DNA from: a virus
Reading direction: 5' to 3' (one strand)
Length of the DNA: 64,000 bases
IMG/VR virus record: IMGVR_UViG_3300007609_001079
Location: 37,662-101,661 of that record
Under the pieces are notes generated by a model, which worked only from the letters and a program-made list of their open reading frames with translations, ran no database searches and was not told where the DNA came from. The position numbers and the translations under genes are program-made. Below are positions 1 through 64,000 of the stretch, piece by piece (position 1 is the stretch's first letter; each line of letters opens with the position of its first letter).

Positions 1-172
1 AAAGTTCTTCAACTTCTTTATTTGAATAAAATGAATGTTCATAACAGGTTCTATCATCGGTTATTTCAACTGTTATTCCATCATTTGTAATTCCACTACG
101 TACAAATTCTCCACAGAGTGATAGAATTTTTTCACATTCTTTTTTGGTAAAAATTATATCTTGTTGTATCAT
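1..172 (-). CDS. Partial CDS at left edge, unknown function
   Basis: The N-terminal 57 residues of a minus-strand gene are present and the rest lies beyond position 1. The ATG at 172 overlaps the TGA of the adhesin gene (ATGA), so it is the next gene of the same transcript. The visible protein starts MIQQDIIFTKKECEKIL. That opening resembles the first helix of some prolyl-4-hydroxylase-like 2OG-Fe(II) oxygenases, but no catalytic residue is in view, so no function is assigned. Confidence 0.6.
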   Translation of the reverse strand, partial: MIQQDIIFTKKECEKILSLCGEFVRSGITNDGITVEITDDRTCYEHSFYSNKEVEEL

Positions 173-2553
173 AGTTCTTGAGGAGTTTTAACAGTAGGTA
201 ATGTATCTACGGTAGGAGTTACACCCGGTGGTGTACCACCACCGCTTAATCTACCAAGTTCAATATAAATTGAAAAGTTTTTACCACTTGTATCAGATGT
301 AGTTAAATCGATTGTGGTATTAACACTTTGACCTGCACTTGGTGCAGTTACCTTTAATCTAAAATGAGTTATATATGGTGAAACATCTGGATATTCAGTT
401 AGAAAGTCAATATATGATAAACTTAGTGTAGAAGTTGGTGATACTATTGAAAAATTACCAAATCCATTTTCCACTACTCTATATGTTACCTCTGCGTTTG
501 TTCTTAATGAAAATGTTAAATATCGGGTATCACTTTCAGTAGCCGCCCAAAATCCACTTTGAACATACTGACCATTTATACCACCAACTTCCCAACCAGG
601 TCTTTGGGTAGTAGTAGTGGATGGAAAATATAAATATCCAGTTAAATCCACTGCTTGTTGAACAGTACTTCTTGATTTTACAAAAGTTGTATTGGAATTA
701 AACCACCCGCTTGGAACAGTCATTGAAGCATTTACCCATCGAGTTTCATCATTTACCGAAGCCTTAAATCCTCTTGCAAGAGTAACAGGTGTTCCTGAAT
801 TTTGTAAAGGAGTATATGTGGTTGTAATTGTTGGATTGCCCACCGCAGTTACATTTGCAGCTGTTATAGCTCCACTTGAAGCAACACTAAAATTTGTTAT
901 AGATACTTGTGCATCACCATATACTCTTGATTCCTGTATAGCACTTACAGTTCGTGTAAATGAACCAGGATTCTGATAAGTACTTGGTACATTTACCGTA
1001 ACATTTACATATCTTGGTGTATTTGTACCAACTAATGGAAATCCAGCTGCAGCTGAATATGATGTACCTGAATTAAATCCAGTTGTATATGTTATTGTGT
1101 ATGCAATATTACCAGTAGTTGTAACAGTTGGTACTGAAATATCACCAAATTCATCAACATCAAAACCACTAATAGCAATATTTGAATTACTCCAAATAGG
1201 TTTAGTAGTTTGCGAAAAAGTTACAGAATCCGATGGACTACCATCTAACACAGAAACCGATGCACTACCATTTCGTGTAGATGTTCCTGTATTTTCTAAT
1301 ATTCTTATATAAACTCTATCATCCCCATTACCACTTATATTAGCAGTAGTAAATCCACTTGTAGATGAAAGGGATTGTTGATAACCAGTTCCGGTTATAT
1401 CCGATATCCAATTTGTATTTGATACCACATCAAAGAATTTAGTTTCCCCTTGTGCACTAAATGAGAGTGTAGATGTTGCAATTGATAATGTTTCAACAAA
1501 TGCTGCTTGTGATAAGTTTACAGTATCGGATGGACTTCCATCAGTAACCGCTACTGAAACTGTTCCTGTTCGTGTAGATGTGTTTGTATTATTCAATGCC
1601 CGTATGTAAATAACATCATCTCCATTACCATTTATATTAGCAGTGGTAAATCCACTTGTTGATGATAGTGATTGTTGGAATCCGGTACCGGATATATTGG
1701 AAATCCAATCGGTATTTGATAAAACTGTAAATGATTTAACTTGTGAAGTTGATGTAAATGATAATGAACTAATAGCTATTGATAATGTCTCTACAAATCC
1801 AGATTGTGTATGTGTTATACTTCTTTCTTGGTTAAAATTGGTAGTACTTATTGAAAAATTTAATTGAGCGGTTCGTTGTGGGCCTGTATTACTTGCCATA
1901 GTTAATGTAAACCTATATCTACTTGTACTTCCTAAATTGGTTTTAACGGGAGATGATAACGTAAACCCACTACCAATTACCGTACCAGTTACTACAAGAG
2001 GATTTGTTACAGTTACATCTTGTGTAAATGAAGTTGTAGATGTAGCTATGGTTTGTGCTGTACTTGGAGTTAATACAATAGAAGCTGGATTACCTGCCTG
2101 TACTACTGATAATGTACGATATGTATTCCCACCCTGCCCTATGAATGTAATTGTTGCACTTCGTTCTGTATTACCAAGAGTATTATTAGAAGAAGCTACA
2201 AAACTAATACTACCATTATTAGAAGTACTCAAATAAACCGTATCAGTTTCTAACCAAGCGGGTTTGCCAACCATTAATGTAAATCCATTAGTACTAAAAT
2301 TGATTGTTTGTGTACTTGTTACATTTGAATATGATAACGATGTTGGTGAAATACCAACGGAAGTAGCAGTTAAATTTAAACTTTTATTATAAAAAGAATC
2401 AGCTAAAACAATATTACGTGGAGATGCTGCATTATAATTATCAATATTGAACACTTGTGCCATTTCTGTAAAGGTGTTTGTATTACCTTTAGAAATAGTA
2501 GCTTCATCTTGTAAATCTCTTATACTCAGAGGTCCGCTAGGTGGTAATGGCAT
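169..2553 (-). CDS. Tail adhesin / fibre protein with BACON-like repeats
   Basis: 794 aa. The N-terminus (MPLPPSGPLSIRDLQDEA) has the P-x-S-G-x-[IL]-S-[IL]-x-D-[IL]-Q pattern common at the start of phage tail-tip adhesins. The rest is Ser/Thr/Asn-rich beta-sandwich sequence. At about residues 60-160, 250-345 and 348-445 there are BACON-like units (strand pattern ending in NTxWISxI, later strands ending in xxSQ). The second and third are nearly identical, with a 99-residue period. BACON domains are Bacteroidota-associated and proposed to bind glycans. The gene starts inside the stop of the large upstream fibre gene (TAATG), so the two are translationally linked. Likely a surface-exposed receptor-binding virion protein; the exact receptor cannot be told. 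Confidence 0.7.
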   Translation of the reverse strand: MPLPPSGPLSIRDLQDEATISKGNTNTFTEMAQVFNIDNYNAASPRNIVLADSFYNKSLNLTATSVGISPTSLSYSNVTSTQTINFSTNGFTLMVGKPAWLETDTVYLSTSNNGSISFVASSNNTLGNTERSATITFIGQGGNTYRTLSVVQAGNPASIVLTPSTAQTIATSTTSFTQDVTVTNPLVVTGTVIGSGFTLSSPVKTNLGSTSRYRFTLTMASNTGPQRTAQLNFSISTTNFNQERSITHTQSGFVETLSIAISSLSFTSTSQVKSFTVLSNTDWISNISGTGFQQSLSSTSGFTTANINGNGDDVIYIRALNNTNTSTRTGTVSVAVTDGSPSDTVNLSQAAFVETLSIATSTLSFSAQGETKFFDVVSNTNWISDITGTGYQQSLSSTSGFTTANISGNGDDRVYIRILENTGTSTRNGSASVSVLDGSPSDSVTFSQTTKPIWSNSNIAISGFDVDEFGDISVPTVTTTGNIAYTITYTTGFNSGTSYSAAAGFPLVGTNTPRYVNVTVNVPSTYQNPGSFTRTVSAIQESRVYGDAQVSITNFSVASSGAITAANVTAVGNPTITTTYTPLQNSGTPVTLARGFKASVNDETRWVNASMTVPSGWFNSNTTFVKSRSTVQQAVDLTGYLYFPSTTTTQRPGWEVGGINGQYVQSGFWAATESDTRYLTFSLRTNAEVTYRVVENGFGNFSIVSPTSTLSLSYIDFLTEYPDVSPYITHFRLKVTAPSAGQSVNTTIDLTTSDTSGKNFSIYIELGRLSGGGTPPGVTPTVDTLPTVKTPQEL
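1230..1830 (-). repeat. Internal 297-bp tandem duplication in the adhesin gene
   Basis: Two adjacent copies with a 297-bp (99-codon) period are seen directly: for example, the stretch beginning near 1326 recurs near 1623 with few changes, and the flanking strand sequences also repeat. The duplication encodes two successive BACON-like modules. Confidence 0.8.
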
Positions 2554-5500
2554 TATTTATCCTTTTTTAAATTTTTGTTTTCTTCTTCTAATTCAATTAA
2601 TCTATTATTTAGATTTTTTACAGCTTCTAATAGATATACAGTTAACTTTTCATACTTAACGCCCATATATCCACCATACATATCACCAACTAATTCTGGC
2701 ATATTTTCTTTAATTTCTTGCGCAATTACACCAACATCATGTCCTTTGGAATTATGTATTTTTTCATATTCAGGTCTCCAATCAAACTCATAACCACCAA
2801 TTTTATTTATTTTATCAAATGGATTATTAATAGGAATTATATTATCCTTCAATCTTTTATCCGATGAATAGTATGCGGTTATATTTCCAGTAGCAGTTAT
2901 ATTTCCACCCACCTCAACCATTGTACCCGATGCTTGTCTATCCATTCTAACATATTCAGTAGTAGTTCTTACAACCTGCAATCCTCCACCATTTATTTCA
3001 GTTACCGAAACTTCTTTAAATACTCTAACATTTGAGTATCCGGCTCCACGTCCTTCGATAGTTAAATCGGCAAAATATCCATTTGGAAGAAATATACTTG
3101 AATATATTGGAATATTATATGTAACTAATACTTTACTTCTTACAGTATATGTACCACCATTAGCATTAAATGTAGTTGCTTGTGGTCCACGGGAACTTGG
3201 TATGGTTACAAAATTTCTAGTAGTAACTTCTGATTGAGTTGAACCAACTAAATCGAGAGCAACCCCATTAAAAACAGATTGTACATGTTGAGCAGCAACA
3301 TTACCACCACTATCTATTAGTTGTAAATAAATTGTACATGAAATTTGAGCATTTCCTACTGTCATGTAATATGAACTTGGGTTTTGACCCGGTATTTCAA
3401 GAACTATATTAGCAGATAATGATGCATCGTTACTTGGATATGAATTATCTTGGTTATCAATAGAATCATATGCAAATGTTAAAGTTTGACCAGATAATCC
3501 AGATGTACTTATTGTGCCCGCATCATATGAATCTTCTAAGGTTCCGGTAAACGTAGTTTGATTACTAAATTGAGAAAATCTAGTATCCCCATCATAAACG
3601 GTTCCTTCCGGTACGTTTACCGAACCAGCAGTTGTCGCACCTAATGCAGATAAATTTGCCGATGAGTTTAAATCTACACGAATTGTAGTACCATCTTGGA
3701 TTTCAATCGCAGGTCTAGCTGCATTTAAAACAATTTGATTCGGTTTATAAATTTTGTCAGATGTGATTATCCAACCACCGATATTACCTAATGTAGATGT
3801 GATTTCACCAGAAAAAGTTCCTTCGGCCCCAACAAACGTAGTACCATTAATCACACCACCGGTAATATTTGCACCGGTAATATTTGCACCGGCTGATATA
3901 TTTCCTGCAAAGAACGCATCACCACTACTATCTATTCTAAACGAAGGTGTAGTTATAGTTCCGCCAGTTAAATCAAAATTAGTACCATTTGTTGAAAAAT
4001 TACTACCATCAGTTACACCACTATAACTATTTGATTGAATATTTCCTGTCCTAATTTTATTACCTTGAATGGTTGTGGTATTACTATTTACATCTCCAGC
4101 CGCATCACCTGGTCCTAACAAATTTCCAGCTGTCGTACCCCCAATGGTAACTGTATCTGATATTGTACCGGTAGTTGCGCTAATATTTCCCTTTATCTCT
4201 AATGTAGTTCCTGTCCATTTAAGGTAGTTAGTGTTTCCATTTTCAAGAGACATTTTATATTCCCCATCACCATCCCTACCAATGAATATACCATCCCCAA
4301 CCGAATATCCTTGATTTCCTTGTGTATTCGATTGACCTAATGAGAAGTAAGGAAAATTATCTCCACCATATAAGGTTATATTTGCTGAAGAAAGTGCACC
4401 ACTATTATTCGAACCAATATTCAAAGTGTTTCTAACAAACGATTCATCAAATATTGCTATCTTTGCAGCTACAAAGAAATCTTCAGTACCTAAATCTTGC
4501 CAGAAAGTATTTCCACCTGAAGTAGGAACTTGGTTTGTATTAGATTGTAATGTAGCGTAATATCTTCCATCATATAAAACAGCATCTCTTCTTCCATTAG
4601 ATATATCATATTGGTATGTACGTGATGAATTCCATGGACCTGTAAACACAATACCTGGACCGGTTGAACCCTCTGCTATAACTCGTATTGAGTGCGTCTT
4701 TTCAATAGCATCTGATTCATTTCCATCTCTATCTTTATATGTAACATCAAATGTAATTAGGTTACCAAGTACACTAGCCGGCTTTGCAGCAGTTATTGTA
4801 CCATCTGAATTTGATGAGGTACCATCTCCATTTGAATCTGTTAAGTTTGTAATTTTAAAAGTTCCATTTGTAGATAGTGTTGCATCATATGTGTATAATC
4901 CAAGAGAATCATATACTTGAACAGAAAATGTATTAGTATCTGATATGATATCATTAACATCTACACTAACTTCTTGAGATGGTGGGTTTAATTCTATTGT
5001 AACCGCACCCAATCCATCCACACCTTGTTTAGCAACACCAATGGTAAATGAAATATCTTCACTATCAGAAGTTCCTTCTGAGTTTACATAATTTATTGTA
5101 GCAGTACCACTAACCGTTGTAGATGGTGAAGTATCTGCGGTTATTACACCTAATGATGAAACACTAAATTCAGAAGATAGAGATTCTATTGTGAATTGAT
5201 ATTCACTTGGAGCTCCACTATTTAGGTATGTATAATTTGTAGTACCTTCTTTTACTGAAATATTAATCTCACTTGGTGTTGACCCAAAATCTATTGTTTG
5301 TGATTGTGGTGATACTGTAACCAATACATTAGGTGCAGCTTTTTTAACTTTAGATAATGCGATTGTATCTGTAATTGTTCGAGGAGTTCCTTCAGAATCT
5401 TCTACTGTGGCAGATATTGCAACAGTTGTTGAATCTATATTATCACCTAAAGTTCTACCACTTAATGTGATTGTACCACTTAATTCATCAGTAACAATAC

Positions 5501-8372
5501 TTGAAATATCAGATGAAATTGCATCTAAATTTGTAATTGTTTTATTAGATGAACTTCCTTCATATTGTTCTTTAACAACAACAATTGAATTACTAAAAGA
5601 ACCTGTTTGTTCGCCTGTTGATTTAGCAACTACACTTTGGTCTTTATTACTTGTTTCAATTGAAAGAAGTGGTGCAGCTATTTTTGATTTAGAATAATTT
5701 ACCTTTTTGGTAAAATCTATTTCAGTTGCATTATCACCAGCTTTATATCTTATTAAAAGTGTTAAATCTCCACTATCTCCACTCATCGCAGAAATACCAT
5801 ATGAGTTGGAATCTGGGTTAGGGTCATTTGGAGTTACACCTGATGATGGGGTTACTGAAACTATATCAAAGGTATTTTTAGTTCCCAATCCTTCACTATG
5901 TGAAATAACATTCGAACCAATTCTAACATCAACTGTACCATCACCATTATCAAATTCAGTAGAAGTTACATTACCAATTGAATCGGATTTGAATGAGGTA
6001 TTTTCTGTTGAAAGAACCACCGAGACCCCATCAAAGTTTATTACTTTTGAAATGGTAATTTCATCAGATTGTTCTACTCCAAAAACATCCGAGCCAGTAA
6101 ATTCATATGTAATTTCATCAAAGTTATTTTCTGCAAATGATGCAGAAAATTGTAACGCAGATAAGGTATATGTAGTTACACCACTTTCAGTAGAAACCTC
6201 AACTAAATCAGGTCCATTTACATTACTTTTATTAATAGTAATTGGAGTATCAATTGATGCTAAGTTTTTCCTTTGTGCACGAATTGTGATACTCTGTCCA
6301 CTTGGTTTTGGTGAAAGTGTTGTTGGTTCGTAAATAAATTGATTTGCGTTTGAACTAACTAAAAGAGTGGGTGCATTTTCACCATCTTCCAAACGATATA
6401 TTGTTTCAAATTCTTCAAGTTCCTCAATCGATGCAGTATAGATTATAGAGAATACTTCTGGTTTAGGGTCTACACCACCCCACGTTCCTTCAAATGAACC
6501 AATAGTAACCAACCCACCATTATTACTTGGATTGGTTAAACCACCAGGATATGATACCCAATCCGTTGGTTCGATGTAAACACCATCTTCATCAAATGCA
6601 CTCGAGAAATATGCAACTGAACCTGTTAAATTTTGGATAGTAGTTTTAAATTGTATTTGTTGTGATGTAGGACTTGCCGAACCACTTATATATCTAAATG
6701 CATTTCTATCCGATTCAAAGGTTAATAATTTTGAAGTTGTATTAAAATCGTTACCACCATTGAAAGTTTTGGTTGCAACTACATTGACTGGAATGTAATT
6801 ATTATTTATATCGTAAAACTCGAATCGGAAATCAAATGTTTCACTTGCAAGTTTTCTTGGTATATCTTGGATTAAGGTAAATTCATCAGGTGAGAATGAT
6901 GTATCTTGTGCATTCTTTAAAGATACATTTGAGATATACCAATCATCTCCTTTGAATTCAAATACCAATTTAGCATCAACATTTTGTTGTGCTATAATAT
7001 TTTCACTAATAGATTTACGAACCACATAGGAACCATCCGGAGTAACATCTACAAACGATTGAGTAAATGGACTACCATTATCATATGCTCCACTAAAATA
7101 AGCTTTAAGATATTTATCATCTGATATGGACCCACTTAATAAAGTTCTAAAGTTTAAAGTGTATTCAACATCTTTAGAAATAGAAAAAGATTGTGAAGTG
7201 ATTAACTGTTGAATACCACTACCATTATAATCTATTTTAACTGCTTGAGATAAAACAGAAGAATCTATTTCAGTTGGGTGGTCTATACTTGTGGTAACCC
7301 AATATCTTTCTAAATTAGTTTGGTCAAATCTACCATAAGATAATTCAGTATTTTCGGTAGTGGTTATATCACGAAGTAATTCCGTTGATTCTAATCTTGA
7401 TTCTTGTACAAATTGAAAATCATTTGCAGAACTTCTTGATTTACGAAATACCTTAACCCTTGCAACATCACCAACAAAAGTTTTTAATTGAGTAATATCT
7501 ATTTTAGCAAATGAACCAGTAAGCGCAGATTCTCCAATAGTTTCACGTTGGAAATCGGTATAAGTAACTGAATATGATTGTGATGTAAAATTATCAACTA
7601 TATTATTATCGTTGGTATATGGTATATTTACTAAAAGTTCTCTATCATTAAGAACCTCAATTATATTCGAGGAATATGTAGAACCATCAACATTTACATC
7701 GATTGTATTTTCATCAACATCAATATCCCATGTACCCGAACTTTTAATTAATTTATAGAAAGTACCCCCACGATAGTTTGTTAAATCGGTTCCTGCGTTT
7801 GGTAGTTGAGCAACACCACTAACTTCACCCGTATCAGTAACTTGATTAACACTTTTAGTAAAAATAGGTTTTACAAGTTCATCTATGGATACTAATGGTC
7901 TTTTGTAAAACCTAACAATAGTTTCGTTGGCAAGGTTTTTATTTATCTTAAATGTCCTCTCCCACTTAACATTGTAGATACCCCTCCATTCTTCTGGCAC
8001 GGGTAGTGTTTCACCATTAGGACCTATATAATTTTTTAACTCACCAAGAATGGTGATTTTACCTAAGCCTATTGGAGTATCATCATAAACATGAACTGAT
8101 ACTAATTTTGAAGTTCCCTCATAGTATTCGGGTATACCATCACCTGGTTCAAAATATACAGGATTTCCTTCAACATCTAATACTTCAATTTTTACCTCAG
8201 TAGTTTCTTTTAAAAACTCAGAACCTTCAATTAAAAACCCATTTTTACCACCAGTATATTGTTCAGTAAATTCAGAAATCCTAAAGTAATCTGAATTAGG
8301 ATTTTCATCTACCAAAAAAGTTTGGAAATTGGAAAGGTTTTGAAAGGGTGAAAAAGATTTTATTATTGCCAT
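2553..8372 (-). CDS. Giant tail fibre with C-terminal S74 intramolecular chaperone
   Basis: 1939 aa. The C-terminal ~104 residues form a peptidase S74 intramolecular chaperone domain (SSDKRLKDNI, then GVIAQEI and YEKLTVYLLEAVK). It carries the Ser and Lys of the autocleavage dyad and ends in a coiled coil. Such domains trimerise fibre or spike proteins and then cut themselves off. Residues ~1245-1310 resemble a small carbohydrate-binding module (W, Y, D, YxGRYY, W pattern). Long Ser/Thr-rich Ig-like stretches and a beta-helical GxITGxxxTG-like region (~1480-1600) fill the rest. The start is MAIIKSF at 8372, with GGAG upstream. An in-frame ATG at 8408 is rejected because the late promoter motif 8393-8402 lies between the two. 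Confidence 0.85.
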   Translation of the reverse strand: MAIIKSFSPFQNLSNFQTFLVDENPNSDYFRISEFTEQYTGGKNGFLIEGSEFLKETTEVKIEVLDVEGNPVYFEPGDGIPEYYEGTSKLVSVHVYDDTPIGLGKITILGELKNYIGPNGETLPVPEEWRGIYNVKWERTFKINKNLANETIVRFYKRPLVSIDELVKPIFTKSVNQVTDTGEVSGVAQLPNAGTDLTNYRGGTFYKLIKSSGTWDIDVDENTIDVNVDGSTYSSNIIEVLNDRELLVNIPYTNDNNIVDNFTSQSYSVTYTDFQRETIGESALTGSFAKIDITQLKTFVGDVARVKVFRKSRSSANDFQFVQESRLESTELLRDITTTENTELSYGRFDQTNLERYWVTTSIDHPTEIDSSVLSQAVKIDYNGSGIQQLITSQSFSISKDVEYTLNFRTLLSGSISDDKYLKAYFSGAYDNGSPFTQSFVDVTPDGSYVVRKSISENIIAQQNVDAKLVFEFKGDDWYISNVSLKNAQDTSFSPDEFTLIQDIPRKLASETFDFRFEFYDINNNYIPVNVVATKTFNGGNDFNTTSKLLTFESDRNAFRYISGSASPTSQQIQFKTTIQNLTGSVAYFSSAFDEDGVYIEPTDWVSYPGGLTNPSNNGGLVTIGSFEGTWGGVDPKPEVFSIIYTASIEELEEFETIYRLEDGENAPTLLVSSNANQFIYEPTTLSPKPSGQSITIRAQRKNLASIDTPITINKSNVNGPDLVEVSTESGVTTYTLSALQFSASFAENNFDEITYEFTGSDVFGVEQSDEITISKVINFDGVSVVLSTENTSFKSDSIGNVTSTEFDNGDGTVDVRIGSNVISHSEGLGTKNTFDIVSVTPSSGVTPNDPNPDSNSYGISAMSGDSGDLTLLIRYKAGDNATEIDFTKKVNYSKSKIAAPLLSIETSNKDQSVVAKSTGEQTGSFSNSIVVVKEQYEGSSSNKTITNLDAISSDISSIVTDELSGTITLSGRTLGDNIDSTTVAISATVEDSEGTPRTITDTIALSKVKKAAPNVLVTVSPQSQTIDFGSTPSEINISVKEGTTNYTYLNSGAPSEYQFTIESLSSEFSVSSLGVITADTSPSTTVSGTATINYVNSEGTSDSEDISFTIGVAKQGVDGLGAVTIELNPPSQEVSVDVNDIISDTNTFSVQVYDSLGLYTYDATLSTNGTFKITNLTDSNGDGTSSNSDGTITAAKPASVLGNLITFDVTYKDRDGNESDAIEKTHSIRVIAEGSTGPGIVFTGPWNSSRTYQYDISNGRRDAVLYDGRYYATLQSNTNQVPTSGGNTFWQDLGTEDFFVAAKIAIFDESFVRNTLNIGSNNSGALSSANITLYGGDNFPYFSLGQSNTQGNQGYSVGDGIFIGRDGDGEYKMSLENGNTNYLKWTGTTLEIKGNISATTGTISDTVTIGGTTAGNLLGPGDAAGDVNSNTTTIQGNKIRTGNIQSNSYSGVTDGSNFSTNGTNFDLTGGTITTPSFRIDSSGDAFFAGNISAGANITGANITGGVINGTTFVGAEGTFSGEITSTLGNIGGWIITSDKIYKPNQIVLNAARPAIEIQDGTTIRVDLNSSANLSALGATTAGSVNVPEGTVYDGDTRFSQFSNQTTFTGTLEDSYDAGTISTSGLSGQTLTFAYDSIDNQDNSYPSNDASLSANIVLEIPGQNPSSYYMTVGNAQISCTIYLQLIDSGGNVAAQHVQSVFNGVALDLVGSTQSEVTTRNFVTIPSSRGPQATTFNANGGTYTVRSKVLVTYNIPIYSSIFLPNGYFADLTIEGRGAGYSNVRVFKEVSVTEINGGGLQVVRTTTEYVRMDRQASGTMVEVGGNITATGNITAYYSSDKRLKDNIIPINNPFDKINKIGGYEFDWRPEYEKIHNSKGHDVGVIAQEIKENMPELVGDMYGGYMGVKYEKLTVYLLEAVKNLNNRLIELEEENKNLKKDK

Positions 8373-8392
8373 TGAGTATTCTCCATATACAC

Positions 8393-8402
8393 TATAAATA
8401 TA
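8393..8402 (-). promoter_or_regulatory. Late promoter motif for tail fibre gene
   Basis: TATATTTATA on the minus strand, 20 nt before the fibre ATG at 8372, with GGAG in between. No TTG lies at a -33 position. It is back-to-back with the same motif on the plus strand at 8421-8430. Confidence 0.65.
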
Positions 8403-8420
8403 CCTCAAAAAAAGTTATAA

Positions 8421-8430
8421 TATATTTATA
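8421..8430 (+). promoter_or_regulatory. Late promoter motif for plus-strand RHH gene
   Basis: TATATTTATA read on the plus strand, 26 nt before the ATG of the only plus-strand gene. Motif orientation follows gene orientation here as it does for all the minus-strand late genes. Confidence 0.6.
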
Positions 8431-8456
8431 CATAGAAATACATAGAAAGTTATAGA

Positions 8457-8615
8457 ATGAGAAAATATACTACAATACAGATACAAAAAGAAACCCATGA
8501 ACTCTTACAAGAATATTGTAAGGAACATGGGTATAAATTAAGCGGATTGGTAGAATCGTTAATTAAACAAAGATGTACTCAATCTCGTAATGTTCTTCCG
8601 GTCACTAAAACTTAA
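8457..8615 (+). CDS. Small ribbon-helix-helix (Arc/CopG-like) DNA-binding protein
   Basis: 52 aa and the only gene found on the plus strand. The sequence fits the ribbon-helix-helix fold: a strand (YTTIQI, residues 4-9), helix A (KETHELLQEYCKEHG), a turn, and helix B (LSGLVESLIKQRC). Such proteins dimerise and insert the beta ribbon into the major groove, usually as repressors. The gene has its own TATATTTATA motif 26 nt upstream. It ends 11 bp inside the convergent SbcCD-like gene, so its transcript is antisense to that gene's 3' end. A phage regulator of late or recombination genes is plausible, but the target is unknown. Confidence 0.7.
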   Translation: MRKYTTIQIQKETHELLQEYCKEHGYKLSGLVESLIKQRCTQSRNVLPVTKT

Positions 8616-11600
8616 CATGAGAGAAACCTTCTACTTTTTTAATTTCAATTAAATTATCTACCACATCTCGCATGGAATCGATATGGGAGATAATCATGAC
8701 GAAATCAAACTGTGTTTTAAGGTAGGTAAACAGCATAAAGAGTGATTGTAGGTTCTCACTATCTAAAGTTCCAAATCCTTCATCTATCACGAGAAAATTA
8801 GGTCGTGGTAGGTTACATACGTTGATTAGAGCAACTCTAATCGCAAGACCACTAATAAACCTCTCCATACCACTACACATTTCTAAACTCCATCTCTGGT
8901 CTCCATATACAAGGTAGGCGTTGATATTCTTACCATCAATCTCTAACTGCATTCCAAAATCAACAATCTGACCTAAGATGTTATTTACCTCACCTTCAAT
9001 CATTGGAAGTGATTTCTCAATGAGTTCATAACTCACACCATCTTTAGAAAGAGCGTTTAGATAATAATCAAATAATTTAGATTGTTGTTCTAAATCCTTT
9101 ACTTCACTAATTCGTTCTTGTATAGATTCTTTTTGATTTTGTAATGCAGATACTTTACCATTTAAAGTTAGAATATCTTTATTAACCTTTTTTAAATCAT
9201 TTTTAACAATATCTAATTTTGAACGAACTTCTGAAATTTGACTTCTAATTTCTTTATTTTGTTTTATTTGTTCTTCGTTCTTATAATATTCTTCAATTAG
9301 TTGTTTTTGTTGTACAACTTGAGTATCTAAACGAATTTCTTCGGTTTCGGTTGTTGATAACTTGTTGATAAGTTGTGAGATTTCCCTATCTAATTTATCC
9401 TCCTTTTCCTTGACTTCCTTATACTTAACATACTCATCCTCGATATCTTTAAGTTCTTGTAATGATTGAGAAATTATTTGAATTCCCTCGTTGAATTTAA
9501 CCAAGTGTAATTCACCATCTTGGATTTGAGAATCTACACTTGCCTTTTGTTCTAATATAGTTTGAGAGTTATCCATACACACATCACAATTTTCATTGTA
9601 TCTGTGTTTATCCAAATGTTCTTTCCTTTCTCTTAGGGATTCTAATTTAATTTGAATTTTATCTACTTCGGATTCTGCCCTTTGAAGTTTTGTTTTTCCT
9701 TCTTGGATTTTTTGAATACCATTTTCTAACTTTTCCTCATCATATGTATCTAAAATTTCTTCCAACGTAAGCTGTAATTCTTCTCTATGAGTTATAAGTT
9801 CTTGAGTAGAACTCTTTTTGGTTTTTACCTCATCTAATTTAGATTCTAATATCTTCAATCGAGATTCCAATTCCTCAATAGATACACCACTATCTGCGTT
9901 TAATTTTACTATTTTAGAATTTAAGTAAATGATTTGTTTATTTAATCCATCTTCTTCAGTTGTTAATGATGATTGATTAATTTCTAAAAGGTTGTATTCA
10001 GATTTATCAGTTTTTAATTGTGTATCGATATTAGCCAACTTTGTCGTAAAATCATCGGACTTGAATTTTCTGATAAGTGTTGCATTATCTCTATTCTCAT
10101 CTGATGCCTTTTGGTATAATTTATCAAAGATATCTACACCAATAAATTGAGAAAGTATTTCTTTTCTTTCTGATTGTGATTTATCAATAAAGAGTGCATT
10201 GTTTCCTTGTAAAGATAAGGTAGTTAAAACAAAATCTTCAAACTTACCTAAATACTTTTCAATATTCTGATTGGTTTCTCTCCTTTGTTCTCCATTGAGT
10301 GAAGTTATAACACCTCCACTTTCAGACCAGAAATTTACATCTACTTTTACTGCTGTTTTCTTTCTAACATACTTAGCAGTTCGTTCAATGAAGTAATCTA
10401 CCCCATCAATTTCAAAGTTAAATTTACAATAGAATTTATCTGAACGATTATTTAAGATATTCTTTGCAACATTAGTTTTAGATGTTTTATCATAAATTAC
10501 AAACGATAATGCATCGAATAAAGAAGATTTACCACTTGCGTTCGGAGCAAAAATTCCAACGATTCCTTGTGCATTATCAAACTTTATTTTGTTTCCTTCA
10601 CCATATGAGAACATATTAGAAAACTCTAAAGTTTTTGGTGTCCAAAGAATATTACCCATTGAATCTGAATCATCAATTTGAGTATTTAAATCTTTATTAA
10701 TATCTGTTATTTTATCTAATTCACCTTCTTCTAACAAATATTGTCTTTCTAAGTAATCACGAATTAATTGGTTTTGAAAAGTTTCATCTTTTACGTTACC
10801 AACGATGTTTTTGTTTACCTTTTGGTTTGTTTTTAACTGACCTATTGTATCTGTTCTTGTTACTGTAACCTCTGCAACCTTGAATAGTTTTTTCAATTCG
10901 GTGATACGAAGTTTCATATCACTTGGTTCGGTATTGGTAAATCTCAATCTTAAACGAGGATACTTTGGAAGTTTAGTATCAACTTCATCGTAAACCCATT
11001 GTGGAATTTGACCATCAATTACATCGACAGTTAAGAACCCATAATCATTATGAATATGATGTTCGGTGAAAGTACGAGTAGGTACATCCCACAATAAGTA
11101 ACCATGATTTTCTAATAGTTCACCATGATTCTGTTGAACCATAGAACCTGCATAAGCAACCCACTCATAACCTTCACCGAAAGTTTGTCTTTTGTGAATA
11201 TCACCTAACATTGCCATATCGAACCCATCAAACATATCTACTTGGAATGAGTTTGAAGAGACAGTATAACCAATATCAGTTTGTGCTTTGTTTACAGGTC
11301 CATGGAATAAAACAATTTTATTTTCACCTTCTACATCTTTACCTTTAGGCCAGTTTTCCTTATCATCTAAGATAGAATAAACCACAAAGGTAAGGTTGTG
11401 TATGTTATACACTCCAGTATCCCTTAGATAGTGGATACGTGAGTTGTTGAGGTTTTCAACAATAGGTGTAAGAACATCTAACCTATGATTGTTATTTAAA
11501 TTACAATCGTGATTACCTGTGATTAAGATAGTTTCTCGTAATTTCGCACACTCGGTTAAGAACCATGAGATTTCTTGAACCAACTCGGGACTCATCTCGG

Positions 11601-11763
11601 TTTTTGCGTGAGCAATATCTCCTGCTAAATAAATAACAGAATCTTCAATTGCATCTTGTTTAACTTGATTTAAGAATTTTTCGAATACCAACCGATATTC
11701 TCTGTGTCTTTGGAGATTTCTAATGTGTAAATCTGCCAAATGATAAATCTTGTTTATTATCAT
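8605..11763 (-). CDS. SbcD-SbcC (T4 gp47-gp46) fusion, recombination nuclease/ATPase
   Basis: 1052 aa. Residues 1-~345 are a Mre11/SbcD-type phosphoesterase with DLH (D11, H13), GDIAH, GNHD, an FHG motif and GDIHK. Residues ~370-1052 are an SbcC/Rad50-like ATPase: Walker A around 404-411 (APNASGKSS), two long coiled-coil arms, a Zn-hook CDVC near 724-727, signature CSGMERF, and Walker B FLVIDEGFGTLD near 998. In T4 the two subunits are separate genes (47 and 46) that resect DNA ends for recombination-dependent replication. Here they form one chain. The start ATG at 11763 overlaps the stop of the SGNH gene. The 3' end overlaps the plus-strand RHH gene by 11 bp. Confidence 0.92.
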   Translation of the reverse strand: MIINKIYHLADLHIRNLQRHREYRLVFEKFLNQVKQDAIEDSVIYLAGDIAHAKTEMSPELVQEISWFLTECAKLRETILITGNHDCNLNNNHRLDVLTPIVENLNNSRIHYLRDTGVYNIHNLTFVVYSILDDKENWPKGKDVEGENKIVLFHGPVNKAQTDIGYTVSSNSFQVDMFDGFDMAMLGDIHKRQTFGEGYEWVAYAGSMVQQNHGELLENHGYLLWDVPTRTFTEHHIHNDYGFLTVDVIDGQIPQWVYDEVDTKLPKYPRLRLRFTNTEPSDMKLRITELKKLFKVAEVTVTRTDTIGQLKTNQKVNKNIVGNVKDETFQNQLIRDYLERQYLLEEGELDKITDINKDLNTQIDDSDSMGNILWTPKTLEFSNMFSYGEGNKIKFDNAQGIVGIFAPNASGKSSLFDALSFVIYDKTSKTNVAKNILNNRSDKFYCKFNFEIDGVDYFIERTAKYVRKKTAVKVDVNFWSESGGVITSLNGEQRRETNQNIEKYLGKFEDFVLTTLSLQGNNALFIDKSQSERKEILSQFIGVDIFDKLYQKASDENRDNATLIRKFKSDDFTTKLANIDTQLKTDKSEYNLLEINQSSLTTEEDGLNKQIIYLNSKIVKLNADSGVSIEELESRLKILESKLDEVKTKKSSTQELITHREELQLTLEEILDTYDEEKLENGIQKIQEGKTKLQRAESEVDKIQIKLESLRERKEHLDKHRYNENCDVCMDNSQTILEQKASVDSQIQDGELHLVKFNEGIQIISQSLQELKDIEDEYVKYKEVKEKEDKLDREISQLINKLSTTETEEIRLDTQVVQQKQLIEEYYKNEEQIKQNKEIRSQISEVRSKLDIVKNDLKKVNKDILTLNGKVSALQNQKESIQERISEVKDLEQQSKLFDYYLNALSKDGVSYELIEKSLPMIEGEVNNILGQIVDFGMQLEIDGKNINAYLVYGDQRWSLEMCSGMERFISGLAIRVALINVCNLPRPNFLVIDEGFGTLDSENLQSLFMLFTYLKTQFDFVMIISHIDSMRDVVDNLIEIKKVEGFSHVKF

Positions 11764-12539
11764 ATAATCTTGTTTGTGTTGATGAAATTGAATAGTTCAT
11801 CTGCTATTAATTTATAACCTTCTTTATTTGGATGTTGAGTTGCACGGGTATCATATTTTTCTAAGTGCTCCCATATATCTATTCTATTTAATTTATTTAA
11901 CAAATCCCTAAAAGTATATTTTAATTCACCAAAAATAGGTTTAGTATCTATTAATTTAGTGTAATCATTCTTCAATGGTGGTTGTACCATATATTCAAAG
12001 GATTCACACATTATATATTTTATATCATACTCTTTAAATAATTTTTGTAAAAAAATTATATAATTTTGATTTACTATATTATAGTAATCCTGTGTAAATA
12101 ATTCGGTTACAAAGAATTTCTTATAATCGGATAGAAATTTATTAAATTGACTCGATACACCATGCTCATCATATGAGTTATAAAATCTATCAGGCGTTTC
12201 TAACAAATGCTTTACAGACCATGATACCCACTCACCTTGTGGTAAAAATGGAACATAATCTCTAAGAGATGATGAAAACATTATAGTAACAAAATCATCA
12301 GATGTAACATTACCATTTTCAATATCTTTGATAATATCATTAAACATTTTTCTATTTGAATTACCACTAATACCTTTATTAAGTACTTTGGGTATATTCA
12401 TTTTATCCGCCAATTTCTTTGGCCAGGCATGTTCATTTCTAAAATTTCTTTTATCGTTTGGAGATAGTGTATTTTCAATTAACACATCACTACCCTCACC
12501 TTCAGTCCAAGAACATCCATATGCAACTAATCTTTTCAT
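11760..12539 (-). CDS. SGNH/GDSL-like hydrolase
   Basis: 259 aa. Block I is visible as GCSWTEG (residues 8-14, probable nucleophile Ser10), followed by GISGNSN (Gly/Asn oxyanion blocks, about 57-63) and a C-terminal HPNKEGY (about 237-243) that supplies the catalytic His. This layout is typical of SGNH hydrolases, which cleave ester bonds such as acetyl groups on glycans. The gene sits between primase and SbcCD with 4-nt overlaps on both sides, so it belongs to the P(13497) operon. The substrate is unknown. Confidence 0.65.
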   Translation of the reverse strand: MKRLVAYGCSWTEGEGSDVLIENTLSPNDKRNFRNEHAWPKKLADKMNIPKVLNKGISGNSNRKMFNDIIKDIENGNVTSDDFVTIMFSSSLRDYVPFLPQGEWVSWSVKHLLETPDRFYNSYDEHGVSSQFNKFLSDYKKFFVTELFTQDYYNIVNQNYIIFLQKLFKEYDIKYIMCESFEYMVQPPLKNDYTKLIDTKPIFGELKYTFRDLLNKLNRIDIWEHLEKYDTRATQHPNKEGYKLIADELFNFINTNKII

Positions 12540-13477
12540 AAACTCATTAATTTCTGTGATATAATATCAGTAAAGTCTGTTTTCTTGGATTCTTTAAGAA
12601 TAGAATTGATTTGGGAGAATCCCATCTCACCTGCATCCTTTTCTGATGGTACTATATTTTTGGTTTCTATTCCTTGATTTTGAAATTGTAATGTATAACG
12701 TAACGCCTGTTCTTGAGCATCTTCATCAAGTAAGATATTGATGTTCTTAACTCCTTGTTTATATATATTATCATTTAAATTTCTTGGTATAAATTTACCA
12801 AGTATAGGAATTGCGTTTCTCTTCACAGCCATCGCATCGAATACTCCCTCTACTATTGTAATTGGTTCCTTCCAATTTATTTGGTTCTCAAACATGATAA
12901 TGTTTTTCGAAACCGGCGGGTTTTTATATTTAAATTTTTCCTCATCGAATACAGAACGTGCGATGAAGTAATTGAGTCTATTGTTAGAATCATAAGATGG
13001 AATAATAATACGACCGGAATAAAGACCAGTATCGCAATATCCGATATTATATCTAATAATGTCCTCTTTAGTAATACCACGAGAATTCGCATATTGTTTT
13101 ACCTTTCTGAACGTTGGGTTAAACCCCGTTGGTTCTTTTAGTAATGATTTAAATTCATTTGGTAACCTTAACTCAATCTTTTCTTCTTCGGTAGATGGAG
13201 TATATGTAACGTAATCATCCCCATAGATTTCAAAAATCTTTTTTAGTTTGTGGGAATCCGTATGTAACCTCCTTAATAGTGATTGAATTTTCTTTCCCTT
13301 TGAATCACAGACCCAACAATGCCATTGTTGAGTTTCAAGGTTTATTTGTAACTTCTTTTTGTGGTGATGACAGAATGGACAATGATGTGCCTGTTCATTT
13401 CCCTTCATGGAAGTACCAGTACCCAAAGTTTCATCAAGTATGTTTATAACTGTTATTCTATCTCTATGTGAAAGCAT
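12536..13477 (-). CDS. DNA primase (DnaG/gp61-like)
   Basis: 313 aa. An N-terminal zinc ribbon has two CxxC pairs (C33/C36 and C54/C57). A TOPRIM region at about 195-290 shows the EG of VEGVFDAMA and a LLDEDAQ acidic motif. This is the minimal phage primase arrangement (zinc domain, linker, TOPRIM) that makes RNA primers for lagging-strand synthesis. It is shorter than bacterial DnaG and has no helicase domain. A consensus host-type promoter lies 19 nt upstream of the ATG (13497-13528), and the gene heads an operon with the SGNH hydrolase and the SbcCD fusion. Confidence 0.85.
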   Translation of the reverse strand: MLSHRDRITVINILDETLGTGTSMKGNEQAHHCPFCHHHKKKLQINLETQQWHCWVCDSKGKKIQSLLRRLHTDSHKLKKIFEIYGDDYVTYTPSTEEEKIELRLPNEFKSLLKEPTGFNPTFRKVKQYANSRGITKEDIIRYNIGYCDTGLYSGRIIIPSYDSNNRLNYFIARSVFDEEKFKYKNPPVSKNIIMFENQINWKEPITIVEGVFDAMAVKRNAIPILGKFIPRNLNDNIYKQGVKNINILLDEDAQEQALRYTLQFQNQGIETKNIVPSEKDAGEMGFSQINSILKESKKTDFTDIISQKLMSL

Positions 13478-13496
13478 ACTAATTTTTTATTTGATA

Positions 13497-13528
13497 CAAA
13501 TATACGAAAAATATTTAATATATCCAAA
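13497..13528 (-). promoter_or_regulatory. Host-type promoter for primase operon
   Basis: On the minus strand TTTG (13525-13528), a 20-bp spacer ending in TTTCG, then TATATTTG (13497-13504). This is an exact match to the Bacteroidota -33/-7 consensus. The primase ATG is 19 nt downstream. Confidence 0.8.
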
Positions 13529-13807
13529 TTATACCATCGGAAATCCATTAACATTCACAGTTGAACGAAATGGTTTAGATTTTGGTTTTTGTTTTGTTTC
13601 TTTAATTCCTAATCGCATTTCTCTCATTTGATTTAGGAATTGTTTTGCATTATCATTATATTTCCTTTTAACAAAAATGTTCATCATCCACTCCATTCTC
13701 TTATCAGCATCAGGATCTTTACCTTGTTTGATTAATTCGTGTTTCCACCAGGTGATGAGTTTAAGTAATACTGTTCTTTGTTTGTCTGAAAGTGGGTGAT
13801 ATGTCAT
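13529..13807 (-). CDS. Conserved-looking small basic protein, unknown
   Basis: 92 aa, not recognised. It is basic and probably mostly helical (WWKHELIKQG, WMMNIFVKRKY) with a Lys/Pro-rich tail. It has its own host-type promoter at 13834-13865, and its stop abuts the -33 box of the primase promoter. Its place beside primase suggests a role in replication, but nothing in the sequence proves it. Confidence 0.7.
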   Translation of the reverse strand: MTYHPLSDKQRTVLLKLITWWKHELIKQGKDPDADKRMEWMMNIFVKRKYNDNAKQFLNQMREMRLGIKETKQKPKSKPFRSTVNVNGFPMV

Positions 13808-13833
13808 AATTTTATATTTTATCTTTTACAAGA

Positions 13834-13865
13834 CTAATATACGAAATTATTCTGTAATTTCCAAA
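13834..13865 (-). promoter_or_regulatory. Host-type promoter for 92-aa gene
   Basis: TTTG (13862-13865), a 20-bp spacer ending in TTTCG, then TATATTAG (13834-13841). The -33 box lies inside the last codons of the upstream glycosyltransferase gene. Confidence 0.7.
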
Positions 13866-14890
13866 TCTTTTACGTATTTTCTTAAAGGGATAAATGATTC
13901 GGTTTCAAGTAAGTTTTTCATTTTTATATCATCATACATCCGAGCTTTGTTATATTCAATTATATTATTTAGCTCATATGTATTATGATGTTTTAATAAT
14001 TCTTTAGCTGCATCTATTGCATAATCCATTCGAATTGAATCATCCATAGTATCATATGATTCATCAATAAGTGTGTCAAATGTTTTAAATCCTAATCGTT
14101 TTAGTTCATACAATGAACCCCTTGATGATATTAAAACAAATGGTAACCCGTATGAAATATTTCTCCAAGTTTTTTCCGATAAATGTAACATCTCTTCAAA
14201 AAAATTAGGATTATCATTTGTATGTTGTGAATAATATTCCGATTCTGCTATAATCTGTATTTTAGAATTATAATAAACTTCGGATTTTAAATGAAATTTC
14301 CACTCATCATGTAAATTATCATTAATATCATCAAATATAGAATCATCTATAAAATTTCTATTTTTTTTATATGTAATAAAAACATTATCTAAATTTTTAT
14401 TTCTTATTTTAAAATACCCCTCTTCCTTATGTTTTTTTCCATTTCTAACCAAATATGAATAATCATATTTTGGTATTATTTTATTTTTATTTGGTAAATA
14501 ACTATTAAATGGATTTAAAGCAAATGTTGGAATATATAACATGGTTATATTATGATTATTATAATGAACAACGCCCTTATTATATGCATTATTATAACAA
14601 ATTATACCACGGTTTCTGTTAACTTTAAATTCATCTAATACATTATAAAAGCGAGTATATTCTAATCTTAATATTTGAGGATACCCTTCAGGCCCATCAT
14701 CTAACAAAAATATAAGTTTATCATTTTTTAAAAAGTTTGTCCAGTATTCATCATGTACTTCTTGAGTATTTATAATAAAATATGCATCTTCACCTTTATA
14801 GTTTTCAATGATATCGCATTCATATCCAAATCTATTTATTATTTTATATAATAAACGTTGATTATTATTATTTGTGATATAAAATTTCAT
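13847..14890 (-). CDS. Putative glycosyltransferase (paralogue of 41329-42369)
   Basis: 347 aa. The C-terminal third has a signature HLSEKTWRNISYGLPFVLISS followed by LGFKTFDTLIDESYD. It matches the other copy in this window (41329-42369) closely in pattern. The EK-T/F-W-x(n)-G-x-P-F-[VI]-L block resembles the nucleotide-sugar-binding motif of GT10-type (alpha-1,3-fucosyltransferase-like) GT-B enzymes. The N-terminal half is divergent and rich in Asn/Tyr. A probable role is transfer of a sugar to phage or host glycans or to DNA; donor and acceptor are unknown. The promoter -7 box ends only 4 nt before the ATG, so the mRNA may be leaderless. Confidence 0.5.
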   Translation of the reverse strand: MKFYITNNNNQRLLYKIINRFGYECDIIENYKGEDAYFIINTQEVHDEYWTNFLKNDKLIFLLDDGPEGYPQILRLEYTRFYNVLDEFKVNRNRGIICYNNAYNKGVVHYNNHNITMLYIPTFALNPFNSYLPNKNKIIPKYDYSYLVRNGKKHKEEGYFKIRNKNLDNVFITYKKNRNFIDDSIFDDINDNLHDEWKFHLKSEVYYNSKIQIIAESEYYSQHTNDNPNFFEEMLHLSEKTWRNISYGLPFVLISSRGSLYELKRLGFKTFDTLIDESYDTMDDSIRMDYAIDAAKELLKHHNTYELNNIIEYNKARMYDDIKMKNLLETESFIPLRKYVKDLEITE

Positions 14891-14894
14891 AAAT

Positions 14895-14926
14895 TAAATA
14901 TAAGAAATAGTTTACACTATTCCAAA
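14895..14926 (-). promoter_or_regulatory. Host-type promoter for glycosyltransferase
   Basis: TTTG (14923-14926), a 20-bp spacer, TATATTTA (14895-14902). The ATG at 14890 follows after 4 nt, so transcription probably starts at or very near the start codon. Confidence 0.65.
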
Positions 14927-15357
14927 TCTTTTCTAAAAAACTTTCCTAAGAGGTTATCATTCAAGGATAACTCATCTCCCAATACATCATGTGCGAATTG
15001 TTCTTGTAGTTCGTAGTAGGTTAGTGATTTCTTATTTGAACAGAAGCGAAGTATTTCTAATTTACATTGGGATGTACTTTCATTGGTAGAAAACCAACTA
15101 TTTACAATTTTATTTGAAGAACGATAATCCTTCCAATCTGATTCTTTAGTAACCATCTCATATTTCTTTACTCTCTTGTCTTCCAGAGCAGCAATTTCTT
15201 TTTTACCGAAATTTCTTTTACGAACCGAAACTACTTGTTTCTTACCAATATAGAATTCACCTGTTGTAGTGTTTGTGATTTTATAAATAAATCCAAAAAC
15301 ATCATCTGGCATATCCGATAGTTCTGTAATATAGTTTCCATTATATATCCAACTCAT
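14917..15357 (-). CDS. GIY-YIG-type endonuclease-like protein
   Basis: 146 aa from the Met at 15357; an earlier ATG at 15378 would add 7 residues and lengthen the overlap with the sulfotransferase gene. Residues ~22-39 read GFIYKITN then FYIGKK, a variant of the GIY...YIG core of this nuclease superfamily, with a basic stretch (SVRKRNFGKK) following. The C-terminal LxDNLLGKFFRKD also recalls phage GIY-YIG proteins. It could be a homing or free-standing endonuclease, or a DNA-processing enzyme. The Arg and Glu of the active site cannot be assigned with certainty. Confidence 0.6.
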   Translation of the reverse strand: MSWIYNGNYITELSDMPDDVFGFIYKITNTTTGEFYIGKKQVVSVRKRNFGKKEIAALEDKRVKKYEMVTKESDWKDYRSSNKIVNSWFSTNESTSQCKLEILRFCSNKKSLTYYELQEQFAHDVLGDELSLNDNLLGKFFRKDLE

Positions 15358-15904
15358 AGTTAAATTGTTTAAAATCATCTTTATACCTTTCTCGAACCCA
15401 ATCTTTCATCCATTCTTCATTATACATATATTTGTAATACCTTTGTTGGTTTAAATCTGGATGTTTATCATAAAGTGGATTTCGATTTAAGTGCGGAATT
15501 GTAGATTGAATTCCAATTTGTGTAAAGATATTACTTACATCTTCTTTAAAGTTTTCGTATCTACCAATGAAGGATACATCAACATTTCCCGCGTTAATAT
15601 AGTAACTTTGGGGTAATAGAACTAAATCTAAATTATTTGATTTTTTTAAAAAGGTTCCGAAATCGTAATCGGTTCTTCCTTTTCTTTTTTCGTGTAAAAA
15701 TGCAGATGTTAATCTTGTAAAAGGATTTCTAACCATAGTATAAATTTTATAGTTAGGAAATTTCTGAAATACACGAATAGAATCATGTACCATAGGAGAG
15801 GTTGTATTTTCTATATTTTGTAAAATACTTGATATAGAAGTACCACCAGTCTTAGGTATGTGAATAAATCCCCATTTATTAGAATGATTGATGAGTAAAC
15901 TCAA
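15341..15904 (-). CDS. Sulfotransferase-like protein (family 2 type)
   Basis: 187 aa. HIPKTGGTS (residues 15-23) is the 5'-phosphosulfate-binding loop of PAPS-dependent sulfotransferases, and VRNPFTRLTSAF (about 58-69) is the 3'-phosphate-binding motif. The likely reaction is transfer of sulfate from PAPS to a carbohydrate hydroxyl. It is shorter than cellular relatives (usually ~250-300 aa). The start is TTG at 15904: an in-frame TAA lies just upstream and no ATG occurs before the phosphosulfate loop. A second, unrelated-looking sulfotransferase lies at 45513-46022. Confidence 0.75.
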   Translation of the reverse strand: MSLLINHSNKWGFIHIPKTGGTSISSILQNIENTTSPMVHDSIRVFQKFPNYKIYTMVRNPFTRLTSAFLHEKRKGRTDYDFGTFLKKSNNLDLVLLPQSYYINAGNVDVSFIGRYENFKEDVSNIFTQIGIQSTIPHLNRNPLYDKHPDLNQQRYYKYMYNEEWMKDWVRERYKDDFKQFNYELDI

Positions 15905-15915
15905 ATCTTACGATT

Positions 15916-16098
15916 TTAGTACTTAATAGAATCTGAGTATTTTTTTAAATTCACTTTACCACCTCTTGCCTGTGCAAGGGCTTTATCATCTTTGTGAAGT
16001 TTGTTTACCTCATCTGCAGAGATTGGAGTTTTATCTTTCGATTTATCTGCCAATTTAGCAAATTCAGATTTTTCGTATAATTCTTGTATTGAAGCCAT
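15916..16098 (-). CDS. Small late protein, unknown
   Basis: 60 aa, charged and helical (MASIQELYEKSEFAKLADKS), not recognised. It has AAGGAG before the ATG and a TATATTTATA motif at 16122-16131, so it is expressed with the virion genes. A minor virion protein or assembly factor is possible. Confidence 0.7.
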   Translation of the reverse strand: MASIQELYEKSEFAKLADKSKDKTPISADEVNKLHKDDKALAQARGGKVNLKKYSDSIKY

Positions 16099-16121
16099 AA
16101 TTTAATTTCTCCTTTGTATTA

Positions 16122-16131
16122 TATAAATATA
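16122..16131 (-). promoter_or_regulatory. Late promoter motif
   Basis: TATATTTATA on the minus strand, 23 nt before the ATG at 16098. Confidence 0.6.
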
Positions 16132-16133
16132 GA

Positions 16134-17258
16134 TTACGTATCAAAACGAACAATGAAGTTCACATCGTAATCCGGTAAATTCTTAATTGGTTGTGGTAAC
16201 TTAGCTACTGCAACCATATCTCCATCCTTATCATAGATACCGATTGTGGTTACCATTGGAGCAAGATATGATCCTGTTGGGTCCATTTTAGAGTTAATGG
16301 AATAATCATCCCAAGAACCACTTACAGAACTACTATACGAACTAACAAATGTTTCTCGTACTGATATATCTTGTATTTCTTTTATCTTAATTGTTTTAGC
16401 AGTAGATACGTTTGATATTGGGGTTGTTGTGAAATCATATGAGCCACTTAGGGTAACATTAACTGCCGATGGGTTTTGTGAGTAATTAAATTCACCTGCT
16501 TTTGCCTCTAATAAAATTTCGGTTTCATGGATAGTTGTAGTAGAACGATATTGTAAATCATAATCAGTAAATTCAGATACATTACTAACCACAAATCTAC
16601 CATCAGAGTAAAAAATGTTACCATATGTTTGGTTAGAAACAATGATACCATTGAAGTTTAGAATTGCAGTAAATGAAATTAAATTATTTTCAAAATTGAT
16701 GTTAGTAAGAAACATTTCATCGGTATCACCATTAAATGTTAAAATAGTACTACCGGTTTCCAAATCCATAGATAATATGGTTAACTCAAATGAATTTATC
16801 CCATCTACTATAATTAAAATCTCATTTTCAAAATCTAATTCAGAAAAGATATATGTTGGGTTTGGATTCACTAATTTACCATCCCCATCATCAACATAAG
16901 TATTATCACCAATTTGTATATTTACTGATTTTGGTTTTATCTTTTCACCAATTTTATCTCTATCTAAATCAATTACAAATATGGTATCTTCTATTTTTCG
17001 TTCACTATTAAACTCAGCGGGATTATAAAAGGAACCATAATTGTTTAATAAACCATTATCAGTATAATACTTTTTCTTGATACTTTGATAAAGTAGATGC
17101 ACAAACACACCCTCATCAGTTGGTGAGGTATCTGAATCAAATACCCCATCCACATTATACGCCTTGATAACTGGATTATTATTTTGAGAAGTATTCCATT
17201 GTTTATAAACTTTGAAACTTCTACGAGATATATTTGATTTTGGTATTGACTTTAACAT
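16134..17258 (-). CDS. Virion (tail/baseplate-associated) protein, paralogue of next gene
   Basis: 374 aa, rich in beta strands. The last ~40 residues (TTIGIYDKDGDMVAVAKLPQPIK) match the end of the neighbouring 397-aa protein (TTVGLYNDANELLSVAKTSQPIA), so the two share a C-terminal domain. Such paired proteins occur in the tail regions of T4-like phages, but the exact structural role is not known to me. It is preceded by AGAGGA, a late promoter motif at 17274-17283 and a terminator at 17289-17316, so it is an independent transcription unit. Confidence 0.65.
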   Translation of the reverse strand: MLKSIPKSNISRRSFKVYKQWNTSQNNNPVIKAYNVDGVFDSDTSPTDEGVFVHLLYQSIKKKYYTDNGLLNNYGSFYNPAEFNSERKIEDTIFVIDLDRDKIGEKIKPKSVNIQIGDNTYVDDGDGKLVNPNPTYIFSELDFENEILIIVDGINSFELTILSMDLETGSTILTFNGDTDEMFLTNINFENNLISFTAILNFNGIIVSNQTYGNIFYSDGRFVVSNVSEFTDYDLQYRSTTTIHETEILLEAKAGEFNYSQNPSAVNVTLSGSYDFTTTPISNVSTAKTIKIKEIQDISVRETFVSSYSSSVSGSWDDYSINSKMDPTGSYLAPMVTTIGIYDKDGDMVAVAKLPQPIKNLPDYDVNFIVRFDT

Positions 17259-17273
17259 AATATAATTCCTCTA

Positions 17274-17283
17274 TATAAATATA
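17274..17283 (-). promoter_or_regulatory. Late promoter motif
   Basis: TATATTTATA on the minus strand, 15 nt before the ATG at 17258 and just after the U-tract of the terminator at 17289-17316. Confidence 0.65.
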
Positions 17284-17288
17284 CAGAA

Positions 17289-17316
17289 ATAAAAAACCCC
17301 CACCGAAGTGAGGGTT
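17289..17316 (-). terminator. Rho-independent terminator after 17339-18532
   Basis: Minus-strand stem of 9 bp (arms 17308-17316 and 17295-17303) closed by a TTCG tetraloop and followed by a run of T. It lies 22 nt past the stop of the 397-aa gene. Confidence 0.9.
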
Positions 17317-17338
17317 AGTGTTTTATCATTTAAGTTTT

Positions 17339-18532
17339 TTAGAAATCTAATTTAACTTTAATTAATACTTCTTTATCAAATGATTTAGCGATTGGTTGTG
17401 AAGTTTTAGCTACGGATAATAATTCGTTTGCATCGTTGTATAAACCAACAGTTGTAATATATGTTTTAGGGTCTGTTTCAAAGGTAGATTGTACAAATGA
17501 ACCATCTGAACCCGTTACGTAAGATGGGTTGTTTGAATAGTTAAATTCTCTGTTTGTTGCTCTTACGAAGTAATGTGATGTTGATACATTCTCAGTTCTT
17601 CTTGCATCAAAATCTGCCCCACCTGATATAGCGTTATATAGATATTGATGATTTTTCTGTTCAGCTGAAGTTTCTAAACTACCGCTTAACTCTCCCCCAA
17701 CTTTACTACCCAATGCAGATGGGTTTAGTACTATCAATCCTTGGTCTGGATAAAACAATCCATATCCTTCACCATTAGAAGCAGTTGTACTATCTACTGA
17801 GGCAGTAACTCCACTTCCTAAATTAAGAGAACCTTCTACTATATTAAATACTCTACCAGCTTTACCAACTGTATCTGAAAATTTCTTACCACTATCATCA
17901 ATAAAGGTTACAGATGAACTTATTGAACCACTTAAAGTTAATTCCCAGTTTCCAGCATCCACTTTTTCTTTATATCGTGAACGAGCTATATTAATTACAT
18001 ATATATCATCCGATTCATGCTCAACTGCCGATGATGATGTAAATGTAAAATATTCATCAGTTTGGTCTAATAAAATTTGTCTATATTGTGCATAAGTTGC
18101 TTTAGTTGCATAGGTTGAATCCGGGTCAGTATCTATATCAGCAGAACCTAAACCAGTTTTATGACCATATGCAACTGCAAATTGTACAGATGATGAATCT
18201 ATTGTATCATAAACATTATAATAATATTTTCCACTAGTTGATGCAATTTGTTCATCTGAAAGAAAAAATTCAGTAATCTGGCCAGTTGTATTACCCCATA
18301 AACTATCTGTTACTACTTCAACTTTACCAGTTACTTGGTCAAATTCACCAAATCTTTTGTAAATACCCGTTGAGATAGAACCACCTTGTGCAGCAATTTT
18401 ATCACCACCAGTCAAATACTGATTTATAATTTGAGATAATTGCTCGGATGTAAGATTACCTTGATTAGCCGATAGATACGATGCTAACTCTGCTGATAAA
18501 TTTACTCCCGCTTGTCCTGTTATTTGTGCCAT
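17339..18532 (-). CDS. Virion (tail/baseplate-associated) protein
   Basis: 397 aa. The N-terminus is helical (ITGQAGVNLSAELASYLSANQ); the rest is Ser/Thr/Gly-rich beta sequence. It shares its C-terminal domain with the 374-aa neighbour downstream. A clear CGGAG precedes the ATG. It lies between the 209-aa gene (19-nt gap) and the strong terminator at 17289-17316, which ends this unit. A structural role is inferred from size, composition and position. Confidence 0.65.
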   Translation of the reverse strand: MAQITGQAGVNLSAELASYLSANQGNLTSEQLSQIINQYLTGGDKIAAQGGSISTGIYKRFGEFDQVTGKVEVVTDSLWGNTTGQITEFFLSDEQIASTSGKYYYNVYDTIDSSSVQFAVAYGHKTGLGSADIDTDPDSTYATKATYAQYRQILLDQTDEYFTFTSSSAVEHESDDIYVINIARSRYKEKVDAGNWELTLSGSISSSVTFIDDSGKKFSDTVGKAGRVFNIVEGSLNLGSGVTASVDSTTASNGEGYGLFYPDQGLIVLNPSALGSKVGGELSGSLETSAEQKNHQYLYNAISGGADFDARRTENVSTSHYFVRATNREFNYSNNPSYVTGSDGSFVQSTFETDPKTYITTVGLYNDANELLSVAKTSQPIAKSFDKEVLIKVKLDF

Positions 18533-18551
18533 GTTCTTTTATTCTCCGTTA

Positions 18552-19181
18552 TTATGTTGGTTGTACATAAGTTACGGTTACTGGAATAGTTTGTGAACCA
18601 CCAGTTTCGTTACCATATACAGTAATTGTTGTTTTTATTGTTTGAGTAATGTTTGGATTAGGAATAAATGTAAATGTTAATCCAGTTTCTACTGCAGCAG
18701 TTGTTGTGATTTCATCACCTAAGAATACAGGAATAGTTCCACTACCAGCACTTGCACCTGCACCTACAATAGAACCTGCGTTTTTATTAGAAAGTACAAT
18801 AGTATATCCACTTTGTGAATTACCACTTGGGGAAGTTGTTGGTGTTAACGATACTTGACCAGAAGTTTGATTTACTGAAATAGAAGGAATACCAAATCCT
18901 ACCTTTGGAATTTTCTTCGTACCTTTTGGTAAAGTTACCAATTTGTATTTCAATACTTGTGTTTCATCCGGTGAAGCTTCAGTAATTGGAATTGCTCTAA
19001 TTGCTGAATCATAATAAGCAGACCCCTTTGGGTGCGCAGGGTCATATAAGGTATAATCTACCTCATCATCACCTAATGCGAATTTTGTAATGTTTAACCC
19101 TTGACCAGCCGCAAGTTTCTCTCTACCTTTTTTGGTAAGGATTGCATCTACTGTAATCGTTGAATTATCTAAATATGCCAT
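18552..19181 (-). CDS. Virion structural protein, fibre/tail-collar-like N-terminus
   Basis: 209 aa. The N-terminus MAYLDNSTITVDAILTKKGR, continued by a stretch containing KFALGDDEVDY, is a recurrent opening in T4-like phage structural proteins. The motif KGRE-x-L-A-x-G resembles the N-terminal attachment domain of phage tail-associated proteins. The C-terminal half is an Ig-like beta domain. It heads the late unit 19181-17339, with motif 19207-19216 and AGAGGA before the ATG. Confidence 0.6.
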   Translation of the reverse strand: MAYLDNSTITVDAILTKKGREKLAAGQGLNITKFALGDDEVDYTLYDPAHPKGSAYYDSAIRAIPITEASPDETQVLKYKLVTLPKGTKKIPKVGFGIPSISVNQTSGQVSLTPTTSPSGNSQSGYTIVLSNKNAGSIVGAGASAGSGTIPVFLGDEITTTAAVETGLTFTFIPNPNITQTIKTTITVYGNETGGSQTIPVTVTYVQPT

Positions 19182-19206
19182 AATTTATTCCTCTATGTTT
19201 TCAATA

Positions 19207-19216
19207 TATAAATATA
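19207..19216 (-). promoter_or_regulatory. Late promoter motif
   Basis: TATATTTATA on the minus strand, 25 nt before the ATG at 19181. Confidence 0.6.
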
Positions 19217-19246
19217 AGTAATTTTATTTTTAGTTATTTTTTATTT

Positions 19247-22200
19247 TTAATCAACTTCTAAGATTGGTTCTCCACTTCCTCTACCACTATCATTAACCCT
19301 TAATGTATTTGGATTAGTAGTAAATGTTTGTACAGCATCTCCACCATCTAAAGTTGTAAGATGAGTTTGCTTGGAACCATTGTAGTATGAATTTTCCAAT
19401 CCGGTTGATACATCTTCTACAAAACGATAGTGAGTTGAGAATGTACCATTTAAAGGAGTTACTGTTCTATCAATAGTATTAGTAATATCATCACCATTCC
19501 ATGGTAATATGGTAACAAATTCTCTAAATTTATCAACATCAACCACATCATATATAACGTAGTCATTGGAGCCAGTAGTTGTTGGATAGCCTGATATCTG
19601 TTGCCTTTCAGCTTCAGTATATCTTTCTTTTACTTTAAATACTTTAACTCTATCTTTAATAATGTTTCCATTTCCATCTAATCGAGTTCTAATAGAATAA
19701 GAGCCACTACCAAATAAATTAAATCCCGCAACCGCCAAATCATTATTTCCGAATCCACCAACTTCAGTAAAGGTGGTTGAATCATAGAATGCATCAACAG
19801 AACCAGTCATCTTTGCATCTATGTTGAATTCAAATCCACCCATAGTTGCTTCTTCGTTTCTTTGAATAAATCCACTCTGAATTGATGAATTCGTTGTTAC
19901 AAATGTTCCATCTAAATTAGAGATATCGGAAATAATATTAACATCGGCACCACCACTTACATAACCATCATAGAATGGTTGTTCAGTTGATACGTGAATA
20001 TCCTCAGAGGTAGATACTAAAGCAAGTTTAGTAAGTTCCTCCGATGTAACAATAGTATCTTCGGTTGTATCAATAGAAACCTCGTGATAATTTTCTTCAC
20101 CACTCGGTCTATTCCATTTAGTTTTACTTCTTTCTAAAATATGCGGTTCAATCAATAATCCTTTTGCCACCTTTGCTCTTGCAGGTACTAAAGATTCTAA
20201 TTGGTCAAATAAAGTTCTATCAATATAACGAACTAATTGTACATATTCATTGAAATTTAAATTATATCTTTGGAAATAGTATTCTCTAAATGTAGTTAAA
20301 TCTTTATATGAATCATTATAATCATCAGATGGATTACCAATAAAATCATCAATATTAATTGGTCCTACTGAACGAAGGATATCCATATTGATTTCTTTGA
20401 TTGGAGAAAAGAATAATCCCAATCTATCTGAATCAATTGGTGATTGTTCATATGATTTTTGAGTACTTCTTTCTCTATAAGATAGTCCAAGACCATCTTC
20501 TCCAATTTCAGAACCATCTAAATTATATTGAGTTTCAAATCGAACTTTATTACTATAATTAAATCCACTTTGAGGAACTTGAGCAGTTACAGTTCTTTCA
20601 TATGGAGTATAGTTGTATGGATACTCTGATATTGAATCAAAATTAGAAGCAGTTGCATGAGTTTCATATGTTTGCTTAATAGCAACATTTTTAATAGAAA
20701 CATCGGTTCCTCTATCTTTTGGATATTCAAAATCTAATCTTAAAAGTAAATCTTCGGTAGATGCTGAATTATGATTTCCATTTATTGCATCTGGCAATAA
20801 AGTATGATTATCAATTACGGATTCTAATAATGGGGTTGTCCATAAACGAACTTCATCGATAGAAGCAGTTAAAGTAGAACCACCAATTACTAATTCACTA
20901 CCACTTGTCCAGCCACTCGTTCCACTAACTGAGAATGAAGTAGATACCTCGTTTCTAATTCTTTCTTGAAACCCTTCTTTTGCAAAAATCTCAAAAGTAT
21001 CATTACCACCAACAACTGATTTGTTAATCGTAATATGAGTAAACTCATCATTATAAAATGGGAATGGGTTAGTAGATTGTGATACTAAAGTAGAACCTTC
21101 TAATACTTTTAATTCTACTTTCGCATGCGAACCTGTATCTTTTAATAAATGTAAACTCCACCCACTACCACTAACAATTCGTTGGTCAACTCTTTCTTCG
21201 GTAGATAATCTAATTTCAAATGAGTTTGGATAATCATTAGTACCACTATATTCTTTCCATGGAATGGTTATTGCAGCAGAACCACCAACGTTTATTGAAG
21301 CAGTTCTATCATCATATGTAAATTTAGTTGTACCACTTTCATTAACATCTCTTGGTCCACCAAATTCCATTACAGTCAACATTGATGATGGAATACCATA
21401 ACAACTCATCAATGCATGTAATGCACGTTTAGAACCTTTGTGTTTAAGTAAATAAGGTAAATTGTTTAGTATTCTTCTCCAAATTTGATTTTGGTTTTCT
21501 TTACCTTTTAGTACCGAACCCCTAGATTCATCTATATCTCTTTCATCCCCATCTGCATTCCAATTACCATATGCATATTCCCAAAGTGCTTGAGATTGAA
21601 CGCCCATATCAGCATCCCAACCAAGAGATTCTAACATTTGGTATAAGAATTCATCCTTTATACCACTTTCATATTTGTGTTCTAATTTCTTAGATTCTGC
21701 TAATGCCTTTGTGTGCAGCCAGAGAGTATCAAAGTGTTGTCCTAACATATGGAAGAACAAAACAAATTCCTGTCCTTCATCATCATCTTGAACATGTTGT
21801 GGGAGATTTCGTACTAACCCATTTATATTATTATAATCATATGTTCTTGCATCACTTAAAAGGTTAGATGCATTTTCTCCACTAATATAAAGATGATTTT
21901 CAAACGCATCAAACCCAACAACTACTCCATTGATTTGTGATTCTAATCTTTCTTTTTCATTTGAAAGAGATATGGATGATGTATATTCTGAACCCGATGT
22001 TACTAAATCTATTCGTTGATTGTAAAAATCAATTAAATTTACTTTGTATATATAATTTTCAACTCTCTCTTCTGCAGATGAATATTTTACAAAATTTTCC
22101 CAAACATAATTCCCATTGGAACTGGTAAATTGTATATCTAATTTTTTTAAATCGAACCCACTACCACTTACAAACTGATTAACTAAATCCGTAGATGAGG

Positions 22201-24298
22201 TTGAACCGCTCGCGATTAAATCATCATAAATGAGTAATCCAACATTATCAGTAAACTTTTCATTAAAGTTTGGTTGTAATGAAATACATTCTTCAACAAC
22301 CTCATCAATAACAGTCATTTGTTCAATCAAAGGAATTGATTGAATCTTAGACATCCAAACTTGTTGGTTGGGTTGAATTGATTTTGGTAGGGGTTCGTAT
22401 AATTTTAAAACTAATGTTTTTACTTCTTTAGTTTTTTCTTCTCTACCAGTTAGAGGGTCTACAACTTCATATTCAGAGAATGTTTCAGTATCAACTCCCC
22501 ATGTAGAGATTAATTTATTATCACCTTCACCTAAATGTAATAAGTGAGTTAAGTATTTTGAATTCTCCGATTGAAGAATACTTTTATCAAATTGCTTAGA
22601 AATTGCTTCACGAATATCTCGTACTACATTTCCTCTACGTAATCTTAAATTTCCTTTATCAAATGAAATTGTAATTTCTTCAGTTTTACCTGCGAAAGTA
22701 GAATCACCTTCATCATTGTATGGAATAAAGAGAAGTTTAAAATCAACTACATCAACTGATTCAGCAAGAGATTTACCAGCTTTGGTTAAAACATCTTTAA
22801 CATTTAAAGTAAGCTGTCCTTGTGCATCTCTTTTAGTTGCAATCTTGGTTTGATTTGAAATTTTACCAACCCACACATCAACCCAATTGGTATTAATAGA
22901 TGTCCAACTAACTCTAAAATCAACATTATATCCTTTAAAATCTTCACCAATAATATTTTCAGGATATGTGATATGTGTTATATCTGGTCCTGCGAATGAT
23001 TTGGTTTCTGAAACATTAATAATTACCTTTGTACTTTCACCACTTCCACCATTATTAGAAACAGGTTGTAAATAAAGTTCAAATGTACCAACACGACCAA
23101 AATCAGATGGTGAAAATCTAACCGTACCATTTGCTGGCAATGTTCGTGTAACATTACCTAATGAGTATGTTACTTTATCTGCAAATGCAGTAGAGTATGA
23201 TATACTTGGCCCACCACCCGCTAAATTATATGATATAGAATTAGAACTTACCGATATAACTGGTTTACCAAATACTGGTGGTTGAATTTCTGGTATTATA
23301 CCTTTACTTGCAGATACATGTAAAGTATAATTTTCTCCAGTAACTAAGTTATATGATTGGTTTGGGGAGGATGAGTTGGATAGTACGTTTCCATTTTTTC
23401 TCAAAGTATATTCAAAATTATACTCTGATGTAGTTGGTGTTATACTAAAAATTCCACTATCATTTGCCTCAAAAACACCTTCTGTTAAATTACCAGAATT
23501 TCCATCAAATGAATAATTTAATAAACTTGAAATAATCGAAGAATCAAACGATACTTCTATTGATACTATTGGATTGGGTTGTATAACGACATCCCAAATA
23601 GAAGTATCCCAATTAATATCCGATGGGAATCTACCACTTTCTGTTTTTGAAACTACAACACCATTTTTAAAAAGTTTTACACCTACATCCCCACGGATTT
23701 GTCTAATGGTATAAACATCTGGGTGTGTTTTTGATTGCCAATTTAATTTAAAAGTATGACCACTGGATGGTATTTCAGATATAGGAAAAATAAATAATTC
23801 TCTTGTTGTAAGAGATTCATCTAAATAAACATTTCCTCTATCTGGTGTCTTTTTTACCATAATAGATACACTTCTCTCTTCAGCAACGATTGAAGAATTC
23901 CCCTCAAACGTAGTTGTTTCTATAACAGGATTAAATGGGTCAAACTGCAAATCAGCAAGTACCGCTTCTGTAATACCCATTAGTTCGTTAGAGGGGGTGG
24001 TGTTTATAGTGTTAGCACCAGGTAATGTTCCAAACGCATTTAACTCAACATTTTCATTTGCATCAAAGTTAATTGATAAATCACCAGTACCAACACCGAT
24101 AATATTTCCAAATCCCGGATTTGGTTCTAAAAAATCATCCAAACGATTTCCCGTTCCAGTTGGACCATTTAATATATTCCAATTTTGCTTGATAATAACA
24201 CCAGAAGAGTTTCTGAGAACTTTCCATTCCCAACGCTCTCCATTTGGATAGGTAAATATTTCACCAGGGAATAATCCACTTCTTAAAGGTTTTGCCAT
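19247..24298 (-). CDS. Large baseplate/tail protein with LamG-like domain
   Basis: 1683 aa. The N-terminal half holds repeated Ig-like beta domains. The region around 940-970 (WRRILNNLPYLLKHKGSKRALHALMSCYGIP) is the 'Y-LL-x-KG-[ST]-x-x-A-[LI]' motif seen in phage tail/baseplate proteins that join the wedge. Residues ~1000-1140 look like a concanavalin/LamG-type jelly roll (IDEVRLWTTPL near the end). The start overlaps the stop of the 580-aa gene by one base, with GGGGAG in front. Position in the baseplate block suggests a wedge or peripheral baseplate component; LamG folds often bind sugars. Confidence 0.65.
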   Translation of the reverse strand: MAKPLRSGLFPGEIFTYPNGERWEWKVLRNSSGVIIKQNWNILNGPTGTGNRLDDFLEPNPGFGNIIGVGTGDLSINFDANENVELNAFGTLPGANTINTTPSNELMGITEAVLADLQFDPFNPVIETTTFEGNSSIVAEERSVSIMVKKTPDRGNVYLDESLTTRELFIFPISEIPSSGHTFKLNWQSKTHPDVYTIRQIRGDVGVKLFKNGVVVSKTESGRFPSDINWDTSIWDVVIQPNPIVSIEVSFDSSIISSLLNYSFDGNSGNLTEGVFEANDSGIFSITPTTSEYNFEYTLRKNGNVLSNSSSPNQSYNLVTGENYTLHVSASKGIIPEIQPPVFGKPVISVSSNSISYNLAGGGPSISYSTAFADKVTYSLGNVTRTLPANGTVRFSPSDFGRVGTFELYLQPVSNNGGSGESTKVIINVSETKSFAGPDITHITYPENIIGEDFKGYNVDFRVSWTSINTNWVDVWVGKISNQTKIATKRDAQGQLTLNVKDVLTKAGKSLAESVDVVDFKLLFIPYNDEGDSTFAGKTEEITISFDKGNLRLRRGNVVRDIREAISKQFDKSILQSENSKYLTHLLHLGEGDNKLISTWGVDTETFSEYEVVDPLTGREEKTKEVKTLVLKLYEPLPKSIQPNQQVWMSKIQSIPLIEQMTVIDEVVEECISLQPNFNEKFTDNVGLLIYDDLIASGSTSSTDLVNQFVSGSGFDLKKLDIQFTSSNGNYVWENFVKYSSAEERVENYIYKVNLIDFYNQRIDLVTSGSEYTSSISLSNEKERLESQINGVVVGFDAFENHLYISGENASNLLSDARTYDYNNINGLVRNLPQHVQDDDEGQEFVLFFHMLGQHFDTLWLHTKALAESKKLEHKYESGIKDEFLYQMLESLGWDADMGVQSQALWEYAYGNWNADGDERDIDESRGSVLKGKENQNQIWRRILNNLPYLLKHKGSKRALHALMSCYGIPSSMLTVMEFGGPRDVNESGTTKFTYDDRTASINVGGSAAITIPWKEYSGTNDYPNSFEIRLSTEERVDQRIVSGSGWSLHLLKDTGSHAKVELKVLEGSTLVSQSTNPFPFYNDEFTHITINKSVVGGNDTFEIFAKEGFQERIRNEVSTSFSVSGTSGWTSGSELVIGGSTLTASIDEVRLWTTPLLESVIDNHTLLPDAINGNHNSASTEDLLLRLDFEYPKDRGTDVSIKNVAIKQTYETHATASNFDSISEYPYNYTPYERTVTAQVPQSGFNYSNKVRFETQYNLDGSEIGEDGLGLSYRERSTQKSYEQSPIDSDRLGLFFSPIKEINMDILRSVGPINIDDFIGNPSDDYNDSYKDLTTFREYYFQRYNLNFNEYVQLVRYIDRTLFDQLESLVPARAKVAKGLLIEPHILERSKTKWNRPSGEENYHEVSIDTTEDTIVTSEELTKLALVSTSEDIHVSTEQPFYDGYVSGGADVNIISDISNLDGTFVTTNSSIQSGFIQRNEEATMGGFEFNIDAKMTGSVDAFYDSTTFTEVGGFGNNDLAVAGFNLFGSGSYSIRTRLDGNGNIIKDRVKVFKVKERYTEAERQQISGYPTTTGSNDYVIYDVVDVDKFREFVTILPWNGDDITNTIDRTVTPLNGTFSTHYRFVEDVSTGLENSYYNGSKQTHLTTLDGGDAVQTFTTNPNTLRVNDSGRGSGEPILEVD

Positions 24299-26040
24299 TA
24301 TAATTCTCTCCCCTTAGTTGTTTGTGTTTTAGCTGTAACTTTAGTTACAGGTTGAGTTGATTTTTGTCTACTCAATAATCTTTCTCTTGCAGCGAGTTGT
24401 TCATTAGAAGTAAAGTTTCCTCTACCTGTTTCTGGTTCTAAAATTTGATTAGGTTGTTGAACAACTGATGAACCTGGAGTTCTACCAAGGCCTTGTGATA
24501 AATCACCAGTCCCACCTACTAATAATTCCTTTGCATTCATTATTATATTATTAGCATTTGTGTTTGCAATTTGAGCAACTCCATTTATATTTTCCATTCT
24601 AACTTCATCATCAAATCCAATTCCACGAACATCTATATCTCGTTGGTCTGTAAATATGTTGGGTGATTTAGTAGTATTCTTTTCTCTATCACCAAGTGGT
24701 ATTACAGCAGTTGTACCATCATCTTGTATTAAAATTGATGTATCGTATTCTAAGGTTGGGAAAACCTCAAATGGCCTATCATCCTTTGGTAATGGGAATA
24801 TACAAACTCCCGGTAGTCCATAATTTAAAGCAGCTGGATTTTCACACAACATTGGTTTTGGTGGTTGGGGTGGGTCTAATTCTATTGGGTCTGATTCTAT
24901 TTTAATTTTAGTATCACGTGGTTCATCGATAACAACATTTTCGGATGTATCTGCATAGATACACATATCAGGTACACTTATAGTTGCATTTGGATTATAT
25001 GTTCTTGCATTTGGGTCCATACAACCGGGTATTCCTGCTTCTACACTTGGTGGTATTGTAGATGAATAATTTTTATTACTCGTTACTGTTTTTAAAATCT
25101 CACCAACCTTATCTAATGTTTCTTGTTGTTCAATGGTTAAAGAAGTTTCTTCTTGTATATTCCGTTTTGGTAAATAATATTCAATACAACTACCAATAAT
25201 ACTCGTTACCGTATCCATGATTTCATTTGTATCATAACACAATTGAGGTATAGTACTTTTTGGTTGTCCAAAGTTATTTGAAAGAATATTGTACTCTCTA
25301 TTATTTTTATAATGATTTACAGCCTGTACAAACTTTTCTTTTACGTTTTGTAAATATATTTCAAAGTTTTGTATTTTGAATTCTTCAATAATTAAATTGA
25401 TATAATTCTGACCAGATTCAACTGTACCTTTTAAGGTTAACATATTTTCCAATGCCTTCTGAACATCAAATTGTTCTACGAATTCATCTAATAGTGGAAG
25501 AACATCTGCTCCAAAAGTTTTACCTTGAATCAAACATTGATATCTTTCATTTAAATCAGAATTGGGTTTTCCATTTTCATCAATAGTTGGTAGGATTCTA
25601 ATCTCAGTTCTTGATGGAGAAATCTCGTGTATCCAAGTAGTATCGTTTTCTTTACCATCGGAACCCAACCTTCTATTTAACAAAGAAATTTGAGATTTAA
25701 ATATTCCATTAGAATACCCAGCTTCTTTAATTAACTTTTCAACATCTACGAAGAATTCTTCTGCTTGGTTTGATTTTATATTTTGTTTATTGATTTGGGC
25801 TTTACCAAAGTAATCTTTTTTGGTATCATCATTATACTCAATATATCTTGCAGTTTTACCTTTAGCAGATTCTTGCGGTAATGGATTATCATTTGAATCA
25901 TAAAGAACAAACTCAATAGTATCACCTATATTAATACCAAAGTAACCCTTGGAGATTTCTCTCTCAAAGATTTTTCTATCTTTGTCATCAACAAGATATC
26001 CTTTAGTATCTTCTATTTTTTTAAAGTTATCTATTGCCAT
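24298..26040 (-). CDS. Baseplate-region protein with GCxDPxAxNYNP-type motifs
   Basis: 580 aa. Residues 1-~320 are a mixed helical/beta region with no match I recognise. At about 337-360 there is GCMDPNARTYNPNAT followed by C-I-Y, and at about 400-415 a second, degenerate copy (CENPAALNYGLPGVCIF). The first is a close form of the Cys-containing repeat GCTDPxAxNYNPxATxxxGSC that is widespread in secreted Bacteroidota proteins. The C-terminus is Gln/Thr-rich and probably disordered. It lies between two baseplate genes with 1-4 nt gaps, so it is probably a virion protein. Confidence 0.6.
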   Translation of the reverse strand: MAIDNFKKIEDTKGYLVDDKDRKIFEREISKGYFGINIGDTIEFVLYDSNDNPLPQESAKGKTARYIEYNDDTKKDYFGKAQINKQNIKSNQAEEFFVDVEKLIKEAGYSNGIFKSQISLLNRRLGSDGKENDTTWIHEISPSRTEIRILPTIDENGKPNSDLNERYQCLIQGKTFGADVLPLLDEFVEQFDVQKALENMLTLKGTVESGQNYINLIIEEFKIQNFEIYLQNVKEKFVQAVNHYKNNREYNILSNNFGQPKSTIPQLCYDTNEIMDTVTSIIGSCIEYYLPKRNIQEETSLTIEQQETLDKVGEILKTVTSNKNYSSTIPPSVEAGIPGCMDPNARTYNPNATISVPDMCIYADTSENVVIDEPRDTKIKIESDPIELDPPQPPKPMLCENPAALNYGLPGVCIFPLPKDDRPFEVFPTLEYDTSILIQDDGTTAVIPLGDREKNTTKSPNIFTDQRDIDVRGIGFDDEVRMENINGVAQIANTNANNIIMNAKELLVGGTGDLSQGLGRTPGSSVVQQPNQILEPETGRGNFTSNEQLAARERLLSRQKSTQPVTKVTAKTQTTKGREL

Positions 26041-26043
26041 TTC

Positions 26044-27222
26044 TTAGGTTTTCTCTTGACCCACATTAACTGATGTGTTCCCACGTGTACCCCACGTATC
26101 TTTTCTATCAACTTCTCGTTCGTATGATGCTCTAATTCTATGTGTTTCTCCCAAAGAGGTTTGTACTAATACATTCCCCTCAAATGTTCTATTTCGTTTA
26201 CCTTTAGTATCATCGGTTTTATTTAACCATTGAAGTGTTACAAACCCCTTACCAGCTTCAGAACCTTGTCTTGGTGGTATTGTTATTGATGGTGGAACTT
26301 TTAACCACTTTCTCGCCTCGACATCTAATGATAAATTAAATGTTTGTTCTTCTTCGGCAAAATTATATAAATTAATAGCCGTACCTTGTAATGTATCTAC
26401 TTTATTATCATCTTTGGTTCTGATGTAAAGAACTCTATCTTGACGTTTTAATTCAGATTGTGGTAGTTTCCAACCGGATTTTGCTTTTTGGTCAAACGTA
26501 CCCGCCCTACCATCTAAAGCTTCACCCGCAGCTTGTCTAACTTGTTCAGCTTCAATTTGTTGTTGTTGTATTTCAATTTGTCCTCGTAGAGCTTTAACTA
26601 TATTATTTAATGCTTGTAATTGTTGTCTTAACGCCTCTTTTTGTGCAATCAAACCTTCTGTTTGAGCTTTTAGAGAAACTCTCTCAATACCCTCTTTAGT
26701 TGATTTTACAATTGCAGTAGAGAAATCTTGTAGTAGAGTTGTATATCTATCATTCGTTGCTTGTGCTTCGTTTTGAGCAGCTGCGGTTTGTAATGATAAA
26801 GCATCCATTTGAATTAATAAAGATTCAACTTGTGCTTCCAATGAAGCAACTTGAGAACGTAAATCTCGTGTAATAGCTTTTTCAGCAGCAAGTTCAGCAG
26901 AAACATCTAAGAACCTCTGTCTCATATCCTCAAATACCGGTCTTGGAACTACATCAGGACTTTCTGGTCTTGGTTCTGTAATTAACTCATCTACGATAGT
27001 ATCTACCGATTTTTTGAGTTCTTCCTCGTTGTATTTGGGTTTTTCGATTCTACCAATTAATTCACCATCTCTCTCACCTTTGATGTGTTCGTATGGTTCA
27101 GTTAAAACCTCCTTAGAACCAATGGTAAATGTATGATTGCCCGATACTACATCTTTAGAGATGATAGCACGAGAACCACTACTGATTAACTCACCTATTC
27201 TAAATTGATTATCTATTGCCAT
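26044..27222 (-). CDS. Baseplate-region protein: coiled coil plus beta-sandwich
   Basis: 392 aa. Residues ~90-240 form a long coiled coil (repeated A/L/Q heptads around LRSQVASLEAQVESLLIQM). The C-terminal ~140 residues form a beta-sandwich with LYIRTKDDNKVDTLQGTAIN. It is tightly packed between the gp6-side genes, so it is a probable structural protein. No family name is assigned. Confidence 0.6.
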   Translation of the reverse strand: MAIDNQFRIGELISSGSRAIISKDVVSGNHTFTIGSKEVLTEPYEHIKGERDGELIGRIEKPKYNEEELKKSVDTIVDELITEPRPESPDVVPRPVFEDMRQRFLDVSAELAAEKAITRDLRSQVASLEAQVESLLIQMDALSLQTAAAQNEAQATNDRYTTLLQDFSTAIVKSTKEGIERVSLKAQTEGLIAQKEALRQQLQALNNIVKALRGQIEIQQQQIEAEQVRQAAGEALDGRAGTFDQKAKSGWKLPQSELKRQDRVLYIRTKDDNKVDTLQGTAINLYNFAEEEQTFNLSLDVEARKWLKVPPSITIPPRQGSEAGKGFVTLQWLNKTDDTKGKRNRTFEGNVLVQTSLGETHRIRASYEREVDRKDTWGTRGNTSVNVGQEKT

Positions 27223-27225
27223 TTA

Positions 27226-28284
27226 TTATTTTTCTACTGTAAAGGTTAAATCTTTATCTTCAAAGTATTCAATTACCCCATCTCTTTCAACTTTAATTTC
27301 CAAATAGTAATCTCTTTGTGTTTCCCAATTTTTTAAATTGAGTTTAAAGAAGTTACCATTAGAATCACAACTTACTTTTGTGTAATCTGAAAAAGGAATA
27401 ATCACCTCTTCAGTAATTACATCTTTTACTTGATAATAAGTAGTAGAAGGTAAGAATTTCACATCGTTGTAAGCATATAGATTACTATATGTTTTAAGTG
27501 GATACTTCTCTCTACCGAACACTCTAATCTCAGGTGAACTACCAACCTTATATCTTGTTTTTAATCTCTTAAACGTTACGTGAATATCATCAGAAGTAAG
27601 TTCAGTAAGAGAACCAGTCTCAAAGGTGGAATCATCCCAACCAATTCTTAATTTAGGTTGGTAGATTGTATTAGTTTCTTTACCAAAGAATTTTAGTTGT
27701 CCGTAATCTTCGGTATCATTTTCTAAAACTGAATCGTGTTTGATAATCCAACCATTGTTTGGAAGTGAACCATCTAACCAAGATTGTAGTGGAGTAATAA
27801 CATCCATAACTACATCTGAAGTTTCGTATGAGAATGATTGAGTTGCAACTGATGATGTGTACCATGTACCACCTTTACCATTAAAAGAACCAGTTGTACC
27901 ACTTACATAATCACCCTCCAACCAACCAGTTCCAGTGGTTTTAGAATTCCAAGTTACACCATCAGTAGAAATCTCATCAAAACGAGTCCCAATTCCCATA
28001 TCCCAATCTTGATAAATTGGATGTGCGAAGATTGTATAATCAACAGGTATTTCCGAAGATTCACATTCTCTCAAAATAAGTTCAGCTGAACTCATAGTAA
28101 CCTCTCCACTTACAAGTGATGATGATAGTGATGTGGTATCAAACTTAATTAATGAATGTGCAATATCTTTTAAGTTTCCATAATAAGTTTTAGAAACTTC
28201 TAATATCTCATCTAACCCAGTATTCTGACTAGGTTGTTGTAAGTATATGGTTGCATCTTTTGATGCTGTTAAAAACTGATACAT
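27226..28284 (-). CDS. Baseplate-region protein with DNRLRE-like domain
   Basis: 352 aa. The N-terminal 220 residues follow the DNRLRE/CBM96-like pattern: SLIKFDTTSL, then SAELILRECE, the spacing to W in DGVTWNSKTTGTGW, and a VMDVITPLQSWLDGSLPNNGWIIK block. This jelly-roll domain is common in secreted Bacteroidota proteins and some phage structural proteins. A strong SD (GGGAGGG) precedes the ATG, which overlaps the gp6-like gene by one base. It probably decorates the baseplate and may bind glycan. Confidence 0.6.
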   Translation of the reverse strand: MYQFLTASKDATIYLQQPSQNTGLDEILEVSKTYYGNLKDIAHSLIKFDTTSLSSSLVSGEVTMSSAELILRECESSEIPVDYTIFAHPIYQDWDMGIGTRFDEISTDGVTWNSKTTGTGWLEGDYVSGTTGSFNGKGGTWYTSSVATQSFSYETSDVVMDVITPLQSWLDGSLPNNGWIIKHDSVLENDTEDYGQLKFFGKETNTIYQPKLRIGWDDSTFETGSLTELTSDDIHVTFKRLKTRYKVGSSPEIRVFGREKYPLKTYSNLYAYNDVKFLPSTTYYQVKDVITEEVIIPFSDYTKVSCDSNGNFFKLNLKNWETQRDYYLEIKVERDGVIEYFEDKDLTFTVEK

Positions 28285-30308
28285 TAAACAACCCTCCCTT
28301 TTATATCTTTATTTGGGTACTTCACTTCAAACACCGATGGGTCTAATGAAGGATATACCATTTTATTTTTAGTTGCGTTTGGAATGTTATAACTTACGTT
28401 AGAATAATTGCCACCACATTTATTTGTTACTTCACATTTAGGAACCGACTGTACACCCTCTACCCCTGCAATAATCAATTCTAATTCAGAAATGTTTATT
28501 GGCATGTTAAAAGTCCAATCATCGATGTTTAAGTAATTTTTTATTTCTGTTATACACTTAACAAGAACTTCTTGTTTATTATACCCACCATATACTCTTA
28601 TTTCAAAATCAACACCAACGTTGATAATAAACCCATTTAATATGTTTACACCATCGGTTAATAATCTGTATTCACTTAAATACGTTTTTAGATTTTCTTT
28701 AACTGCCCTATTTAATAAATTTAAATTTTTATTTGAATCATATCCTAACACGTATAAGTTAATTGCAAAAGGATTGTTCTTTTCTTTTGAATTGGTTTGT
28801 TTGCCAATTAAGAAAGTATTTACTTCGTTTTTAATTTCTTGTTCTGATAAATCTTTTTCTTTTAAAGAGGTTACCAAATCAGTAAATTCTTGTAACGAAT
28901 TTGGATTTGATAAAATAGATGCAGGAGAATTATTATCCAATTCACCATCAGGTGCACAATATACTTTTGCAATCCCACCATATTTCGCCGGTAAAGATAA
29001 TGCTCTTACTTGATAATCTTTACGAGTTACTGCTCTGTTTTGAGAACCAAAGTTTGCAAGTGCATTTTGTCTAATTTCTTCTAAAGTTTCTATACCACGA
29101 CCACCAACAGCGGGTTCTTCATTATCAACTGCAATCGATGATTTACAAAAATTATATAAAGGTATTAAATCTTGGTCAAACGTAGTTATATCTTCATCAA
29201 ATGAAATAGATGATATTCTTGTTAAATTATTTTTTGATACATTTGAAGATATACCACCACCAACTAAATAAGAAACTGTTAGTGTTGTATTAGATGGGGA
29301 TTGTCCATATGAATTTGTTTTCAAAAAGTTAGCAGGGTCGAATGATGCCCCTAATTTATTAATAGAAGAATTTAATCCAAGACCTACATTTTTTAAATTA
29401 GGTATTAGAGTTTCATCATTACTATTTTCACCACCACCAAATATCAATGAAGTGGTTCCATCGGTATTTATTTTTCTAACAAATCTACGAGATGTTTTAA
29501 CTAATTTTAAAATACTTGGAACTGAATTTTTGAATTGTGATAAATCTTTATCAAATTGTTCTGTATTTGGATAATCTACATAAACCATATCTTGTGCAAG
29601 ATACGGAACTTCATACCACTTATTACCACTTGAATCACGAACATCATAAATATCAATAACGTTTGTATCAGAGATATTTATTTGAGAAAATTCTTGAGAA
29701 GTACCAAATGATTGTGTTTGGGTTTTTAATTCCGCAGAAATACAATTAACATATTTTTTTACTAAATATAATGATGGATAATTTGTGAGAGAATCTCTTT
29801 CATAAATAGTAATTTCTCTATCATTTGAATCAGAAAAATCTACAATATCTGTTGTTCTAAATTGTACTCCATTATTCGATTCAACACCCAATCCTTCTTT
29901 TAATCTTAAATAAAAATTCTCATCCGGTTCAAAATTATCACCAGTACCACTTGACCTTCTTTTACTTGGTACTAGTTGGAATACCGATAATCTAGTTAAT
30001 GCAGGTGAAGTTACTTTAGGTTTGTATCCAAGTACATTTGCCAGTTCAATAACACTCTCAGAATCCTCTGCTGTTGTTATTAGGGATTCCTTTAAAGTAT
30101 CATCAATATAATATCCAAGAACATCTCCTAAGTAAGATGCCATTTCAATGAACATCATACCTGGTGATGATTCATTAAAATCAGTATAGGTTTGTGGGAA
30201 ATATGTTTTAGCGTACTCGATTAGATTTTGTCTAAATTGTCCAAAATCTTTATTGAGATATTTTATATCTCTACCTCTATTTTTTTTATTTGTGGTGTTA
30301 AGTGTCAT
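28284..30308 (-). CDS. Baseplate wedge protein, gp6 / baseplate J-like
   Basis: 674 aa. The diagnostic stretch is VGGRGIETLEEIRQNALANF, then SQNRAVTRKDYQVRAL at about residues 405-440. It is typical of T4 gp6/baseplate J-like proteins, which dimerise to form the inner ring of the wedge. The N-terminal DFGQFRQNLIEYAKTYFPQ with SSPGMMFIEMASYLGD is also characteristic. It follows gp25 by 4 nt, the same gene order as in other contractile-tailed phages. Length is close to that of T4 gp6 (~660 aa). Confidence 0.9.
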   Translation of the reverse strand: MTLNTTNKKNRGRDIKYLNKDFGQFRQNLIEYAKTYFPQTYTDFNESSPGMMFIEMASYLGDVLGYYIDDTLKESLITTAEDSESVIELANVLGYKPKVTSPALTRLSVFQLVPSKRRSSGTGDNFEPDENFYLRLKEGLGVESNNGVQFRTTDIVDFSDSNDREITIYERDSLTNYPSLYLVKKYVNCISAELKTQTQSFGTSQEFSQINISDTNVIDIYDVRDSSGNKWYEVPYLAQDMVYVDYPNTEQFDKDLSQFKNSVPSILKLVKTSRRFVRKINTDGTTSLIFGGGENSNDETLIPNLKNVGLGLNSSINKLGASFDPANFLKTNSYGQSPSNTTLTVSYLVGGGISSNVSKNNLTRISSISFDEDITTFDQDLIPLYNFCKSSIAVDNEEPAVGGRGIETLEEIRQNALANFGSQNRAVTRKDYQVRALSLPAKYGGIAKVYCAPDGELDNNSPASILSNPNSLQEFTDLVTSLKEKDLSEQEIKNEVNTFLIGKQTNSKEKNNPFAINLYVLGYDSNKNLNLLNRAVKENLKTYLSEYRLLTDGVNILNGFIINVGVDFEIRVYGGYNKQEVLVKCITEIKNYLNIDDWTFNMPINISELELIIAGVEGVQSVPKCEVTNKCGGNYSNVSYNIPNATKNKMVYPSLDPSVFEVKYPNKDIKGRVV

Positions 30309-30312
30309 TATA

Positions 30313-30744
30313 TTATCCCTGTACTGTAAATGTTAGTTCTTGTGTTTCTATATTATTACCAACGGTGAATTCAATTTTCATACCAGCGGTATGTCTATCT
30401 TTCATTTCATCGCTCATATCAACTTCAATATTTTCAACTGTAATATATGGTAACCAAAAACTTACAGAGTTAGTAATCATTTCTTGTAACTTTTGTTCAA
30501 ATGCGTTATCCATTGGTTCAAACAATAGTGAGTGAAGTCCTGTTCCAAATTGTGGTTGCATTACGCGTTCACCTCTTTTTGTTAAAAGTAGATTTCTTAA
30601 ATTAGCTTTTGCCGCATCAAGAGATGTAAATGTTTGTTCAAACATAACATTCCCTCTTTTTGTTGGTGAGGTAATACCATAAGCAACAGAATCAAATTCT
30701 GTTTCAGTATCTTTAATTACTTTTCTACCAATTACGTAAGCCAC
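30313..30744 (-). CDS. Baseplate wedge protein gp25-like
   Basis: 143 aa. It belongs to the GPW/gp25 family, with RNLLLTKRGERVMQPQFGTGL, FEP and a helix to the C-terminal beta domain. Gp25 sits at the core of the wedge and helps start sheath polymerisation. It starts with GTG at 30744, 6 nt after GGGAG; no ATG is available upstream in frame within the gap. It is followed after 4 nt by the gp6-like gene. Confidence 0.92.
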   Translation of the reverse strand: MAYVIGRKVIKDTETEFDSVAYGITSPTKRGNVMFEQTFTSLDAAKANLRNLLLTKRGERVMQPQFGTGLHSLLFEPMDNAFEQKLQEMITNSVSFWLPYITVENIEVDMSDEMKDRHTAGMKIEFTVGNNIETQELTFTVQG

Positions 30745-30755
30745 TTATAATCTCC

Positions 30756-31397
30756 CTATATCTTAAACTTTTTTACAAGTTCTGAATTATCTCTATTTAA
30801 TATTCTATCTAAACCAGGTAATCCTGTCTGAACTCCTAATCCTGTTTTTTTAACTCCAACTCCCCCCATGTTACCATATCCCATTTTTTGAGCCATTTGA
30901 GCTCTCATAGCACCACTTCCACCAGCTCCTAATGAAGAATCCATATTAATGGTTTGTTCAATATCTGGTTCTGCATCCATATAGGATGGTATGTGTGTAT
31001 TTTCTTGAATCGGTGCTTGTTGTGGTAATCCATCTAATACTGATTTATTACTCCCACCAACTTGACCACCATTTCGTTGTGCTGAACTAAAAGGTTGGGT
31101 TTGGTTTAAGATATTATTAAGAACTGGGTTCTTAGTAAATTGTTTTTGTTCTTGAACTTGTGTTCTTTCTTGTTGTAATACATTATTGGCAGCTTCAAAT
31201 GGGTCTACTTCTTCCACAACATTCGCGGAGGAAGCGGACACACCTCCCTTCACCTCTTTTAGAGCCTTTTTGACTCTACGATTTACCTCTTCCTCTAATA
31301 TTTTAGGGAAGGTTTTAGAAAGAAATTGCTCTTGTCTTTTAGCAACTTCAGCTTCTACGATTACTTTAATTAGTTTTGCTAATTTTTTTGAATCCAT
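30756..31397 (-). CDS. Late protein ahead of gp25, unknown
   Basis: 213 aa. The N-terminal 50 residues form a charged amphipathic helix (KLAKLIKVIVEAEVAKRQEQ...RRVKKALKEVKGG). The remainder is low-complexity Gln/Gly/Asn-rich, with MGYGNMGGVGVKKTGLGVQ near the end. Not recognised. A late promoter motif at 31423-31432 precedes it, and it lies 11 nt before gp25, so it is probably a virion or assembly protein. Confidence 0.6.
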   Translation of the reverse strand: MDSKKLAKLIKVIVEAEVAKRQEQFLSKTFPKILEEEVNRRVKKALKEVKGGVSASSANVVEEVDPFEAANNVLQQERTQVQEQKQFTKNPVLNNILNQTQPFSSAQRNGGQVGGSNKSVLDGLPQQAPIQENTHIPSYMDAEPDIEQTINMDSSLGAGGSGAMRAQMAQKMGYGNMGGVGVKKTGLGVQTGLPGLDRILNRDNSELVKKFKI

Positions 31398-31422
31398 TTT
31401 TAATTATTTGTTATTATCTTAG

Positions 31423-31432
31423 TATAAATATA
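31423..31432 (-). promoter_or_regulatory. Late promoter motif for gp25/gp6 block
   Basis: TATATTTATA on the minus strand, 25 nt before the ATG at 31397. It would drive 213-aa, gp25, gp6 and following baseplate genes. Confidence 0.65.
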
Positions 31433-31450
31433 TTCTCGTTAAGTTTATGG

Positions 31451-32863
31451 TTATTCACACCCATCTGGTAGAACAAATCCCAAATACTTTTTGGGTACTT
31501 TTTGAAATACACCACATCCATTTCTACTAAACCCACCACCACTTGTGTTTCCCTCAATAGTGGTTACAATACCATCGGGTGTAACTCCTGCCACAATTCC
31601 AATGTGATGTGCATCTGATGGTGAACCATATAAAACTGCTGCTCCTATCTTTGGCTTACTTGACCACTTACCATTACTCTTACCCCATGCCATCCAATTA
31701 TCACAACTTGCACCACCACTTGGAGTTTTTAATCCGGCCTCTTGCCACCAAGTTGAAACAGCGGCTGCACACCAATAATATCCACTACCATCTTTTCTAA
31801 CTTTAGCTTGATTATCTAAGCCAACATTATCAAACATATCATCAATTCTACCTCGTCTGTTATTCTGAACACCGCCTGGAAATCCCCCATAGTTTAGACC
31901 AGGTGGAGTACCTGTTTCTAAAATTCCAATATCCCTTTTAGCAATTGCCACTATCTTAGTACCAATTTCACATTTATATTCATCTGGTGTTTCATCTTCG
32001 ATAGACTGTAATTCTTCTTCTGTTAAATTAACAGTTAAAGCGTTAACCTTTCCACTTGATATTTCTTTTTCTTTTAGTCCTACATATTCTCTGGCAGAAG
32101 ATTTACCAATGGGTGGTAACGTTGTATCTTCTAATACAATTTTTGCTTCTTCTACTTCTATTTTAGCTGATTCGATTTGTTCTGAACTCATTGAATCATC
32201 TTGTTCAAAAACATTTTTAATTTTTTCAACAACTTTAGCAAATACACCAGGTTCTTGAATTGGTGGAGATGTTGATGGACTAGCCGGAGTTAATGTGTAT
32301 CCAGTTAGTGAAATGAATCCCGATAAGGGTGGAATAAGAGGAAACCCTGTATATAAAGAAATGGTTGTACAACTAAATTGTATTGTTGTTAAATGTATTT
32401 GTGCATATAGAATAAATAAATCTAAAAAATTACCAGCAGAATCGGTTGGTTGTTCGGGTGGAGTTTCCGGCCATTTACCTGGATTAGAAACTATACCACC
32501 TGTTAATGCTATATTAAGGAACGAACCTACTGCTGGTATTTGTGGTGGTATCTGTGCTAGTTGGGCACCACTCCAATAACCAATAATAGCCTGACCGATG
32601 CTCTTTAACCACTTATGTTTGCCCGTTTCGGATTTAGTTAACGCAATTGAACATGCTGATATCATTAATTTTTCCATCACTTCAGTATTACCTTTAATAA
32701 GTGGAAGTGGTAATCCAAAAATTCCCCGTGTAGTAACACTACCAGGTTTCATTGCAGTATCGTATGCAGTAGTGAATTGTTTAGCAAAATCTTCTTTGGA
32801 TTTAACTCCATTGGGATTATCCATATAGGATTTCATTATATTTTTAAAGATATCCCAAGACAT
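31451..32863 (-). CDS. Tail-associated CHAP peptidase/amidase
   Basis: 470 aa. The C-terminal ~150 residues are a CHAP (NlpC/P60-like) domain: nucleophile Cys in YYWCAAAVSTWW (about residue 366), general-base His in DAHHIGIV (about 419), then the acidic/polar residue in IEGN. The N-terminal ~220 residues contain hydrophobic Pro-rich segments. The position directly after the hub gene indicates a virion-borne lysin that locally cuts peptidoglycan during injection, like the T4 gp5 lysozyme domain but with different chemistry. It shares the late unit starting at 34550. Confidence 0.8.
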   Translation of the reverse strand: MSWDIFKNIMKSYMDNPNGVKSKEDFAKQFTTAYDTAMKPGSVTTRGIFGLPLPLIKGNTEVMEKLMISACSIALTKSETGKHKWLKSIGQAIIGYWSGAQLAQIPPQIPAVGSFLNIALTGGIVSNPGKWPETPPEQPTDSAGNFLDLFILYAQIHLTTIQFSCTTISLYTGFPLIPPLSGFISLTGYTLTPASPSTSPPIQEPGVFAKVVEKIKNVFEQDDSMSSEQIESAKIEVEEAKIVLEDTTLPPIGKSSAREYVGLKEKEISSGKVNALTVNLTEEELQSIEDETPDEYKCEIGTKIVAIAKRDIGILETGTPPGLNYGGFPGGVQNNRRGRIDDMFDNVGLDNQAKVRKDGSGYYWCAAAVSTWWQEAGLKTPSGGASCDNWMAWGKSNGKWSSKPKIGAAVLYGSPSDAHHIGIVAGVTPDGIVTTIEGNTSGGGFSRNGCGVFQKVPKKYLGFVLPDGCE

Positions 32864-32866
32864 GAT

Positions 32867-34138
32867 TTATTCTGTGAAGTTTAGTGTAGATTTAATATCT
32901 TCTAATCTTGATTGTATTTCATCAAATTGAGATATATTAGTTGGTCCAACTGCCGATGGTCCTGCTGGGGTATTAAATACTTGTTTTTTTATCTCATCAA
33001 TTAAATCATTTAGAACATCCACTAATTGTTGTCCTCTTACCAATGGTTCGGTTTTTTCTGTGGTATTTAAAAGTATGTTACCATTACCAGTATTGATAAA
33101 AACATTTCCGCTATTTCTATCAGTTGTAATATTAACATCACCACCAAAATCTAAATCCGCGCCACCATTTCCATTATCTATTGTAAACTTACCATCAGAG
33201 ATAAATCCATAATCTCCTTTAGAAAAGAATAACATCTTATCTGTTTTGGATGATATGGTAATACGGCCCGAATTTATTAAAACTTGGTCTAATCCTTCTG
33301 GTTCATCGGTTTCGGCATTAATTGGTTTGGTTTTAAAATCAGTTGAACCACCATCATCAATGGTTCCGGGCAAAAAACCTAATTTGTAATTGTTAGAAGA
33401 TAATACAATAGTAGAACCATCTTTGTTTACATCTTCTTCGGTTAAAGACCTCTTTTTTAATTTTTCAATAGATTCATCATTCTGTCTATTTCTTATAACA
33501 ATAGTTGGAGAAAATTCAGTATCATCTTTAGTACCATTATTATATGCAGAAAATCTAATAGATTGACCAAATCGAGATTCTATTATTTTATCTCCCTCAT
33601 ATAATTTTAATTTATTTATTTGAGTGGGACCAAAATAATCACCAAGAAGTTGCTTCCTATCGGTTGGTTCATTTCCATCAGAGGATTTTTTTGGTATGGA
33701 AGTTTGAGATGATTCCGAATAATCCTTTGATTTACTTTCAGATGGTTTTTCTGATTTACCATATAATGAAATATCGGCATCCTCTATTGCATTTCCTTTA
33801 TTAATATCAGCAGAATGAATTCTATCATAAAATCGATTACTACCATCTTTTAATATTCTAACAGTTTCTCCTCGTATAGGAATACCAACCGAATCATTGA
33901 ATGGCCTTGCAATGGGAAACTGTTTATTGTTGGAAACTAAATCTGTGGTTTCTCTTATGAAGATACAGCCTACTAAATCGGTATCAATTGATTCAACATC
34001 ATCTGATACATTTTCAAATTCAGCAATCCTTGGGTCTTTATCATCTAAAACCACATGGTCTACAATAGCGGTAGTCCATTGGCCGGGTGAGCCACCGAAT
34101 CTATTATTCTTTGATTGTGATTCTCTACTTCCCGCCAT
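32867..34138 (-). CDS. Baseplate hub / central spike protein (gp5-like)
   Basis: 423 aa. The N-terminal region (residues ~15-120) looks like the OB-type hub domain (GQWTTAIVDHV, PFNDSVGIPIRGETVRIL). A long middle segment contains YFGPTQINKLKLYEGDKIIESRFGQ. The C-terminal part shows short-period beta-helix repeats (ITISSKTDKMLFF, FTIDNGNGG, VNITTDRNSGNVFINTGNG), as expected for a membrane-piercing spike. Unlike T4 gp5 it carries no lysozyme domain; that activity seems to be in the next gene (CHAP). It overlaps the 141-aa gene by 14 bp. Confidence 0.75.
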   Translation of the reverse strand: MAGSRESQSKNNRFGGSPGQWTTAIVDHVVLDDKDPRIAEFENVSDDVESIDTDLVGCIFIRETTDLVSNNKQFPIARPFNDSVGIPIRGETVRILKDGSNRFYDRIHSADINKGNAIEDADISLYGKSEKPSESKSKDYSESSQTSIPKKSSDGNEPTDRKQLLGDYFGPTQINKLKLYEGDKIIESRFGQSIRFSAYNNGTKDDTEFSPTIVIRNRQNDESIEKLKKRSLTEEDVNKDGSTIVLSSNNYKLGFLPGTIDDGGSTDFKTKPINAETDEPEGLDQVLINSGRITISSKTDKMLFFSKGDYGFISDGKFTIDNGNGGADLDFGGDVNITTDRNSGNVFINTGNGNILLNTTEKTEPLVRGQQLVDVLNDLIDEIKKQVFNTPAGPSAVGPTNISQFDEIQSRLEDIKSTLNFTE

Positions 34139-34550
34139 TACCTTTACCTACTCTTTGTTTTAGTTCTTCAATTTCGTTAGTAAGTGAATCAACTTTTAAA
34201 TCTTGTTCATCTGCAACTTCATTGACAGTATTTTCTAATTGTTGTAAAAGTTGTTCTTTTTCTTCATCGGATAAGAATCCAACATCTCCTTCTGCTTTGT
34301 GTTGGGCACCAATGATTCGTTGGGCAATTGCTGCCATCTTAATTAATGAATCATCGTTACGAACCGATGAATCAATTAAATCTTTTATAATAGGACCCAT
34401 CACTGCCATATCACCTGAATGACGGATAAGTTTTCTCATCTCAGCAATCAGTTCTGATATTCTAAGTTTCTTAGTTTGTTGGTTATCATATATATCCTTA
34501 AACAAACCACCAAGGTTCTTTCCAGGAAATAATTCAAAATCTGTACTCAT
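34125..34550 (-). CDS. Small coiled-coil late protein, unknown
   Basis: 141 aa, helical, with a C-terminal coiled coil (SLTNEIEELKQRVG). Residues 30-90 read LRISELIAEMRKLIRHSGDM and onward, similar in style to small tail-assembly or hub-associated proteins, but I assign no family. It is the first gene of the hub unit, behind a terminator and late motif (34573-34582). Confidence 0.65.
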   Translation of the reverse strand: MSTDFELFPGKNLGGLFKDIYDNQQTKKLRISELIAEMRKLIRHSGDMAVMGPIIKDLIDSSVRNDDSLIKMAAIAQRIIGAQHKAEGDVGFLSDEEKEQLLQQLENTVNEVADEQDLKVDSLTNEIEELKQRVGKGNGGK

Positions 34551-34572
34551 GATTTTACTATATTATGTTGTA

Positions 34573-34582
34573 TATAAATATA
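34573..34582 (-). promoter_or_regulatory. Late promoter motif for hub unit
   Basis: TATATTTATA on the minus strand, 22 nt before the ATG at 34550 and immediately after terminator 34588-34617. Confidence 0.65.
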
Positions 34583-34587
34583 GTAAA

Positions 34588-34617
34588 ACAAAAAACCCTC
34601 CATAATGGGAGGGTTTT
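34588..34617 (-). terminator. Rho-independent terminator after 34641-34952
   Basis: Minus strand: perfect 10-bp stem AAAACCCTCC/GGAGGGTTTT with a 6-nt loop and a T run, 23 nt after the stop of the exported-protein gene. Confidence 0.9.
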
Positions 34618-34640
34618 GGAATAATCACTTTAGTCTACGA

Positions 34641-34952
34641 TTATTTATTATTGGATGCCAAACGTGTTTCTAAACGTTGTACCTTTCTTCGGAGTTGTTC
34701 CATCCTGATTTGATTATAAGTATATCGTTCGCCATTCTTCAGTTGAATCCAAACCAAGGTTCCCATGTTATACTCTGCCTTTGCATAATCAGATTTCCAA
34801 ATACCATCTTGTACATATTTGGTTCCATTGTAAATTAAGGTACCTTTTTGGATACCATCGTTTACTTTAATTTTTTCTTTGATTACCTCTACCTCTTGTG
34901 AGAATGCAATTGTTGTAAAGAGGAGAAGTAATAGTGTACTAAGTTTTCTCAT
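34641..34952 (-). CDS. Exported small protein with signal peptide
   Basis: 103 aa. Residues 1-19 are a typical Sec signal peptide (MRKLSTLLLLLFTTIAFSQE) with probable cleavage after AFS and before Gln, a common flavobacterial pattern. The mature part is short and beta-rich (GTLIYNGTKYVQDGIWKSDY) with a basic C-terminal helix. It has its own late motif (34971-34979), AGAGGA, and a terminator downstream, so it is a monocistronic late gene. Export to the periplasm or envelope during infection suggests a role in lysis, envelope modification or superinfection exclusion; none is proven. Confidence 0.75.
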   Translation of the reverse strand: MRKLSTLLLLLFTTIAFSQEVEVIKEKIKVNDGIQKGTLIYNGTKYVQDGIWKSDYAKAEYNMGTLVWIQLKNGERYTYNQIRMEQLRRKVQRLETRLASNNK

Positions 34953-34970
34953 AATATATTCCTCTTTATT

Positions 34971-34979
34971 ATAAATATG
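34971..34979 (-). promoter_or_regulatory. Late promoter motif for exported protein
   Basis: ATATTTATA on the minus strand, 18 nt before the ATG at 34952. Immediately upstream is a phased TTAAC array (34985-35026). Confidence 0.6.
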
Positions 34980-34984
34980 GGAAT

Positions 34985-35026
34985 GTTAAGAAAACGTTAA
35001 ATAATGTTAAGGGAATGTTAAGTTAA
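34985..35026 (-). repeat. Phased TTAAC repeat array upstream of late promoter
   Basis: On the plus strand GTTAA begins at 34985, 34996, 35006, 35017 and 35022, i.e. spacings of 11, 10, 11 and 5. On the minus strand this reads as TTAAC repeats on one face of the helix just upstream of the -7 motif at 34971-34979. The array overlaps the 3' end of the carbamoyltransferase gene slightly. Confidence 0.6.
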
Positions 35027-36729
35027 AATATTTTCTTCTTTACAATAAAGTTACCAAGAACCAATGTATCCATTTCACAATCTAAGAAAGTTTTGATTGC
35101 CGTTAAAGGGTCTAACACCATTGTCTGGTCTTTTAGATTGAATGAAGTATTTAAAACCATTGGATACCCATTATCCTTTTCGAGTTGTTGTAATAACTTA
35201 TACATTCTTCTGTGGTGATTGTTGGATACTGATTGTATTCTTGCAGAACCATCAATGTGAGTAATTGCAGGAAGATACTTTTGATGTTCTTCTTTTACCT
35301 TTACCACTTGGTTCATATAAGGAACTACTTTATCGTAATGGAAGTAACGAGTTTGTTCTTCTAACTTTACCATTGGAGCGAATGGTCTGAACCCTTCACG
35401 TTTTTTAATTACTCGATTTACTCTTGCCTTCATTTGTGGGTCACATGGATTTGCAAGTATCGAACGATTACCTAATGCTCGCGAACCAAATTCCATAGGA
35501 CCCTCGAACCAACCCACCACATTACCTTCAGTAATTTGTTTGGATATAATTGGTATAAGTTCTGAATCTATTTTATGTTGGTAATATACTTCACTCTTCA
35601 TTGAAATTAAAACTTCTTCCATTTCTTCTCTTGAATAAGAAGGACCTAAGTAAGGATTAGTATTATCAATTCTTGGTGAATCTGGGTTGGTTCTATAAAA
35701 GAATTCTAACGCACAACCAATAGCAGAACCTGCATCAGATGGTGCAGATGGAATCCATAATTGTTTGTATAAAGATTTCTCTAAGATTTTCCCATTAGCA
35801 GTTCCGTTGTATGCACATCCCCCACTTAAACATAAGTTAGTAGTTGAACGAGTAACATATAACTTATCAATTAAACGAAATAACAAAAACTCATATTCGT
35901 GTTGTAAGGTTGCCGCTAAATCTTTATGGTCTTGAGTAAGTTCTTCTTCGGGAAATCTATTTGGTAATCCCAACAAAGAACTCAACTTCTCATTAAACAT
36001 GTGGTCATCTGACCAATCATAAGTAAAATATTTCATATCCAATTCAAATCCACCATCTTTAGTAGTTTTGTAAAGTTTCTGAAATTGTTTTAAATAGGTT
36101 TCGTGATTTCCATACGGAGCCAATCCCATTACCTTATACTCACCTTCATTAGGTTTAAATCCAAGAAAAGCAGTAAAGGCAGAATATAACATCCCCAATG
36201 AATGAGGGAAATTAATCGATTGTAGAGGGAATAATTTATTTCCTTCTCCATAATATAGAGAAGTTGTTTCCCACTCCCCTACACCATCTACCGAAAGAAT
36301 AGAGGACTTTTGGAATGGAGATGTAAAGTAAGAATATGCAACGTGAGATAAATGATGGTCTCCATACTCAATATCTACATAAGGATGTGTGATTTCAAGT
36401 ATCTGTTGTTCGATTTCTTCGAACTTTTCTTTATTACGTTGGATGATTTCTAAACGATGTTCTTTCTCAGATTTAGGTCCTCGTTTAGTTGATTGTTCAA
36501 TTCTATCTAATTTAATTTTTGGATTATCGTAAAAACAAACATCGGTAATTTCTCTACCATCAACGTTAAATTTTTTCTTTAACCAATTAATAGTATTAGT
36601 AGGGAAGGATGAATCGTGTTTGATACCCGTGAATCTTTCTTCTTCACAAGCACCCAACACTTTTCCATCTTTTAATAAGGCTGCGGCTGAATCATGGTAT
36701 CCACAACTAATTCCTAATATATAACTCAT
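35023..36729 (-). CDS. Carbamoyltransferase, NodU/TobZ family
   Basis: 568 aa, full length for the family. The N-terminal Kae1-like domain shows ILGISCGYHDSAAALL, EEERF, the metal-binding HHLSH (about 125-130) and SVDGVGEW. The C-terminal YrdC-related domain shows EGPMEFGSRALGNRSILA, REGFRPFAPMV and MNTSFNLKDQTMV. The family transfers carbamoyl phosphate-derived carbamoyl groups to hydroxyls of small molecules. Phage members acting on hydroxymethylated cytosine have been described, so DNA-base modification is a possibility here. It lies behind a late motif (36750-36759). Confidence 0.9.
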   Translation of the reverse strand: MSYILGISCGYHDSAAALLKDGKVLGACEEERFTGIKHDSSFPTNTINWLKKKFNVDGREITDVCFYDNPKIKLDRIEQSTKRGPKSEKEHRLEIIQRNKEKFEEIEQQILEITHPYVDIEYGDHHLSHVAYSYFTSPFQKSSILSVDGVGEWETTSLYYGEGNKLFPLQSINFPHSLGMLYSAFTAFLGFKPNEGEYKVMGLAPYGNHETYLKQFQKLYKTTKDGGFELDMKYFTYDWSDDHMFNEKLSSLLGLPNRFPEEELTQDHKDLAATLQHEYEFLLFRLIDKLYVTRSTTNLCLSGGCAYNGTANGKILEKSLYKQLWIPSAPSDAGSAIGCALEFFYRTNPDSPRIDNTNPYLGPSYSREEMEEVLISMKSEVYYQHKIDSELIPIISKQITEGNVVGWFEGPMEFGSRALGNRSILANPCDPQMKARVNRVIKKREGFRPFAPMVKLEEQTRYFHYDKVVPYMNQVVKVKEEHQKYLPAITHIDGSARIQSVSNNHHRRMYKLLQQLEKDNGYPMVLNTSFNLKDQTMVLDPLTAIKTFLDCEMDTLVLGNFIVKKKIF

Positions 36730-36749
36730 TGATATTTTTTGTATTTATG

Positions 36750-36759
36750 TATAAATATA
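36750..36759 (-). promoter_or_regulatory. Late promoter motif for carbamoyltransferase
   Basis: TATATTTATA on the minus strand, 20 nt before the ATG at 36729. Confidence 0.6.
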
Positions 36760-36801
36760 CTTTCCAATAAAAATTAAAAGTATTATTATAATTAGAATAT
36801 T

Positions 36802-37578
36802 TTATAAAAAATCCTCATCTATATATGGATTTGAATCTTGGTAATCATCTTGAGTAGGCGCTTGCCAAAATTCTTTCTTTTTTGGTTCTCTAAACTCACC
36901 ATGTTCTAAATAATCATTTAACATTATCTTTTGGTGTTGTTTCATGGTATTAACAACTTTTGTAATGTAATGAGTCTTACAATCTGTCATTTCTCTTACC
37001 AAAAGATAAAGATGTTTTTTATTGAAGTTTTCAATATGTTCACTTCTACGAAACAATTCTAAGATTGCATCTGCAATTTGTAAATCACGTTTTTTGGTAA
37101 AGATAGAATTTAAATTTCTATCCCAATAATCCAACATAATATATTTGAATTCCTTAAACTCACCTGCCTCAGTAGTATCATCAAAATCATTTTCAGGATT
37201 CCAAGTTTCAGGCATCTCAGAAATCAAAGCATTTTGTTTCCATCTTTTGTAATTACCATTGTTAGCTAAAATTAAATGGTTCTTAGCAATGATAGTAAAG
37301 TATGAGAAAGCTCTACCCTTTCCTTCTTGGAACATATGCATCTTTTCTACCATAGTAGAAACTACTTCGGTTTGCATATCTTTTTTAGGAACATCAAAAT
37401 AAGAAAACTTAAATGTATTAATTACATTCTCTGCTAATTTTTCAAAAGGGTACTTAATACGTTCTGCGTAAATCTTAGAACGTTTCTTAGGGTCTTTACA
37501 ATTGTTATACTCTACTATCGCTTCTTGTGCAGGTGTACCAAAATAAATTTTGGATTTTTTTCTTCTCTTTTTAGCCAT
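36802..37578 (-). CDS. Late-transcription sigma factor (T4 gp55-like)
   Basis: 258 aa. Residues ~14-115 match the sigma-2 region layout of T4-like late sigma factors: AIVEYNNCKDPKKRSKIYAE, PFEKLAENVINTFKFSYFD, EVVSTMVEKMHMF, GKGRAFSYFTIIAKNHLI, then a basic region. The extreme C-terminus YIDEDFL is a short acidic/hydrophobic tail like the sliding-clamp-binding motif of T4 gp55. It probably directs host RNA polymerase to the TATATTTATA motifs found ahead of the virion genes. It is transcribed with the lysozyme-like and 87-aa genes from a host-type promoter (38463-38494), as expected for a middle gene that switches on late genes. Confidence 0.8.
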   Translation of the reverse strand: MAKKRRKKSKIYFGTPAQEAIVEYNNCKDPKKRSKIYAERIKYPFEKLAENVINTFKFSYFDVPKKDMQTEVVSTMVEKMHMFQEGKGRAFSYFTIIAKNHLILANNGNYKRWKQNALISEMPETWNPENDFDDTTEAGEFKEFKYIMLDYWDRNLNSIFTKKRDLQIADAILELFRRSEHIENFNKKHLYLLVREMTDCKTHYITKVVNTMKQHQKIMLNDYLEHGEFREPKKKEFWQAPTQDDYQDSNPYIDEDFL

Positions 37579-37580
37579 TA

Positions 37581-37844
37581 TTATAATGATTCGTTTAAAT
37601 CTTCTACTACTTTTTTAAGTTGTGAAAAGGTTTCACCAACCTCATCATCTTTTTCGAAAGCTTGTCTTGTATCAATTTCTTGCATTTTCTCAAGAGCAGT
37701 TAATACTTTAGATTGGGTATCTTTAATAGTCCCAACTAATCTATCCTCAAGTTGTTCGTTCTGTCTTAATAGATTCCGAACCCCTATAAGGAATACTAAA
37801 TTAACTACACCTGATGCAATCAATCCAATTAAAATGTAATCCAT
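37581..37844 (-). CDS. Small membrane protein with coiled coil
   Basis: 87 aa. One N-terminal transmembrane helix (residues ~4-24) is followed by a charged coiled coil and an acidic C-terminus (VVEDLNESL). It lies between the lysozyme-like gene and the sigma factor gene with 1-2 nt gaps. Its place next to a lysis-type gene makes a holin or spanin-like role conceivable, but a single N-terminal helix with a cytoplasmic coil is not diagnostic. A late co-activator role (gp33-like) is less likely because of the membrane helix. Confidence 0.6.
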   Translation of the reverse strand: MDYILIGLIASGVVNLVFLIGVRNLLRQNEQLEDRLVGTIKDTQSKVLTALEKMQEIDTRQAFEKDDEVGETFSQLKKVVEDLNESL

Positions 37845-37845
37845 A

Positions 37846-38433
37846 TTATTCTAAATTTAATTCGTAACCTGAGAATAATCTCATATATTTGGTAATCGGT
37901 GTTCCATTTCCATCTTTGAAAACTTCTCCCTTTCTAAACCACTTAATCACATTACCAGCTCCACCAAGATGTGCAGCTGCAAGTACACCACTTTCTGTAA
38001 CATAAATTCCATGTAGAGATTTATTATTATATTTTTTAATAAATCTTCGAAGTGTTCTTTTATTAGAAGTTAACAATTTAGTCATAGCTTCTTCTTGTAA
38101 AGTGGGCGAATTTAAAAACTTTTTCTTAGTAGTCTTAATACCAATAGCCTTTAAAGTAGATATATGAAATTGATATCTTCCCATATATCCCCAACGATTT
38201 ACTTTAGAGTAATTGTTTCCACTTTCAAAATTTCCAAGTTTACTTAAAAAAGTAGTATGGTTCTTTAAATTAATTTCAACTTTAGGAACCTCTACTTTAG
38301 GTTCTATAACTTTAATTGAAATTGGTTCTATTGTTTCTATTGGTTCTTGCCATTCTAAAACTATCTCATGGGCTTTAAAAGCCATTAGACATAGTGAAAT
38401 GGTAACAATGAATGATAAAAAAAAGTGTCTCAT
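37846..38433 (-). CDS. Membrane-anchored lysozyme/transglycosylase-like endolysin
   Basis: 195 aa. The N-terminal hydrophobic helix (residues ~4-20) is a signal or signal-anchor. A Pro/Glu/Ile-rich linker follows. The catalytic domain has GNFESGNNYSKVN (probable catalytic Glu70), GYMGRYQFHISTLKAIGI and AAAHLGGAGN, the layout of goose-lysozyme/SLT-like muramidases. It probably degrades peptidoglycan at lysis. A consensus host-type promoter (38463-38494) lies 29 nt upstream and also serves the 87-aa and sigma genes. Confidence 0.7.
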   Translation of the reverse strand: MRHFFLSFIVTISLCLMAFKAHEIVLEWQEPIETIEPISIKVIEPKVEVPKVEINLKNHTTFLSKLGNFESGNNYSKVNRWGYMGRYQFHISTLKAIGIKTTKKKFLNSPTLQEEAMTKLLTSNKRTLRRFIKKYNNKSLHGIYVTESGVLAAAHLGGAGNVIKWFRKGEVFKDGNGTPITKYMRLFSGYELNLE

Positions 38434-38462
38434 GTGAATAGTTCCTCGATAATACTTCGTAA

Positions 38463-38494
38463 CAAAGATACGAAATAATTCTTACATAACCAAA
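38463..38494 (-). promoter_or_regulatory. Host-type promoter for endolysin-sigma operon
   Basis: TTTG (38491-38494), a 20-bp spacer ending in TTTCG, TATCTTTG (38463-38470). Full consensus. Confidence 0.8.
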
Positions 38495-38509
38495 TGTTTC
38501 TTCAGATTT

Positions 38510-38752
38510 CTAACATTCTCCTATGGGCCCAAAGTATAATGACCCTAAATCTAATTCAGATTTTTGTTGTTCTTTTATTTCTTCTATATACTTTTCTTGG
38601 TCTAAAACATAATTATCAATGAACTCGTTAAGTTCTTCATCACTAATTACATTTTTTTCCACCAAAACATCACATAAGGCATCTATAATAGCACCTTGTT
38701 GTAATACTTGTTTTGCTAAATCTCTAATTATCTCGTTTGATACTGAGCTCAT
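38510..38752 (-). CDS. Small acidic protein, unknown
   Basis: 80 aa, helical and acidic (SVSNEIIRDLAKQVLQQGAI, then ISDEELNEFIDNYV). Not recognised. It overlaps the 84-aa gene by 29 bp and is the last gene of the 40321 promoter operon. Confidence 0.6.
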   Translation of the reverse strand: MSSVSNEIIRDLAKQVLQQGAIIDALCDVLVEKNVISDEELNEFIDNYVLDQEKYIEEIKEQQKSELDLGSLYFGPIGEC

Positions 38753-38978
38753 CTAATAAATCTTTTAGTGTGTTCTTATCTTCATCTCCAAATACTAAAT
38801 CACCAAACCCACGATTTATGGAATTTTCACTATAACCCATAGCCGAAGCTAATCTAACACACATAACCTTGTACTCGTTGATATCCATATCATCAGGTAC
38901 TGTTAATTCTATTTGTGAAGCCTCACGATTGAACTCAATCATATCATCATCGGTATATTTAAATATAAGTTTTCCCAT
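38724..38978 (-). CDS. Small acidic protein, unknown
   Basis: 84 aa with an N-terminal beta strand (LIFKYTDDDMIEF) followed by helices. The stretch MCVRLASAMGYSENSI resembles short conserved proteins of T4-like phages, but I assign no function. It follows peptide deformylase after 12 nt in the same operon. Confidence 0.6.
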   Translation of the reverse strand: MGKLIFKYTDDDMIEFNREASQIELTVPDDMDINEYKVMCVRLASAMGYSENSINRGFGDLVFGDEDKNTLKDLLDELSIKRDN

Positions 38979-38990
38979 CTTTTCGTTTAT

Positions 38991-39602
38991 TTATAAGATT
39001 TCACATCCAATTGCAAGAAGAGATTCAGCCTTCTTGTACTTCATAAATTCAGTTTTACCATCAGGTAATTTTACCATTACTCGTTCGTTTCTACCATATT
39101 TTTTAGGGGCAGTAACGGTGGTTGTATATCTTCTAACTTTATCGGTGATTAGAATCCCATTAAGGTGGTCTATCTCGTGTTGAGCACAAACTGTTTCCAA
39201 TAACCCTTCATCAGAAAAGAACTCGTTAGAATCCTTCCATTCGTTTGAATCAGGTGAGAAGATTACAGTTCCTAAGTTATCACACTCAACTGTAAATGAT
39301 TTATGCCTTACTGTCTTAACAGGTTTCTTAATAGTTTTATCTAATGATAAACATTGTTCTACATACGCAACCGTTTCTTTAGAAACTTCAGTTACAACTG
39401 GGTTGATTAGAACCAATGGTTCTTTTACATTAATAACACATGCACGAACATCTAAACCAATCTGATTTGCCGATAACCCAATACCACCATGTTTTGCTAA
39501 ACTATCTAATAATTTTGTAGAGATATCATCTATCTCCTCTTGTGTCATCGGTTTATTTACCAATGGTGTTCTTAACTTGTTTGGGTCTTTAATTAACTTC
39601 AT
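38991..39602 (-). CDS. def: Peptide deformylase
   Basis: 203 aa. All three family motifs are present: I, GGIGLSANQIG (39-49); II, EQCLS (82-86, with the metal-ligand Cys84; most enzymes have EGCLS); III, QHEIDH (141-146, with His142, Glu143, His146). It removes the N-formyl group from nascent proteins. Phage deformylases are known, mostly in marine phages, and are thought to speed up maturation of phage-made proteins. It is overlapped by 14 bp by the 79-aa gene, in the operon from promoter 40321-40352. Confidence 0.92.
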   Translation of the reverse strand: MKLIKDPNKLRTPLVNKPMTQEEIDDISTKLLDSLAKHGGIGLSANQIGLDVRACVINVKEPLVLINPVVTEVSKETVAYVEQCLSLDKTIKKPVKTVRHKSFTVECDNLGTVIFSPDSNEWKDSNEFFSDEGLLETVCAQHEIDHLNGILITDKVRRYTTTVTAPKKYGRNERVMVKLPDGKTEFMKYKKAESLLAIGCEIL

Positions 39603-39828
39603 CGAATAATTCTAATTGGTTTGTAACTAATTTTCTTGTTGAAGTATCTTCACCCCAACCACGAACATAAACAGTCTTACCACCATCAGGTGATTCGTAA
39701 ATCTTCGCATCTTTCATTTCTTCTTTTAACTTATCAAAGTTGTTTTTATTTTGTAAATAAATTTCTCTGATTTTACTACCGAGTTCCATATCATTTGGAT
39801 ACTCTTTTACTAATTTTTCTATATCCAT
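39589..39828 (-). CDS. Small charged protein, unknown
   Basis: 79 aa from the ATG at 39828, which lies 1 nt after the stop of the nucleotidylyltransferase gene. A TTG further up would overlap that gene and is not needed. The C-terminal half (ESPDGGKTVYVRGWGEDTSTR) looks like a small beta domain. No family recognised. Confidence 0.6.
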   Translation of the reverse strand: MDIEKLVKEYPNDMELGSKIREIYLQNKNNFDKLKEEMKDAKIYESPDGGKTVYVRGWGEDTSTRKLVTNQLELFDEVN

Positions 39829-39829
39829 C

Positions 39830-40300
39830 TTATTCTGCAATATTTAAATATTTTTCTAATAACCAAGATGATGATTGAACTTTATCACCAAGTCCCCATA
39901 CTGAATCTATTCCAAAACCTTCACATACATCATTTTCTGGAGTAGTAGTTTCGGTTCTATCACCACCATTACCAAATGCCATTACACCTTTTGGTAAATC
40001 ACCATTTTCTTTAATGTATTTGTATCTTGCCTTTTCGATAAAATCAATTGCAGTGGTATCATCATATTGTTTTGGATTCATAATATAAACCCAATCAACA
40101 TTTTTAAGATTAGACATGACGAAGGCTCTTTCTTTTTCATCCATAAATGATTTACCTTTTTTCTGTTTTAACCATCTATCATTATTTAATCCAACCCAAA
40201 CTTCATCAGCAAGTTCTTTGGCTTGATTAATACATTCAATGTGTCCTCGATGGACAGGGTCAAACCCACCCGATAATAATATAACTTTATACTTCTTCAT
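39830..40300 (-). CDS. Cytidylyltransferase-like nucleotidyltransferase
   Basis: 156 aa. GGFDPVHRGH (11-20) is the HxGH-type nucleotide-binding motif of the cytidylyltransferase superfamily (RfaE C-terminal domain, TagD, GCT). Near the C-terminus SSSWLLEKYL takes the place of the usual [IS]SST-x-[IL]R motif. These enzymes activate a phosphorylated sugar or alcohol with CTP or ATP. The product could be a nucleotide-sugar used by the phage glycosyltransferases, but the substrate is unknown. A host-type promoter ends 20 nt upstream. Confidence 0.75.
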   Translation of the reverse strand: MKKYKVILLSGGFDPVHRGHIECINQAKELADEVWVGLNNDRWLKQKKGKSFMDEKERAFVMSNLKNVDWVYIMNPKQYDDTTAIDFIEKARYKYIKENGDLPKGVMAFGNGGDRTETTTPENDVCEGFGIDSVWGLGDKVQSSSWLLEKYLNIAE

Positions 40301-40320
40301 ATTGTATTTGTTTTATAATG

Positions 40321-40352
40321 TAAAGATACGAAATATTTTTGGATTTACCAAA
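40321..40352 (-). promoter_or_regulatory. Host-type promoter for nucleotidylyltransferase-deformylase operon
   Basis: TTTG (40349-40352), a 20-bp spacer ending in TTTCG, TATCTTTA (40321-40328). The -33 box directly abuts the metK stop codon. Confidence 0.75.
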
Positions 40353-41318
40353 TTATTTCCAAGAAAATCCACAACCCATATGACCAAACTTAGCAGTGTC
40401 AGCAAAGATTGGTTCTCTCAATCCTAAGAAATCAATAATACCCTGTGGTGAAAGGTCATACCCATGTATCTTGGTTTCTTTCCCATCAATCACTGCAGTT
40501 GCTTGTAATGGTTCATCGTATCCAATAGCATATGCAAGTTGAACAAATACCTCTTGTGCCTCTGAATTTTGTTCCAAGATATCTACTGCAACTCTACGAG
40601 CCATATATGCTGCACTTCTATCAACTTTGGTAGAATCTTTACCACTAAACGCACCCCCACCAATTGGAATACGAGGACCGTAATTATCAACCGCTAGTTT
40701 TCTACCTGTTAAACCGGCATCAGCAGTAAAACCACCAATGTTCCAATCCCCGGCTGGATTCACATGGATTTGTTCTAAAGTGTATTGTGGGTATTGGTTA
40801 AAGAACTCATTTACCAAAGTATAAAGTTCGGTGTTCTTTGCATTTTGAAATGATGCAACCACTCTTGTACGATTTCTATCCAAAGTGATTTGCGTTTTAC
40901 CATCAAATGGAAACTTCTCAAAGATGAACTTATTGAGTTCTCTTGCAAGGAAGTATTCTTGTGGAAGGTATTGGTCATTCTCTCTACAAGCATAACCAGT
41001 CATAATCCCTTGGTCACCTGCACCACCAGTATCAACTCCTTGAGAAATTTCAGGTGATTGAGTGTTGAGATTAATCATAACCGTGATGTTATCATCAGTA
41101 GTAATAGTTCTTACCACATTAGTGATTTGTTCTTTCGATATAATTGCAGTTGAAGTAACCTCCCCTGTAATATAAACCATACCATTACCACCAGCGGTTT
41201 CAATTGCCACTCGTGAATTTGGGTCTTGTTTTAAATATAAATCTAATAGTGTGTCTGAAATTCTATCACACATTTTATCTGGATGCATCGGAGATACACA
41301 TTCTGCTGTTCTTATCAT
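40353..41318 (-). CDS. metK: S-adenosylmethionine synthetase
   Basis: 321 aa, shorter than bacterial MetK (~380-400 aa). Motifs: MHPDKMCDRISD (11-22), GAGDQG (99-104), and GGGAFSGKDSTKVDRSAAY (220-238, the phosphate-binding loop). It makes SAM from methionine and ATP. The shortening seems to be in the second and third subdomains; the catalytic His of HPDK, the Lys/Asp of the GKD loop and GAGDQG are all kept, so activity is expected. SAM-using enzymes nearby (radical SAM 42374-44137, methyltransferase 46978-47553) suggest why a phage would carry it. Confidence 0.92.
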   Translation of the reverse strand: MIRTAECVSPMHPDKMCDRISDTLLDLYLKQDPNSRVAIETAGGNGMVYITGEVTSTAIISKEQITNVVRTITTDDNITVMINLNTQSPEISQGVDTGGAGDQGIMTGYACRENDQYLPQEYFLARELNKFIFEKFPFDGKTQITLDRNRTRVVASFQNAKNTELYTLVNEFFNQYPQYTLEQIHVNPAGDWNIGGFTADAGLTGRKLAVDNYGPRIPIGGGAFSGKDSTKVDRSAAYMARRVAVDILEQNSEAQEVFVQLAYAIGYDEPLQATAVIDGKETKIHGYDLSPQGIIDFLGLREPIFADTAKFGHMGCGFSWK

Positions 41319-41328
41319 AACTTTTATT

Positions 41329-42369
41329 TTATATTATATTAGTTTTACTTATAATTTCATTATCCATATCAACAAACTCCCAATACTCAAGATTATATAT
41401 ACCATCTTGTGCATATTTCTTACATAATGTTTGATTGTGAAGTAATGTTGGTATCATCTCTATATAAATGTTTTCTAATTCTTGTATGGATAACGATGAT
41501 ATATAATCTATATTTTTTTTAATTAATTTAATTCGTTTTTTATAATCACTTTCCAAGTCATAACTTTCATCCCACCACTTATTAAATGTTTTAAAACCAT
41601 AATTATGTAACGTTTTTAAATAATTTGGCCCAGATACTAATATAAATGGTTGACCCGCTGTAAAACATTTATCTGTTTTTTCTGTTATATGAATAGATTT
41701 ATTATAAGTAGTTGTTTCGGTTACAATATTACAAAATGATTTAGTTTGATGAGGTGATACAAATCCTCGAGCAAATAAAGTTTTATAAAACGGTATTTGT
41801 AAATCATCCAATACTAAGTGTCTTTCATTGGTTGGTTCTTCTGGAGCAAATGATAAATATGAATCATTTTTATAATTTTTAATTAAAAAATCAAACATAT
41901 CTCGTCTATGTGGCTTATCCACTCGATTTAGACAAATAAACTTTTTTTTAAATTTTCTTGGTTTTATGGTCTTGGGATGGATACTCGTATATCCAAACAT
42001 CATGGGATATGAGTGAAATTTAAAACCATCTTCTTTATATTTAGTTGGATATAAATCGTTATCAACAAAATACAATTGGTCTGATTTATTTAATTCTTTG
42101 AATGCATCTACTATAACTTTTTTAAAAAAAATACTTTGGGTTTTTATTTTCGCAGATTCAGCATGTTCAAACCACCAAAAATCATAATTTTTATATTCTG
42201 AAATTATATTCTTAATAACGTTTTTAATAAAATCCAAATCATCATATATGTGTGTCTTATTAAAATAACGTATAGGTAAATTATAATTTTTATTAAAACA
42301 TAGCTTAGATATATCAATTATATCTTTACGATTCGATTTACAAAAAGATAAAGTATCATATCCAACCAT
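41329..42369 (-). CDS. Putative glycosyltransferase (GT10-like C-terminal motif)
   Basis: 346 aa. The C-terminal segment HITEKTDKCFTAGQPFILVS then YGFKTFNKWWDESYD is shared with 13847-14890. The N-terminal and middle parts contain LNRVDKPHRRDMFDFLIK, a recurrent element of this phage family. By analogy to GT10/GT-B enzymes the T-E-K block would contact the nucleotide-sugar. The acceptor is unknown. It sits between metK and the radical SAM gene with 4-10 nt gaps. Confidence 0.5.
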   Translation of the reverse strand: MVGYDTLSFCKSNRKDIIDISKLCFNKNYNLPIRYFNKTHIYDDLDFIKNVIKNIISEYKNYDFWWFEHAESAKIKTQSIFFKKVIVDAFKELNKSDQLYFVDNDLYPTKYKEDGFKFHSYPMMFGYTSIHPKTIKPRKFKKKFICLNRVDKPHRRDMFDFLIKNYKNDSYLSFAPEEPTNERHLVLDDLQIPFYKTLFARGFVSPHQTKSFCNIVTETTTYNKSIHITEKTDKCFTAGQPFILVSGPNYLKTLHNYGFKTFNKWWDESYDLESDYKKRIKLIKKNIDYISSLSIQELENIYIEMIPTLLHNQTLCKKYAQDGIYNLEYWEFVDMDNEIISKTNII

Positions 42370-42373
42370 ATAC

Positions 42374-44137
42374 TTACATTAAGCTTTTATAACCATGTTC
42401 TTTATTAACACGTTTAATATTATCGGTTAATCTTTTTGATATTGTTTCAATTTTTTCAAAAAAAGTATCTAAATTAGAATCATCTATTTTTTTAATTTGA
42501 TTAATATATTCTCTTAAAGTTTTAACTTCAGTTGCATAATTAGTATCTATTAGAGCTTTATTTATAAATGAATCTTTTTCTGCCAATTTTTTATTTAACT
42601 CATCACGTAATAATTCTAATTCAGCAACGTATGCGGTTTGATGTAATGTCTTGGATATAAATGAATCCTTTTCAGCTAATTTTTTATTTAATTCATCTCT
42701 GATTAATTCAAGTTCCTTAACGTATCCTGTTTCGTGTAATGTCTTGGATATAAATGAATCCTTTTCAGCTAATTTTTTATTTAACTTATCTCGTTCTATT
42801 TCAACCTCGATTATATACTCTTGTTGTTTTTTAATATGCTCTTTTTGTGCACCAATTGTTTCTATTGCTTTATCACCAACATCATCTTTTAAAGTTTGAT
42901 ATTTTAAATACCACTCCAAATCACTAAATTCAGGGTATATATCAAAAAAAGATTCTTCTCTGATTTTATCCAATTTAACATTATAATCAATAAATTCTTT
43001 TAATTTTTCTGTATCACCATCTTCCTTTAGATATTTTATTACTTTTTTAAATTCATTAATAGATAATGCAGAACTTTTCAGAGTTTCTAACCAAGATATA
43101 TGTTCATTATATAATTTAGTTAATCTATCTTTATGGTGCTTAGGTAAATTACGTATATCATATGCATGTGGTTCTGTTAATAAATTTATCTTTATATCAT
43201 TTGGTAATATAAATTTCTTAGTAACCCATTCTCTATGAAATTCCAATATATTGTAAACATTTAAAATACCAATTGTTGGTATTATTTCAAAATTCACATC
43301 TGGCATTTCTTTTAGTAGTTTTTTTCTATTATTAACTACATCTTTCCATACTATATTTTTTCGTTGATATTCTCCTTGCTTATATGATGCGTCTAAGCTT
43401 GCTCCAATGTTTACAAACTGAAAGTTTTTCCATAATGAAATAATATCTTTATTTTTATAATTTAATGATGAAAAATTTGTATTATATGTTAATCGTATAT
43501 TTTTACTATATCCCATTTCTATCGCAGCTTCTAAAATCTTATAATGATTATCTTGCATGAGTGGTTCTCCCCCTGCAAAAAATATTTCATCAACATGTGG
43601 AATAGAATCTACAATAAACATCATCGTTTCAGCAGATATGGATTCTTTATAAACATCAACCTTTTCTTTTGGCTTAATACCCAACTTAACTTCATCAGAA
43701 TACCAAGATGTTGAAAATGTAGAATTACATATTCTACATTTTAAATTACATTTATTATCAAATCTAATATCTAACCTTTTTGGTTCAATTGATTTTAGTG
43801 AAAAATCTTCATTAGTATTTTCTAAAACTTTATCAATATATTTACCATAGAATTCATTATGAAATTGCCTATAACTTTCATTCTTTGATATTTTTTCTTG
43901 CTTCCAACAGGAACCACACTCTTTTGCTTTTTCACCATTAAATAATTTATATCTTAATAATTTAGCATTTTCGGAATTATATATTTCTTCAATAGTACCA
44001 TCATTTAGATTACCAAATGGATTATATCGTGTGTAAGTACAACATGGCATTACTTCTTTACTAACACCAAAATGAATTTCTGTCCATGGTGCAATACAAA
44101 ATGTATCTTTAAAATATTTCTTACCCTTTAAACTCAT
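42374..44137 (-). CDS. Radical SAM protein with coiled-coil tail
   Basis: 587 aa. The cluster motif CNLKCRIC (C130, C134, C137) and FAGGEPLM (the GGE motif) identify a radical SAM enzyme. An N-terminal extension has further Cys (C14, C32-C33, C74, C77), likely ligands of an auxiliary Fe-S cluster or zinc. The same arrangement is found in 59710-60756. The C-terminal ~150 residues are a coiled coil built of three 31-residue repeats (LNKKLAEKDSFISKTL). It possibly modifies a peptide or a glycan, with the coil serving as a docking or oligomerisation arm. The substrate is unknown. Confidence 0.85.
   Translation of the reverse strand: MSLKGKKYFKDTFCIAPWTEIHFGVSKEVMPCCTYTRYNPFGNLNDGTIEEIYNSENAKLLRYKLFNGEKAKECGSCWKQEKISKNESYRQFHNEFYGKYIDKVLENTNEDFSLKSIEPKRLDIRFDNKCNLKCRICNSTFSTSWYSDEVKLGIKPKEKVDVYKESISAETMMFIVDSIPHVDEIFFAGGEPLMQDNHYKILEAAIEMGYSKNIRLTYNTNFSSLNYKNKDIISLWKNFQFVNIGASLDASYKQGEYQRKNIVWKDVVNNRKKLLKEMPDVNFEIIPTIGILNVYNILEFHREWVTKKFILPNDIKINLLTEPHAYDIRNLPKHHKDRLTKLYNEHISWLETLKSSALSINEFKKVIKYLKEDGDTEKLKEFIDYNVKLDKIREESFFDIYPEFSDLEWYLKYQTLKDDVGDKAIETIGAQKEHIKKQQEYIIEVEIERDKLNKKLAEKDSFISKTLHETGYVKELELIRDELNKKLAEKDSFISKTLHQTAYVAELELLRDELNKKLAEKDSFINKALIDTNYATEVKTLREYINQIKKIDDSNLDTFFEKIETISKRLTDNIKRVNKEHGYKSLM
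42552..42840 (-). repeat. 93-bp tandem repeats encoding coiled coil
   Basis: Three copies with an exact 93-bp (31-codon) period, phased at 42564, 42657 and 42750. Copies two and three share about 50 identical bases. They encode repeats with the core NKKLAEKDSFI. Confidence 0.85.
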
Positions 44138-45516
44138 TTTAAATTATCTAACCTCAGTATTTCATTTTTTATTTTTATATTCCACGGACCCCAAGTTATA
44201 TTATCCAATAACCACTTTCTATAATAAGGTGGTATTGATGCAACTGGTTTGCCCGAGTATTTGCCAAAGGTCATATAAACTTTTTCTATATCACCATCTT
44301 CGTTTTTCTTTTCTGAAAGATTTATACCTCCTTCTAAGTGAACACCAATTTCGTGCATTGGAATACCAGTAATCTGTTTTTTATTCTCTCCATAAAGTTC
44401 CCAATTTTCATCACCATCTTGCTTGTAATAAAGTTCTTCTACTTTTCCGAACTTTTCTACCGAACCCACGAAATCTACCACCAAACAATCTTTCTTGTTC
44501 TCGTGGATACGAGTTCCTCTACCAACAAACTGATACCACCAAGAAATAGAGGCAGTGGGTCTTCCTGTAATCAAACAATCCAATTCTGGATAATCGAATC
44601 CAACCGTTAGTACGTTCACTTGTACGATAACTCGTGTTTTCTGAGAACGGAAATCTTCTATGATTCTTCTTCGTTCATCTTTAGAAGTACCACCATGAAC
44701 TACTTCAGCATTTGGAATTCTGCCAGCAAGTTGGGTAGCCTGTTCTATCGTTGGTACCGCAACTAAGATAGATTTTCTATCAACTAATTCGGCAACTTTC
44801 TTTACAATTTTATTACCAATGTTTTGGTTTTCATAAGAACGAGCAATTGAATCATTGGTATATTCAGCACCACTTGAATTATAAACAAGAGCACCAGTAT
44901 CAAAATCATAAGATTGATAAACAAGTGGTGTCCAATATCCTAACTTGACAATATCTTGAATCTGTGAAACATGTAGAATAAACTTAAAGAACATTCCATG
45001 TTTACTTCGATTGGTTAACATTACCAACTTCGAGAAAGGACCAGCATCTCCCATATTGGTTTGTAACTTTAAAGGAGTTGCAGTTAATCCAAGAACGTGG
45101 GTTGCTTTCATTCCATCAACGAATCTCCTTAGTTGTCCTGATTTAGCACGTGGGTATCTATCACATTCATCAATAATGATTTTAGTTACCCCCATCTCTC
45201 TAAATTTACTCGCTATCTTAATGATAGAACCAATGGTTGCATAGGTAACATCACCAAGTTCTTTACTTCCCATAGAAGCAGAATAAATCGAAGCTTCACC
45301 ACCAAGAGTGATAAACTTATCATAGTTTTGTTCTAATAATTCTTTGGAAGGTTGTAAGACAAGAAGTTTTTCACCAAGTTCTTTAGCAATAGCAGCGATA
45401 ACAATCGATTTACCGAAAGCCGTTGGGGCAACGATAATCGATGGTTTCATCTTTTTAGTTCTAAAGAACTCTACACCGATTGCCACCGGCTCTACTTGGT
45501 TTTCACGTAACTTCAA
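44134..45516 (-). CDS. SF2 DNA helicase (UvsW-like) with C-terminal DUF3820-like domain
   Basis: 460 aa. Motif I APTAFGKS (30-37), motif II DECD (116-119), motif III TATP, motif VI-like QFVGRGTRIHE. The order and spacing fit the RecG/UvsW-type branch of COG1061 helicases that remodel recombination forks. The C-terminal FGKYSGKP...IPPYYRKWLL is a DUF3820-like module, usually found on exonuclease-related proteins. The start is TTG at 45516, overlapping the TGA of the sulfotransferase gene (TTGA); no other start precedes the needed N-terminal strand. Confidence 0.82.
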   Translation of the reverse strand: MKLRENQVEPVAIGVEFFRTKKMKPSIIVAPTAFGKSIVIAAIAKELGEKLLVLQPSKELLEQNYDKFITLGGEASIYSASMGSKELGDVTYATIGSIIKIASKFREMGVTKIIIDECDRYPRAKSGQLRRFVDGMKATHVLGLTATPLKLQTNMGDAGPFSKLVMLTNRSKHGMFFKFILHVSQIQDIVKLGYWTPLVYQSYDFDTGALVYNSSGAEYTNDSIARSYENQNIGNKIVKKVAELVDRKSILVAVPTIEQATQLAGRIPNAEVVHGGTSKDERRRIIEDFRSQKTRVIVQVNVLTVGFDYPELDCLITGRPTASISWWYQFVGRGTRIHENKKDCLVVDFVGSVEKFGKVEELYYKQDGDENWELYGENKKQITGIPMHEIGVHLEGGINLSEKKNEDGDIEKVYMTFGKYSGKPVASIPPYYRKWLLDNITWGPWNIKIKNEILRLDNLK

Positions 45517-46022
45517 ATTATATTATTTTTTTTAGATAAACTTCTAAATCTATCATCGGAATCCACATCGTATATATCTTCATAGTAAATTATATCTATA
45601 TTAAGTACCAAACTCAACTTTTTCAAATTAGAATTTAAATTTAATATAGTATTATATACTTCATTTAAATTAGGAGTTGATTCCCATATATATTTATCAT
45701 GTTTTGAAATTCCATTTGATAAATTCCATTGTAGAAATGCGTAACTTTTTGCACATTCTAATAAATCTCTCCTACTTAATAATATTATTTCATCAAATTT
45801 CTTAGAATATTTTACATAAAATTCTATAATATCACTTACCCTTGGTTGCCCTATTAATGATTTAACAATATAATCATCATCATTATCTAACCAATTATAA
45901 TCAGTATGATTTTTTTCAAATGAAAATGGCTCATCATACTTTTTTAAATTCCTTTTCAATGATATATCATTCAAAAGTGATGTAGAACCTGTTCGTGGTA
46001 ATGATATTATTAAAACCTTCAT
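45513..46022 (-). CDS. Sulfotransferase-like protein
   Basis: 169 aa. SLPRTGSTSLL (7-17) is a PAPS 5'-phosphosulfate loop, and LSRRDLLECAKSYAF (about 86-100) fits the 3'-phosphate motif. It is shorter than Stf0-type sulfotransferases, so it may be a reduced catalytic core. It is different in sequence from the protein at 15341-15904. It is coupled to the helicase gene by TTGA and to the 72-aa gene by a 4-nt overlap. Confidence 0.7.
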   Translation of the reverse strand: MKVLIISLPRTGSTSLLNDISLKRNLKKYDEPFSFEKNHTDYNWLDNDDDYIVKSLIGQPRVSDIIEFYVKYSKKFDEIILLSRRDLLECAKSYAFLQWNLSNGISKHDKYIWESTPNLNEVYNTILNLNSNLKKLSLVLNIDIIYYEDIYDVDSDDRFRSLSKKNNII

Positions 46023-46237
46023 TTGAGTTTATACTTTTTTTCAAATTTTTCTTTGAAAGAATTACCAACACCAATATCAAGAATTTCGTTTTCATGTGGT
46101 ATTGGTGGTTTTCTTTTATTACCATCGATGATATCATCAACTCGTATGTTAGTAAATATATCTAATTGAATTTTAGAGTTTTTTCTCGGGCCTTTGTGAA
46201 CCACTATTGTTGGTGGAGTTTCGTTTATATTGGCCAT
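46019..46237 (-). CDS. Small protein, unknown
   Basis: 72 aa from the ATG at 46237, 1 nt after the stop of the 2OG-oxygenase gene. It is basic and Pro/Lys-rich at the N-terminus (TPPTIVVHKGPRKNSKIQL). Not recognised. Wedged between an oxygenase and a sulfotransferase gene, it could be a partner or a substrate of modifying enzymes; this is only inference from position. Confidence 0.6.
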   Translation of the reverse strand: MANINETPPTIVVHKGPRKNSKIQLDIFTNIRVDDIIDGNKRKPPIPHENEILDIGVGNSFKEKFEKKYKLK

Positions 46238-46238
46238 T

Positions 46239-46802
46239 TTACAATAATGTTTTTTTAGTCTTATATGATACCGATGAAATAATCCCACCAATAACCCTAC
46301 GATTAATAGTTGATGTTGGGTTCACCTTTGGTAAATGTTTTAAATCAGATGGAAATATCAATAAATCCCCAACCTCCGGTAACATTGAGATGGTTTCATT
46401 ATCATCTTTAAAGTAGATATAACCATCATCCTGTTTTAAATTATTTGGCATACTAACATAATATACGTATGTCCATTCTCCTATCGTATTTAAATTATTC
46501 ATACGTAAATGATTATGATAATCAATTCCTTCAGGGGAATCTTTATCTACAATGTAAACCCAATTTTTAAAAGTGTAAATTAATTCATTTGTTTTGTAAA
46601 TATCTTTTTTTATTATATCAATTATTTGTTTATTGATATCATCAATGAGACCACCATGGATAACAACATCTGATTGTATTCTTGGGGAAATGTTTCCATT
46701 TTTATTATCGGTAATTGCAAGTGAATCTAAAGTAACATTATAATCAACTTCTAATGATAACTTTTCAAAATCAGAATCCAATTTATACTTTCGTATATCC
46801 AT
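46239..46802 (-). CDS. 2-oxoglutarate/Fe(II) oxygenase-like protein
   Basis: 187 aa. The distal part has the double-stranded beta-helix pattern of phage 2OG-Fe(II) oxygenases: HNH (96-98), EWTYVYYVSMP, PEVGDLLIFPSDLKH (His156) and NRRVIGGI (Arg for 2-oxoglutarate, 168/169). The first metal motif is HxH-like rather than the usual HxD, so the metal ligands need checking. It is likely to hydroxylate a protein, nucleic acid base or small molecule. The start overlaps the stop of the 54-aa basic gene (TAATG). Confidence 0.65.
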   Translation of the reverse strand: MDIRKYKLDSDFEKLSLEVDYNVTLDSLAITDNKNGNISPRIQSDVVIHGGLIDDINKQIIDIIKKDIYKTNELIYTFKNWVYIVDKDSPEGIDYHNHLRMNNLNTIGEWTYVYYVSMPNNLKQDDGYIYFKDDNETISMLPEVGDLLIFPSDLKHLPKVNPTSTINRRVIGGIISSVSYKTKKTLL

Positions 46803-46966
46803 TATAACTTATTATCATGATGTCTTGATTTAATCTTTTGGTATTTCTTACGAAGTCTTTTCATATCCGAAAATCTTCTTTTTTGTATTGTTTCTTTTAT
46901 CGCATTAATACCACTTCTTCTACTTCTTGCTCTTTTTGATTTTTGTAATCTTTCTGCTCTACTCAT
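46802..46966 (-). CDS. Small Arg/Lys-rich basic protein
   Basis: 54 aa. It is extremely basic (RSRRSGINAIKETIQKRRFS, then MKRLRKKYQKIKSRHHDNKL). It may bind nucleic acid, or may be a peptide substrate. Its stop overlaps the ATG of the 2OG-oxygenase gene and it begins 11 nt after the methyltransferase stop, so it is embedded in a run of modifying-enzyme genes. Confidence 0.65.
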   Translation of the reverse strand: MSRAERLQKSKRARSRRSGINAIKETIQKRRFSDMKRLRKKYQKIKSRHHDNKL

Positions 46967-46977
46967 AATTTATTAAT

Positions 46978-47553
46978 TTATAAAAGGTTAAATTGATAAT
47001 TATTTGTTATTTCATATAATGAAATTTTATTATTATTTTTTAAACAATCCAAATAGTTAAATTCTATTATTTTATTAAATGCTATTTTATTTTTAAAACT
47101 ATGAATTGCATTGGTAACTGTATTAAATTGGGTATCATCAAATACAATATATTTAATTTCCATTTTGCTAGCTAATAAAATATCATTAACTACACAATTA
47201 AATTCATGACACCCATCGATAAAAATTAAATCAAATTTATTTTTATATAATTTGTAATTAATCTTATTTGATTCTGAGTGTAAAAAATTAAATTTATCTA
47301 CATATTTTTCTTTTAGTAATCTTGAACATTCAAGTGTATAATCAGTATCAACTTTATCAACGCTAGTTATATTAACCCCATACATATCTAATAATAGATG
47401 TGATGTGTGTCCTGCATTAAATCCTATTTCAAATAGGGATTTAAATTTAGTATAATTATAAACCTTATTCCAAAATTTACTATAATTACCATCTATGGTT
47501 GGATACCACTTTAAATCGTAATTATTAGAAATTTTAGATGGAGGCCATTTCAT
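46978..47553 (-). CDS. Class I SAM-dependent methyltransferase
   Basis: 191 aa. Motif I is FEIGFNAGHTS (41-51), motif II-like SVDKVDTDYT, and FDLIFIDGCHEF (about 108-119) carries the DxCH-type acidic loop seen in the Methyltransf_24/SAM-binding family. The acceptor cannot be deduced; members act on sugars, small molecules or proteins. It sits 17 nt after the UV-endonuclease gene in the same operon. Confidence 0.75.
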   Translation of the reverse strand: MKWPPSKISNNYDLKWYPTIDGNYSKFWNKVYNYTKFKSLFEIGFNAGHTSHLLLDMYGVNITSVDKVDTDYTLECSRLLKEKYVDKFNFLHSESNKINYKLYKNKFDLIFIDGCHEFNCVVNDILLASKMEIKYIVFDDTQFNTVTNAIHSFKNKIAFNKIIEFNYLDCLKNNNKISLYEITNNYQFNLL

Positions 47554-47570
47554 AATTTATCTTTTTTGAA

Positions 47571-48518
47571 TTATATATAACTCTCTACATTCAACAACCC
47601 ACTATATTCACATCTCGTTTTACCAACGAAAGGTAGGATTGATAATTCTTTTGCTTTTGCTTCTACCATCACATCCACCACATTACCATATAAGTTAGGT
47701 AATGATTTAATATAATCCGAGTGTGCTTGTGGTTTTAGTTTTGAGTTTTCTTCGTGTAATGCTTTACTCTCTGAATAATGAACTTCAGGTGTAATACCCT
47801 CAGGCCACGTTGTCATAGCAAGCTCCAATGCTTCTTGTTCAGATAAATCACCAGTACAAAATTGGTGATGATGATAATCAAAGACGATTGGAATACCGAT
47901 ACGTTCGTGAATATACATTAAATCTTTTACTGAATACATTGAAGATTTATCATCGTTCTCAATGGTTAAACGAGATTTAACTGCGTCTGATAATCTTTCA
48001 AAGTTGGTACAGAATCTATCCATAGCAGATTGTTTATCACCATACGCACCATTACAATGAATGTTAAGATTATTGTAAGGAGAACGTTCTAATCCCATCA
48101 TATCGAATATCTTACCATGAATCTCTAAATCAGTAATAGTATTTTTTACCACATTCTCACGTGGAGATACCAATACATTAAACGGACCAGGATGTGCATT
48201 GACGCGAATACCATTTTGTTTGGCATAGTTACCACAGGCTTGCAATACTATTTCTATTCGTTTGTAGTAGGGGGAGTTTTCGATTCCATATTCCGAAGCC
48301 CATGGAAACATATCAGATGATACTCGAAAGAACTTAATACCTTTACGATTATTCCATTGGAGTATCTTAAATAAATCTCGCGCGTTTTGCAAACCAAGTT
48401 CACCTGCGTATTCAACACCCTTCTCCAAGAATGTTTTTTTAATCATTGAACGATTGGTTGTTACTTTTGGTTTTTGAGAACCAAGTGTCATGTTAATACA
48501 AGCGTATCCTAAATTCAT
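47571..48518 (-). CDS. uvsE: UV damage endonuclease (UvdE/UVDE)
   Basis: 315 aa. It shows the TIM-barrel UVDE pattern: GYACINMTL at the N-terminus, FFRVSSDMFPWAS, NAHPGPFNVLVSP, LNIHCNGAYGDK, LTIENDDKSS, FDYHHHQF, EVHYSESK. The His/Asp/Glu metal ligands of those strands are present. It nicks DNA 5' of UV photoproducts and can act on other lesions, giving repair that does not need host UvrABC, useful to a phage in sunlit water. Host-type promoter 48545-48576 lies 26 nt upstream; the operon continues to metK. Confidence 0.93.
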   Translation of the reverse strand: MNLGYACINMTLGSQKPKVTTNRSMIKKTFLEKGVEYAGELGLQNARDLFKILQWNNRKGIKFFRVSSDMFPWASEYGIENSPYYKRIEIVLQACGNYAKQNGIRVNAHPGPFNVLVSPRENVVKNTITDLEIHGKIFDMMGLERSPYNNLNIHCNGAYGDKQSAMDRFCTNFERLSDAVKSRLTIENDDKSSMYSVKDLMYIHERIGIPIVFDYHHHQFCTGDLSEQEALELAMTTWPEGITPEVHYSESKALHEENSKLKPQAHSDYIKSLPNLYGNVVDVMVEAKAKELSILPFVGKTRCEYSGLLNVESYI

Positions 48519-48544
48519 AATTTGTAGTTTTAAATTTTATACTA

Positions 48545-48576
48545 CTAATATACGAAAATTATTTTAAATATCCAAA
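48545..48576 (-). promoter_or_regulatory. Host-type promoter for UvdE-metK operon
   Basis: TTTG (48573-48576), a 20-bp spacer ending in TTTCG, TATATTAG (48545-48552). Confidence 0.7.
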
Positions 48577-48580
48577 TTTA

Positions 48581-49879
48581 TTAGTAAGTTTTTGATGTAA
48601 AATCATCTGGGTAGTTTTCATCTTGAAATTTCTTTAACGTAGAACGAGAACCTCCTCTAAAGTTTATCCAATGATTGATTGCAGCTCTATCGTTTATCCA
48701 TCTTTCTTTTTTACTCCAATCAAACCATGGGTGGTAGTAATAGGCACGACCCTCATACGGAGATTTCCAACCACCATTTTCATACCACTCTCGTTTTTCT
48801 TCTTCAGAAATTACACCATCTCCATCAGTATCAGCCAATAGTTCATCTTCGGTAATAATACCATCTCCATCCAAGTCTAAATGTTTATTGTATTTATCTT
48901 CTTTATATTTTTCAGCAGCTTCTCTCAGAGCTTCATTTGGTTCATCTTCCTCATCATCCCATTCTAAATCATCTAAACCATCGTTAAGAGTATTATCCCA
49001 TAAATTAGATTCTTCAGATAATTCATCACTATCATCACTTTCACCATAGAGTTCTCGTTTCTGAACTACTTTCTTTTTATCTTTCTCACCCTTATCTACT
49101 TTAACTGCATTGTTAAATGCAATAACCAAAGTTACAGCAAGTGGGTCAAATACAAAAATGATAATCAAGATAAACCAATTGATAATATCCGTCATTGGTT
49201 TATCCAATAAAGTAGAAAGATATTGGAGAGGTCCTAATTCAGAACTTGCTTCAGTATCAGTATCTAACTCTAATATTTTTAATTGTATAGATTGTAGGGA
49301 ATCTGCAGCAACTTCTCGTTTTGCTTGAACCTCTTTTCTGTTTTGTTCCTCTACTTCAATTCTTTTTTGAGATAAACGAAGTTCGGTAGTTGATATCGTA
49401 TTTCTAAATCCAGTTGATGAGGTCGTATCTCTAACTTGTATACCTGATGTTTTAGCATTGGATAATGTACTAATGTTATTAGATATTCGTTCTAATTCAG
49501 TATCATATCTTGTAACATCATCACCCCAAAACTTTTCTTTTTGTTGTAAGAATTCTTTTTGTTTAGATGATACGTTGTATTGATTTAAGGTATCTTGAAA
49601 TGCAGCAGTTAAGAACCCGTAGATACCTAATGAAGTAATCAGTACCAAAATCAAGGTACCGATGATTAGATATGTTCTTAGAATTTTATTTATGTTATCC
49701 CAATAGTTGTATAGATAACCTGCAACAATTAATTTGGCGAACTCCAATGAAGATGCCATAATAATTACTGAAGTTGCAGCACCAGCAAATAGTTTTGATA
49801 AACCTGTTACTGAGAAGAATGCAGCGTTAAATGCTACAAACAATGCTGATAATCCTAATAAAAGGGTTCTAAATTTCAT
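48581..49879 (-). CDS. Multi-pass membrane protein with coiled coil and EF-hands
   Basis: 432 aa. Predicted membrane segments lie at about 5-30, 33-55, 67-92 and 235-262. Between the third and fourth is a ~130-residue coiled coil (residues ~105-215). After the last helix comes a cytoplasmic or exported tail with an acidic run and two perfect calcium loops, DLDGDGIITEDE and DTDGDGVISEEE (about 337-363), followed by an aromatic C-terminus. The topology recalls DUF4407-type phage membrane proteins. Function is unknown; superinfection exclusion or envelope remodelling are possible roles. Confidence 0.75.
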   Translation of the reverse strand: MKFRTLLLGLSALFVAFNAAFFSVTGLSKLFAGAATSVIIMASSLEFAKLIVAGYLYNYWDNINKILRTYLIIGTLILVLITSLGIYGFLTAAFQDTLNQYNVSSKQKEFLQQKEKFWGDDVTRYDTELERISNNISTLSNAKTSGIQVRDTTSSTGFRNTISTTELRLSQKRIEVEEQNRKEVQAKREVAADSLQSIQLKILELDTDTEASSELGPLQYLSTLLDKPMTDIINWFILIIIFVFDPLAVTLVIAFNNAVKVDKGEKDKKKVVQKRELYGESDDSDELSEESNLWDNTLNDGLDDLEWDDEEDEPNEALREAAEKYKEDKYNKHLDLDGDGIITEDELLADTDGDGVISEEEKREWYENGGWKSPYEGRAYYYHPWFDWSKKERWINDRAAINHWINFRGGSRSTLKKFQDENYPDDFTSKTY

Positions 49880-49885
49880 AATGTG

Positions 49886-50065
49886 TTATCCCAAGTCTAT
49901 TAACTCTTGTAACCTTTCTAACCCACCAATGATATTGTTTAGATATTCTGTTGCTTGTTTTGGGTCTGCAGGTCTTTCTCCACTTACCATTTCTTTTACA
50001 ATTCTTGCTCTTGTTGTAAGTGTATCAATCGTATCTCCTGCTCTTTGTTTGTAAACATCTTTCAT
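49886..50065 (-). CDS. Small protein, unknown
   Basis: 59 aa, helical (VYKQRAGDTIDTLTTRARIV, then LNNIIGGLERLQELIDLG). Not recognised. It is followed after 6 nt by the membrane protein gene. A weak late-like motif (AATAAATATG on the plus strand, 50091-50100) lies 25 nt upstream. Confidence 0.65.
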   Translation of the reverse strand: MKDVYKQRAGDTIDTLTTRARIVKEMVSGERPADPKQATEYLNNIIGGLERLQELIDLG

Positions 50066-50104
50066 AACTTCTTGTTGTTTAATGTATAGTAATAAATATG
50101 AGTG

Positions 50105-50178
50105 TATAAAAAAACCCCTCCATATATCATTCTCGGAAGTACCAAATGGTTATGGTACCAAGGATTTTAGGAGAGGTT
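50105..50178 (-). terminator. Branched terminator after hsp20 gene
   Basis: Minus strand: a 9-bp outer stem (50170-50178 with 50113-50121) encloses a second hairpin (GTACC/GGTAC) and is followed by seven T. It lies 25 nt past the hsp20 stop. The enclosed hairpin makes it larger than a standard terminator. Confidence 0.75.
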
Positions 50179-50202
50179 CTTAGTTAAGAATTAGTAAGTA
50201 AT

Positions 50203-50574
50203 TTAATAGGAAATCTTTAAGGTTTTAGATTTTCTTTCGTTTTTCTTATCAATGGTTAAGATTAATAAACCATTCTCGAATTTGGCTTCTGATTTAGTTC
50301 CATCGTAATCAGTACCAACTGTCAAACTTAAATCAATATCTTTTACAAATCGAGAAGTTCCTTCTTCTTTTTTTGCCTTGATTGTGATTTCATCTTCAGT
50401 AACATCAACTTTAATATCCTTTGGATTATGACCAGTAGTGTTGATAGTTACTTTTTGTTTTCCATCTTCTAGAACTTCTGCTTCAAAAGTTCCATAAGTT
50501 CTTGTTGGAGTTGTAAATGGTTCTCTTGTTAAATCATTGATTAGTTTGTCAAAAGTTGTTAATGTTCCGTACAT
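50203..50574 (-). CDS. Small heat shock protein (Hsp20/alpha-crystallin)
   Basis: 123 aa from the ATG at 50574, chosen because AGGA precedes it by ~8 nt; an in-frame ATG at 50604 would add 10 basic residues. The alpha-crystallin domain spans about residues 32-118, with NPKDIKVDVTEDEITIKAKK and the conserved A-x-x-x-N-G-x-L element near 100-110 (AKFENGLLIL). Phage Hsp20 proteins are known in T4-like cyanophages and are thought to protect folding during morphogenesis. It is followed by a branched terminator. Confidence 0.88.
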   Translation of the reverse strand: MYGTLTTFDKLINDLTREPFTTPTRTYGTFEAEVLEDGKQKVTINTTGHNPKDIKVDVTEDEITIKAKKEEGTSRFVKDIDLSLTVGTDYDGTKSEAKFENGLLILTIDKKNERKSKTLKISY

Positions 50575-50667
50575 ATCTTTTTTCCTTTTTAATTTATTAA
50601 ACATTTTATATCTTATATTACCAAATCTATACCAAATTAGTTTTTACAAAATTTTGTCAGTATCGGG

Positions 50668-50680
50668 TGACAAATTGTCA
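50668..50680. promoter_or_regulatory. Palindromic operator-like site upstream of hsp20
   Basis: A 13-bp near-perfect palindrome TGACAAATTGTCA, with a further TTGTCAG half-site at 50654-50660, exactly 21 bp from the TTGTCAG at 50675-50681. It lies between the HD-domain gene stop and the hsp20 start. Confidence 0.45.
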
Positions 50681-50681
50681 G

Positions 50682-51365
50682 TTAGAATGCCTCCGATACT
50701 TGTTTATCTTTTCCTGATGTAGTTCTATATTCCGAATTCTCCTGTCTTGTACTCATACAATCAGCCCAATGTAAGATGTAAGGTAAATCTGTTTTAAGTT
50801 GGAAATCTTCGTTGTAAGAAATCCAATACTTCTTAGTTGCTTCATTATACAACCCATCTGCCATATGAATACCCAATTGTTCTTTTTGTGTATATTTTAT
50901 TCCATATTGATTTAATAACCAAAAGGCTCTATCGGTTACATCAAAATATTGTAGTTTTGGATTGTGAGTGTACATCTCTAATTTATTTTTTTGATGCCAC
51001 TCTGATGTTTGTGGTAAGTAATATGGTTCTTTACCATCACCAAGTTTACCTAAATCATGATGGAATGCCGCAAAGAATAATTCTTCATCAGTAAAATTTA
51101 CAATCCCACCACCTTCTACAAATAGTTTTTTAATCTTATGTGCATTTCTTGCTACATTCATTACATGGTCTATATAACCACCAGCGTATGCGGAGTGAAA
51201 GTTTAACTTCCCACTCGCAGGCGCCATGGCAAGTTCCTGGCCTAATTCTTCTTCAGAATACATGTGGAGTAGTTTTTCTAATCGTTCTCCACTAAATACC
51301 TTTTTGATAGCTTCTATAAATCTATCATAGTTTTGCTGTAATTGTTCTGCTGTGTAATTTCTCAT
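50682..51365 (-). CDS. HD-domain phosphohydrolase
   Basis: 227 aa. The HD superfamily residues are H67 (GGYIDHVMN), H103-D104 (AAFHHDLGKLG) and a distal D in LHWADCMS (about 206). Such phage proteins act as nucleotidases or as nucleotide/second-messenger hydrolases. It is similar in style to HD proteins in other T4-like phages that manage dNTP pools. It has its own consensus host-type promoter (51386-51417). Confidence 0.8.
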   Translation of the reverse strand: MRNYTAEQLQQNYDRFIEAIKKVFSGERLEKLLHMYSEEELGQELAMAPASGKLNFHSAYAGGYIDHVMNVARNAHKIKKLFVEGGGIVNFTDEELFFAAFHHDLGKLGDGKEPYYLPQTSEWHQKNKLEMYTHNPKLQYFDVTDRAFWLLNQYGIKYTQKEQLGIHMADGLYNEATKKYWISYNEDFQLKTDLPYILHWADCMSTRQENSEYRTTSGKDKQVSEAF

Positions 51366-51385
51366 ATGTTATATTTTATATTTTA

Positions 51386-51417
51386 CAAAGTTACAAAAAA
51401 TAATTTAATTATCCAAA
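51386..51417 (-). promoter_or_regulatory. Host-type promoter for HD-domain gene
   Basis: TTTG (51414-51417), a 20-bp spacer, TAACTTTG (51386-51393), a full match to TAnnTTTG. The -33 box abuts the stop of the upstream 103-aa gene. Confidence 0.75.
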
Positions 51418-51729
51418 TTATTCTAATTCTTTTCGTGTTAATGCTCTGTATAGAATTTCTAATTCTTCTTCATTGGTACATCCACCCAATCCAAAAAACC
51501 CATCTATCTCAACGATATATTCTCCTTTTTTAATTCCATAATCTTCCCATTCATCATTTGCAGTGGTCACTAATACCGGACAATTATCATCTGGATTATC
51601 TTTAGGTAAGGGTAAAATCCAATAGTAAAATTTATCACCATTCGGTTCTTTATCATGTATCTTTATCCATTTCTGTCTTTCTAAAGTTTCTTCGGTAATT
51701 GGGGTAAATATAAAATCAAAGTTTTCCAT
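51418..51729 (-). CDS. Small protein, unknown
   Basis: 103 aa, acidic with several Trp (WIKIHDKEPNGDKFYYWILP, then WEDYGIKKGEYIVEIDGFFG). Not recognised. It overlaps the start region of the lipoprotein gene by one base. It is the last gene of the promoter-52698 operon. Confidence 0.6.
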   Translation of the reverse strand: MENFDFIFTPITEETLERQKWIKIHDKEPNGDKFYYWILPLPKDNPDDNCPVLVTTANDEWEDYGIKKGEYIVEIDGFFGLGGCTNEEELEILYRALTRKELE

Positions 51730-52190
51730 TAATCTAAAACGATATTAAGTGTTTGTGTGATATCCCATTCATTAACTTTACATTCTACCCGTAGTGTATC
51801 GAATTTCATACTATATATGGGCGCAATCATATTAAAAATAGAATCATATTTATTTGGATACGATGCCAAATTTGTGGTAGGTACCTCATCTCCATGAAAT
51901 ATTGTTCCGTTTATTTTCCAAATTATATTAGATTTCCAAGATACCTTTGTGGGTTCAAGTGTATTTAAAACTCTTCCTGCTATTTTGTGAGTGGTCTGAT
52001 TGGAGTATGGGTTTAAAGTTAAATGATAATAACCATTAGAATCCATTGGCAATCTACCATAGAGTTCTAATGTTGGTACGATTGATACTTCATTAATTTC
52101 TTCAGTAGAACACGATGAGAATATAAGAAGTGCAGCAATAACACCAATTAAGATAACCCAATCTAATAATCTATTTAACTTTTCTCCCAT
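51729..52190 (-). CDS. Small phage-encoded lipoprotein
   Basis: 153 aa. The N-terminal region has a basic start, a hydrophobic segment (residues 11-24) and a lipobox ending FSSC with acylated Cys27, followed by STEE. Acidic residues just after the Cys match the lipoprotein export signal that sends Bacteroidota lipoproteins to the cell surface. The mature part is beta-rich (LELYGRLPMDSNGYYHLTL). A surface or outer-membrane lipoprotein made during infection suggests superinfection exclusion or receptor masking. Confidence 0.75.
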   Translation of the reverse strand: MGEKLNRLLDWVILIGVIAALLIFSSCSTEEINEVSIVPTLELYGRLPMDSNGYYHLTLNPYSNQTTHKIAGRVLNTLEPTKVSWKSNIIWKINGTIFHGDEVPTTNLASYPNKYDSIFNMIAPIYSMKFDTLRVECKVNEWDITQTLNIVLD

Positions 52191-52672
52191 TATAATAATC
52201 TATCTAAGATACTATCCCAATTTGGGTATTCTGATTCGATACCGTTTTCCCAATTCACACCGAATTGTAAAAGTTCTCCACTAAACTCACCGGCCCCATT
52301 CTTGGTTCTATCATCAATTAGATAATCACCAAGTAATAAATCTTTTCTGTGGGTTATGAACATTCGTTTGTGAAATAGATTTCCAAAGTGGTCTTCAATC
52401 CACAATCTTTTATCCATCGCAGAACCAGCATTACCCCAAGGAGCAGAAGTGGCAATGAATAATTCATACTTACCACTTTCGTGTAGTTTCTTTACTGCCT
52501 CGATTGCACCCTCCATTGGTGGTGGGTTTCTAAACAAACCTTGGATATGGTCTGGCATATCTTTCCATCGTTCTTCTAAATGTGGGTGTTTCTCAAACCA
52601 ATCTTTAATTGCTGCTCCGAAGTCAACCAATACACCATCCATATCGATGTAAACTATTTTCTTCTCACTCAT
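52190..52672 (-). CDS. 5'(3')-deoxyribonucleotidase-like HAD phosphatase
   Basis: 160 aa. HAD motif I is DMDGVLVD (nucleophile Asp10, general acid Asp12), motif II FIATSAPWGN, motif III/IV with KDLLLGDYLIDDRTKNG. This is the NT5C type, which removes phosphate from dNMPs. It would balance nucleotide pools together with the dCMP deaminase and HD protein. It is the first gene behind promoter 52698-52729. Confidence 0.82.
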   Translation of the reverse strand: MSEKKIVYIDMDGVLVDFGAAIKDWFEKHPHLEERWKDMPDHIQGLFRNPPPMEGAIEAVKKLHESGKYELFIATSAPWGNAGSAMDKRLWIEDHFGNLFHKRMFITHRKDLLLGDYLIDDRTKNGAGEFSGELLQFGVNWENGIESEYPNWDSILDRLL

Positions 52673-52697
52673 AATATATTATCTCTTTTTTACTTCG

Positions 52698-52729
52698 TAA
52701 AGATACGAAATTTATTTGGATATACCAAA
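52698..52729 (-). promoter_or_regulatory. Host-type promoter for dNMP phosphatase-lipoprotein operon
   Basis: TTTG (52726-52729), a 20-bp spacer ending in TTTCG, TATCTTTA (52698-52705). Confidence 0.75.
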
Positions 52730-52735
52730 TATTTT

Positions 52736-53989
52736 TTAATTTTTTTTAATAAATTTATCATTTTCAAACCACCATATATCTGTAACTTGTTCGACTTCAG
52801 AATCTCTAAAATTTGATGTATGTAACTCAACGATACCATCTCCATTAAAATCACCCAGATATAACCATTGTATCCATTGCATGTTATGATTTTCATAATC
52901 AAAATTTTCTTCCATATACAAATCAGTAACATCCGTAAACGATGTATTATCATTTCTAAAAATTTCTATTCTCCCATTAAAATATGTATTATTTGTGCTA
53001 CCAATTATATCCAAATCACCATCACCATCAATATCAAAAAATACCATATCAATTAATAAATCTCCTTGGGTTTTTATAAATGTTTTTTCTTTGGTTGTTA
53101 GGTTGTAAACAAAAGAACCTGTACCATCGAGATTATCACTTGGGTGTTTAATCTGATGACCACCCAATATTAATTCAATAGTACCATCATTGTTTAAATC
53201 AATAGATTCTGAAGTGAATTTATTATATGCGTCTAATATATCTATATCAAATTCAGTTATTACTAATCCATTGTTCCAACGTCCACCCGTATCTCCCTCA
53301 AATTCTATTATCCTTGAAATATTTCCCCAAGGTCCTTTGGGATTAATTAAAATAACTTCAGGCTTTCCATCATTATCAATATCAGATGATGTAACTGAGT
53401 GCCAATATCCATCAGCTACTCCATAATTGTTATCTAATCTAAATTCTTTAAATCCCCCATTAGTATCATTAATTAATATAATAGGATATTCATTTGGAAT
53501 ATAGTTTGGTTGATTTGAATCGGGACCCGTTCCGGCAAAGAATACATCCAAGAAACCATCACCATTATAATCTCCAATAATACTCTTTCTTGCATGGATT
53601 AATCCTATAAATTTATTAGTATTGTTGGAATCTTCAATTAAGTTACCATCACCATCACCCAAGTAGAATTTGATATATCTTCTAACTCGATTACCTTGAA
53701 TTGAATTACCAACATCAGTATTATTATAAATAAAATCCAAATGACCATCGTTATTATAATCAAAAATAGCCATATCCTCTGGATAAAAATCATCCCATAC
53801 AAACTCATTAAACAAATATGGTAATCGGTTGTTTACCGAATTTGAATTAAAATAACTATTATCAATACCCTGATATGAATATTCGGTTATATTATCAATA
53901 ACCAATGGTTCATATATGGTATCAATTATTTCATCTTTACTACAACTAACTAAAGTTAAAACAAACAATAATAAAAATTTAATTTTCAT
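52736..53989 (-). CDS. Surface lipoprotein with FG-GAP/VCBS beta-propeller
   Basis: 417 aa. Signal peptide with lipobox LVSC (Cys16) followed by SKDE, the acidic pattern of Bacteroidota surface-lipoprotein export. The mature chain has six calcium-loop units of the DxNxDGxx[DE] type: DYNNDGHLD, DYNGDGFLD, DIDNDGKPE, DLNNDGTIE, DIDGDGDLD, DFNGDGIVE. These are the marks of FG-GAP/VCBS blades of an integrin-alpha-like propeller. Such proteins are normally host cell-surface proteins. In a phage it could block receptors, act in adhesion, or be an acquired gene. It is cotranscribed with the 69-aa and 70-aa genes from promoter 54431-54462. Confidence 0.85.
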   Translation of the reverse strand: MKIKFLLLFVLTLVSCSKDEIIDTIYEPLVIDNITEYSYQGIDNSYFNSNSVNNRLPYLFNEFVWDDFYPEDMAIFDYNNDGHLDFIYNNTDVGNSIQGNRVRRYIKFYLGDGDGNLIEDSNNTNKFIGLIHARKSIIGDYNGDGFLDVFFAGTGPDSNQPNYIPNEYPIILINDTNGGFKEFRLDNNYGVADGYWHSVTSSDIDNDGKPEVILINPKGPWGNISRIIEFEGDTGGRWNNGLVITEFDIDILDAYNKFTSESIDLNNDGTIELILGGHQIKHPSDNLDGTGSFVYNLTTKEKTFIKTQGDLLIDMVFFDIDGDGDLDIIGSTNNTYFNGRIEIFRNDNTSFTDVTDLYMEENFDYENHNMQWIQWLYLGDFNGDGIVELHTSNFRDSEVEQVTDIWWFENDKFIKKN

Positions 53990-53990
53990 A

Positions 53991-54203
53991 TTAATTATAA
54001 TTTAAGTTATTTAAGTTATTTTTTTCTTCTAATTGGTAAGAGCGAAATCCCATAATTGGTTTAATACCACTTACTTCAATTTCTCTCTCTTTAATTAACG
54101 TGTTGGTTAATCTTAAAGTTTCCAAATCAGTTTCAGTTCTTACCCAATCATTAAAAAGGTAGGTTAACAATTTAGCTTTTAACTTTTGTATCATATCTCT
54201 CAT
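53991..54203 (-). CDS. Small protein, unknown
   Basis: 70 aa, helical (KLKAKLLTYLFNDWVRTETD, then LRLTNTLIKEREIEVSGIKP). Its first bases are nearly the same as those of the next upstream gene (ATGAGAGATATGA), suggesting duplication of a start region. Not recognised. Confidence 0.6.
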   Translation of the reverse strand: MRDMIQKLKAKLLTYLFNDWVRTETDLETLRLTNTLIKEREIEVSGIKPIMGFRSYQLEEKNNLNNLNYN

Positions 54204-54207
54204 TTTA

Positions 54208-54417
54208 TTATATATAATCGTATCGTGAAGCCTCTAACTCATATTGTTCATGCTCCATATCAGTATCCCAATCAAAATCATCACTACTATCTACTACAAT
54301 ATCAGTTTCATTAGGAAGTAAATCTAACATATCATCCAACTCAACATCGGTAATCATTCCGTTGGCATATCCAACAACTAACTCGTTTACTCTTTCTTTA
54401 TAATTCATATCTCTCAT
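54208..54417 (-). CDS. Small acidic protein, unknown
   Basis: 69 aa from the ATG at 54417. An in-frame TTG 27 nt upstream is rejected because it lies in the promoter -7 box. It is very acidic in the C-terminal half (DIVVDSSDDFDWDTDMEHEQ). First gene behind promoter 54431-54462. Function unknown. Confidence 0.65.
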   Translation of the reverse strand: MRDMNYKERVNELVVGYANGMITDVELDDMLDLLPNETDIVVDSSDDFDWDTDMEHEQYELEASRYDYI

Positions 54418-54430
54418 TTTTATTACATAG

Positions 54431-54462
54431 TAAATGTACAACAATTATTCAGGTTTACCAAA
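54431..54462 (-). promoter_or_regulatory. Host-type promoter for FG-GAP lipoprotein operon
   Basis: TTTG (54459-54462), a 20-bp spacer, TACATTTA (54431-54438). Two TTAAC elements 11 bp apart lie upstream (54471, 54482). Confidence 0.7.
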
Positions 54463-54470
54463 TCCTAAAT

Positions 54471-54486
54471 GTTAAAATTTTGTTAA
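54471..54486 (-). repeat. TTAAC pair upstream of promoter 54431
   Basis: GTTAA on the plus strand at 54471 and 54482, 11 bp apart. The nearer one is 12 bp from the -33 TTG. Nearly the same sequence and spacing occur at 55814-55829. Confidence 0.5.
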
Positions 54487-55661
54487 AGTTTATTAACAGA
54501 AAACATTCCCAAATTATTCATACCGAATTCAAGGTCTGATAATAAGTTTGAAAATAATTCTGTGTTTTCTTGGTTTCCTTTAATATACAATTCCTCTTTT
54601 AGTTTCATAATTTGTTTAGCGTGATTATGAAGTTCTCCAAATAAAATACTTGGGTCTAAATTCTCAATTGATTTTATATGTGCAGATTGTAATTTCTGTG
54701 ATTGGTAATTTATAATATCAGTTATACCAACATCACAACTCTTTATACTTACCAACGTATAACTTAGATATAACCCAAGTGATTGTTTTACATTTGATAT
54801 TAAATCTAAGTTGATTGATTTTATTTGATTGGGTTTTGATTTTAGAATTTGACCTGCGATAATATTGTAAACTAACTTTATATCGTTATTAAATTTCGGT
54901 AAAAGTTGATTGATAAAATCTTCCAAGAATAAAACATTACCTTTGGATGAGGACATCTTCTCACCATCTAACATTACCAATCCTAATCCCAAATGATTGG
55001 TGTTTGGAAATAATTGGTTAAGAGAATTGAAATGATTATCTTGTTCAAACCCAGTCAAGTAAAGTGTTGATTTGTTTAATTTTTGTGCCAAGGCAACATC
55101 TTGATAGAAATAAGAAGTTGAATTATCTGATTTTATTCCTACTATCTTTTCATTACCTATCTCAAATATTTTAGTATCAGAGTAATCACCATTACCACTT
55201 GTAAGTAATGAATCATCATCGAGTTCCATTTCAGATGCGAAATAAATATCTGATATTTCATAACCAAAGTTTTTACAATACTCTTTATACTTTTGTAATG
55301 CAAGTTCCTTACTAACTTCACCACTCAAAGTATCACCAAGAATGGAAATAAAGTTTTTGCCAACTCCCAACTTTTGGAATGAGTTTGCCAATACTAAATT
55401 GGAAAAATGTCCAATATGAAGTTCTTTATTCAAGTTAGGAGAAAACCCATCTACATACTCATATGGAGTTGGTGTTTCAAAACACTCAAATAAATTTTGA
55501 TTGGTTGGTATTATAATATTTGTAAACGGACCAGATTGTTGAGTTTTAAAGTTCCAATAAGTTACCCAGTCTTTTACTTCGTTTGTTAATTCACCATACT
55601 GACAGAATCCGAATTCTAAATGTGATGGTGTTTGTTTTATTTTGTTTATATTAAGTTTCAT
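54483..55661 (-). CDS. Class I aminoacyl-tRNA synthetase core, ArgRS-like
   Basis: 392 aa. HIGH at 82-85 in LNKELHIGHFSNLVLANS and KMSSSKGN at 235-242 define a class I synthetase. IKSDNSTSYFYQDVALAQ (177-194) matches the ArgRS signature (KSDG-x-x-x-Y-x-x-x-D-x-A). NVKQSLGLYLSYTLVSI corresponds to the ArgRS helix leading into the anticodon-binding domain. Full ArgRS is ~550-580 aa with an N-terminal Add-1 domain; here the N-terminal part is short and the C-terminal DALR domain small. It may charge tRNA-Arg or act as an ArgRS-like modifying enzyme. It lies behind a promoter and a 14-codon leader ORF. Confidence 0.8.
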   Translation of the reverse strand: MKLNINKIKQTPSHLEFGFCQYGELTNEVKDWVTYWNFKTQQSGPFTNIIIPTNQNLFECFETPTPYEYVDGFSPNLNKELHIGHFSNLVLANSFQKLGVGKNFISILGDTLSGEVSKELALQKYKEYCKNFGYEISDIYFASEMELDDDSLLTSGNGDYSDTKIFEIGNEKIVGIKSDNSTSYFYQDVALAQKLNKSTLYLTGFEQDNHFNSLNQLFPNTNHLGLGLVMLDGEKMSSSKGNVLFLEDFINQLLPKFNNDIKLVYNIIAGQILKSKPNQIKSINLDLISNVKQSLGLYLSYTLVSIKSCDVGITDIINYQSQKLQSAHIKSIENLDPSILFGELHNHAKQIMKLKEELYIKGNQENTELFSNLLSDLEFGMNNLGMFSVNKL

Positions 55662-55709
55662 AATAATAAGTTTTGTAAATTAAATAATAATAGTGTAGTC
55701 AATGTAATA

Positions 55710-55754
55710 TTATCTAATCCGCCTTATCTTATTATATGTCTTAATTGTTTTCAT
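55710..55754 (-). CDS. Short leader ORF with clustered Arg codons upstream of ArgRS-like gene
   Basis: A 14-codon ORF (MKTIKTYNKIRRIR) starts about 12 nt after the expected transcript start of promoter 55774-55805 and stops 48 nt before the ArgRS-like ATG. Three of its last four codons are arginine (AGG, CGG, then AGA after ATT). CGG and AGG look rare in this AT-rich genome. This is the layout of an amino-acid-sensing leader peptide, but a chance ORF is possible. Confidence 0.35.
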   Translation of the reverse strand: MKTIKTYNKIRRIR

Positions 55755-55773
55755 CTTTCTTAATCTTACTCTG

Positions 55774-55805
55774 TAAATATACGAAATAAGTTTTGGTTTT
55801 CCAAA
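55774..55805 (-). promoter_or_regulatory. Host-type promoter for ArgRS-like gene
   Basis: TTTG (55802-55805), a 20-bp spacer ending in TTTCG, TATATTTA (55774-55781). The leader to the ArgRS-like gene is about 105 nt, far longer than other leaders here. Confidence 0.75.
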
Positions 55806-55813
55806 TCCTAAAT

Positions 55814-55829
55814 GTTAAAGTTTTGTTAA
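55814..55829 (-). repeat. TTAAC pair upstream of promoter 55774
   Basis: GTTAA on the plus strand at 55814 and 55825, 11 bp apart and 12 bp from the -33 box, with the same geometry as at 54471-54486. Flanking bases (CCAAATCCTAAATGTTAAA) are shared by both sites. Confidence 0.55.
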
Positions 55830-55837
55830 AATTAAAA

Positions 55838-55870
55838 TTCCCCCATCACTTATTTAAAAATGTGGGGGAA
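55838..55870 (-). terminator. Terminator-like hairpin after 55915-56634
   Basis: 8-bp stem TTCCCCCA/TGGGGGAA around a 17-nt A/T-rich loop, followed on the minus strand by AATTTTAATTTT. The U-tract is broken, so termination may be weak. It lies 45 nt past the preceding stop and 33 bp before promoter 55774-55805. Confidence 0.65.
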
Positions 55871-55914
55871 CTTTCACCTCTAAGGTAGCTGCCATAAAGG
55901 AACTCTTAATTAGA

Positions 55915-56634
55915 TTATAATAATGTTTTAACTTCCATTGGCATATTTTTCATTTTAAGATATCCACAATAATGAGTATAATATGTATTACCTGTTTCAA
56001 AACTAACTCCATTGCTAAAGTATTTAACGGAATAATCTTTAGATAATAAAGTTAATAAATATTGAGTATGTGCTGCAGTAGTAAACGTTGGATTTAAATT
56101 ATGAGAGTGTTTGTTTAATACATTATATAAGTATTTCCAATCATCAATATATCGGTTTTTTAATTCTAAATTTGGAATTCGTAATATTCCTACGTTATAT
56201 ACACCTCGTTTAGAATTTAACCAATATGATAAATTAATATCTATATTATTTTTTATATACTCAATGGTTTTAGAATATGCCCAATCCCAATTTAAAGTTT
56301 CAATTCCATCAAAAAATAAATCACTACTATCAAACTCAATTCGGTTTTTATAAATCACATCATTATCTGATAGGAAATAATCATCATTGGGTTCATTTTC
56401 TAAAACATATAATTTAAAACTATCCCATGAGTTATCATAATCATCATCTATATATCGTACATCAATATCAAACTTATTTCCGAATTCAATATCATTAGTA
56501 TATAGTGTCGGAATATATCCCAATCCATCTATACTTTTTAAAGAACCCATTAACCATTTTTCTTGATTAGTGGGTTCTTTATATATTTCGAACTTAGGTT
56601 TTTTGTAAGTATATATTATACGATTTACATCCAT
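55915..56634 (-). CDS. Putative GT-A-type glycosyltransferase-like protein
   Basis: 239 aa. A stretch YFLSDNDVIYKNRIEF (about 91-106) has the DxD-like metal-binding acidic motif, and SLKSIDGLGYIPTLYTNDIEF with WAYSKTIEYI recalls the DUF6734-type glycosyltransferase-like family. The C-terminal THYCGYLK is also similar. It would use a nucleotide-sugar; donor and acceptor are unknown. The ATG at 56634 overlaps the stop of PhoH by one base. Confidence 0.4.
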   Translation of the reverse strand: MDVNRIIYTYKKPKFEIYKEPTNQEKWLMGSLKSIDGLGYIPTLYTNDIEFGNKFDIDVRYIDDDYDNSWDSFKLYVLENEPNDDYFLSDNDVIYKNRIEFDSSDLFFDGIETLNWDWAYSKTIEYIKNNIDINLSYWLNSKRGVYNVGILRIPNLELKNRYIDDWKYLYNVLNKHSHNLNPTFTTAAHTQYLLTLLSKDYSVKYFSNGVSFETGNTYYTHYCGYLKMKNMPMEVKTLL

Positions 56635-57296
56635 TACTGATATGCATAAAGTAATTTTAGTAACTCATCTAACGCCTCATGTCTGTGGTTATCTTTTAAG
56701 TTAATTGAGTAGACAAACTTAGATGGAGTTACCTTTGGTACATCGTGTACTGCAGAATCATTTGAAAACTTTAAATCAATTTGTTGTGGGTCTCCTGTTA
56801 GAATCATAGTTGAGCCTTTACCCAATCTACCTAACACCATTCCAAGTTGCGGTTTAGTTAGATTTTGAAACTCATCCACAATAACTACTGCATTATCAAA
56901 GGTTCTTCCTCTAAAGTGAGCGAGGGATACTAACTCAATGTTTTCTTCTTTTTCCATTTTCTCTAAGATAATTGGTTTGTTATAAACCTTCCTCATGTTA
57001 GAACGAATTGGAACTAACCATGGTTCCATTTTCTCATCCAATGAACCAGGTAGATATCCATTATCCTCATTAGATACAGTTGGCCTTGTTATAATTATTT
57101 TGTTAACCTGTCGTGTAAAGTACATATCCAATGCCACTTGAACTGCGAGAAGGGTTTTACCACTACCGGCCTTTCCCATTATAAAATTGTAGGGATGATA
57201 TAAAATGTTTGTCTTTGCCTCCTTCTGTTCTTCTGATAACGTAATGTTGAATTTAATTTTCCCACGCGGTGGATTTTTTTCAATGTTTTCTGGCAT
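56634..57296 (-). CDS. phoH: PhoH-like ATPase
   Basis: 220 aa. Walker A GKAGSGKT (41-48), IITRPTVS, LPGSLDEKMEPWL, Walker B VVIVDEFQN (about 142-150), and LTGDPQQID are the standard PhoH motifs. It is a P-loop ATPase related to the helicase domain of RecD-type proteins. In marine phages it is a common host-derived gene tied to RNA metabolism or phosphate stress, with no settled role. It belongs to the early/middle block. Confidence 0.93.
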   Translation of the reverse strand: MPENIEKNPPRGKIKFNITLSEEQKEAKTNILYHPYNFIMGKAGSGKTLLAVQVALDMYFTRQVNKIIITRPTVSNEDNGYLPGSLDEKMEPWLVPIRSNMRKVYNKPIILEKMEKEENIELVSLAHFRGRTFDNAVVIVDEFQNLTKPQLGMVLGRLGKGSTMILTGDPQQIDLKFSNDSAVHDVPKVTPSKFVYSINLKDNHRHEALDELLKLLYAYQ

Positions 57297-57321
57297 AATT
57301 AATATAGTTAAGTTAATAAAT

Positions 57322-57813
57322 TTATAGAATGGATTTTGTATTGGTAGTATCCATTCTATACCAAATTACTAAAACATTTCGGTTACCCGAAATGAGTTCC
57401 GTAACTTCATGATAAGTCTTTCCTCCATTATAAAGTAAATACTCACCCTCTTCTTTAAATTCTATTTTCTTTTTATTAAATAAAAAATCACCTCCTTCTG
57501 AATTATTTTCTAACATAATAACACATGTTAAATCAGAATCATCAACATGCTCTCTAACCTTAGAACCTTTAGTATATTCTATTTTATGAATGGATGTTAA
57601 ATACGTAGAATCCCAATTGGTTATTTCAGATATAAAATTATTTAATGGAGTGTGGTTTAATGTATATTTTATAGTATCCATATTATATGCACGGTTACTG
57701 TAATATATTCCAGGAGCTCTAAGTTTAAGTAGTTTTAATTCTGAATTACCCATTAGAGGTGTTGAACCTAATATGGATTTTAATTCTAATAATTTTTCTT
57801 TAGTTATTTTCAT
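57322..57813 (-). CDS. 2OG-Fe(II) oxygenase (prolyl 4-hydroxylase-like)
   Basis: 163 aa. The facial triad is visible: HVD (His89, Asp91) in VREHVDDSD and His135 in KTYHEVTEL, with Arg145 (GNRNVLVIW) for 2-oxoglutarate. This is the compact P4H fold found in many phages. The substrate may be a virion or host protein. It overlaps the GNAT gene by 14 bp. Confidence 0.82.
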   Translation of the reverse strand: MKITKEKLLELKSILGSTPLMGNSELKLLKLRAPGIYYSNRAYNMDTIKYTLNHTPLNNFISEITNWDSTYLTSIHKIEYTKGSKVREHVDDSDLTCVIMLENNSEGGDFLFNKKKIEFKEEGEYLLYNGGKTYHEVTELISGNRNVLVIWYRMDTTNTKSIL

Positions 57814-58333
57814 TTAAAAAATTATATTGAGTGAATCCACATTTATAGCAAAGTTGAGCTGATGCCCTATTCCAACTATCAGAATATAAATAAATTGTAT
57901 GATACTTTAAATCAGTTAACCACGTATAAAATGAATAATTATAAAATTTAAATCCAGCAATTGGTGGAGTCTTTGATTTTCTTGATAAAAATGCACCACC
58001 CACGTAAAGTTCATTTGGATTTAGTTGTTGATAGAGATTTATCCAATCAATAGTTATATTAGAATTAAACCAAGTCCATCCTACAACCACATCATCATAT
58101 AACCATAAAAAACATTCTGATTTATTTTGAAATCTTTTTATAATCTCATCTTTATTAGGGATACCATCCCATTCAAGGTCTATATGAAGTAGTTCCACAA
58201 CATATAATAATTCACTTAAATATTCATCATAGTTAGCTTCCGTTAGATGAATCAATTTATATGAATCATTTATACTTATTTTTTTAAATTCAGATTTTAA
58301 TAATCTAAATTGTACTATGTTATTTATATCCAT
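57800..58333 (-). CDS. GNAT-type acyltransferase
   Basis: 177 aa. The C-terminal SDSWNRASAQLCYKCGFTQY is the GNAT motif B region (N-x-x-[AS]-x-x-[LF]-[YC]-x-x-x-GF). WLYDDVVVGWTWF (about 76-88) fits the central beta strand that precedes the acetyl-CoA loop. It likely transfers an acetyl group to an amine of a sugar, protein or small molecule. The ATG lies 17 nt after a late-type motif (58351-58360). Confidence 0.65.
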   Translation of the reverse strand: MDINNIVQFRLLKSEFKKISINDSYKLIHLTEANYDEYLSELLYVVELLHIDLEWDGIPNKDEIIKRFQNKSECFLWLYDDVVVGWTWFNSNITIDWINLYQQLNPNELYVGGAFLSRKSKTPPIAGFKFYNYSFYTWLTDLKYHTIYLYSDSWNRASAQLCYKCGFTQYNFLNENN

Positions 58334-58350
58334 AAAACATGTTTATAGGT

Positions 58351-58360
58351 ATAAATATTA
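58351..58360 (-). promoter_or_regulatory. Late promoter motif (variant) before GNAT gene
   Basis: AATATTTATA on the minus strand, 17 nt before the GNAT ATG at 58333. It overlaps the 3' end of the upstream 123-aa gene. Confidence 0.5.
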
Positions 58361-58729
58361 TATTATGGTTTTTTGAATATTAGAAGTATCTTTATTAGAT
58401 TTTAACTGAGAGGTTTTATTTATTAAATCATTCTTTATTTCAACAATACCCGAACATCGTTCATAGTATTCTCTTTTTTCAAACCACTTTAATGATAACT
58501 CCAACACATCCATATAATCTTTTTTTTCTATTAAGATTGCTGCTGGTGCGTTCTCGTGGATAACCATCACCAATGATTCTCTGTTCTTTCTATTTGCTCG
58601 TTGGATGTTTTGAGATATTTGCCATAAGACATCATCACCACGGGATTCTAAGAATCTTTTTACTTGTGGATTACCATTATTGATATCCAAATATTTTTTC
58701 CAATTAACTGTACTTAAAGCTTTTCCCAT
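58358..58729 (-). CDS. Small protein, unknown
   Basis: 123 aa from the ATG at 58729, with GGAG 8 nt upstream; a TTG four codons up is rejected because it would leave the SD inside the gene. Helical with NIQRANRKNRESLVMVIHEN and KKDYMDVLELSLKWFE. No family recognised. It follows the 253-aa gene by 19 nt. Confidence 0.65.
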   Translation of the reverse strand: MGKALSTVNWKKYLDINNGNPQVKRFLESRGDDVLWQISQNIQRANRKNRESLVMVIHENAPAAILIEKKDYMDVLELSLKWFEKREYYERCSGIVEIKNDLINKTSQLKSNKDTSNIQKTII

Positions 58730-58748
58730 TCTGTACTCCAATTGTTTT

Positions 58749-59510
58749 TTAAAAATTAGTACCTATATTATAGTAATCTACAAAATCAATTCCCCTACCT
58801 CGTGTGAAAGGATTTGATATATCGTAACGTATGGGAATCTTAACTTCCGTTTTAACCGAACCACCCTCTGGTGTATTTGTTGTTAATTGAGTTGTAAGAA
58901 CTTTACCAATTGAATCATCTTGTACCAATTGGGTAGCTGTGGTTTCATTTTCTGCAACATATTCTATACCACTTTGTACTGCATCTGAATACTCTAACCC
59001 TACACCCATATCCGATTCTACATCATAGGTACTTGTATTCAAATTCCAAGTACCATACTCACCAATATTACGTAAAGTTTGAGTTTCACTTACCAACCAA
59101 TCAATGTGTTTAATTATATCTTCGGTTGTTTTTAAATTTTTGGTAATATTAACTTCCGCATACTTTTCACGAGTAGTAAATTTTTCCGCGTTTAATAACT
59201 CATCCTTTGAAAACTGAATACGTGTTACATTTGATTTTTGAATATATGGGTTACCCGATTTTAAACTATTTTCTAAAAAGGATTTGAATTGGGGTGAGGT
59301 ATATTCTTGACCATCCAATTCTAAGATAAAATTAAATGAAGTACCACTAACCACAGAAACCCCACGTAAATCTTCTATTGTGAAGTTTAGGGAGTTTTCA
59401 TTATAACGACCCTGGTAATCAATTGAGTTACCATTACTTTGATAACTTAACTCAACATTACGTTCGTCTGGATACTGATTTCTTAGTTGATTAATCCTTT
59501 TATAATCCAT
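58749..59510 (-). CDS. Beta-rich late-type protein, unknown
   Basis: 253 aa, rich in Thr/Ser/Asn and beta strands (VELSYQSNGNSIDYQGRYNE, GVSVVSGTSFNFILELDG), ending in FTRGRGIDFVDYYNIG. Composition is like the virion proteins of the left half, and a TATATTTATA motif (59514-59523) sits only 3 nt before the ATG. It may be a structural protein encoded away from the main late block, with a leaderless or very short leader mRNA. Confidence 0.6.
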   Translation of the reverse strand: MDYKRINQLRNQYPDERNVELSYQSNGNSIDYQGRYNENSLNFTIEDLRGVSVVSGTSFNFILELDGQEYTSPQFKSFLENSLKSGNPYIQKSNVTRIQFSKDELLNAEKFTTREKYAEVNITKNLKTTEDIIKHIDWLVSETQTLRNIGEYGTWNLNTSTYDVESDMGVGLEYSDAVQSGIEYVAENETTATQLVQDDSIGKVLTTQLTTNTPEGGSVKTEVKIPIRYDISNPFTRGRGIDFVDYYNIGTNF

Positions 59511-59513
59511 ATC

Positions 59514-59523
59514 TATAAATATA
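59514..59523 (-). promoter_or_regulatory. Late promoter motif adjoining the start codon
   Basis: TATATTTATA on the minus strand, 3 nt before the ATG at 59510. Transcription would start in or next to the start codon. Confidence 0.5.
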
Positions 59524-59535
59524 GATTGAAACGAA

Positions 59536-59694
59536 TTATGGTTTTAATTTGGAGTACGCAAGTTCGATAGAACTATGTAAATCCAACTTAGGATTTATTT
59601 CTCGTAATTCCTTTGCGAAGTTAATAACCTCATCGGTGATTCCGAGAGAATGTGCGTGGTGTAGTATTTCTTCTACCAATTCTGAATTTGTCAT
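59536..59694 (-). CDS. Small protein, unknown
   Basis: 52 aa, helical (MTNSELVEEILHHAHSLGIT, then VINFAKELREINPKLDLHSS). It starts in an AATAAGTTATG context shared with the small genes at the right end of the window. Not recognised. Confidence 0.65.
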   Translation of the reverse strand: MTNSELVEEILHHAHSLGITDEVINFAKELREINPKLDLHSSIELAYSKLKP

Positions 59695-59709
59695 AACTTA
59701 TTATAAGTA

Positions 59710-60756
59710 TTATATTATTTTATAATCTATAAAGTTGATAATATCTTTTATGGAATTTTTTAATCGGGTTGTTCGCAATGTAGTTATACCATTCTCCAAA
59801 TATATAATTATTTCTTTCTTTTCATCCGATGATAGATTTTTTATTGAATATTTTTTAGGATATGTTACAAAGTTATCAATGTGAAGTTCATTTTCATTAT
59901 TTATCAAATTTAATTTAAATAATTGTTCTATAAATTCATATATATCTTTTACATTATATGTTCCAATTGTATAAGAGATGTGCGTTTTTATATTATTATC
60001 ATGTAACGTTTTAATATTCTTTATAAGTGTGTTTGTATTTAATCCAACTCGTATAGCTTCACCCTTTTCATATAAACCATCTAAACTTACCTGTACAAGA
60101 ACTTCTTTAAATTCTTTCCATAATAAAAATAAATCATTCATTTCATATTTTATTACGGATAAATTTGTATTATATATTATTGATATATTGTTATTGTGTT
60201 TATGTAAAAAATTTAAAATTTCAAAATGTTCTTTGGTAATTAATGGCTCTCCACCTGCAAAGTATATGTGCTTTATGTTTTTTATATATGGAATCAACTC
60301 ATCTACAAACCCATCCTTTATATTTACTACTTTACTTATTCCAAGTTCTTTATGGTTATTTGTATAGTGCATGGATGAATATTCATGATTACACATTATA
60401 CATTTAAAGTTACATAGGTTTGAAAATCTAACATCTATATACTCAAAGTTAGGAGTTATATATCCGTTGGCATCCATATCATATTCAGATGATAATTGTT
60501 TTTTCCAATTCTCTCGTAGTGATTCTATACCAACTCGTTCGGTATCCCAACATATGTTACATAGTTTATTTTGAACACCGTTTGTTAAATCTAATCTAAG
60601 TTGTCTAAATTCTTTACTATTGTAAGCTTCTTCTATTGTTTGGTTTTTTAAGCTAATTGGATTTTTAAAATATCCCGAAATACAACACGCTTTTAATGTA
60701 CCATCCGTGTGTGTATATAGGTGTTTAAATGGTAATGGACAGAATACATCTTTCAT
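59710..60756 (-). CDS. Radical SAM protein
   Basis: 348 aa. CNFKCIMC (C115, C119, C122) binds the Fe-S cluster and FAGGEPL is the GGE motif. The N-terminal Cys set (C6, C24-C25, C66, C69) mirrors that of 42374-44137, so the two are paralogues, but this one lacks the coiled-coil tail. Substrate unknown. The ATG at 60756 overlaps the stop of the dCMP deaminase gene. Confidence 0.85.
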   Translation of the reverse strand: MKDVFCPLPFKHLYTHTDGTLKACCISGYFKNPISLKNQTIEEAYNSKEFRQLRLDLTNGVQNKLCNICWDTERVGIESLRENWKKQLSSEYDMDANGYITPNFEYIDVRFSNLCNFKCIMCNHEYSSMHYTNNHKELGISKVVNIKDGFVDELIPYIKNIKHIYFAGGEPLITKEHFEILNFLHKHNNNISIIYNTNLSVIKYEMNDLFLLWKEFKEVLVQVSLDGLYEKGEAIRVGLNTNTLIKNIKTLHDNNIKTHISYTIGTYNVKDIYEFIEQLFKLNLINNENELHIDNFVTYPKKYSIKNLSSDEKKEIIIYLENGITTLRTTRLKNSIKDIINFIDYKII

Positions 60757-61214
60757 TACATTCCACCGAATTCATCATCATAGAAACAAACTTTAACACC
60801 TGCTTCATCAAACATCTCCCAACTACGTTCTGCGGATTCAACCCATTTGATTCCTTGAGCCCCACCACCTTTTTCACAAAAGATACGAACAATCCCCGCA
60901 TTTATGATTCCTCGTGCACAATCTGAACAAGGAACTCCACATGAAAGGTACATGGTTGTTCCTTTAGTTGATACTCCTATTCTTGCTGCATTGTAGATTG
61001 CATTTCTTTCAGCGTGTTCAAACCAATAATACTTTTCTGGTCTTTCTTGTCTTTTCAATACATCATCGTTTATACCACGAGGAAATGAGTTATAACCAGT
61101 TGAGATGATTTCTTTATCTTTACCAACAATCACTACACCGATTTGTGTATTGTTATCTTTCGATTTTTTCTTAATCGTGTGTGCAAGTTCCCTAAAGTAT
61201 TCTACCCATCTCAT
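60756..61214 (-). CDS. dCMP deaminase
   Basis: 152 aa from the ATG at 61214, 11 nt after the stop of the previous gene; an ATG at 61244 would overlap that gene by 19 bp. Zinc-binding HAE at 67-69 and PCSDC (95-99, with Cys96, Cys99) are present. It converts dCMP to dUMP for dTMP synthesis, or supplies substrate to a base-modifying route. A T4 counterpart is gene cd. Confidence 0.9.
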   Translation of the reverse strand: MRWVEYFRELAHTIKKKSKDNNTQIGVVIVGKDKEIISTGYNSFPRGINDDVLKRQERPEKYYWFEHAERNAIYNAARIGVSTKGTTMYLSCGVPCSDCARGIINAGIVRIFCEKGGGAQGIKWVESAERSWEMFDEAGVKVCFYDDEFGGM

Positions 61215-61225
61215 ATTATTAATTT

Positions 61226-61435
61226 TTATTTTATATCTTCCCATGAAATTTCTTCTATCTCATCACAGAAGATGTAGTTACCATTTCTATTATCTTTAAA
61301 AGCACTATCTACCCCTAACCAATCTTTAATGGCAGGTGCATCTAATACTCTAACTATTGGATAAACGGCATGAACCATATATGGGGTATTATTAATATAC
61401 TGAATATATCTTTTATGGATTGGTAATCTACTCAT
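61226..61435 (-). CDS. Small protein, unknown
   Basis: 69 aa from the ATG at 61435, which overlaps the TAG of the 68-aa membrane gene (ATGAGTAG). Two earlier in-frame ATGs exist and cannot be fully ruled out. Sequence contains YIQYINNTPYMVHAVYPIVR and an acidic end. No family recognised. Confidence 0.6.
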   Translation of the reverse strand: MSRLPIHKRYIQYINNTPYMVHAVYPIVRVLDAPAIKDWLGVDSAFKDNRNGNYIFCDEIEEISWEDIK

Positions 61436-61634
61436 CCTCATCTTCGTAATTGATACCATTGATTAATTCCAAGTAGCCAGAACGTAGTATTATAAATAAC
61501 ATTACACTTCCCCAACATTCCATAAAAGAAAAATGGTGATATGGATTAATCCAAACACCAAGAAAATATAATACAAGTGTTATTACTACAAACACCAATA
61601 CTCCACTTAACCAATCTATAAAACTATCACTCAT
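61428..61634 (-). CDS. Small two-helix membrane protein
   Basis: 68 aa with two hydrophobic segments (about 9-28 and 38-55) and an acidic C-terminus (NYEDEDE). It lies directly after the tRNA cluster. Size and topology fit a phage membrane protein such as a holin-like or inhibitor protein, but its place far from the endolysin gives no support for a holin. Confidence 0.6.
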   Translation of the reverse strand: MSDSFIDWLSGVLVFVVITLVLYFLGVWINPYHHFSFMECWGSVMLFIILRSGYLELINGINYEDEDE

Positions 61635-61652
61635 ATTATTTAATTTAAGTTG

Positions 61653-61726
61653 CGGTCTGGACGAGACTCGAACTCGCGACCCCCTGCGTGACAGGCAGGT
61701 ATTCTAACCAACTGAACTACCAGACC
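61653..61726 (-). tRNA. tRNA-Asp (GTC)
   Basis: 74 nt. Acceptor stem GGTCTGG/CCAGACC, D-arm TAGTTCAGTTGGTTAGAAT, anticodon loop CTGTCAC with GTC, T-arm with TTCGA. CCA is not encoded. Confidence 0.95.
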
Positions 61727-61733
61727 AATATTG

Positions 61734-61818
61734 CGGAAGATGAGGGATTCGAACCCCCGGACCTGTTACAGTCAACAGTTTTCAAGACTGCCGCATTCGA
61801 CCACTCTGCCAATCTTCC
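61734..61818 (-). tRNA. tRNA-Ser (TGA)
   Basis: 85 nt with a long variable arm, as expected for serine. Acceptor stem GGAAGAT/ATCTTCC, anticodon loop CTTGAAA with TGA, T-loop TTCGAAT. CCA is not encoded. Confidence 0.95.
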
Positions 61819-61822
61819 TTTG

Positions 61823-61896
61823 AGCCTCCAACCGGATTCGAACCGATGACCTGCTGAGTACAAATCAGCTGCTCTAGCCAACTGAGCTATGGAGGC
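61823..61896 (-). tRNA. tRNA-Thr (TGT)
   Basis: 74 nt. Acceptor stem GCCTCCA/TGGAGGC, D-arm TAGCTCAGTTGGCTAGAGC, anticodon loop TTTGTAC with TGT, T-loop TTCGAAT. CCA is not encoded. Confidence 0.95.
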
Positions 61897-61946
61897 AATA
61901 AAATGAGATTGTATCGTTACCTATCATACAAAATCCCACGATTATT

Positions 61947-62300
61947 TTATTGATTCATTCTATATGTGTATGAATCTTTTTCAACTTTTTCTATTCTTTT
62001 TAATATCTCTTCATTCGTAGGAGGAATTTCAGAACGAAGTTTATCTACCGATTTAATAATTTGATTTGTCAATCTATCAAATCTTGATTGGGATGTGGAT
62101 TTAATATCACTTTCCGTTTCTCTTAATAGTTGATGCAAATCTGTCAATTCAATTTTTAACTTTTGAAAATCAGAACGAATGTAATTAAACACATGTTGAT
62201 TTTGTTCATATCTTTCTTGTAATTTAGTTTTTAATTTCCAAACTACAATTGATAAAATAATTACCGATACCGATAATAATACTATTGCTAATGTAACCAT
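61947..62300 (-). CDS. Small membrane protein with coiled coil
   Basis: 117 aa from the ATG at 62300. An in-frame extension up to 62414 is rejected because it would run through the tRNA-Glu gene. N-terminal transmembrane helix (about residues 3-24), then a charged coiled coil (KLKTKLQERYEQNQHVFNYI...). Located between tRNA-Glu and tRNA-Thr. Unknown function. Confidence 0.7.
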   Translation of the reverse strand: MVTLAIVLLSVSVIILSIVVWKLKTKLQERYEQNQHVFNYIRSDFQKLKIELTDLHQLLRETESDIKSTSQSRFDRLTNQIIKSVDKLRSEIPPTNEEILKRIEKVEKDSYTYRMNQ

Positions 62301-62315
62301 AATAAATAATTTTTG

Positions 62316-62387
62316 TAGCCCGTAGGAGAATCGAACTCCTCTCTCGTCCGTGAAAGGGACGTGTCCTAACCGATAGACGAACGGGCC
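62316..62387 (-). tRNA. tRNA-Glu (TTC)
   Basis: 72 nt. Acceptor stem GGCCCGT/ACGGGCT with one G-T pair, anticodon loop CTTTCAC with TTC, T-loop TTCGATT. CCA is not encoded. It lies apart from the other three tRNAs and closest to promoter 62473-62504. Confidence 0.92.
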
Positions 62388-62455
62388 ATAATGAGTAAAG
62401 ATATCTAATAACACTAAGTGGGTGGTTTTATTCCCATCTTCAACCTTTACTTGTA

Positions 62456-62465
62456 TATAAATATA
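62456..62465 (-). promoter_or_regulatory. Late promoter motif upstream of tRNA-Glu
   Basis: TATATTTATA on the minus strand, 68 nt before the tRNA-Glu 5' end and 7 nt downstream of the -7 box of promoter 62473-62504. The tRNAs could therefore be made both early and late. Confidence 0.5.
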
Positions 62466-62472
62466 TACCTTA

Positions 62473-62504
62473 CAAAGATACGAAAATTAATTTAATCTTC
62501 TAAA
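62473..62504 (-). promoter_or_regulatory. Host-type promoter for tRNA region
   Basis: TATCTTTG (62473-62480) with TTTCG before it and a 20-bp spacer. The -33 box is degenerate (TTTA instead of TTTG, 62501-62504) and lies in the end of the 53-aa gene. Confidence 0.6.
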
Positions 62505-62653
62505 TCTTTTTCCCAATTTTTATATTTGGGTCTTTTGTAATCTTTTTTACTCTTATGTACCTTCTCGGTCATCTTCTTTCCAATATGGTGGGATACCTCA
62601 CCATGAGTCATATCATCCCAATCCACTTTTTCTTTGTATCTATTCTTTGCCAT
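62492..62653 (-). CDS. Small basic protein, unknown
   Basis: 53 aa from the ATG at 62653. A GTG 24 nt upstream lies inside the preceding 43-aa gene and is rejected. Basic and charged (NRYKEKVDWDDMTHGEVSHH, then KVHKSKKDYKRPKYKNWEK). No family recognised. Confidence 0.6.
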   Translation of the reverse strand: MAKNRYKEKVDWDDMTHGEVSHHIGKKMTEKVHKSKKDYKRPKYKNWEKDLED

Positions 62654-62658
62654 TATTT

Positions 62659-62790
62659 CTAATCTAAAACTTCCCACGTAAATGGTTCTCGGTTACGTTG
62701 GTACTGATTCATAGACCACTCCAAATCATCAGTAGTAATTTCTAGCGTATCAGTACTACCATCTAAGTATGTTAATTTTATTTTATACAT
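62659..62790 (-). CDS. Very small protein, unknown
   Basis: 43 aa (MYKIKLTYLDGSTDTLEI, then DDLEWSMNQYQRN...FTWEVLD). A beta-hairpin-like start and a small helix fit a compact fold. It is followed 5 nt later by the 53-aa gene. Confidence 0.6.
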   Translation of the reverse strand: MYKIKLTYLDGSTDTLEITTDDLEWSMNQYQRNREPFTWEVLD

Positions 62791-62813
62791 AATCTTATGT
62801 GTTATCTATTTTA

Positions 62814-63437
62814 TTAAAACCCTTCGTATTCTTCCGGGTTATCAATTCTATCTTGTAGGTATTCTAAATAAACCACTTCTAACTCTTTTGTTAATTTATG
62901 AAGTCCATCGTGATAGTTTTCTAAGTAGAAATCATCTTCATCATATTCATCCCAATCAAATGGTTCATCATAATCTTCCATATCATCATAGTCAAACTTT
63001 CCATAAACGAAAGAACCACATGGGTCATAAGATTCATCTTCATAATCACCATAGAAGTAACATTCAGGGTCAATCTTCTGAAGTTCGTTTCTCAATACAT
63101 TCAAAAATGCAGTAGGTACTGACCACGCAGTTCTCAAAACAATGTTACACATTTTTGGTTCATCATCCACGTGTTCATATTCTACATACAACCATTTTGG
63201 CCCAATCATTTCTTCCCACAACTCATCTGAAGGGAAATCCACATCTTTATCCCAATCTTCTTTTGTGGTTTCATTAGAGTAAGAATAATCAGTTCCTTTG
63301 ATATTGTTGATAATATCCAATGCACTTGGTTCATACTTTCCATCAACTTTTTCAAACTTGAATATTTCTTGTAATCTTGTTGCTACTCGTGGTTCATCTG
63401 ATACCACATTCACAAAGGTTCTCATTTCGTTTGCCAT
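62814..63437 (-). CDS. Acidic protein, DUF1281/YubB-like ferredoxin-fold
   Basis: 207 aa. MANEMRTFVNVVSDEPRVAT, EEMIGPKWLYVEYEHVDDEP and LRTAWSVPTAFLNVLRNELQ follow the pattern of YubB/DUF1281-type proteins, in which an early strand and W-rich central strands form a ferredoxin-like sheet. A central run of Asp/Glu/Tyr (residues ~150-180) is strongly acidic, so DNA mimicry is conceivable. Function unknown. Confidence 0.5.
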   Translation of the reverse strand: MANEMRTFVNVVSDEPRVATRLQEIFKFEKVDGKYEPSALDIINNIKGTDYSYSNETTKEDWDKDVDFPSDELWEEMIGPKWLYVEYEHVDDEPKMCNIVLRTAWSVPTAFLNVLRNELQKIDPECYFYGDYEDESYDPCGSFVYGKFDYDDMEDYDEPFDWDEYDEDDFYLENYHDGLHKLTKELEVVYLEYLQDRIDNPEEYEGF

Positions 63438-63441
63438 AACT

Positions 63442-63594
63442 TTAACTTATTTCGTTTATTTCATCCCACAATTTTGCAATTGCGTTTCTAATGTTTTCTA
63501 TTGGTTCTCCTTTATCTTCTAACTCATCTACTAATTCCTCGATATCATCTAATTTCATTTCGATTAGTTGAAATATGTTTTCAATCGCTGTCAT
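63442..63594 (-). CDS. Very small protein, unknown
   Basis: 50 aa, one amphipathic acidic helix pair (MTAIENIFQLIEMKLDDIEE, then LEDKGEPIENIRNAIAKLWD). It starts in the ATAAGTTATG context. No family recognised. Confidence 0.6.
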   Translation of the reverse strand: MTAIENIFQLIEMKLDDIEELVDELEDKGEPIENIRNAIAKLWDEINEIS

Positions 63595-63597
63595 AAC

Positions 63598-63708
63598 TTA
63601 TTGGGTTTCTTTTATTTTATCCATTAAGGTTAAGATTTCTTCTTTCATATATTTGGTATGAACACCACTTATATAATTTAGTTCTTTTAAGATTTCTTCG
63701 GTACTCAT
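63598..63708 (-). CDS. Very small protein, unknown
   Basis: 36 aa (MSTEEILKELNYISGVHTKY and a Lys/Glu-rich end). Start context TATAAGTTATG. It is separated by 3 nt from both neighbours' coding sequence, which supports expression. No family recognised. Confidence 0.55.
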   Translation of the reverse strand: MSTEEILKELNYISGVHTKYMKEEILTLMDKIKETQ

Positions 63709-63711
63709 AAC

Positions 63712-63966
63712 TTATACTGTTTTATACAATTCACCATCTACGTAGATACGATACTCATCTACTACATTTCCATATCCATTTGGATTACCAATGGAATACA
63801 AATCTACATCAGTTTCAGGTACGATTTCCATTAGGGCATCATAGATTTGAGAATCATCTTGAGCGGATTGAATATCATTGTAAAGTGTTTCATCAAAGTA
63901 ACCTTCACCAATAACATGAGTAGTTCCATACCCATCATCCATTAATCGTTGAACTTTTAATTTCAT
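63712..63966 (-). CDS. Small protein, unknown
   Basis: 84 aa with Gly/Tyr/Asp-rich sequence (LMDDGYGTTHVIGEGYFDET, then NPNGYGNVVDEYRIYVDGEL), probably a small beta domain. No family recognised. Confidence 0.65.
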   Translation of the reverse strand: MKLKVQRLMDDGYGTTHVIGEGYFDETLYNDIQSAQDDSQIYDALMEIVPETDVDLYSIGNPNGYGNVVDEYRIYVDGELYKTV

Positions 63967-63967
63967 T

Positions 63968-64000
63968 TTAATAATCGTTTAGTTCTTCTAAATCTACTTC
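63968..64000 (-). CDS. Partial CDS at right edge (C-terminus only)
   Basis: Only the last ten codons and stop are in the window (EVDLEELNDY). The stop lies 1 nt before the next gene's start codon, so it is the upstream gene of that operon. Confidence 0.5.
   Translation of the reverse strand, partial: EVDLEELNDY

Follow-up and report, generated by a model that had tools for sequence, protein, structure and literature searches.

A phage-encoded FG-GAP lipoprotein with a Bacteroidota-type surface-export signal and a possible role in receptor masking

What is a lipoprotein that resembles the surface proteins of flavobacteria doing in a phage genome? The question is raised by a gene in the 64,000-nt stretch of DNA analysed here (the window), which is part of a 101,661-base IMG/VR virus record. 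A preliminary description, made from the sequence alone, took the product to be a surface lipoprotein with a six-motif FG-GAP propeller, placed it in the host envelope rather than in the virion, and pointed to T5 Llp as a phage lipoprotein that blocks a receptor.

Lipid anchor, export signal and predicted fold

The features on which that description relied, namely the lipobox at Cys16, the SKDE that follows it and six DxNxDGx[DE] calcium loops, are all present in the open reading frame (Table 1). The signal peptide reads MKIKFLLLFVLTLVSC, with the lipobox Cys as residue 16 and SKDE directly behind it. Successive loops are separated by 55–63 residues, and the six motifs are far above chance. 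Pfam assigns FG-GAP_3 (E=4.1e-21, 75.8 bits against a curated cut-off of 26.9) and FG-GAP (E=9e-12, 45 bits against 22.1), and integrin alpha-V is a profile match at 1e-8; the lipobox and the FG-GAP_3 match together support a phage-encoded lipoprotein with an FG-GAP propeller. When a strict lipoprotein-signal filter was applied to the whole record, two ORFs passed, this one and the small lipoprotein gene described below, and none of 1,974 residue-shuffled ORFs of related loci did so.

Table 1. Positions of the features discussed, in window coordinates
Feature	Position	Strand	Basis
FG-GAP propeller lipoprotein gene, 417 aa, ATG start	52736..53989	-	ORF, Pfam, phage homologues, structure model
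Type II signal peptide, residues 1-16, to lipobox Cys16	53942..53989	-	sequence, homologue alignment, strict scan
Predicted surface-export signal SKDE (+2 to +5)	53930..53941	-	fits C-x-K-(D/E)2 (PMC5080379)
Calcium loop 1, residues 77-85, DYNNDGHLD	53735..53761	-	sequence
Calcium loop 2, residues 140-148, DYNGDGFLD	53546..53572	-	sequence
Calcium loop 3, residues 203-211, DIDNDGKPE	53357..53383	-	sequence
Calcium loop 4, residues 264-272, DLNNDGTIE	53174..53200	-	sequence
Calcium loop 5, residues 319-327, DIDGDGDLD	53009..53035	-	sequence
Calcium loop 6, residues 380-388, DFNGDGIVE	52826..52852	-	sequence
g70, 70-aa protein, upstream neighbour of the FG-GAP gene	53991..54203	-	homologues in other phages
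g78, first ORF of the g78-g70-FG-GAP run	54208..54417	-	probable start ATG 54417
Host-type promoter of the g78-g70-FG-GAP run, TTTGG-N19-TACATTTA	54431..54462	-	motif scan
Host-type promoter between FG-GAP gene and NT5C, precedes NT5C	52698..52729	-	motif scan, tighter pattern
NT5C-type 5'-nucleotidase, constant gene on the downstream side of the slot	52190..52672	-	Pfam NT5C 5.9e-15, synteny
Second small lipoprotein, 153 aa, C-STEE	51729..52190	-	synteny in most related loci; lipobox

In Capnocytophaga, the minimal signal for surface localization is K-(D/E)2, with an optimum of C-x-K-(D/E)2-x; no motif of this type was found in periplasm-facing lipoproteins, and its addition to such a lipoprotein leads to surface exposure, so that the signal is sufficient for transport (PMC5080379). 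The C-S-K-D-E of the window protein fits the published optimal Bacteroidota signal C-x-K-(D/E)2, and the proposed outer-face signal is thus of the hosts' own type. In an alignment of 19 phage homologues, including the window copy, the lipobox Cys16 is invariant, and the few other invariant residues include calcium-loop aspartates. An acidic export-type signal is present in 13 of the 18 other distinct copies, with forms that include C-S-K-E-D, C-T-K-E-D, C-T-K-D-E, C-E-K-E-E and C-E-K-D-E in homologues that are about 25% identical elsewhere; it is absent, with the Cys kept, from four outlying copies (L089, L092, L093 and L100) and from L102. These sequences give good support to the prediction that the protein is displayed on the outside of the infected cell.

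The protein might instead remain on the periplasmic side and jam a receptor from within, in the manner of T5 Llp and Cor. The phage exclusion lipoproteins of known structure do act from that side (PMC9586334), and the five copies that lack the acidic signal would suit such a location. Nevertheless, the window copy and most of the others carry a signal that suffices for surface transport (PMC5080379), and a 400-residue propeller is unlike the small Llp and Cor proteins, making a periplasmic role improbable.

An AlphaFold2 model built from the 19 sequences, superseding a first model from nine sequences (pLDDT 59), displays six groups of about four strands each (pLDDT 68.8, pTM 0.74); the number of blades is not certain. 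Foldseek matches to this model include the UmbA4-complex entry 9oee, integrin alpha, CRTAC1 and the PLL lectins PLL2 and PLL3, at TM values of about 0.44–0.53. As modelled, the class of fold appears clear.

Gene neighbourhood and phage relatives

Single-protein searches with the FG-GAP lipoprotein returned no match in annotated phages, viral contigs or PHROG families. Relatives were reached through the HD-domain gene at 50682–51365, which among annotated phages is common only to the Flavobacterium phage immuto group (42% identity) and which brought in 80 related viral loci. In all, 18 further distinct phage homologues of the FG-GAP lipoprotein were identified, at 21–27% identity. FG-GAP matches in L083, L095, L098, L099 and L104 were excluded as homologues, being fragments or devoid of a lipobox.

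The usual order of these loci is PhoH, a variable slot, NT5C, a small lipoprotein, g103, HD, HSP20, a membrane protein and UvdE. Most phage copies of the FG-GAP gene occupy this one slot, directly upstream of the 5'-nucleotidase and small lipoprotein genes (L037, L046, L047, L049, L052, L053, L059, L061, L085, L090 and L096), and in other phages the slot upstream of NT5C holds unrelated ORFs. Homologues of g70 precede the FG-GAP gene in L086, L087, L090, L091 and L096, and none of g78 was found among the related loci examined. In other phages the homologue lies outside the slot: that of L092 is found among an apparent DNA ligase, an apparent HAD phosphatase and other non-structural genes, and that of L102 with apparent DNA ligase, SAM synthetase and sliding clamp genes, as well as adjoining a small lipoprotein (these gene names being read from sequence).

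The context of the FG-GAP gene is therefore non-structural in all settings examined, in agreement with a non-virion location. A virion component, such as a tail decoration or adhesin, is conceivable in that some large viral proteins of unknown role have propeller-like folds. However, a signal peptide and lipobox are conserved in 19 of 19 copies, and the neighbours (nucleotidase, PhoH, HSP20 and UvdE, or the apparent ligase, clamp and synthetase) include no tail genes, which leaves this explanation highly improbable.

The small lipoprotein downstream of NT5C is near-universal in the phage group and commoner than the FG-GAP gene. Its homologues (L002–L077) are about 140–190 residues long, and the family has no Pfam or PHROG match. 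A recognisable lipobox is present in at least 36 of 37 distinct copies, and two or more acidic residues within +2 to +6 in at least 30 of the 37; both counts are lower bounds because the simple pattern used mis-registered a few copies. A further lipoprotein family of about 113–118 residues (e.g., C-QPDE) was seen in L008 (1757–2095), L011 (3204–3542) and L013 (177–530). Homologues of the conserved membrane protein of the cassette (48581–49879) contain a mimic of a lipobox in relatives but look polytopic, and were excluded as lipoproteins; the window copy has an acidic tail with two EF-hand-like loops.

The host-type promoter that the preliminary description placed before the operon was found directly upstream of the g78-g70-FG-GAP run. 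The site belongs to the Flavobacterium sigma-A class, which is characterized by a -7 box of TAnnTTTG (PMC9723704), and the listed TTG start of g78 falls upstream of that box. Sites of this class number 22 in the window against 10.4 expected, and a tighter pattern representing a repeated phage promoter, TTTGG-N15-TTTCGTATnTTTR, has 13 matches against 1.6 expected, including those at 13497, 38463, 40321, 48545, 52698 and 55774. Sites of this class are also found ahead of primase, UvdE and other genes, and for this reason they are taken as a sign that the host polymerase is used, not of the early timing that had been suggested.

Two other genes of the window deserve mention. The ORF at 54483–55661 encodes 392 residues with motifs like those of class I aminoacyl-tRNA synthetases (HIGH and KMSSSKG) and sub-threshold Pfam matches; full-length relatives were found in just two phages, both uncultured and about 635 kb in size (60% and 48%). 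A Nol-like carbamoyltransferase (35023–36729; PHROG 8e-110) is likely a modification enzyme of the window phage.

Host relatives and exchange of the propeller

Nothing was returned at 1e-15 when the window protein alone was searched across the phylum, whereas family-level searches of Flavobacteriaceae genomes recovered true host homologues. Their counts are minimum values, since only a few candidates were scored in each genome. The host relatives anticipated at the outset are chromosomal Flavobacteriaceae lipoproteins with a propeller, and these, not the other phage copies, are the nearest kin of the window protein: three of them match it at E 2e-34 (L192), 3e-33 and 2e-21, as opposed to 5e-17 or weaker for all other phage copies. 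The host proteins L192, L195, L196, L197 and L203 consist of a lipobox (C-S-...), usually an InlB-type repeat, and then the propeller; the repeat (PF18998) was detected in three of four host proteins scanned and is absent from the window protein. A set of 80 bacterial FG-GAP loci was dropped as kin, these being mostly generic FG-GAP repeats of large proteins. In a first tree the window protein groups with the host proteins (support 90/89), and with the hosts also its closest relatives, capture of the gene from hosts is likely. A single phage clade was not rejected by the AU test (p=0.10), and more than one capture is therefore suggested only.

Closely related phages provide a view of how the gene changes. 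In L059 and L061, compared in 120-base bins, identity is 88–99% in the segment of the FG-GAP gene that encodes the signal peptide and in the flanking genes (PhoH, the small genes, NT5C, the small lipoprotein, g103 and HD), and drops to 50–80% across the propeller. Synonymous divergence between the two is 1.14 in the FG-GAP gene versus 0.15–0.45 in six neighbours, that is, 2.5–7 times that of the flanking genes, indicating that the propeller was replaced by recombination and not merely selected to change. The same pattern is seen in L046 and L047 (signal segment 92%, propeller 49–70%, flanks 76–97%). By these comparisons, the ectodomain is replaced among near-identical relatives, with the anchor and export signal kept. 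All of this evidence comes from pairs of relatives; the window allele has no close relative in the collections, and no swap was seen for it. Similarity of the FG-GAP protein was also compared with that of its neighbours over 66 phage pairs, which are not independent: it is lower than for NT5C in all 66, for HD in 36 of 36, for PhoH in 45 of 45 and for g103 in 65. Elsewhere in the cassette, the HSP20-like gene (50203–50604) ranges from 26 to 100% identity between phages, suggesting replacement there too.

Within close pairs, dN/dS of the FG-GAP gene is 0.11–0.31, so that each propeller allele is under purifying selection, and pervasive positive selection was rejected on the same values. This has a bearing on whether the gene is simply a captured passenger with no function for the phage, as its host kin and the patchy occupancy of the slot might suggest. 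A passenger would not be expected to occur in many distantly related phages, in most of them in one slot, nor to retain an open reading frame, dN/dS well below 1 and its own host-type promoter, and this explanation is very unlikely.

A binding protein on display would be expected to keep its anchor and export signal constant while its ectodomain is exchanged, as in these phages. Swapping of this kind would fit a variable binding role at the surface in general, and exclusion is just one such role. The main rival to receptor masking is a protein that is displayed on the surface and alters the behaviour of the infected cell, for example through adhesion, aggregation or the capture of polysaccharide or ions, without blocking adsorption. 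The closest relatives are host lipoproteins that share this layout and whose roles presumably have nothing to do with phages, and the fold search returns the lectins PLL2 and PLL3 as well as integrin alpha chains. Yet it is less obvious what a lytic phage would gain within a single infection cycle, and recognition of a changing partner would better account for repeated replacement of the ectodomain. Neither objection is decisive, and an effect on cell behaviour is regarded as somewhat unlikely.

Possible receptor masking and comparison with known systems

The reading favoured here, tentatively and at a probability a little short of even, is that the infected cell displays the propeller to mask a receptor against further phages (superinfection exclusion). 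The infected flavobacterium would attach a lipid to Cys16 of the protein, and the C-S-K-D-E signal would direct it to the outer face of the outer membrane, where a six-motif, calcium-stabilised beta-propeller would stand on a short linker. This propeller, which the phages probably acquired from surface lipoproteins of this type in their hosts, would bind a receptor on the cell surface, for example a glycan or a TonB-dependent transporter, and thereby keep later phages from attaching to the infected cell or to its debris. Replacement of the ectodomain may track changes in the receptor used or in rival phages. Such display and masking would account for the export-type signal, the position among non-structural genes, the presence of the gene in only some phages and the exchange of its propeller.

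Several lines of evidence are consistent with masking. The lipobox and C-x-K-(D/E)2 signal are retained in otherwise divergent copies, and the gene is an optional occupant of a fixed slot, with chromosomal Flavobacteriaceae lipoproteins as the nearest kin of its product. By analogy, BtuG provides a known case of a propeller surface lipoprotein seated on a TonB-dependent transporter (PMC10404256), and T5 Llp one of a phage lipoprotein that closes a TonB-dependent receptor (PMC9586334). On the other side, 5 of the 18 other copies lack the acidic signal, and selection within alleles is purifying. In a broader form, a large group of Bacteroidota phages might possess a modular surface-mask system, in which a near-constant small lipoprotein is accompanied by an optional propeller lipoprotein with fixed anchor and export signal, the propeller being exchanged by recombination, restocked from hosts and matched to the current receptor or competing phages. 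This larger proposal is speculative and rather unlikely to hold as a whole.

No description of phage-encoded Bacteroidota surface lipoproteins or FG-GAP phage lipoproteins was found in open-licence PMC papers. The swapped propellers offer a natural allele set that can be tried on panels of phages, and could also be used to probe independently the machinery by which lipoproteins are moved to the outer face.

Among known systems, the phage protein has the FG-GAP repeats with calcium loops of integrin alpha and CRTAC1 (Foldseek probability 1.00, TM about 0.5), although integrins have seven blades, whereas six repeats are seen here together with a bacterial lipid anchor. With the Bacteroidota surface lipoproteins (Lauber et al., 2016; PMC5080379) it shares the C-x-K-(D/E)2 motif at the lipidated Cys, and differs in being a phage gene product whose location is predicted from sequence. 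It is closest to the Flavobacteriaceae FG-GAP lipoproteins, at about 30–33% identity, with the same lipobox Cys, polar or acidic stretch and propeller; unlike L192, L195, L197 and L203, it is phage-encoded and lacks an InlB-type repeat between anchor and propeller (none was called in L196 either). BtuG of Bacteroides, a propeller surface lipoprotein seated on the TonB-dependent transporter BtuB (PMC10404256), likewise has a lipid anchor and a linker that hold a beta-propeller at the outer face, the location predicted for the phage protein. BtuG differs in its seven blades and its vitamin B12 site, and none of the neighbours of the phage gene that were examined encodes a transporter. Finally, coliphage lipoproteins that close the door behind an infecting phage are known, and T5 Llp and T1-type Cor resemble the phage protein as phage-encoded outer-membrane lipoproteins for which the proposed end is a blocked receptor (PMC9586334). 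As a close model, however, T5 Llp did not hold up, and the analogy is loose: the Llp and Cor proteins are small, with neither propeller nor surface signal, and Llp, the solved one, is unrelated, faces the periplasm and acts from inside by allostery on FhuA (PMC9586334), whereas the phage protein is a 417-residue propeller with a surface-type signal.
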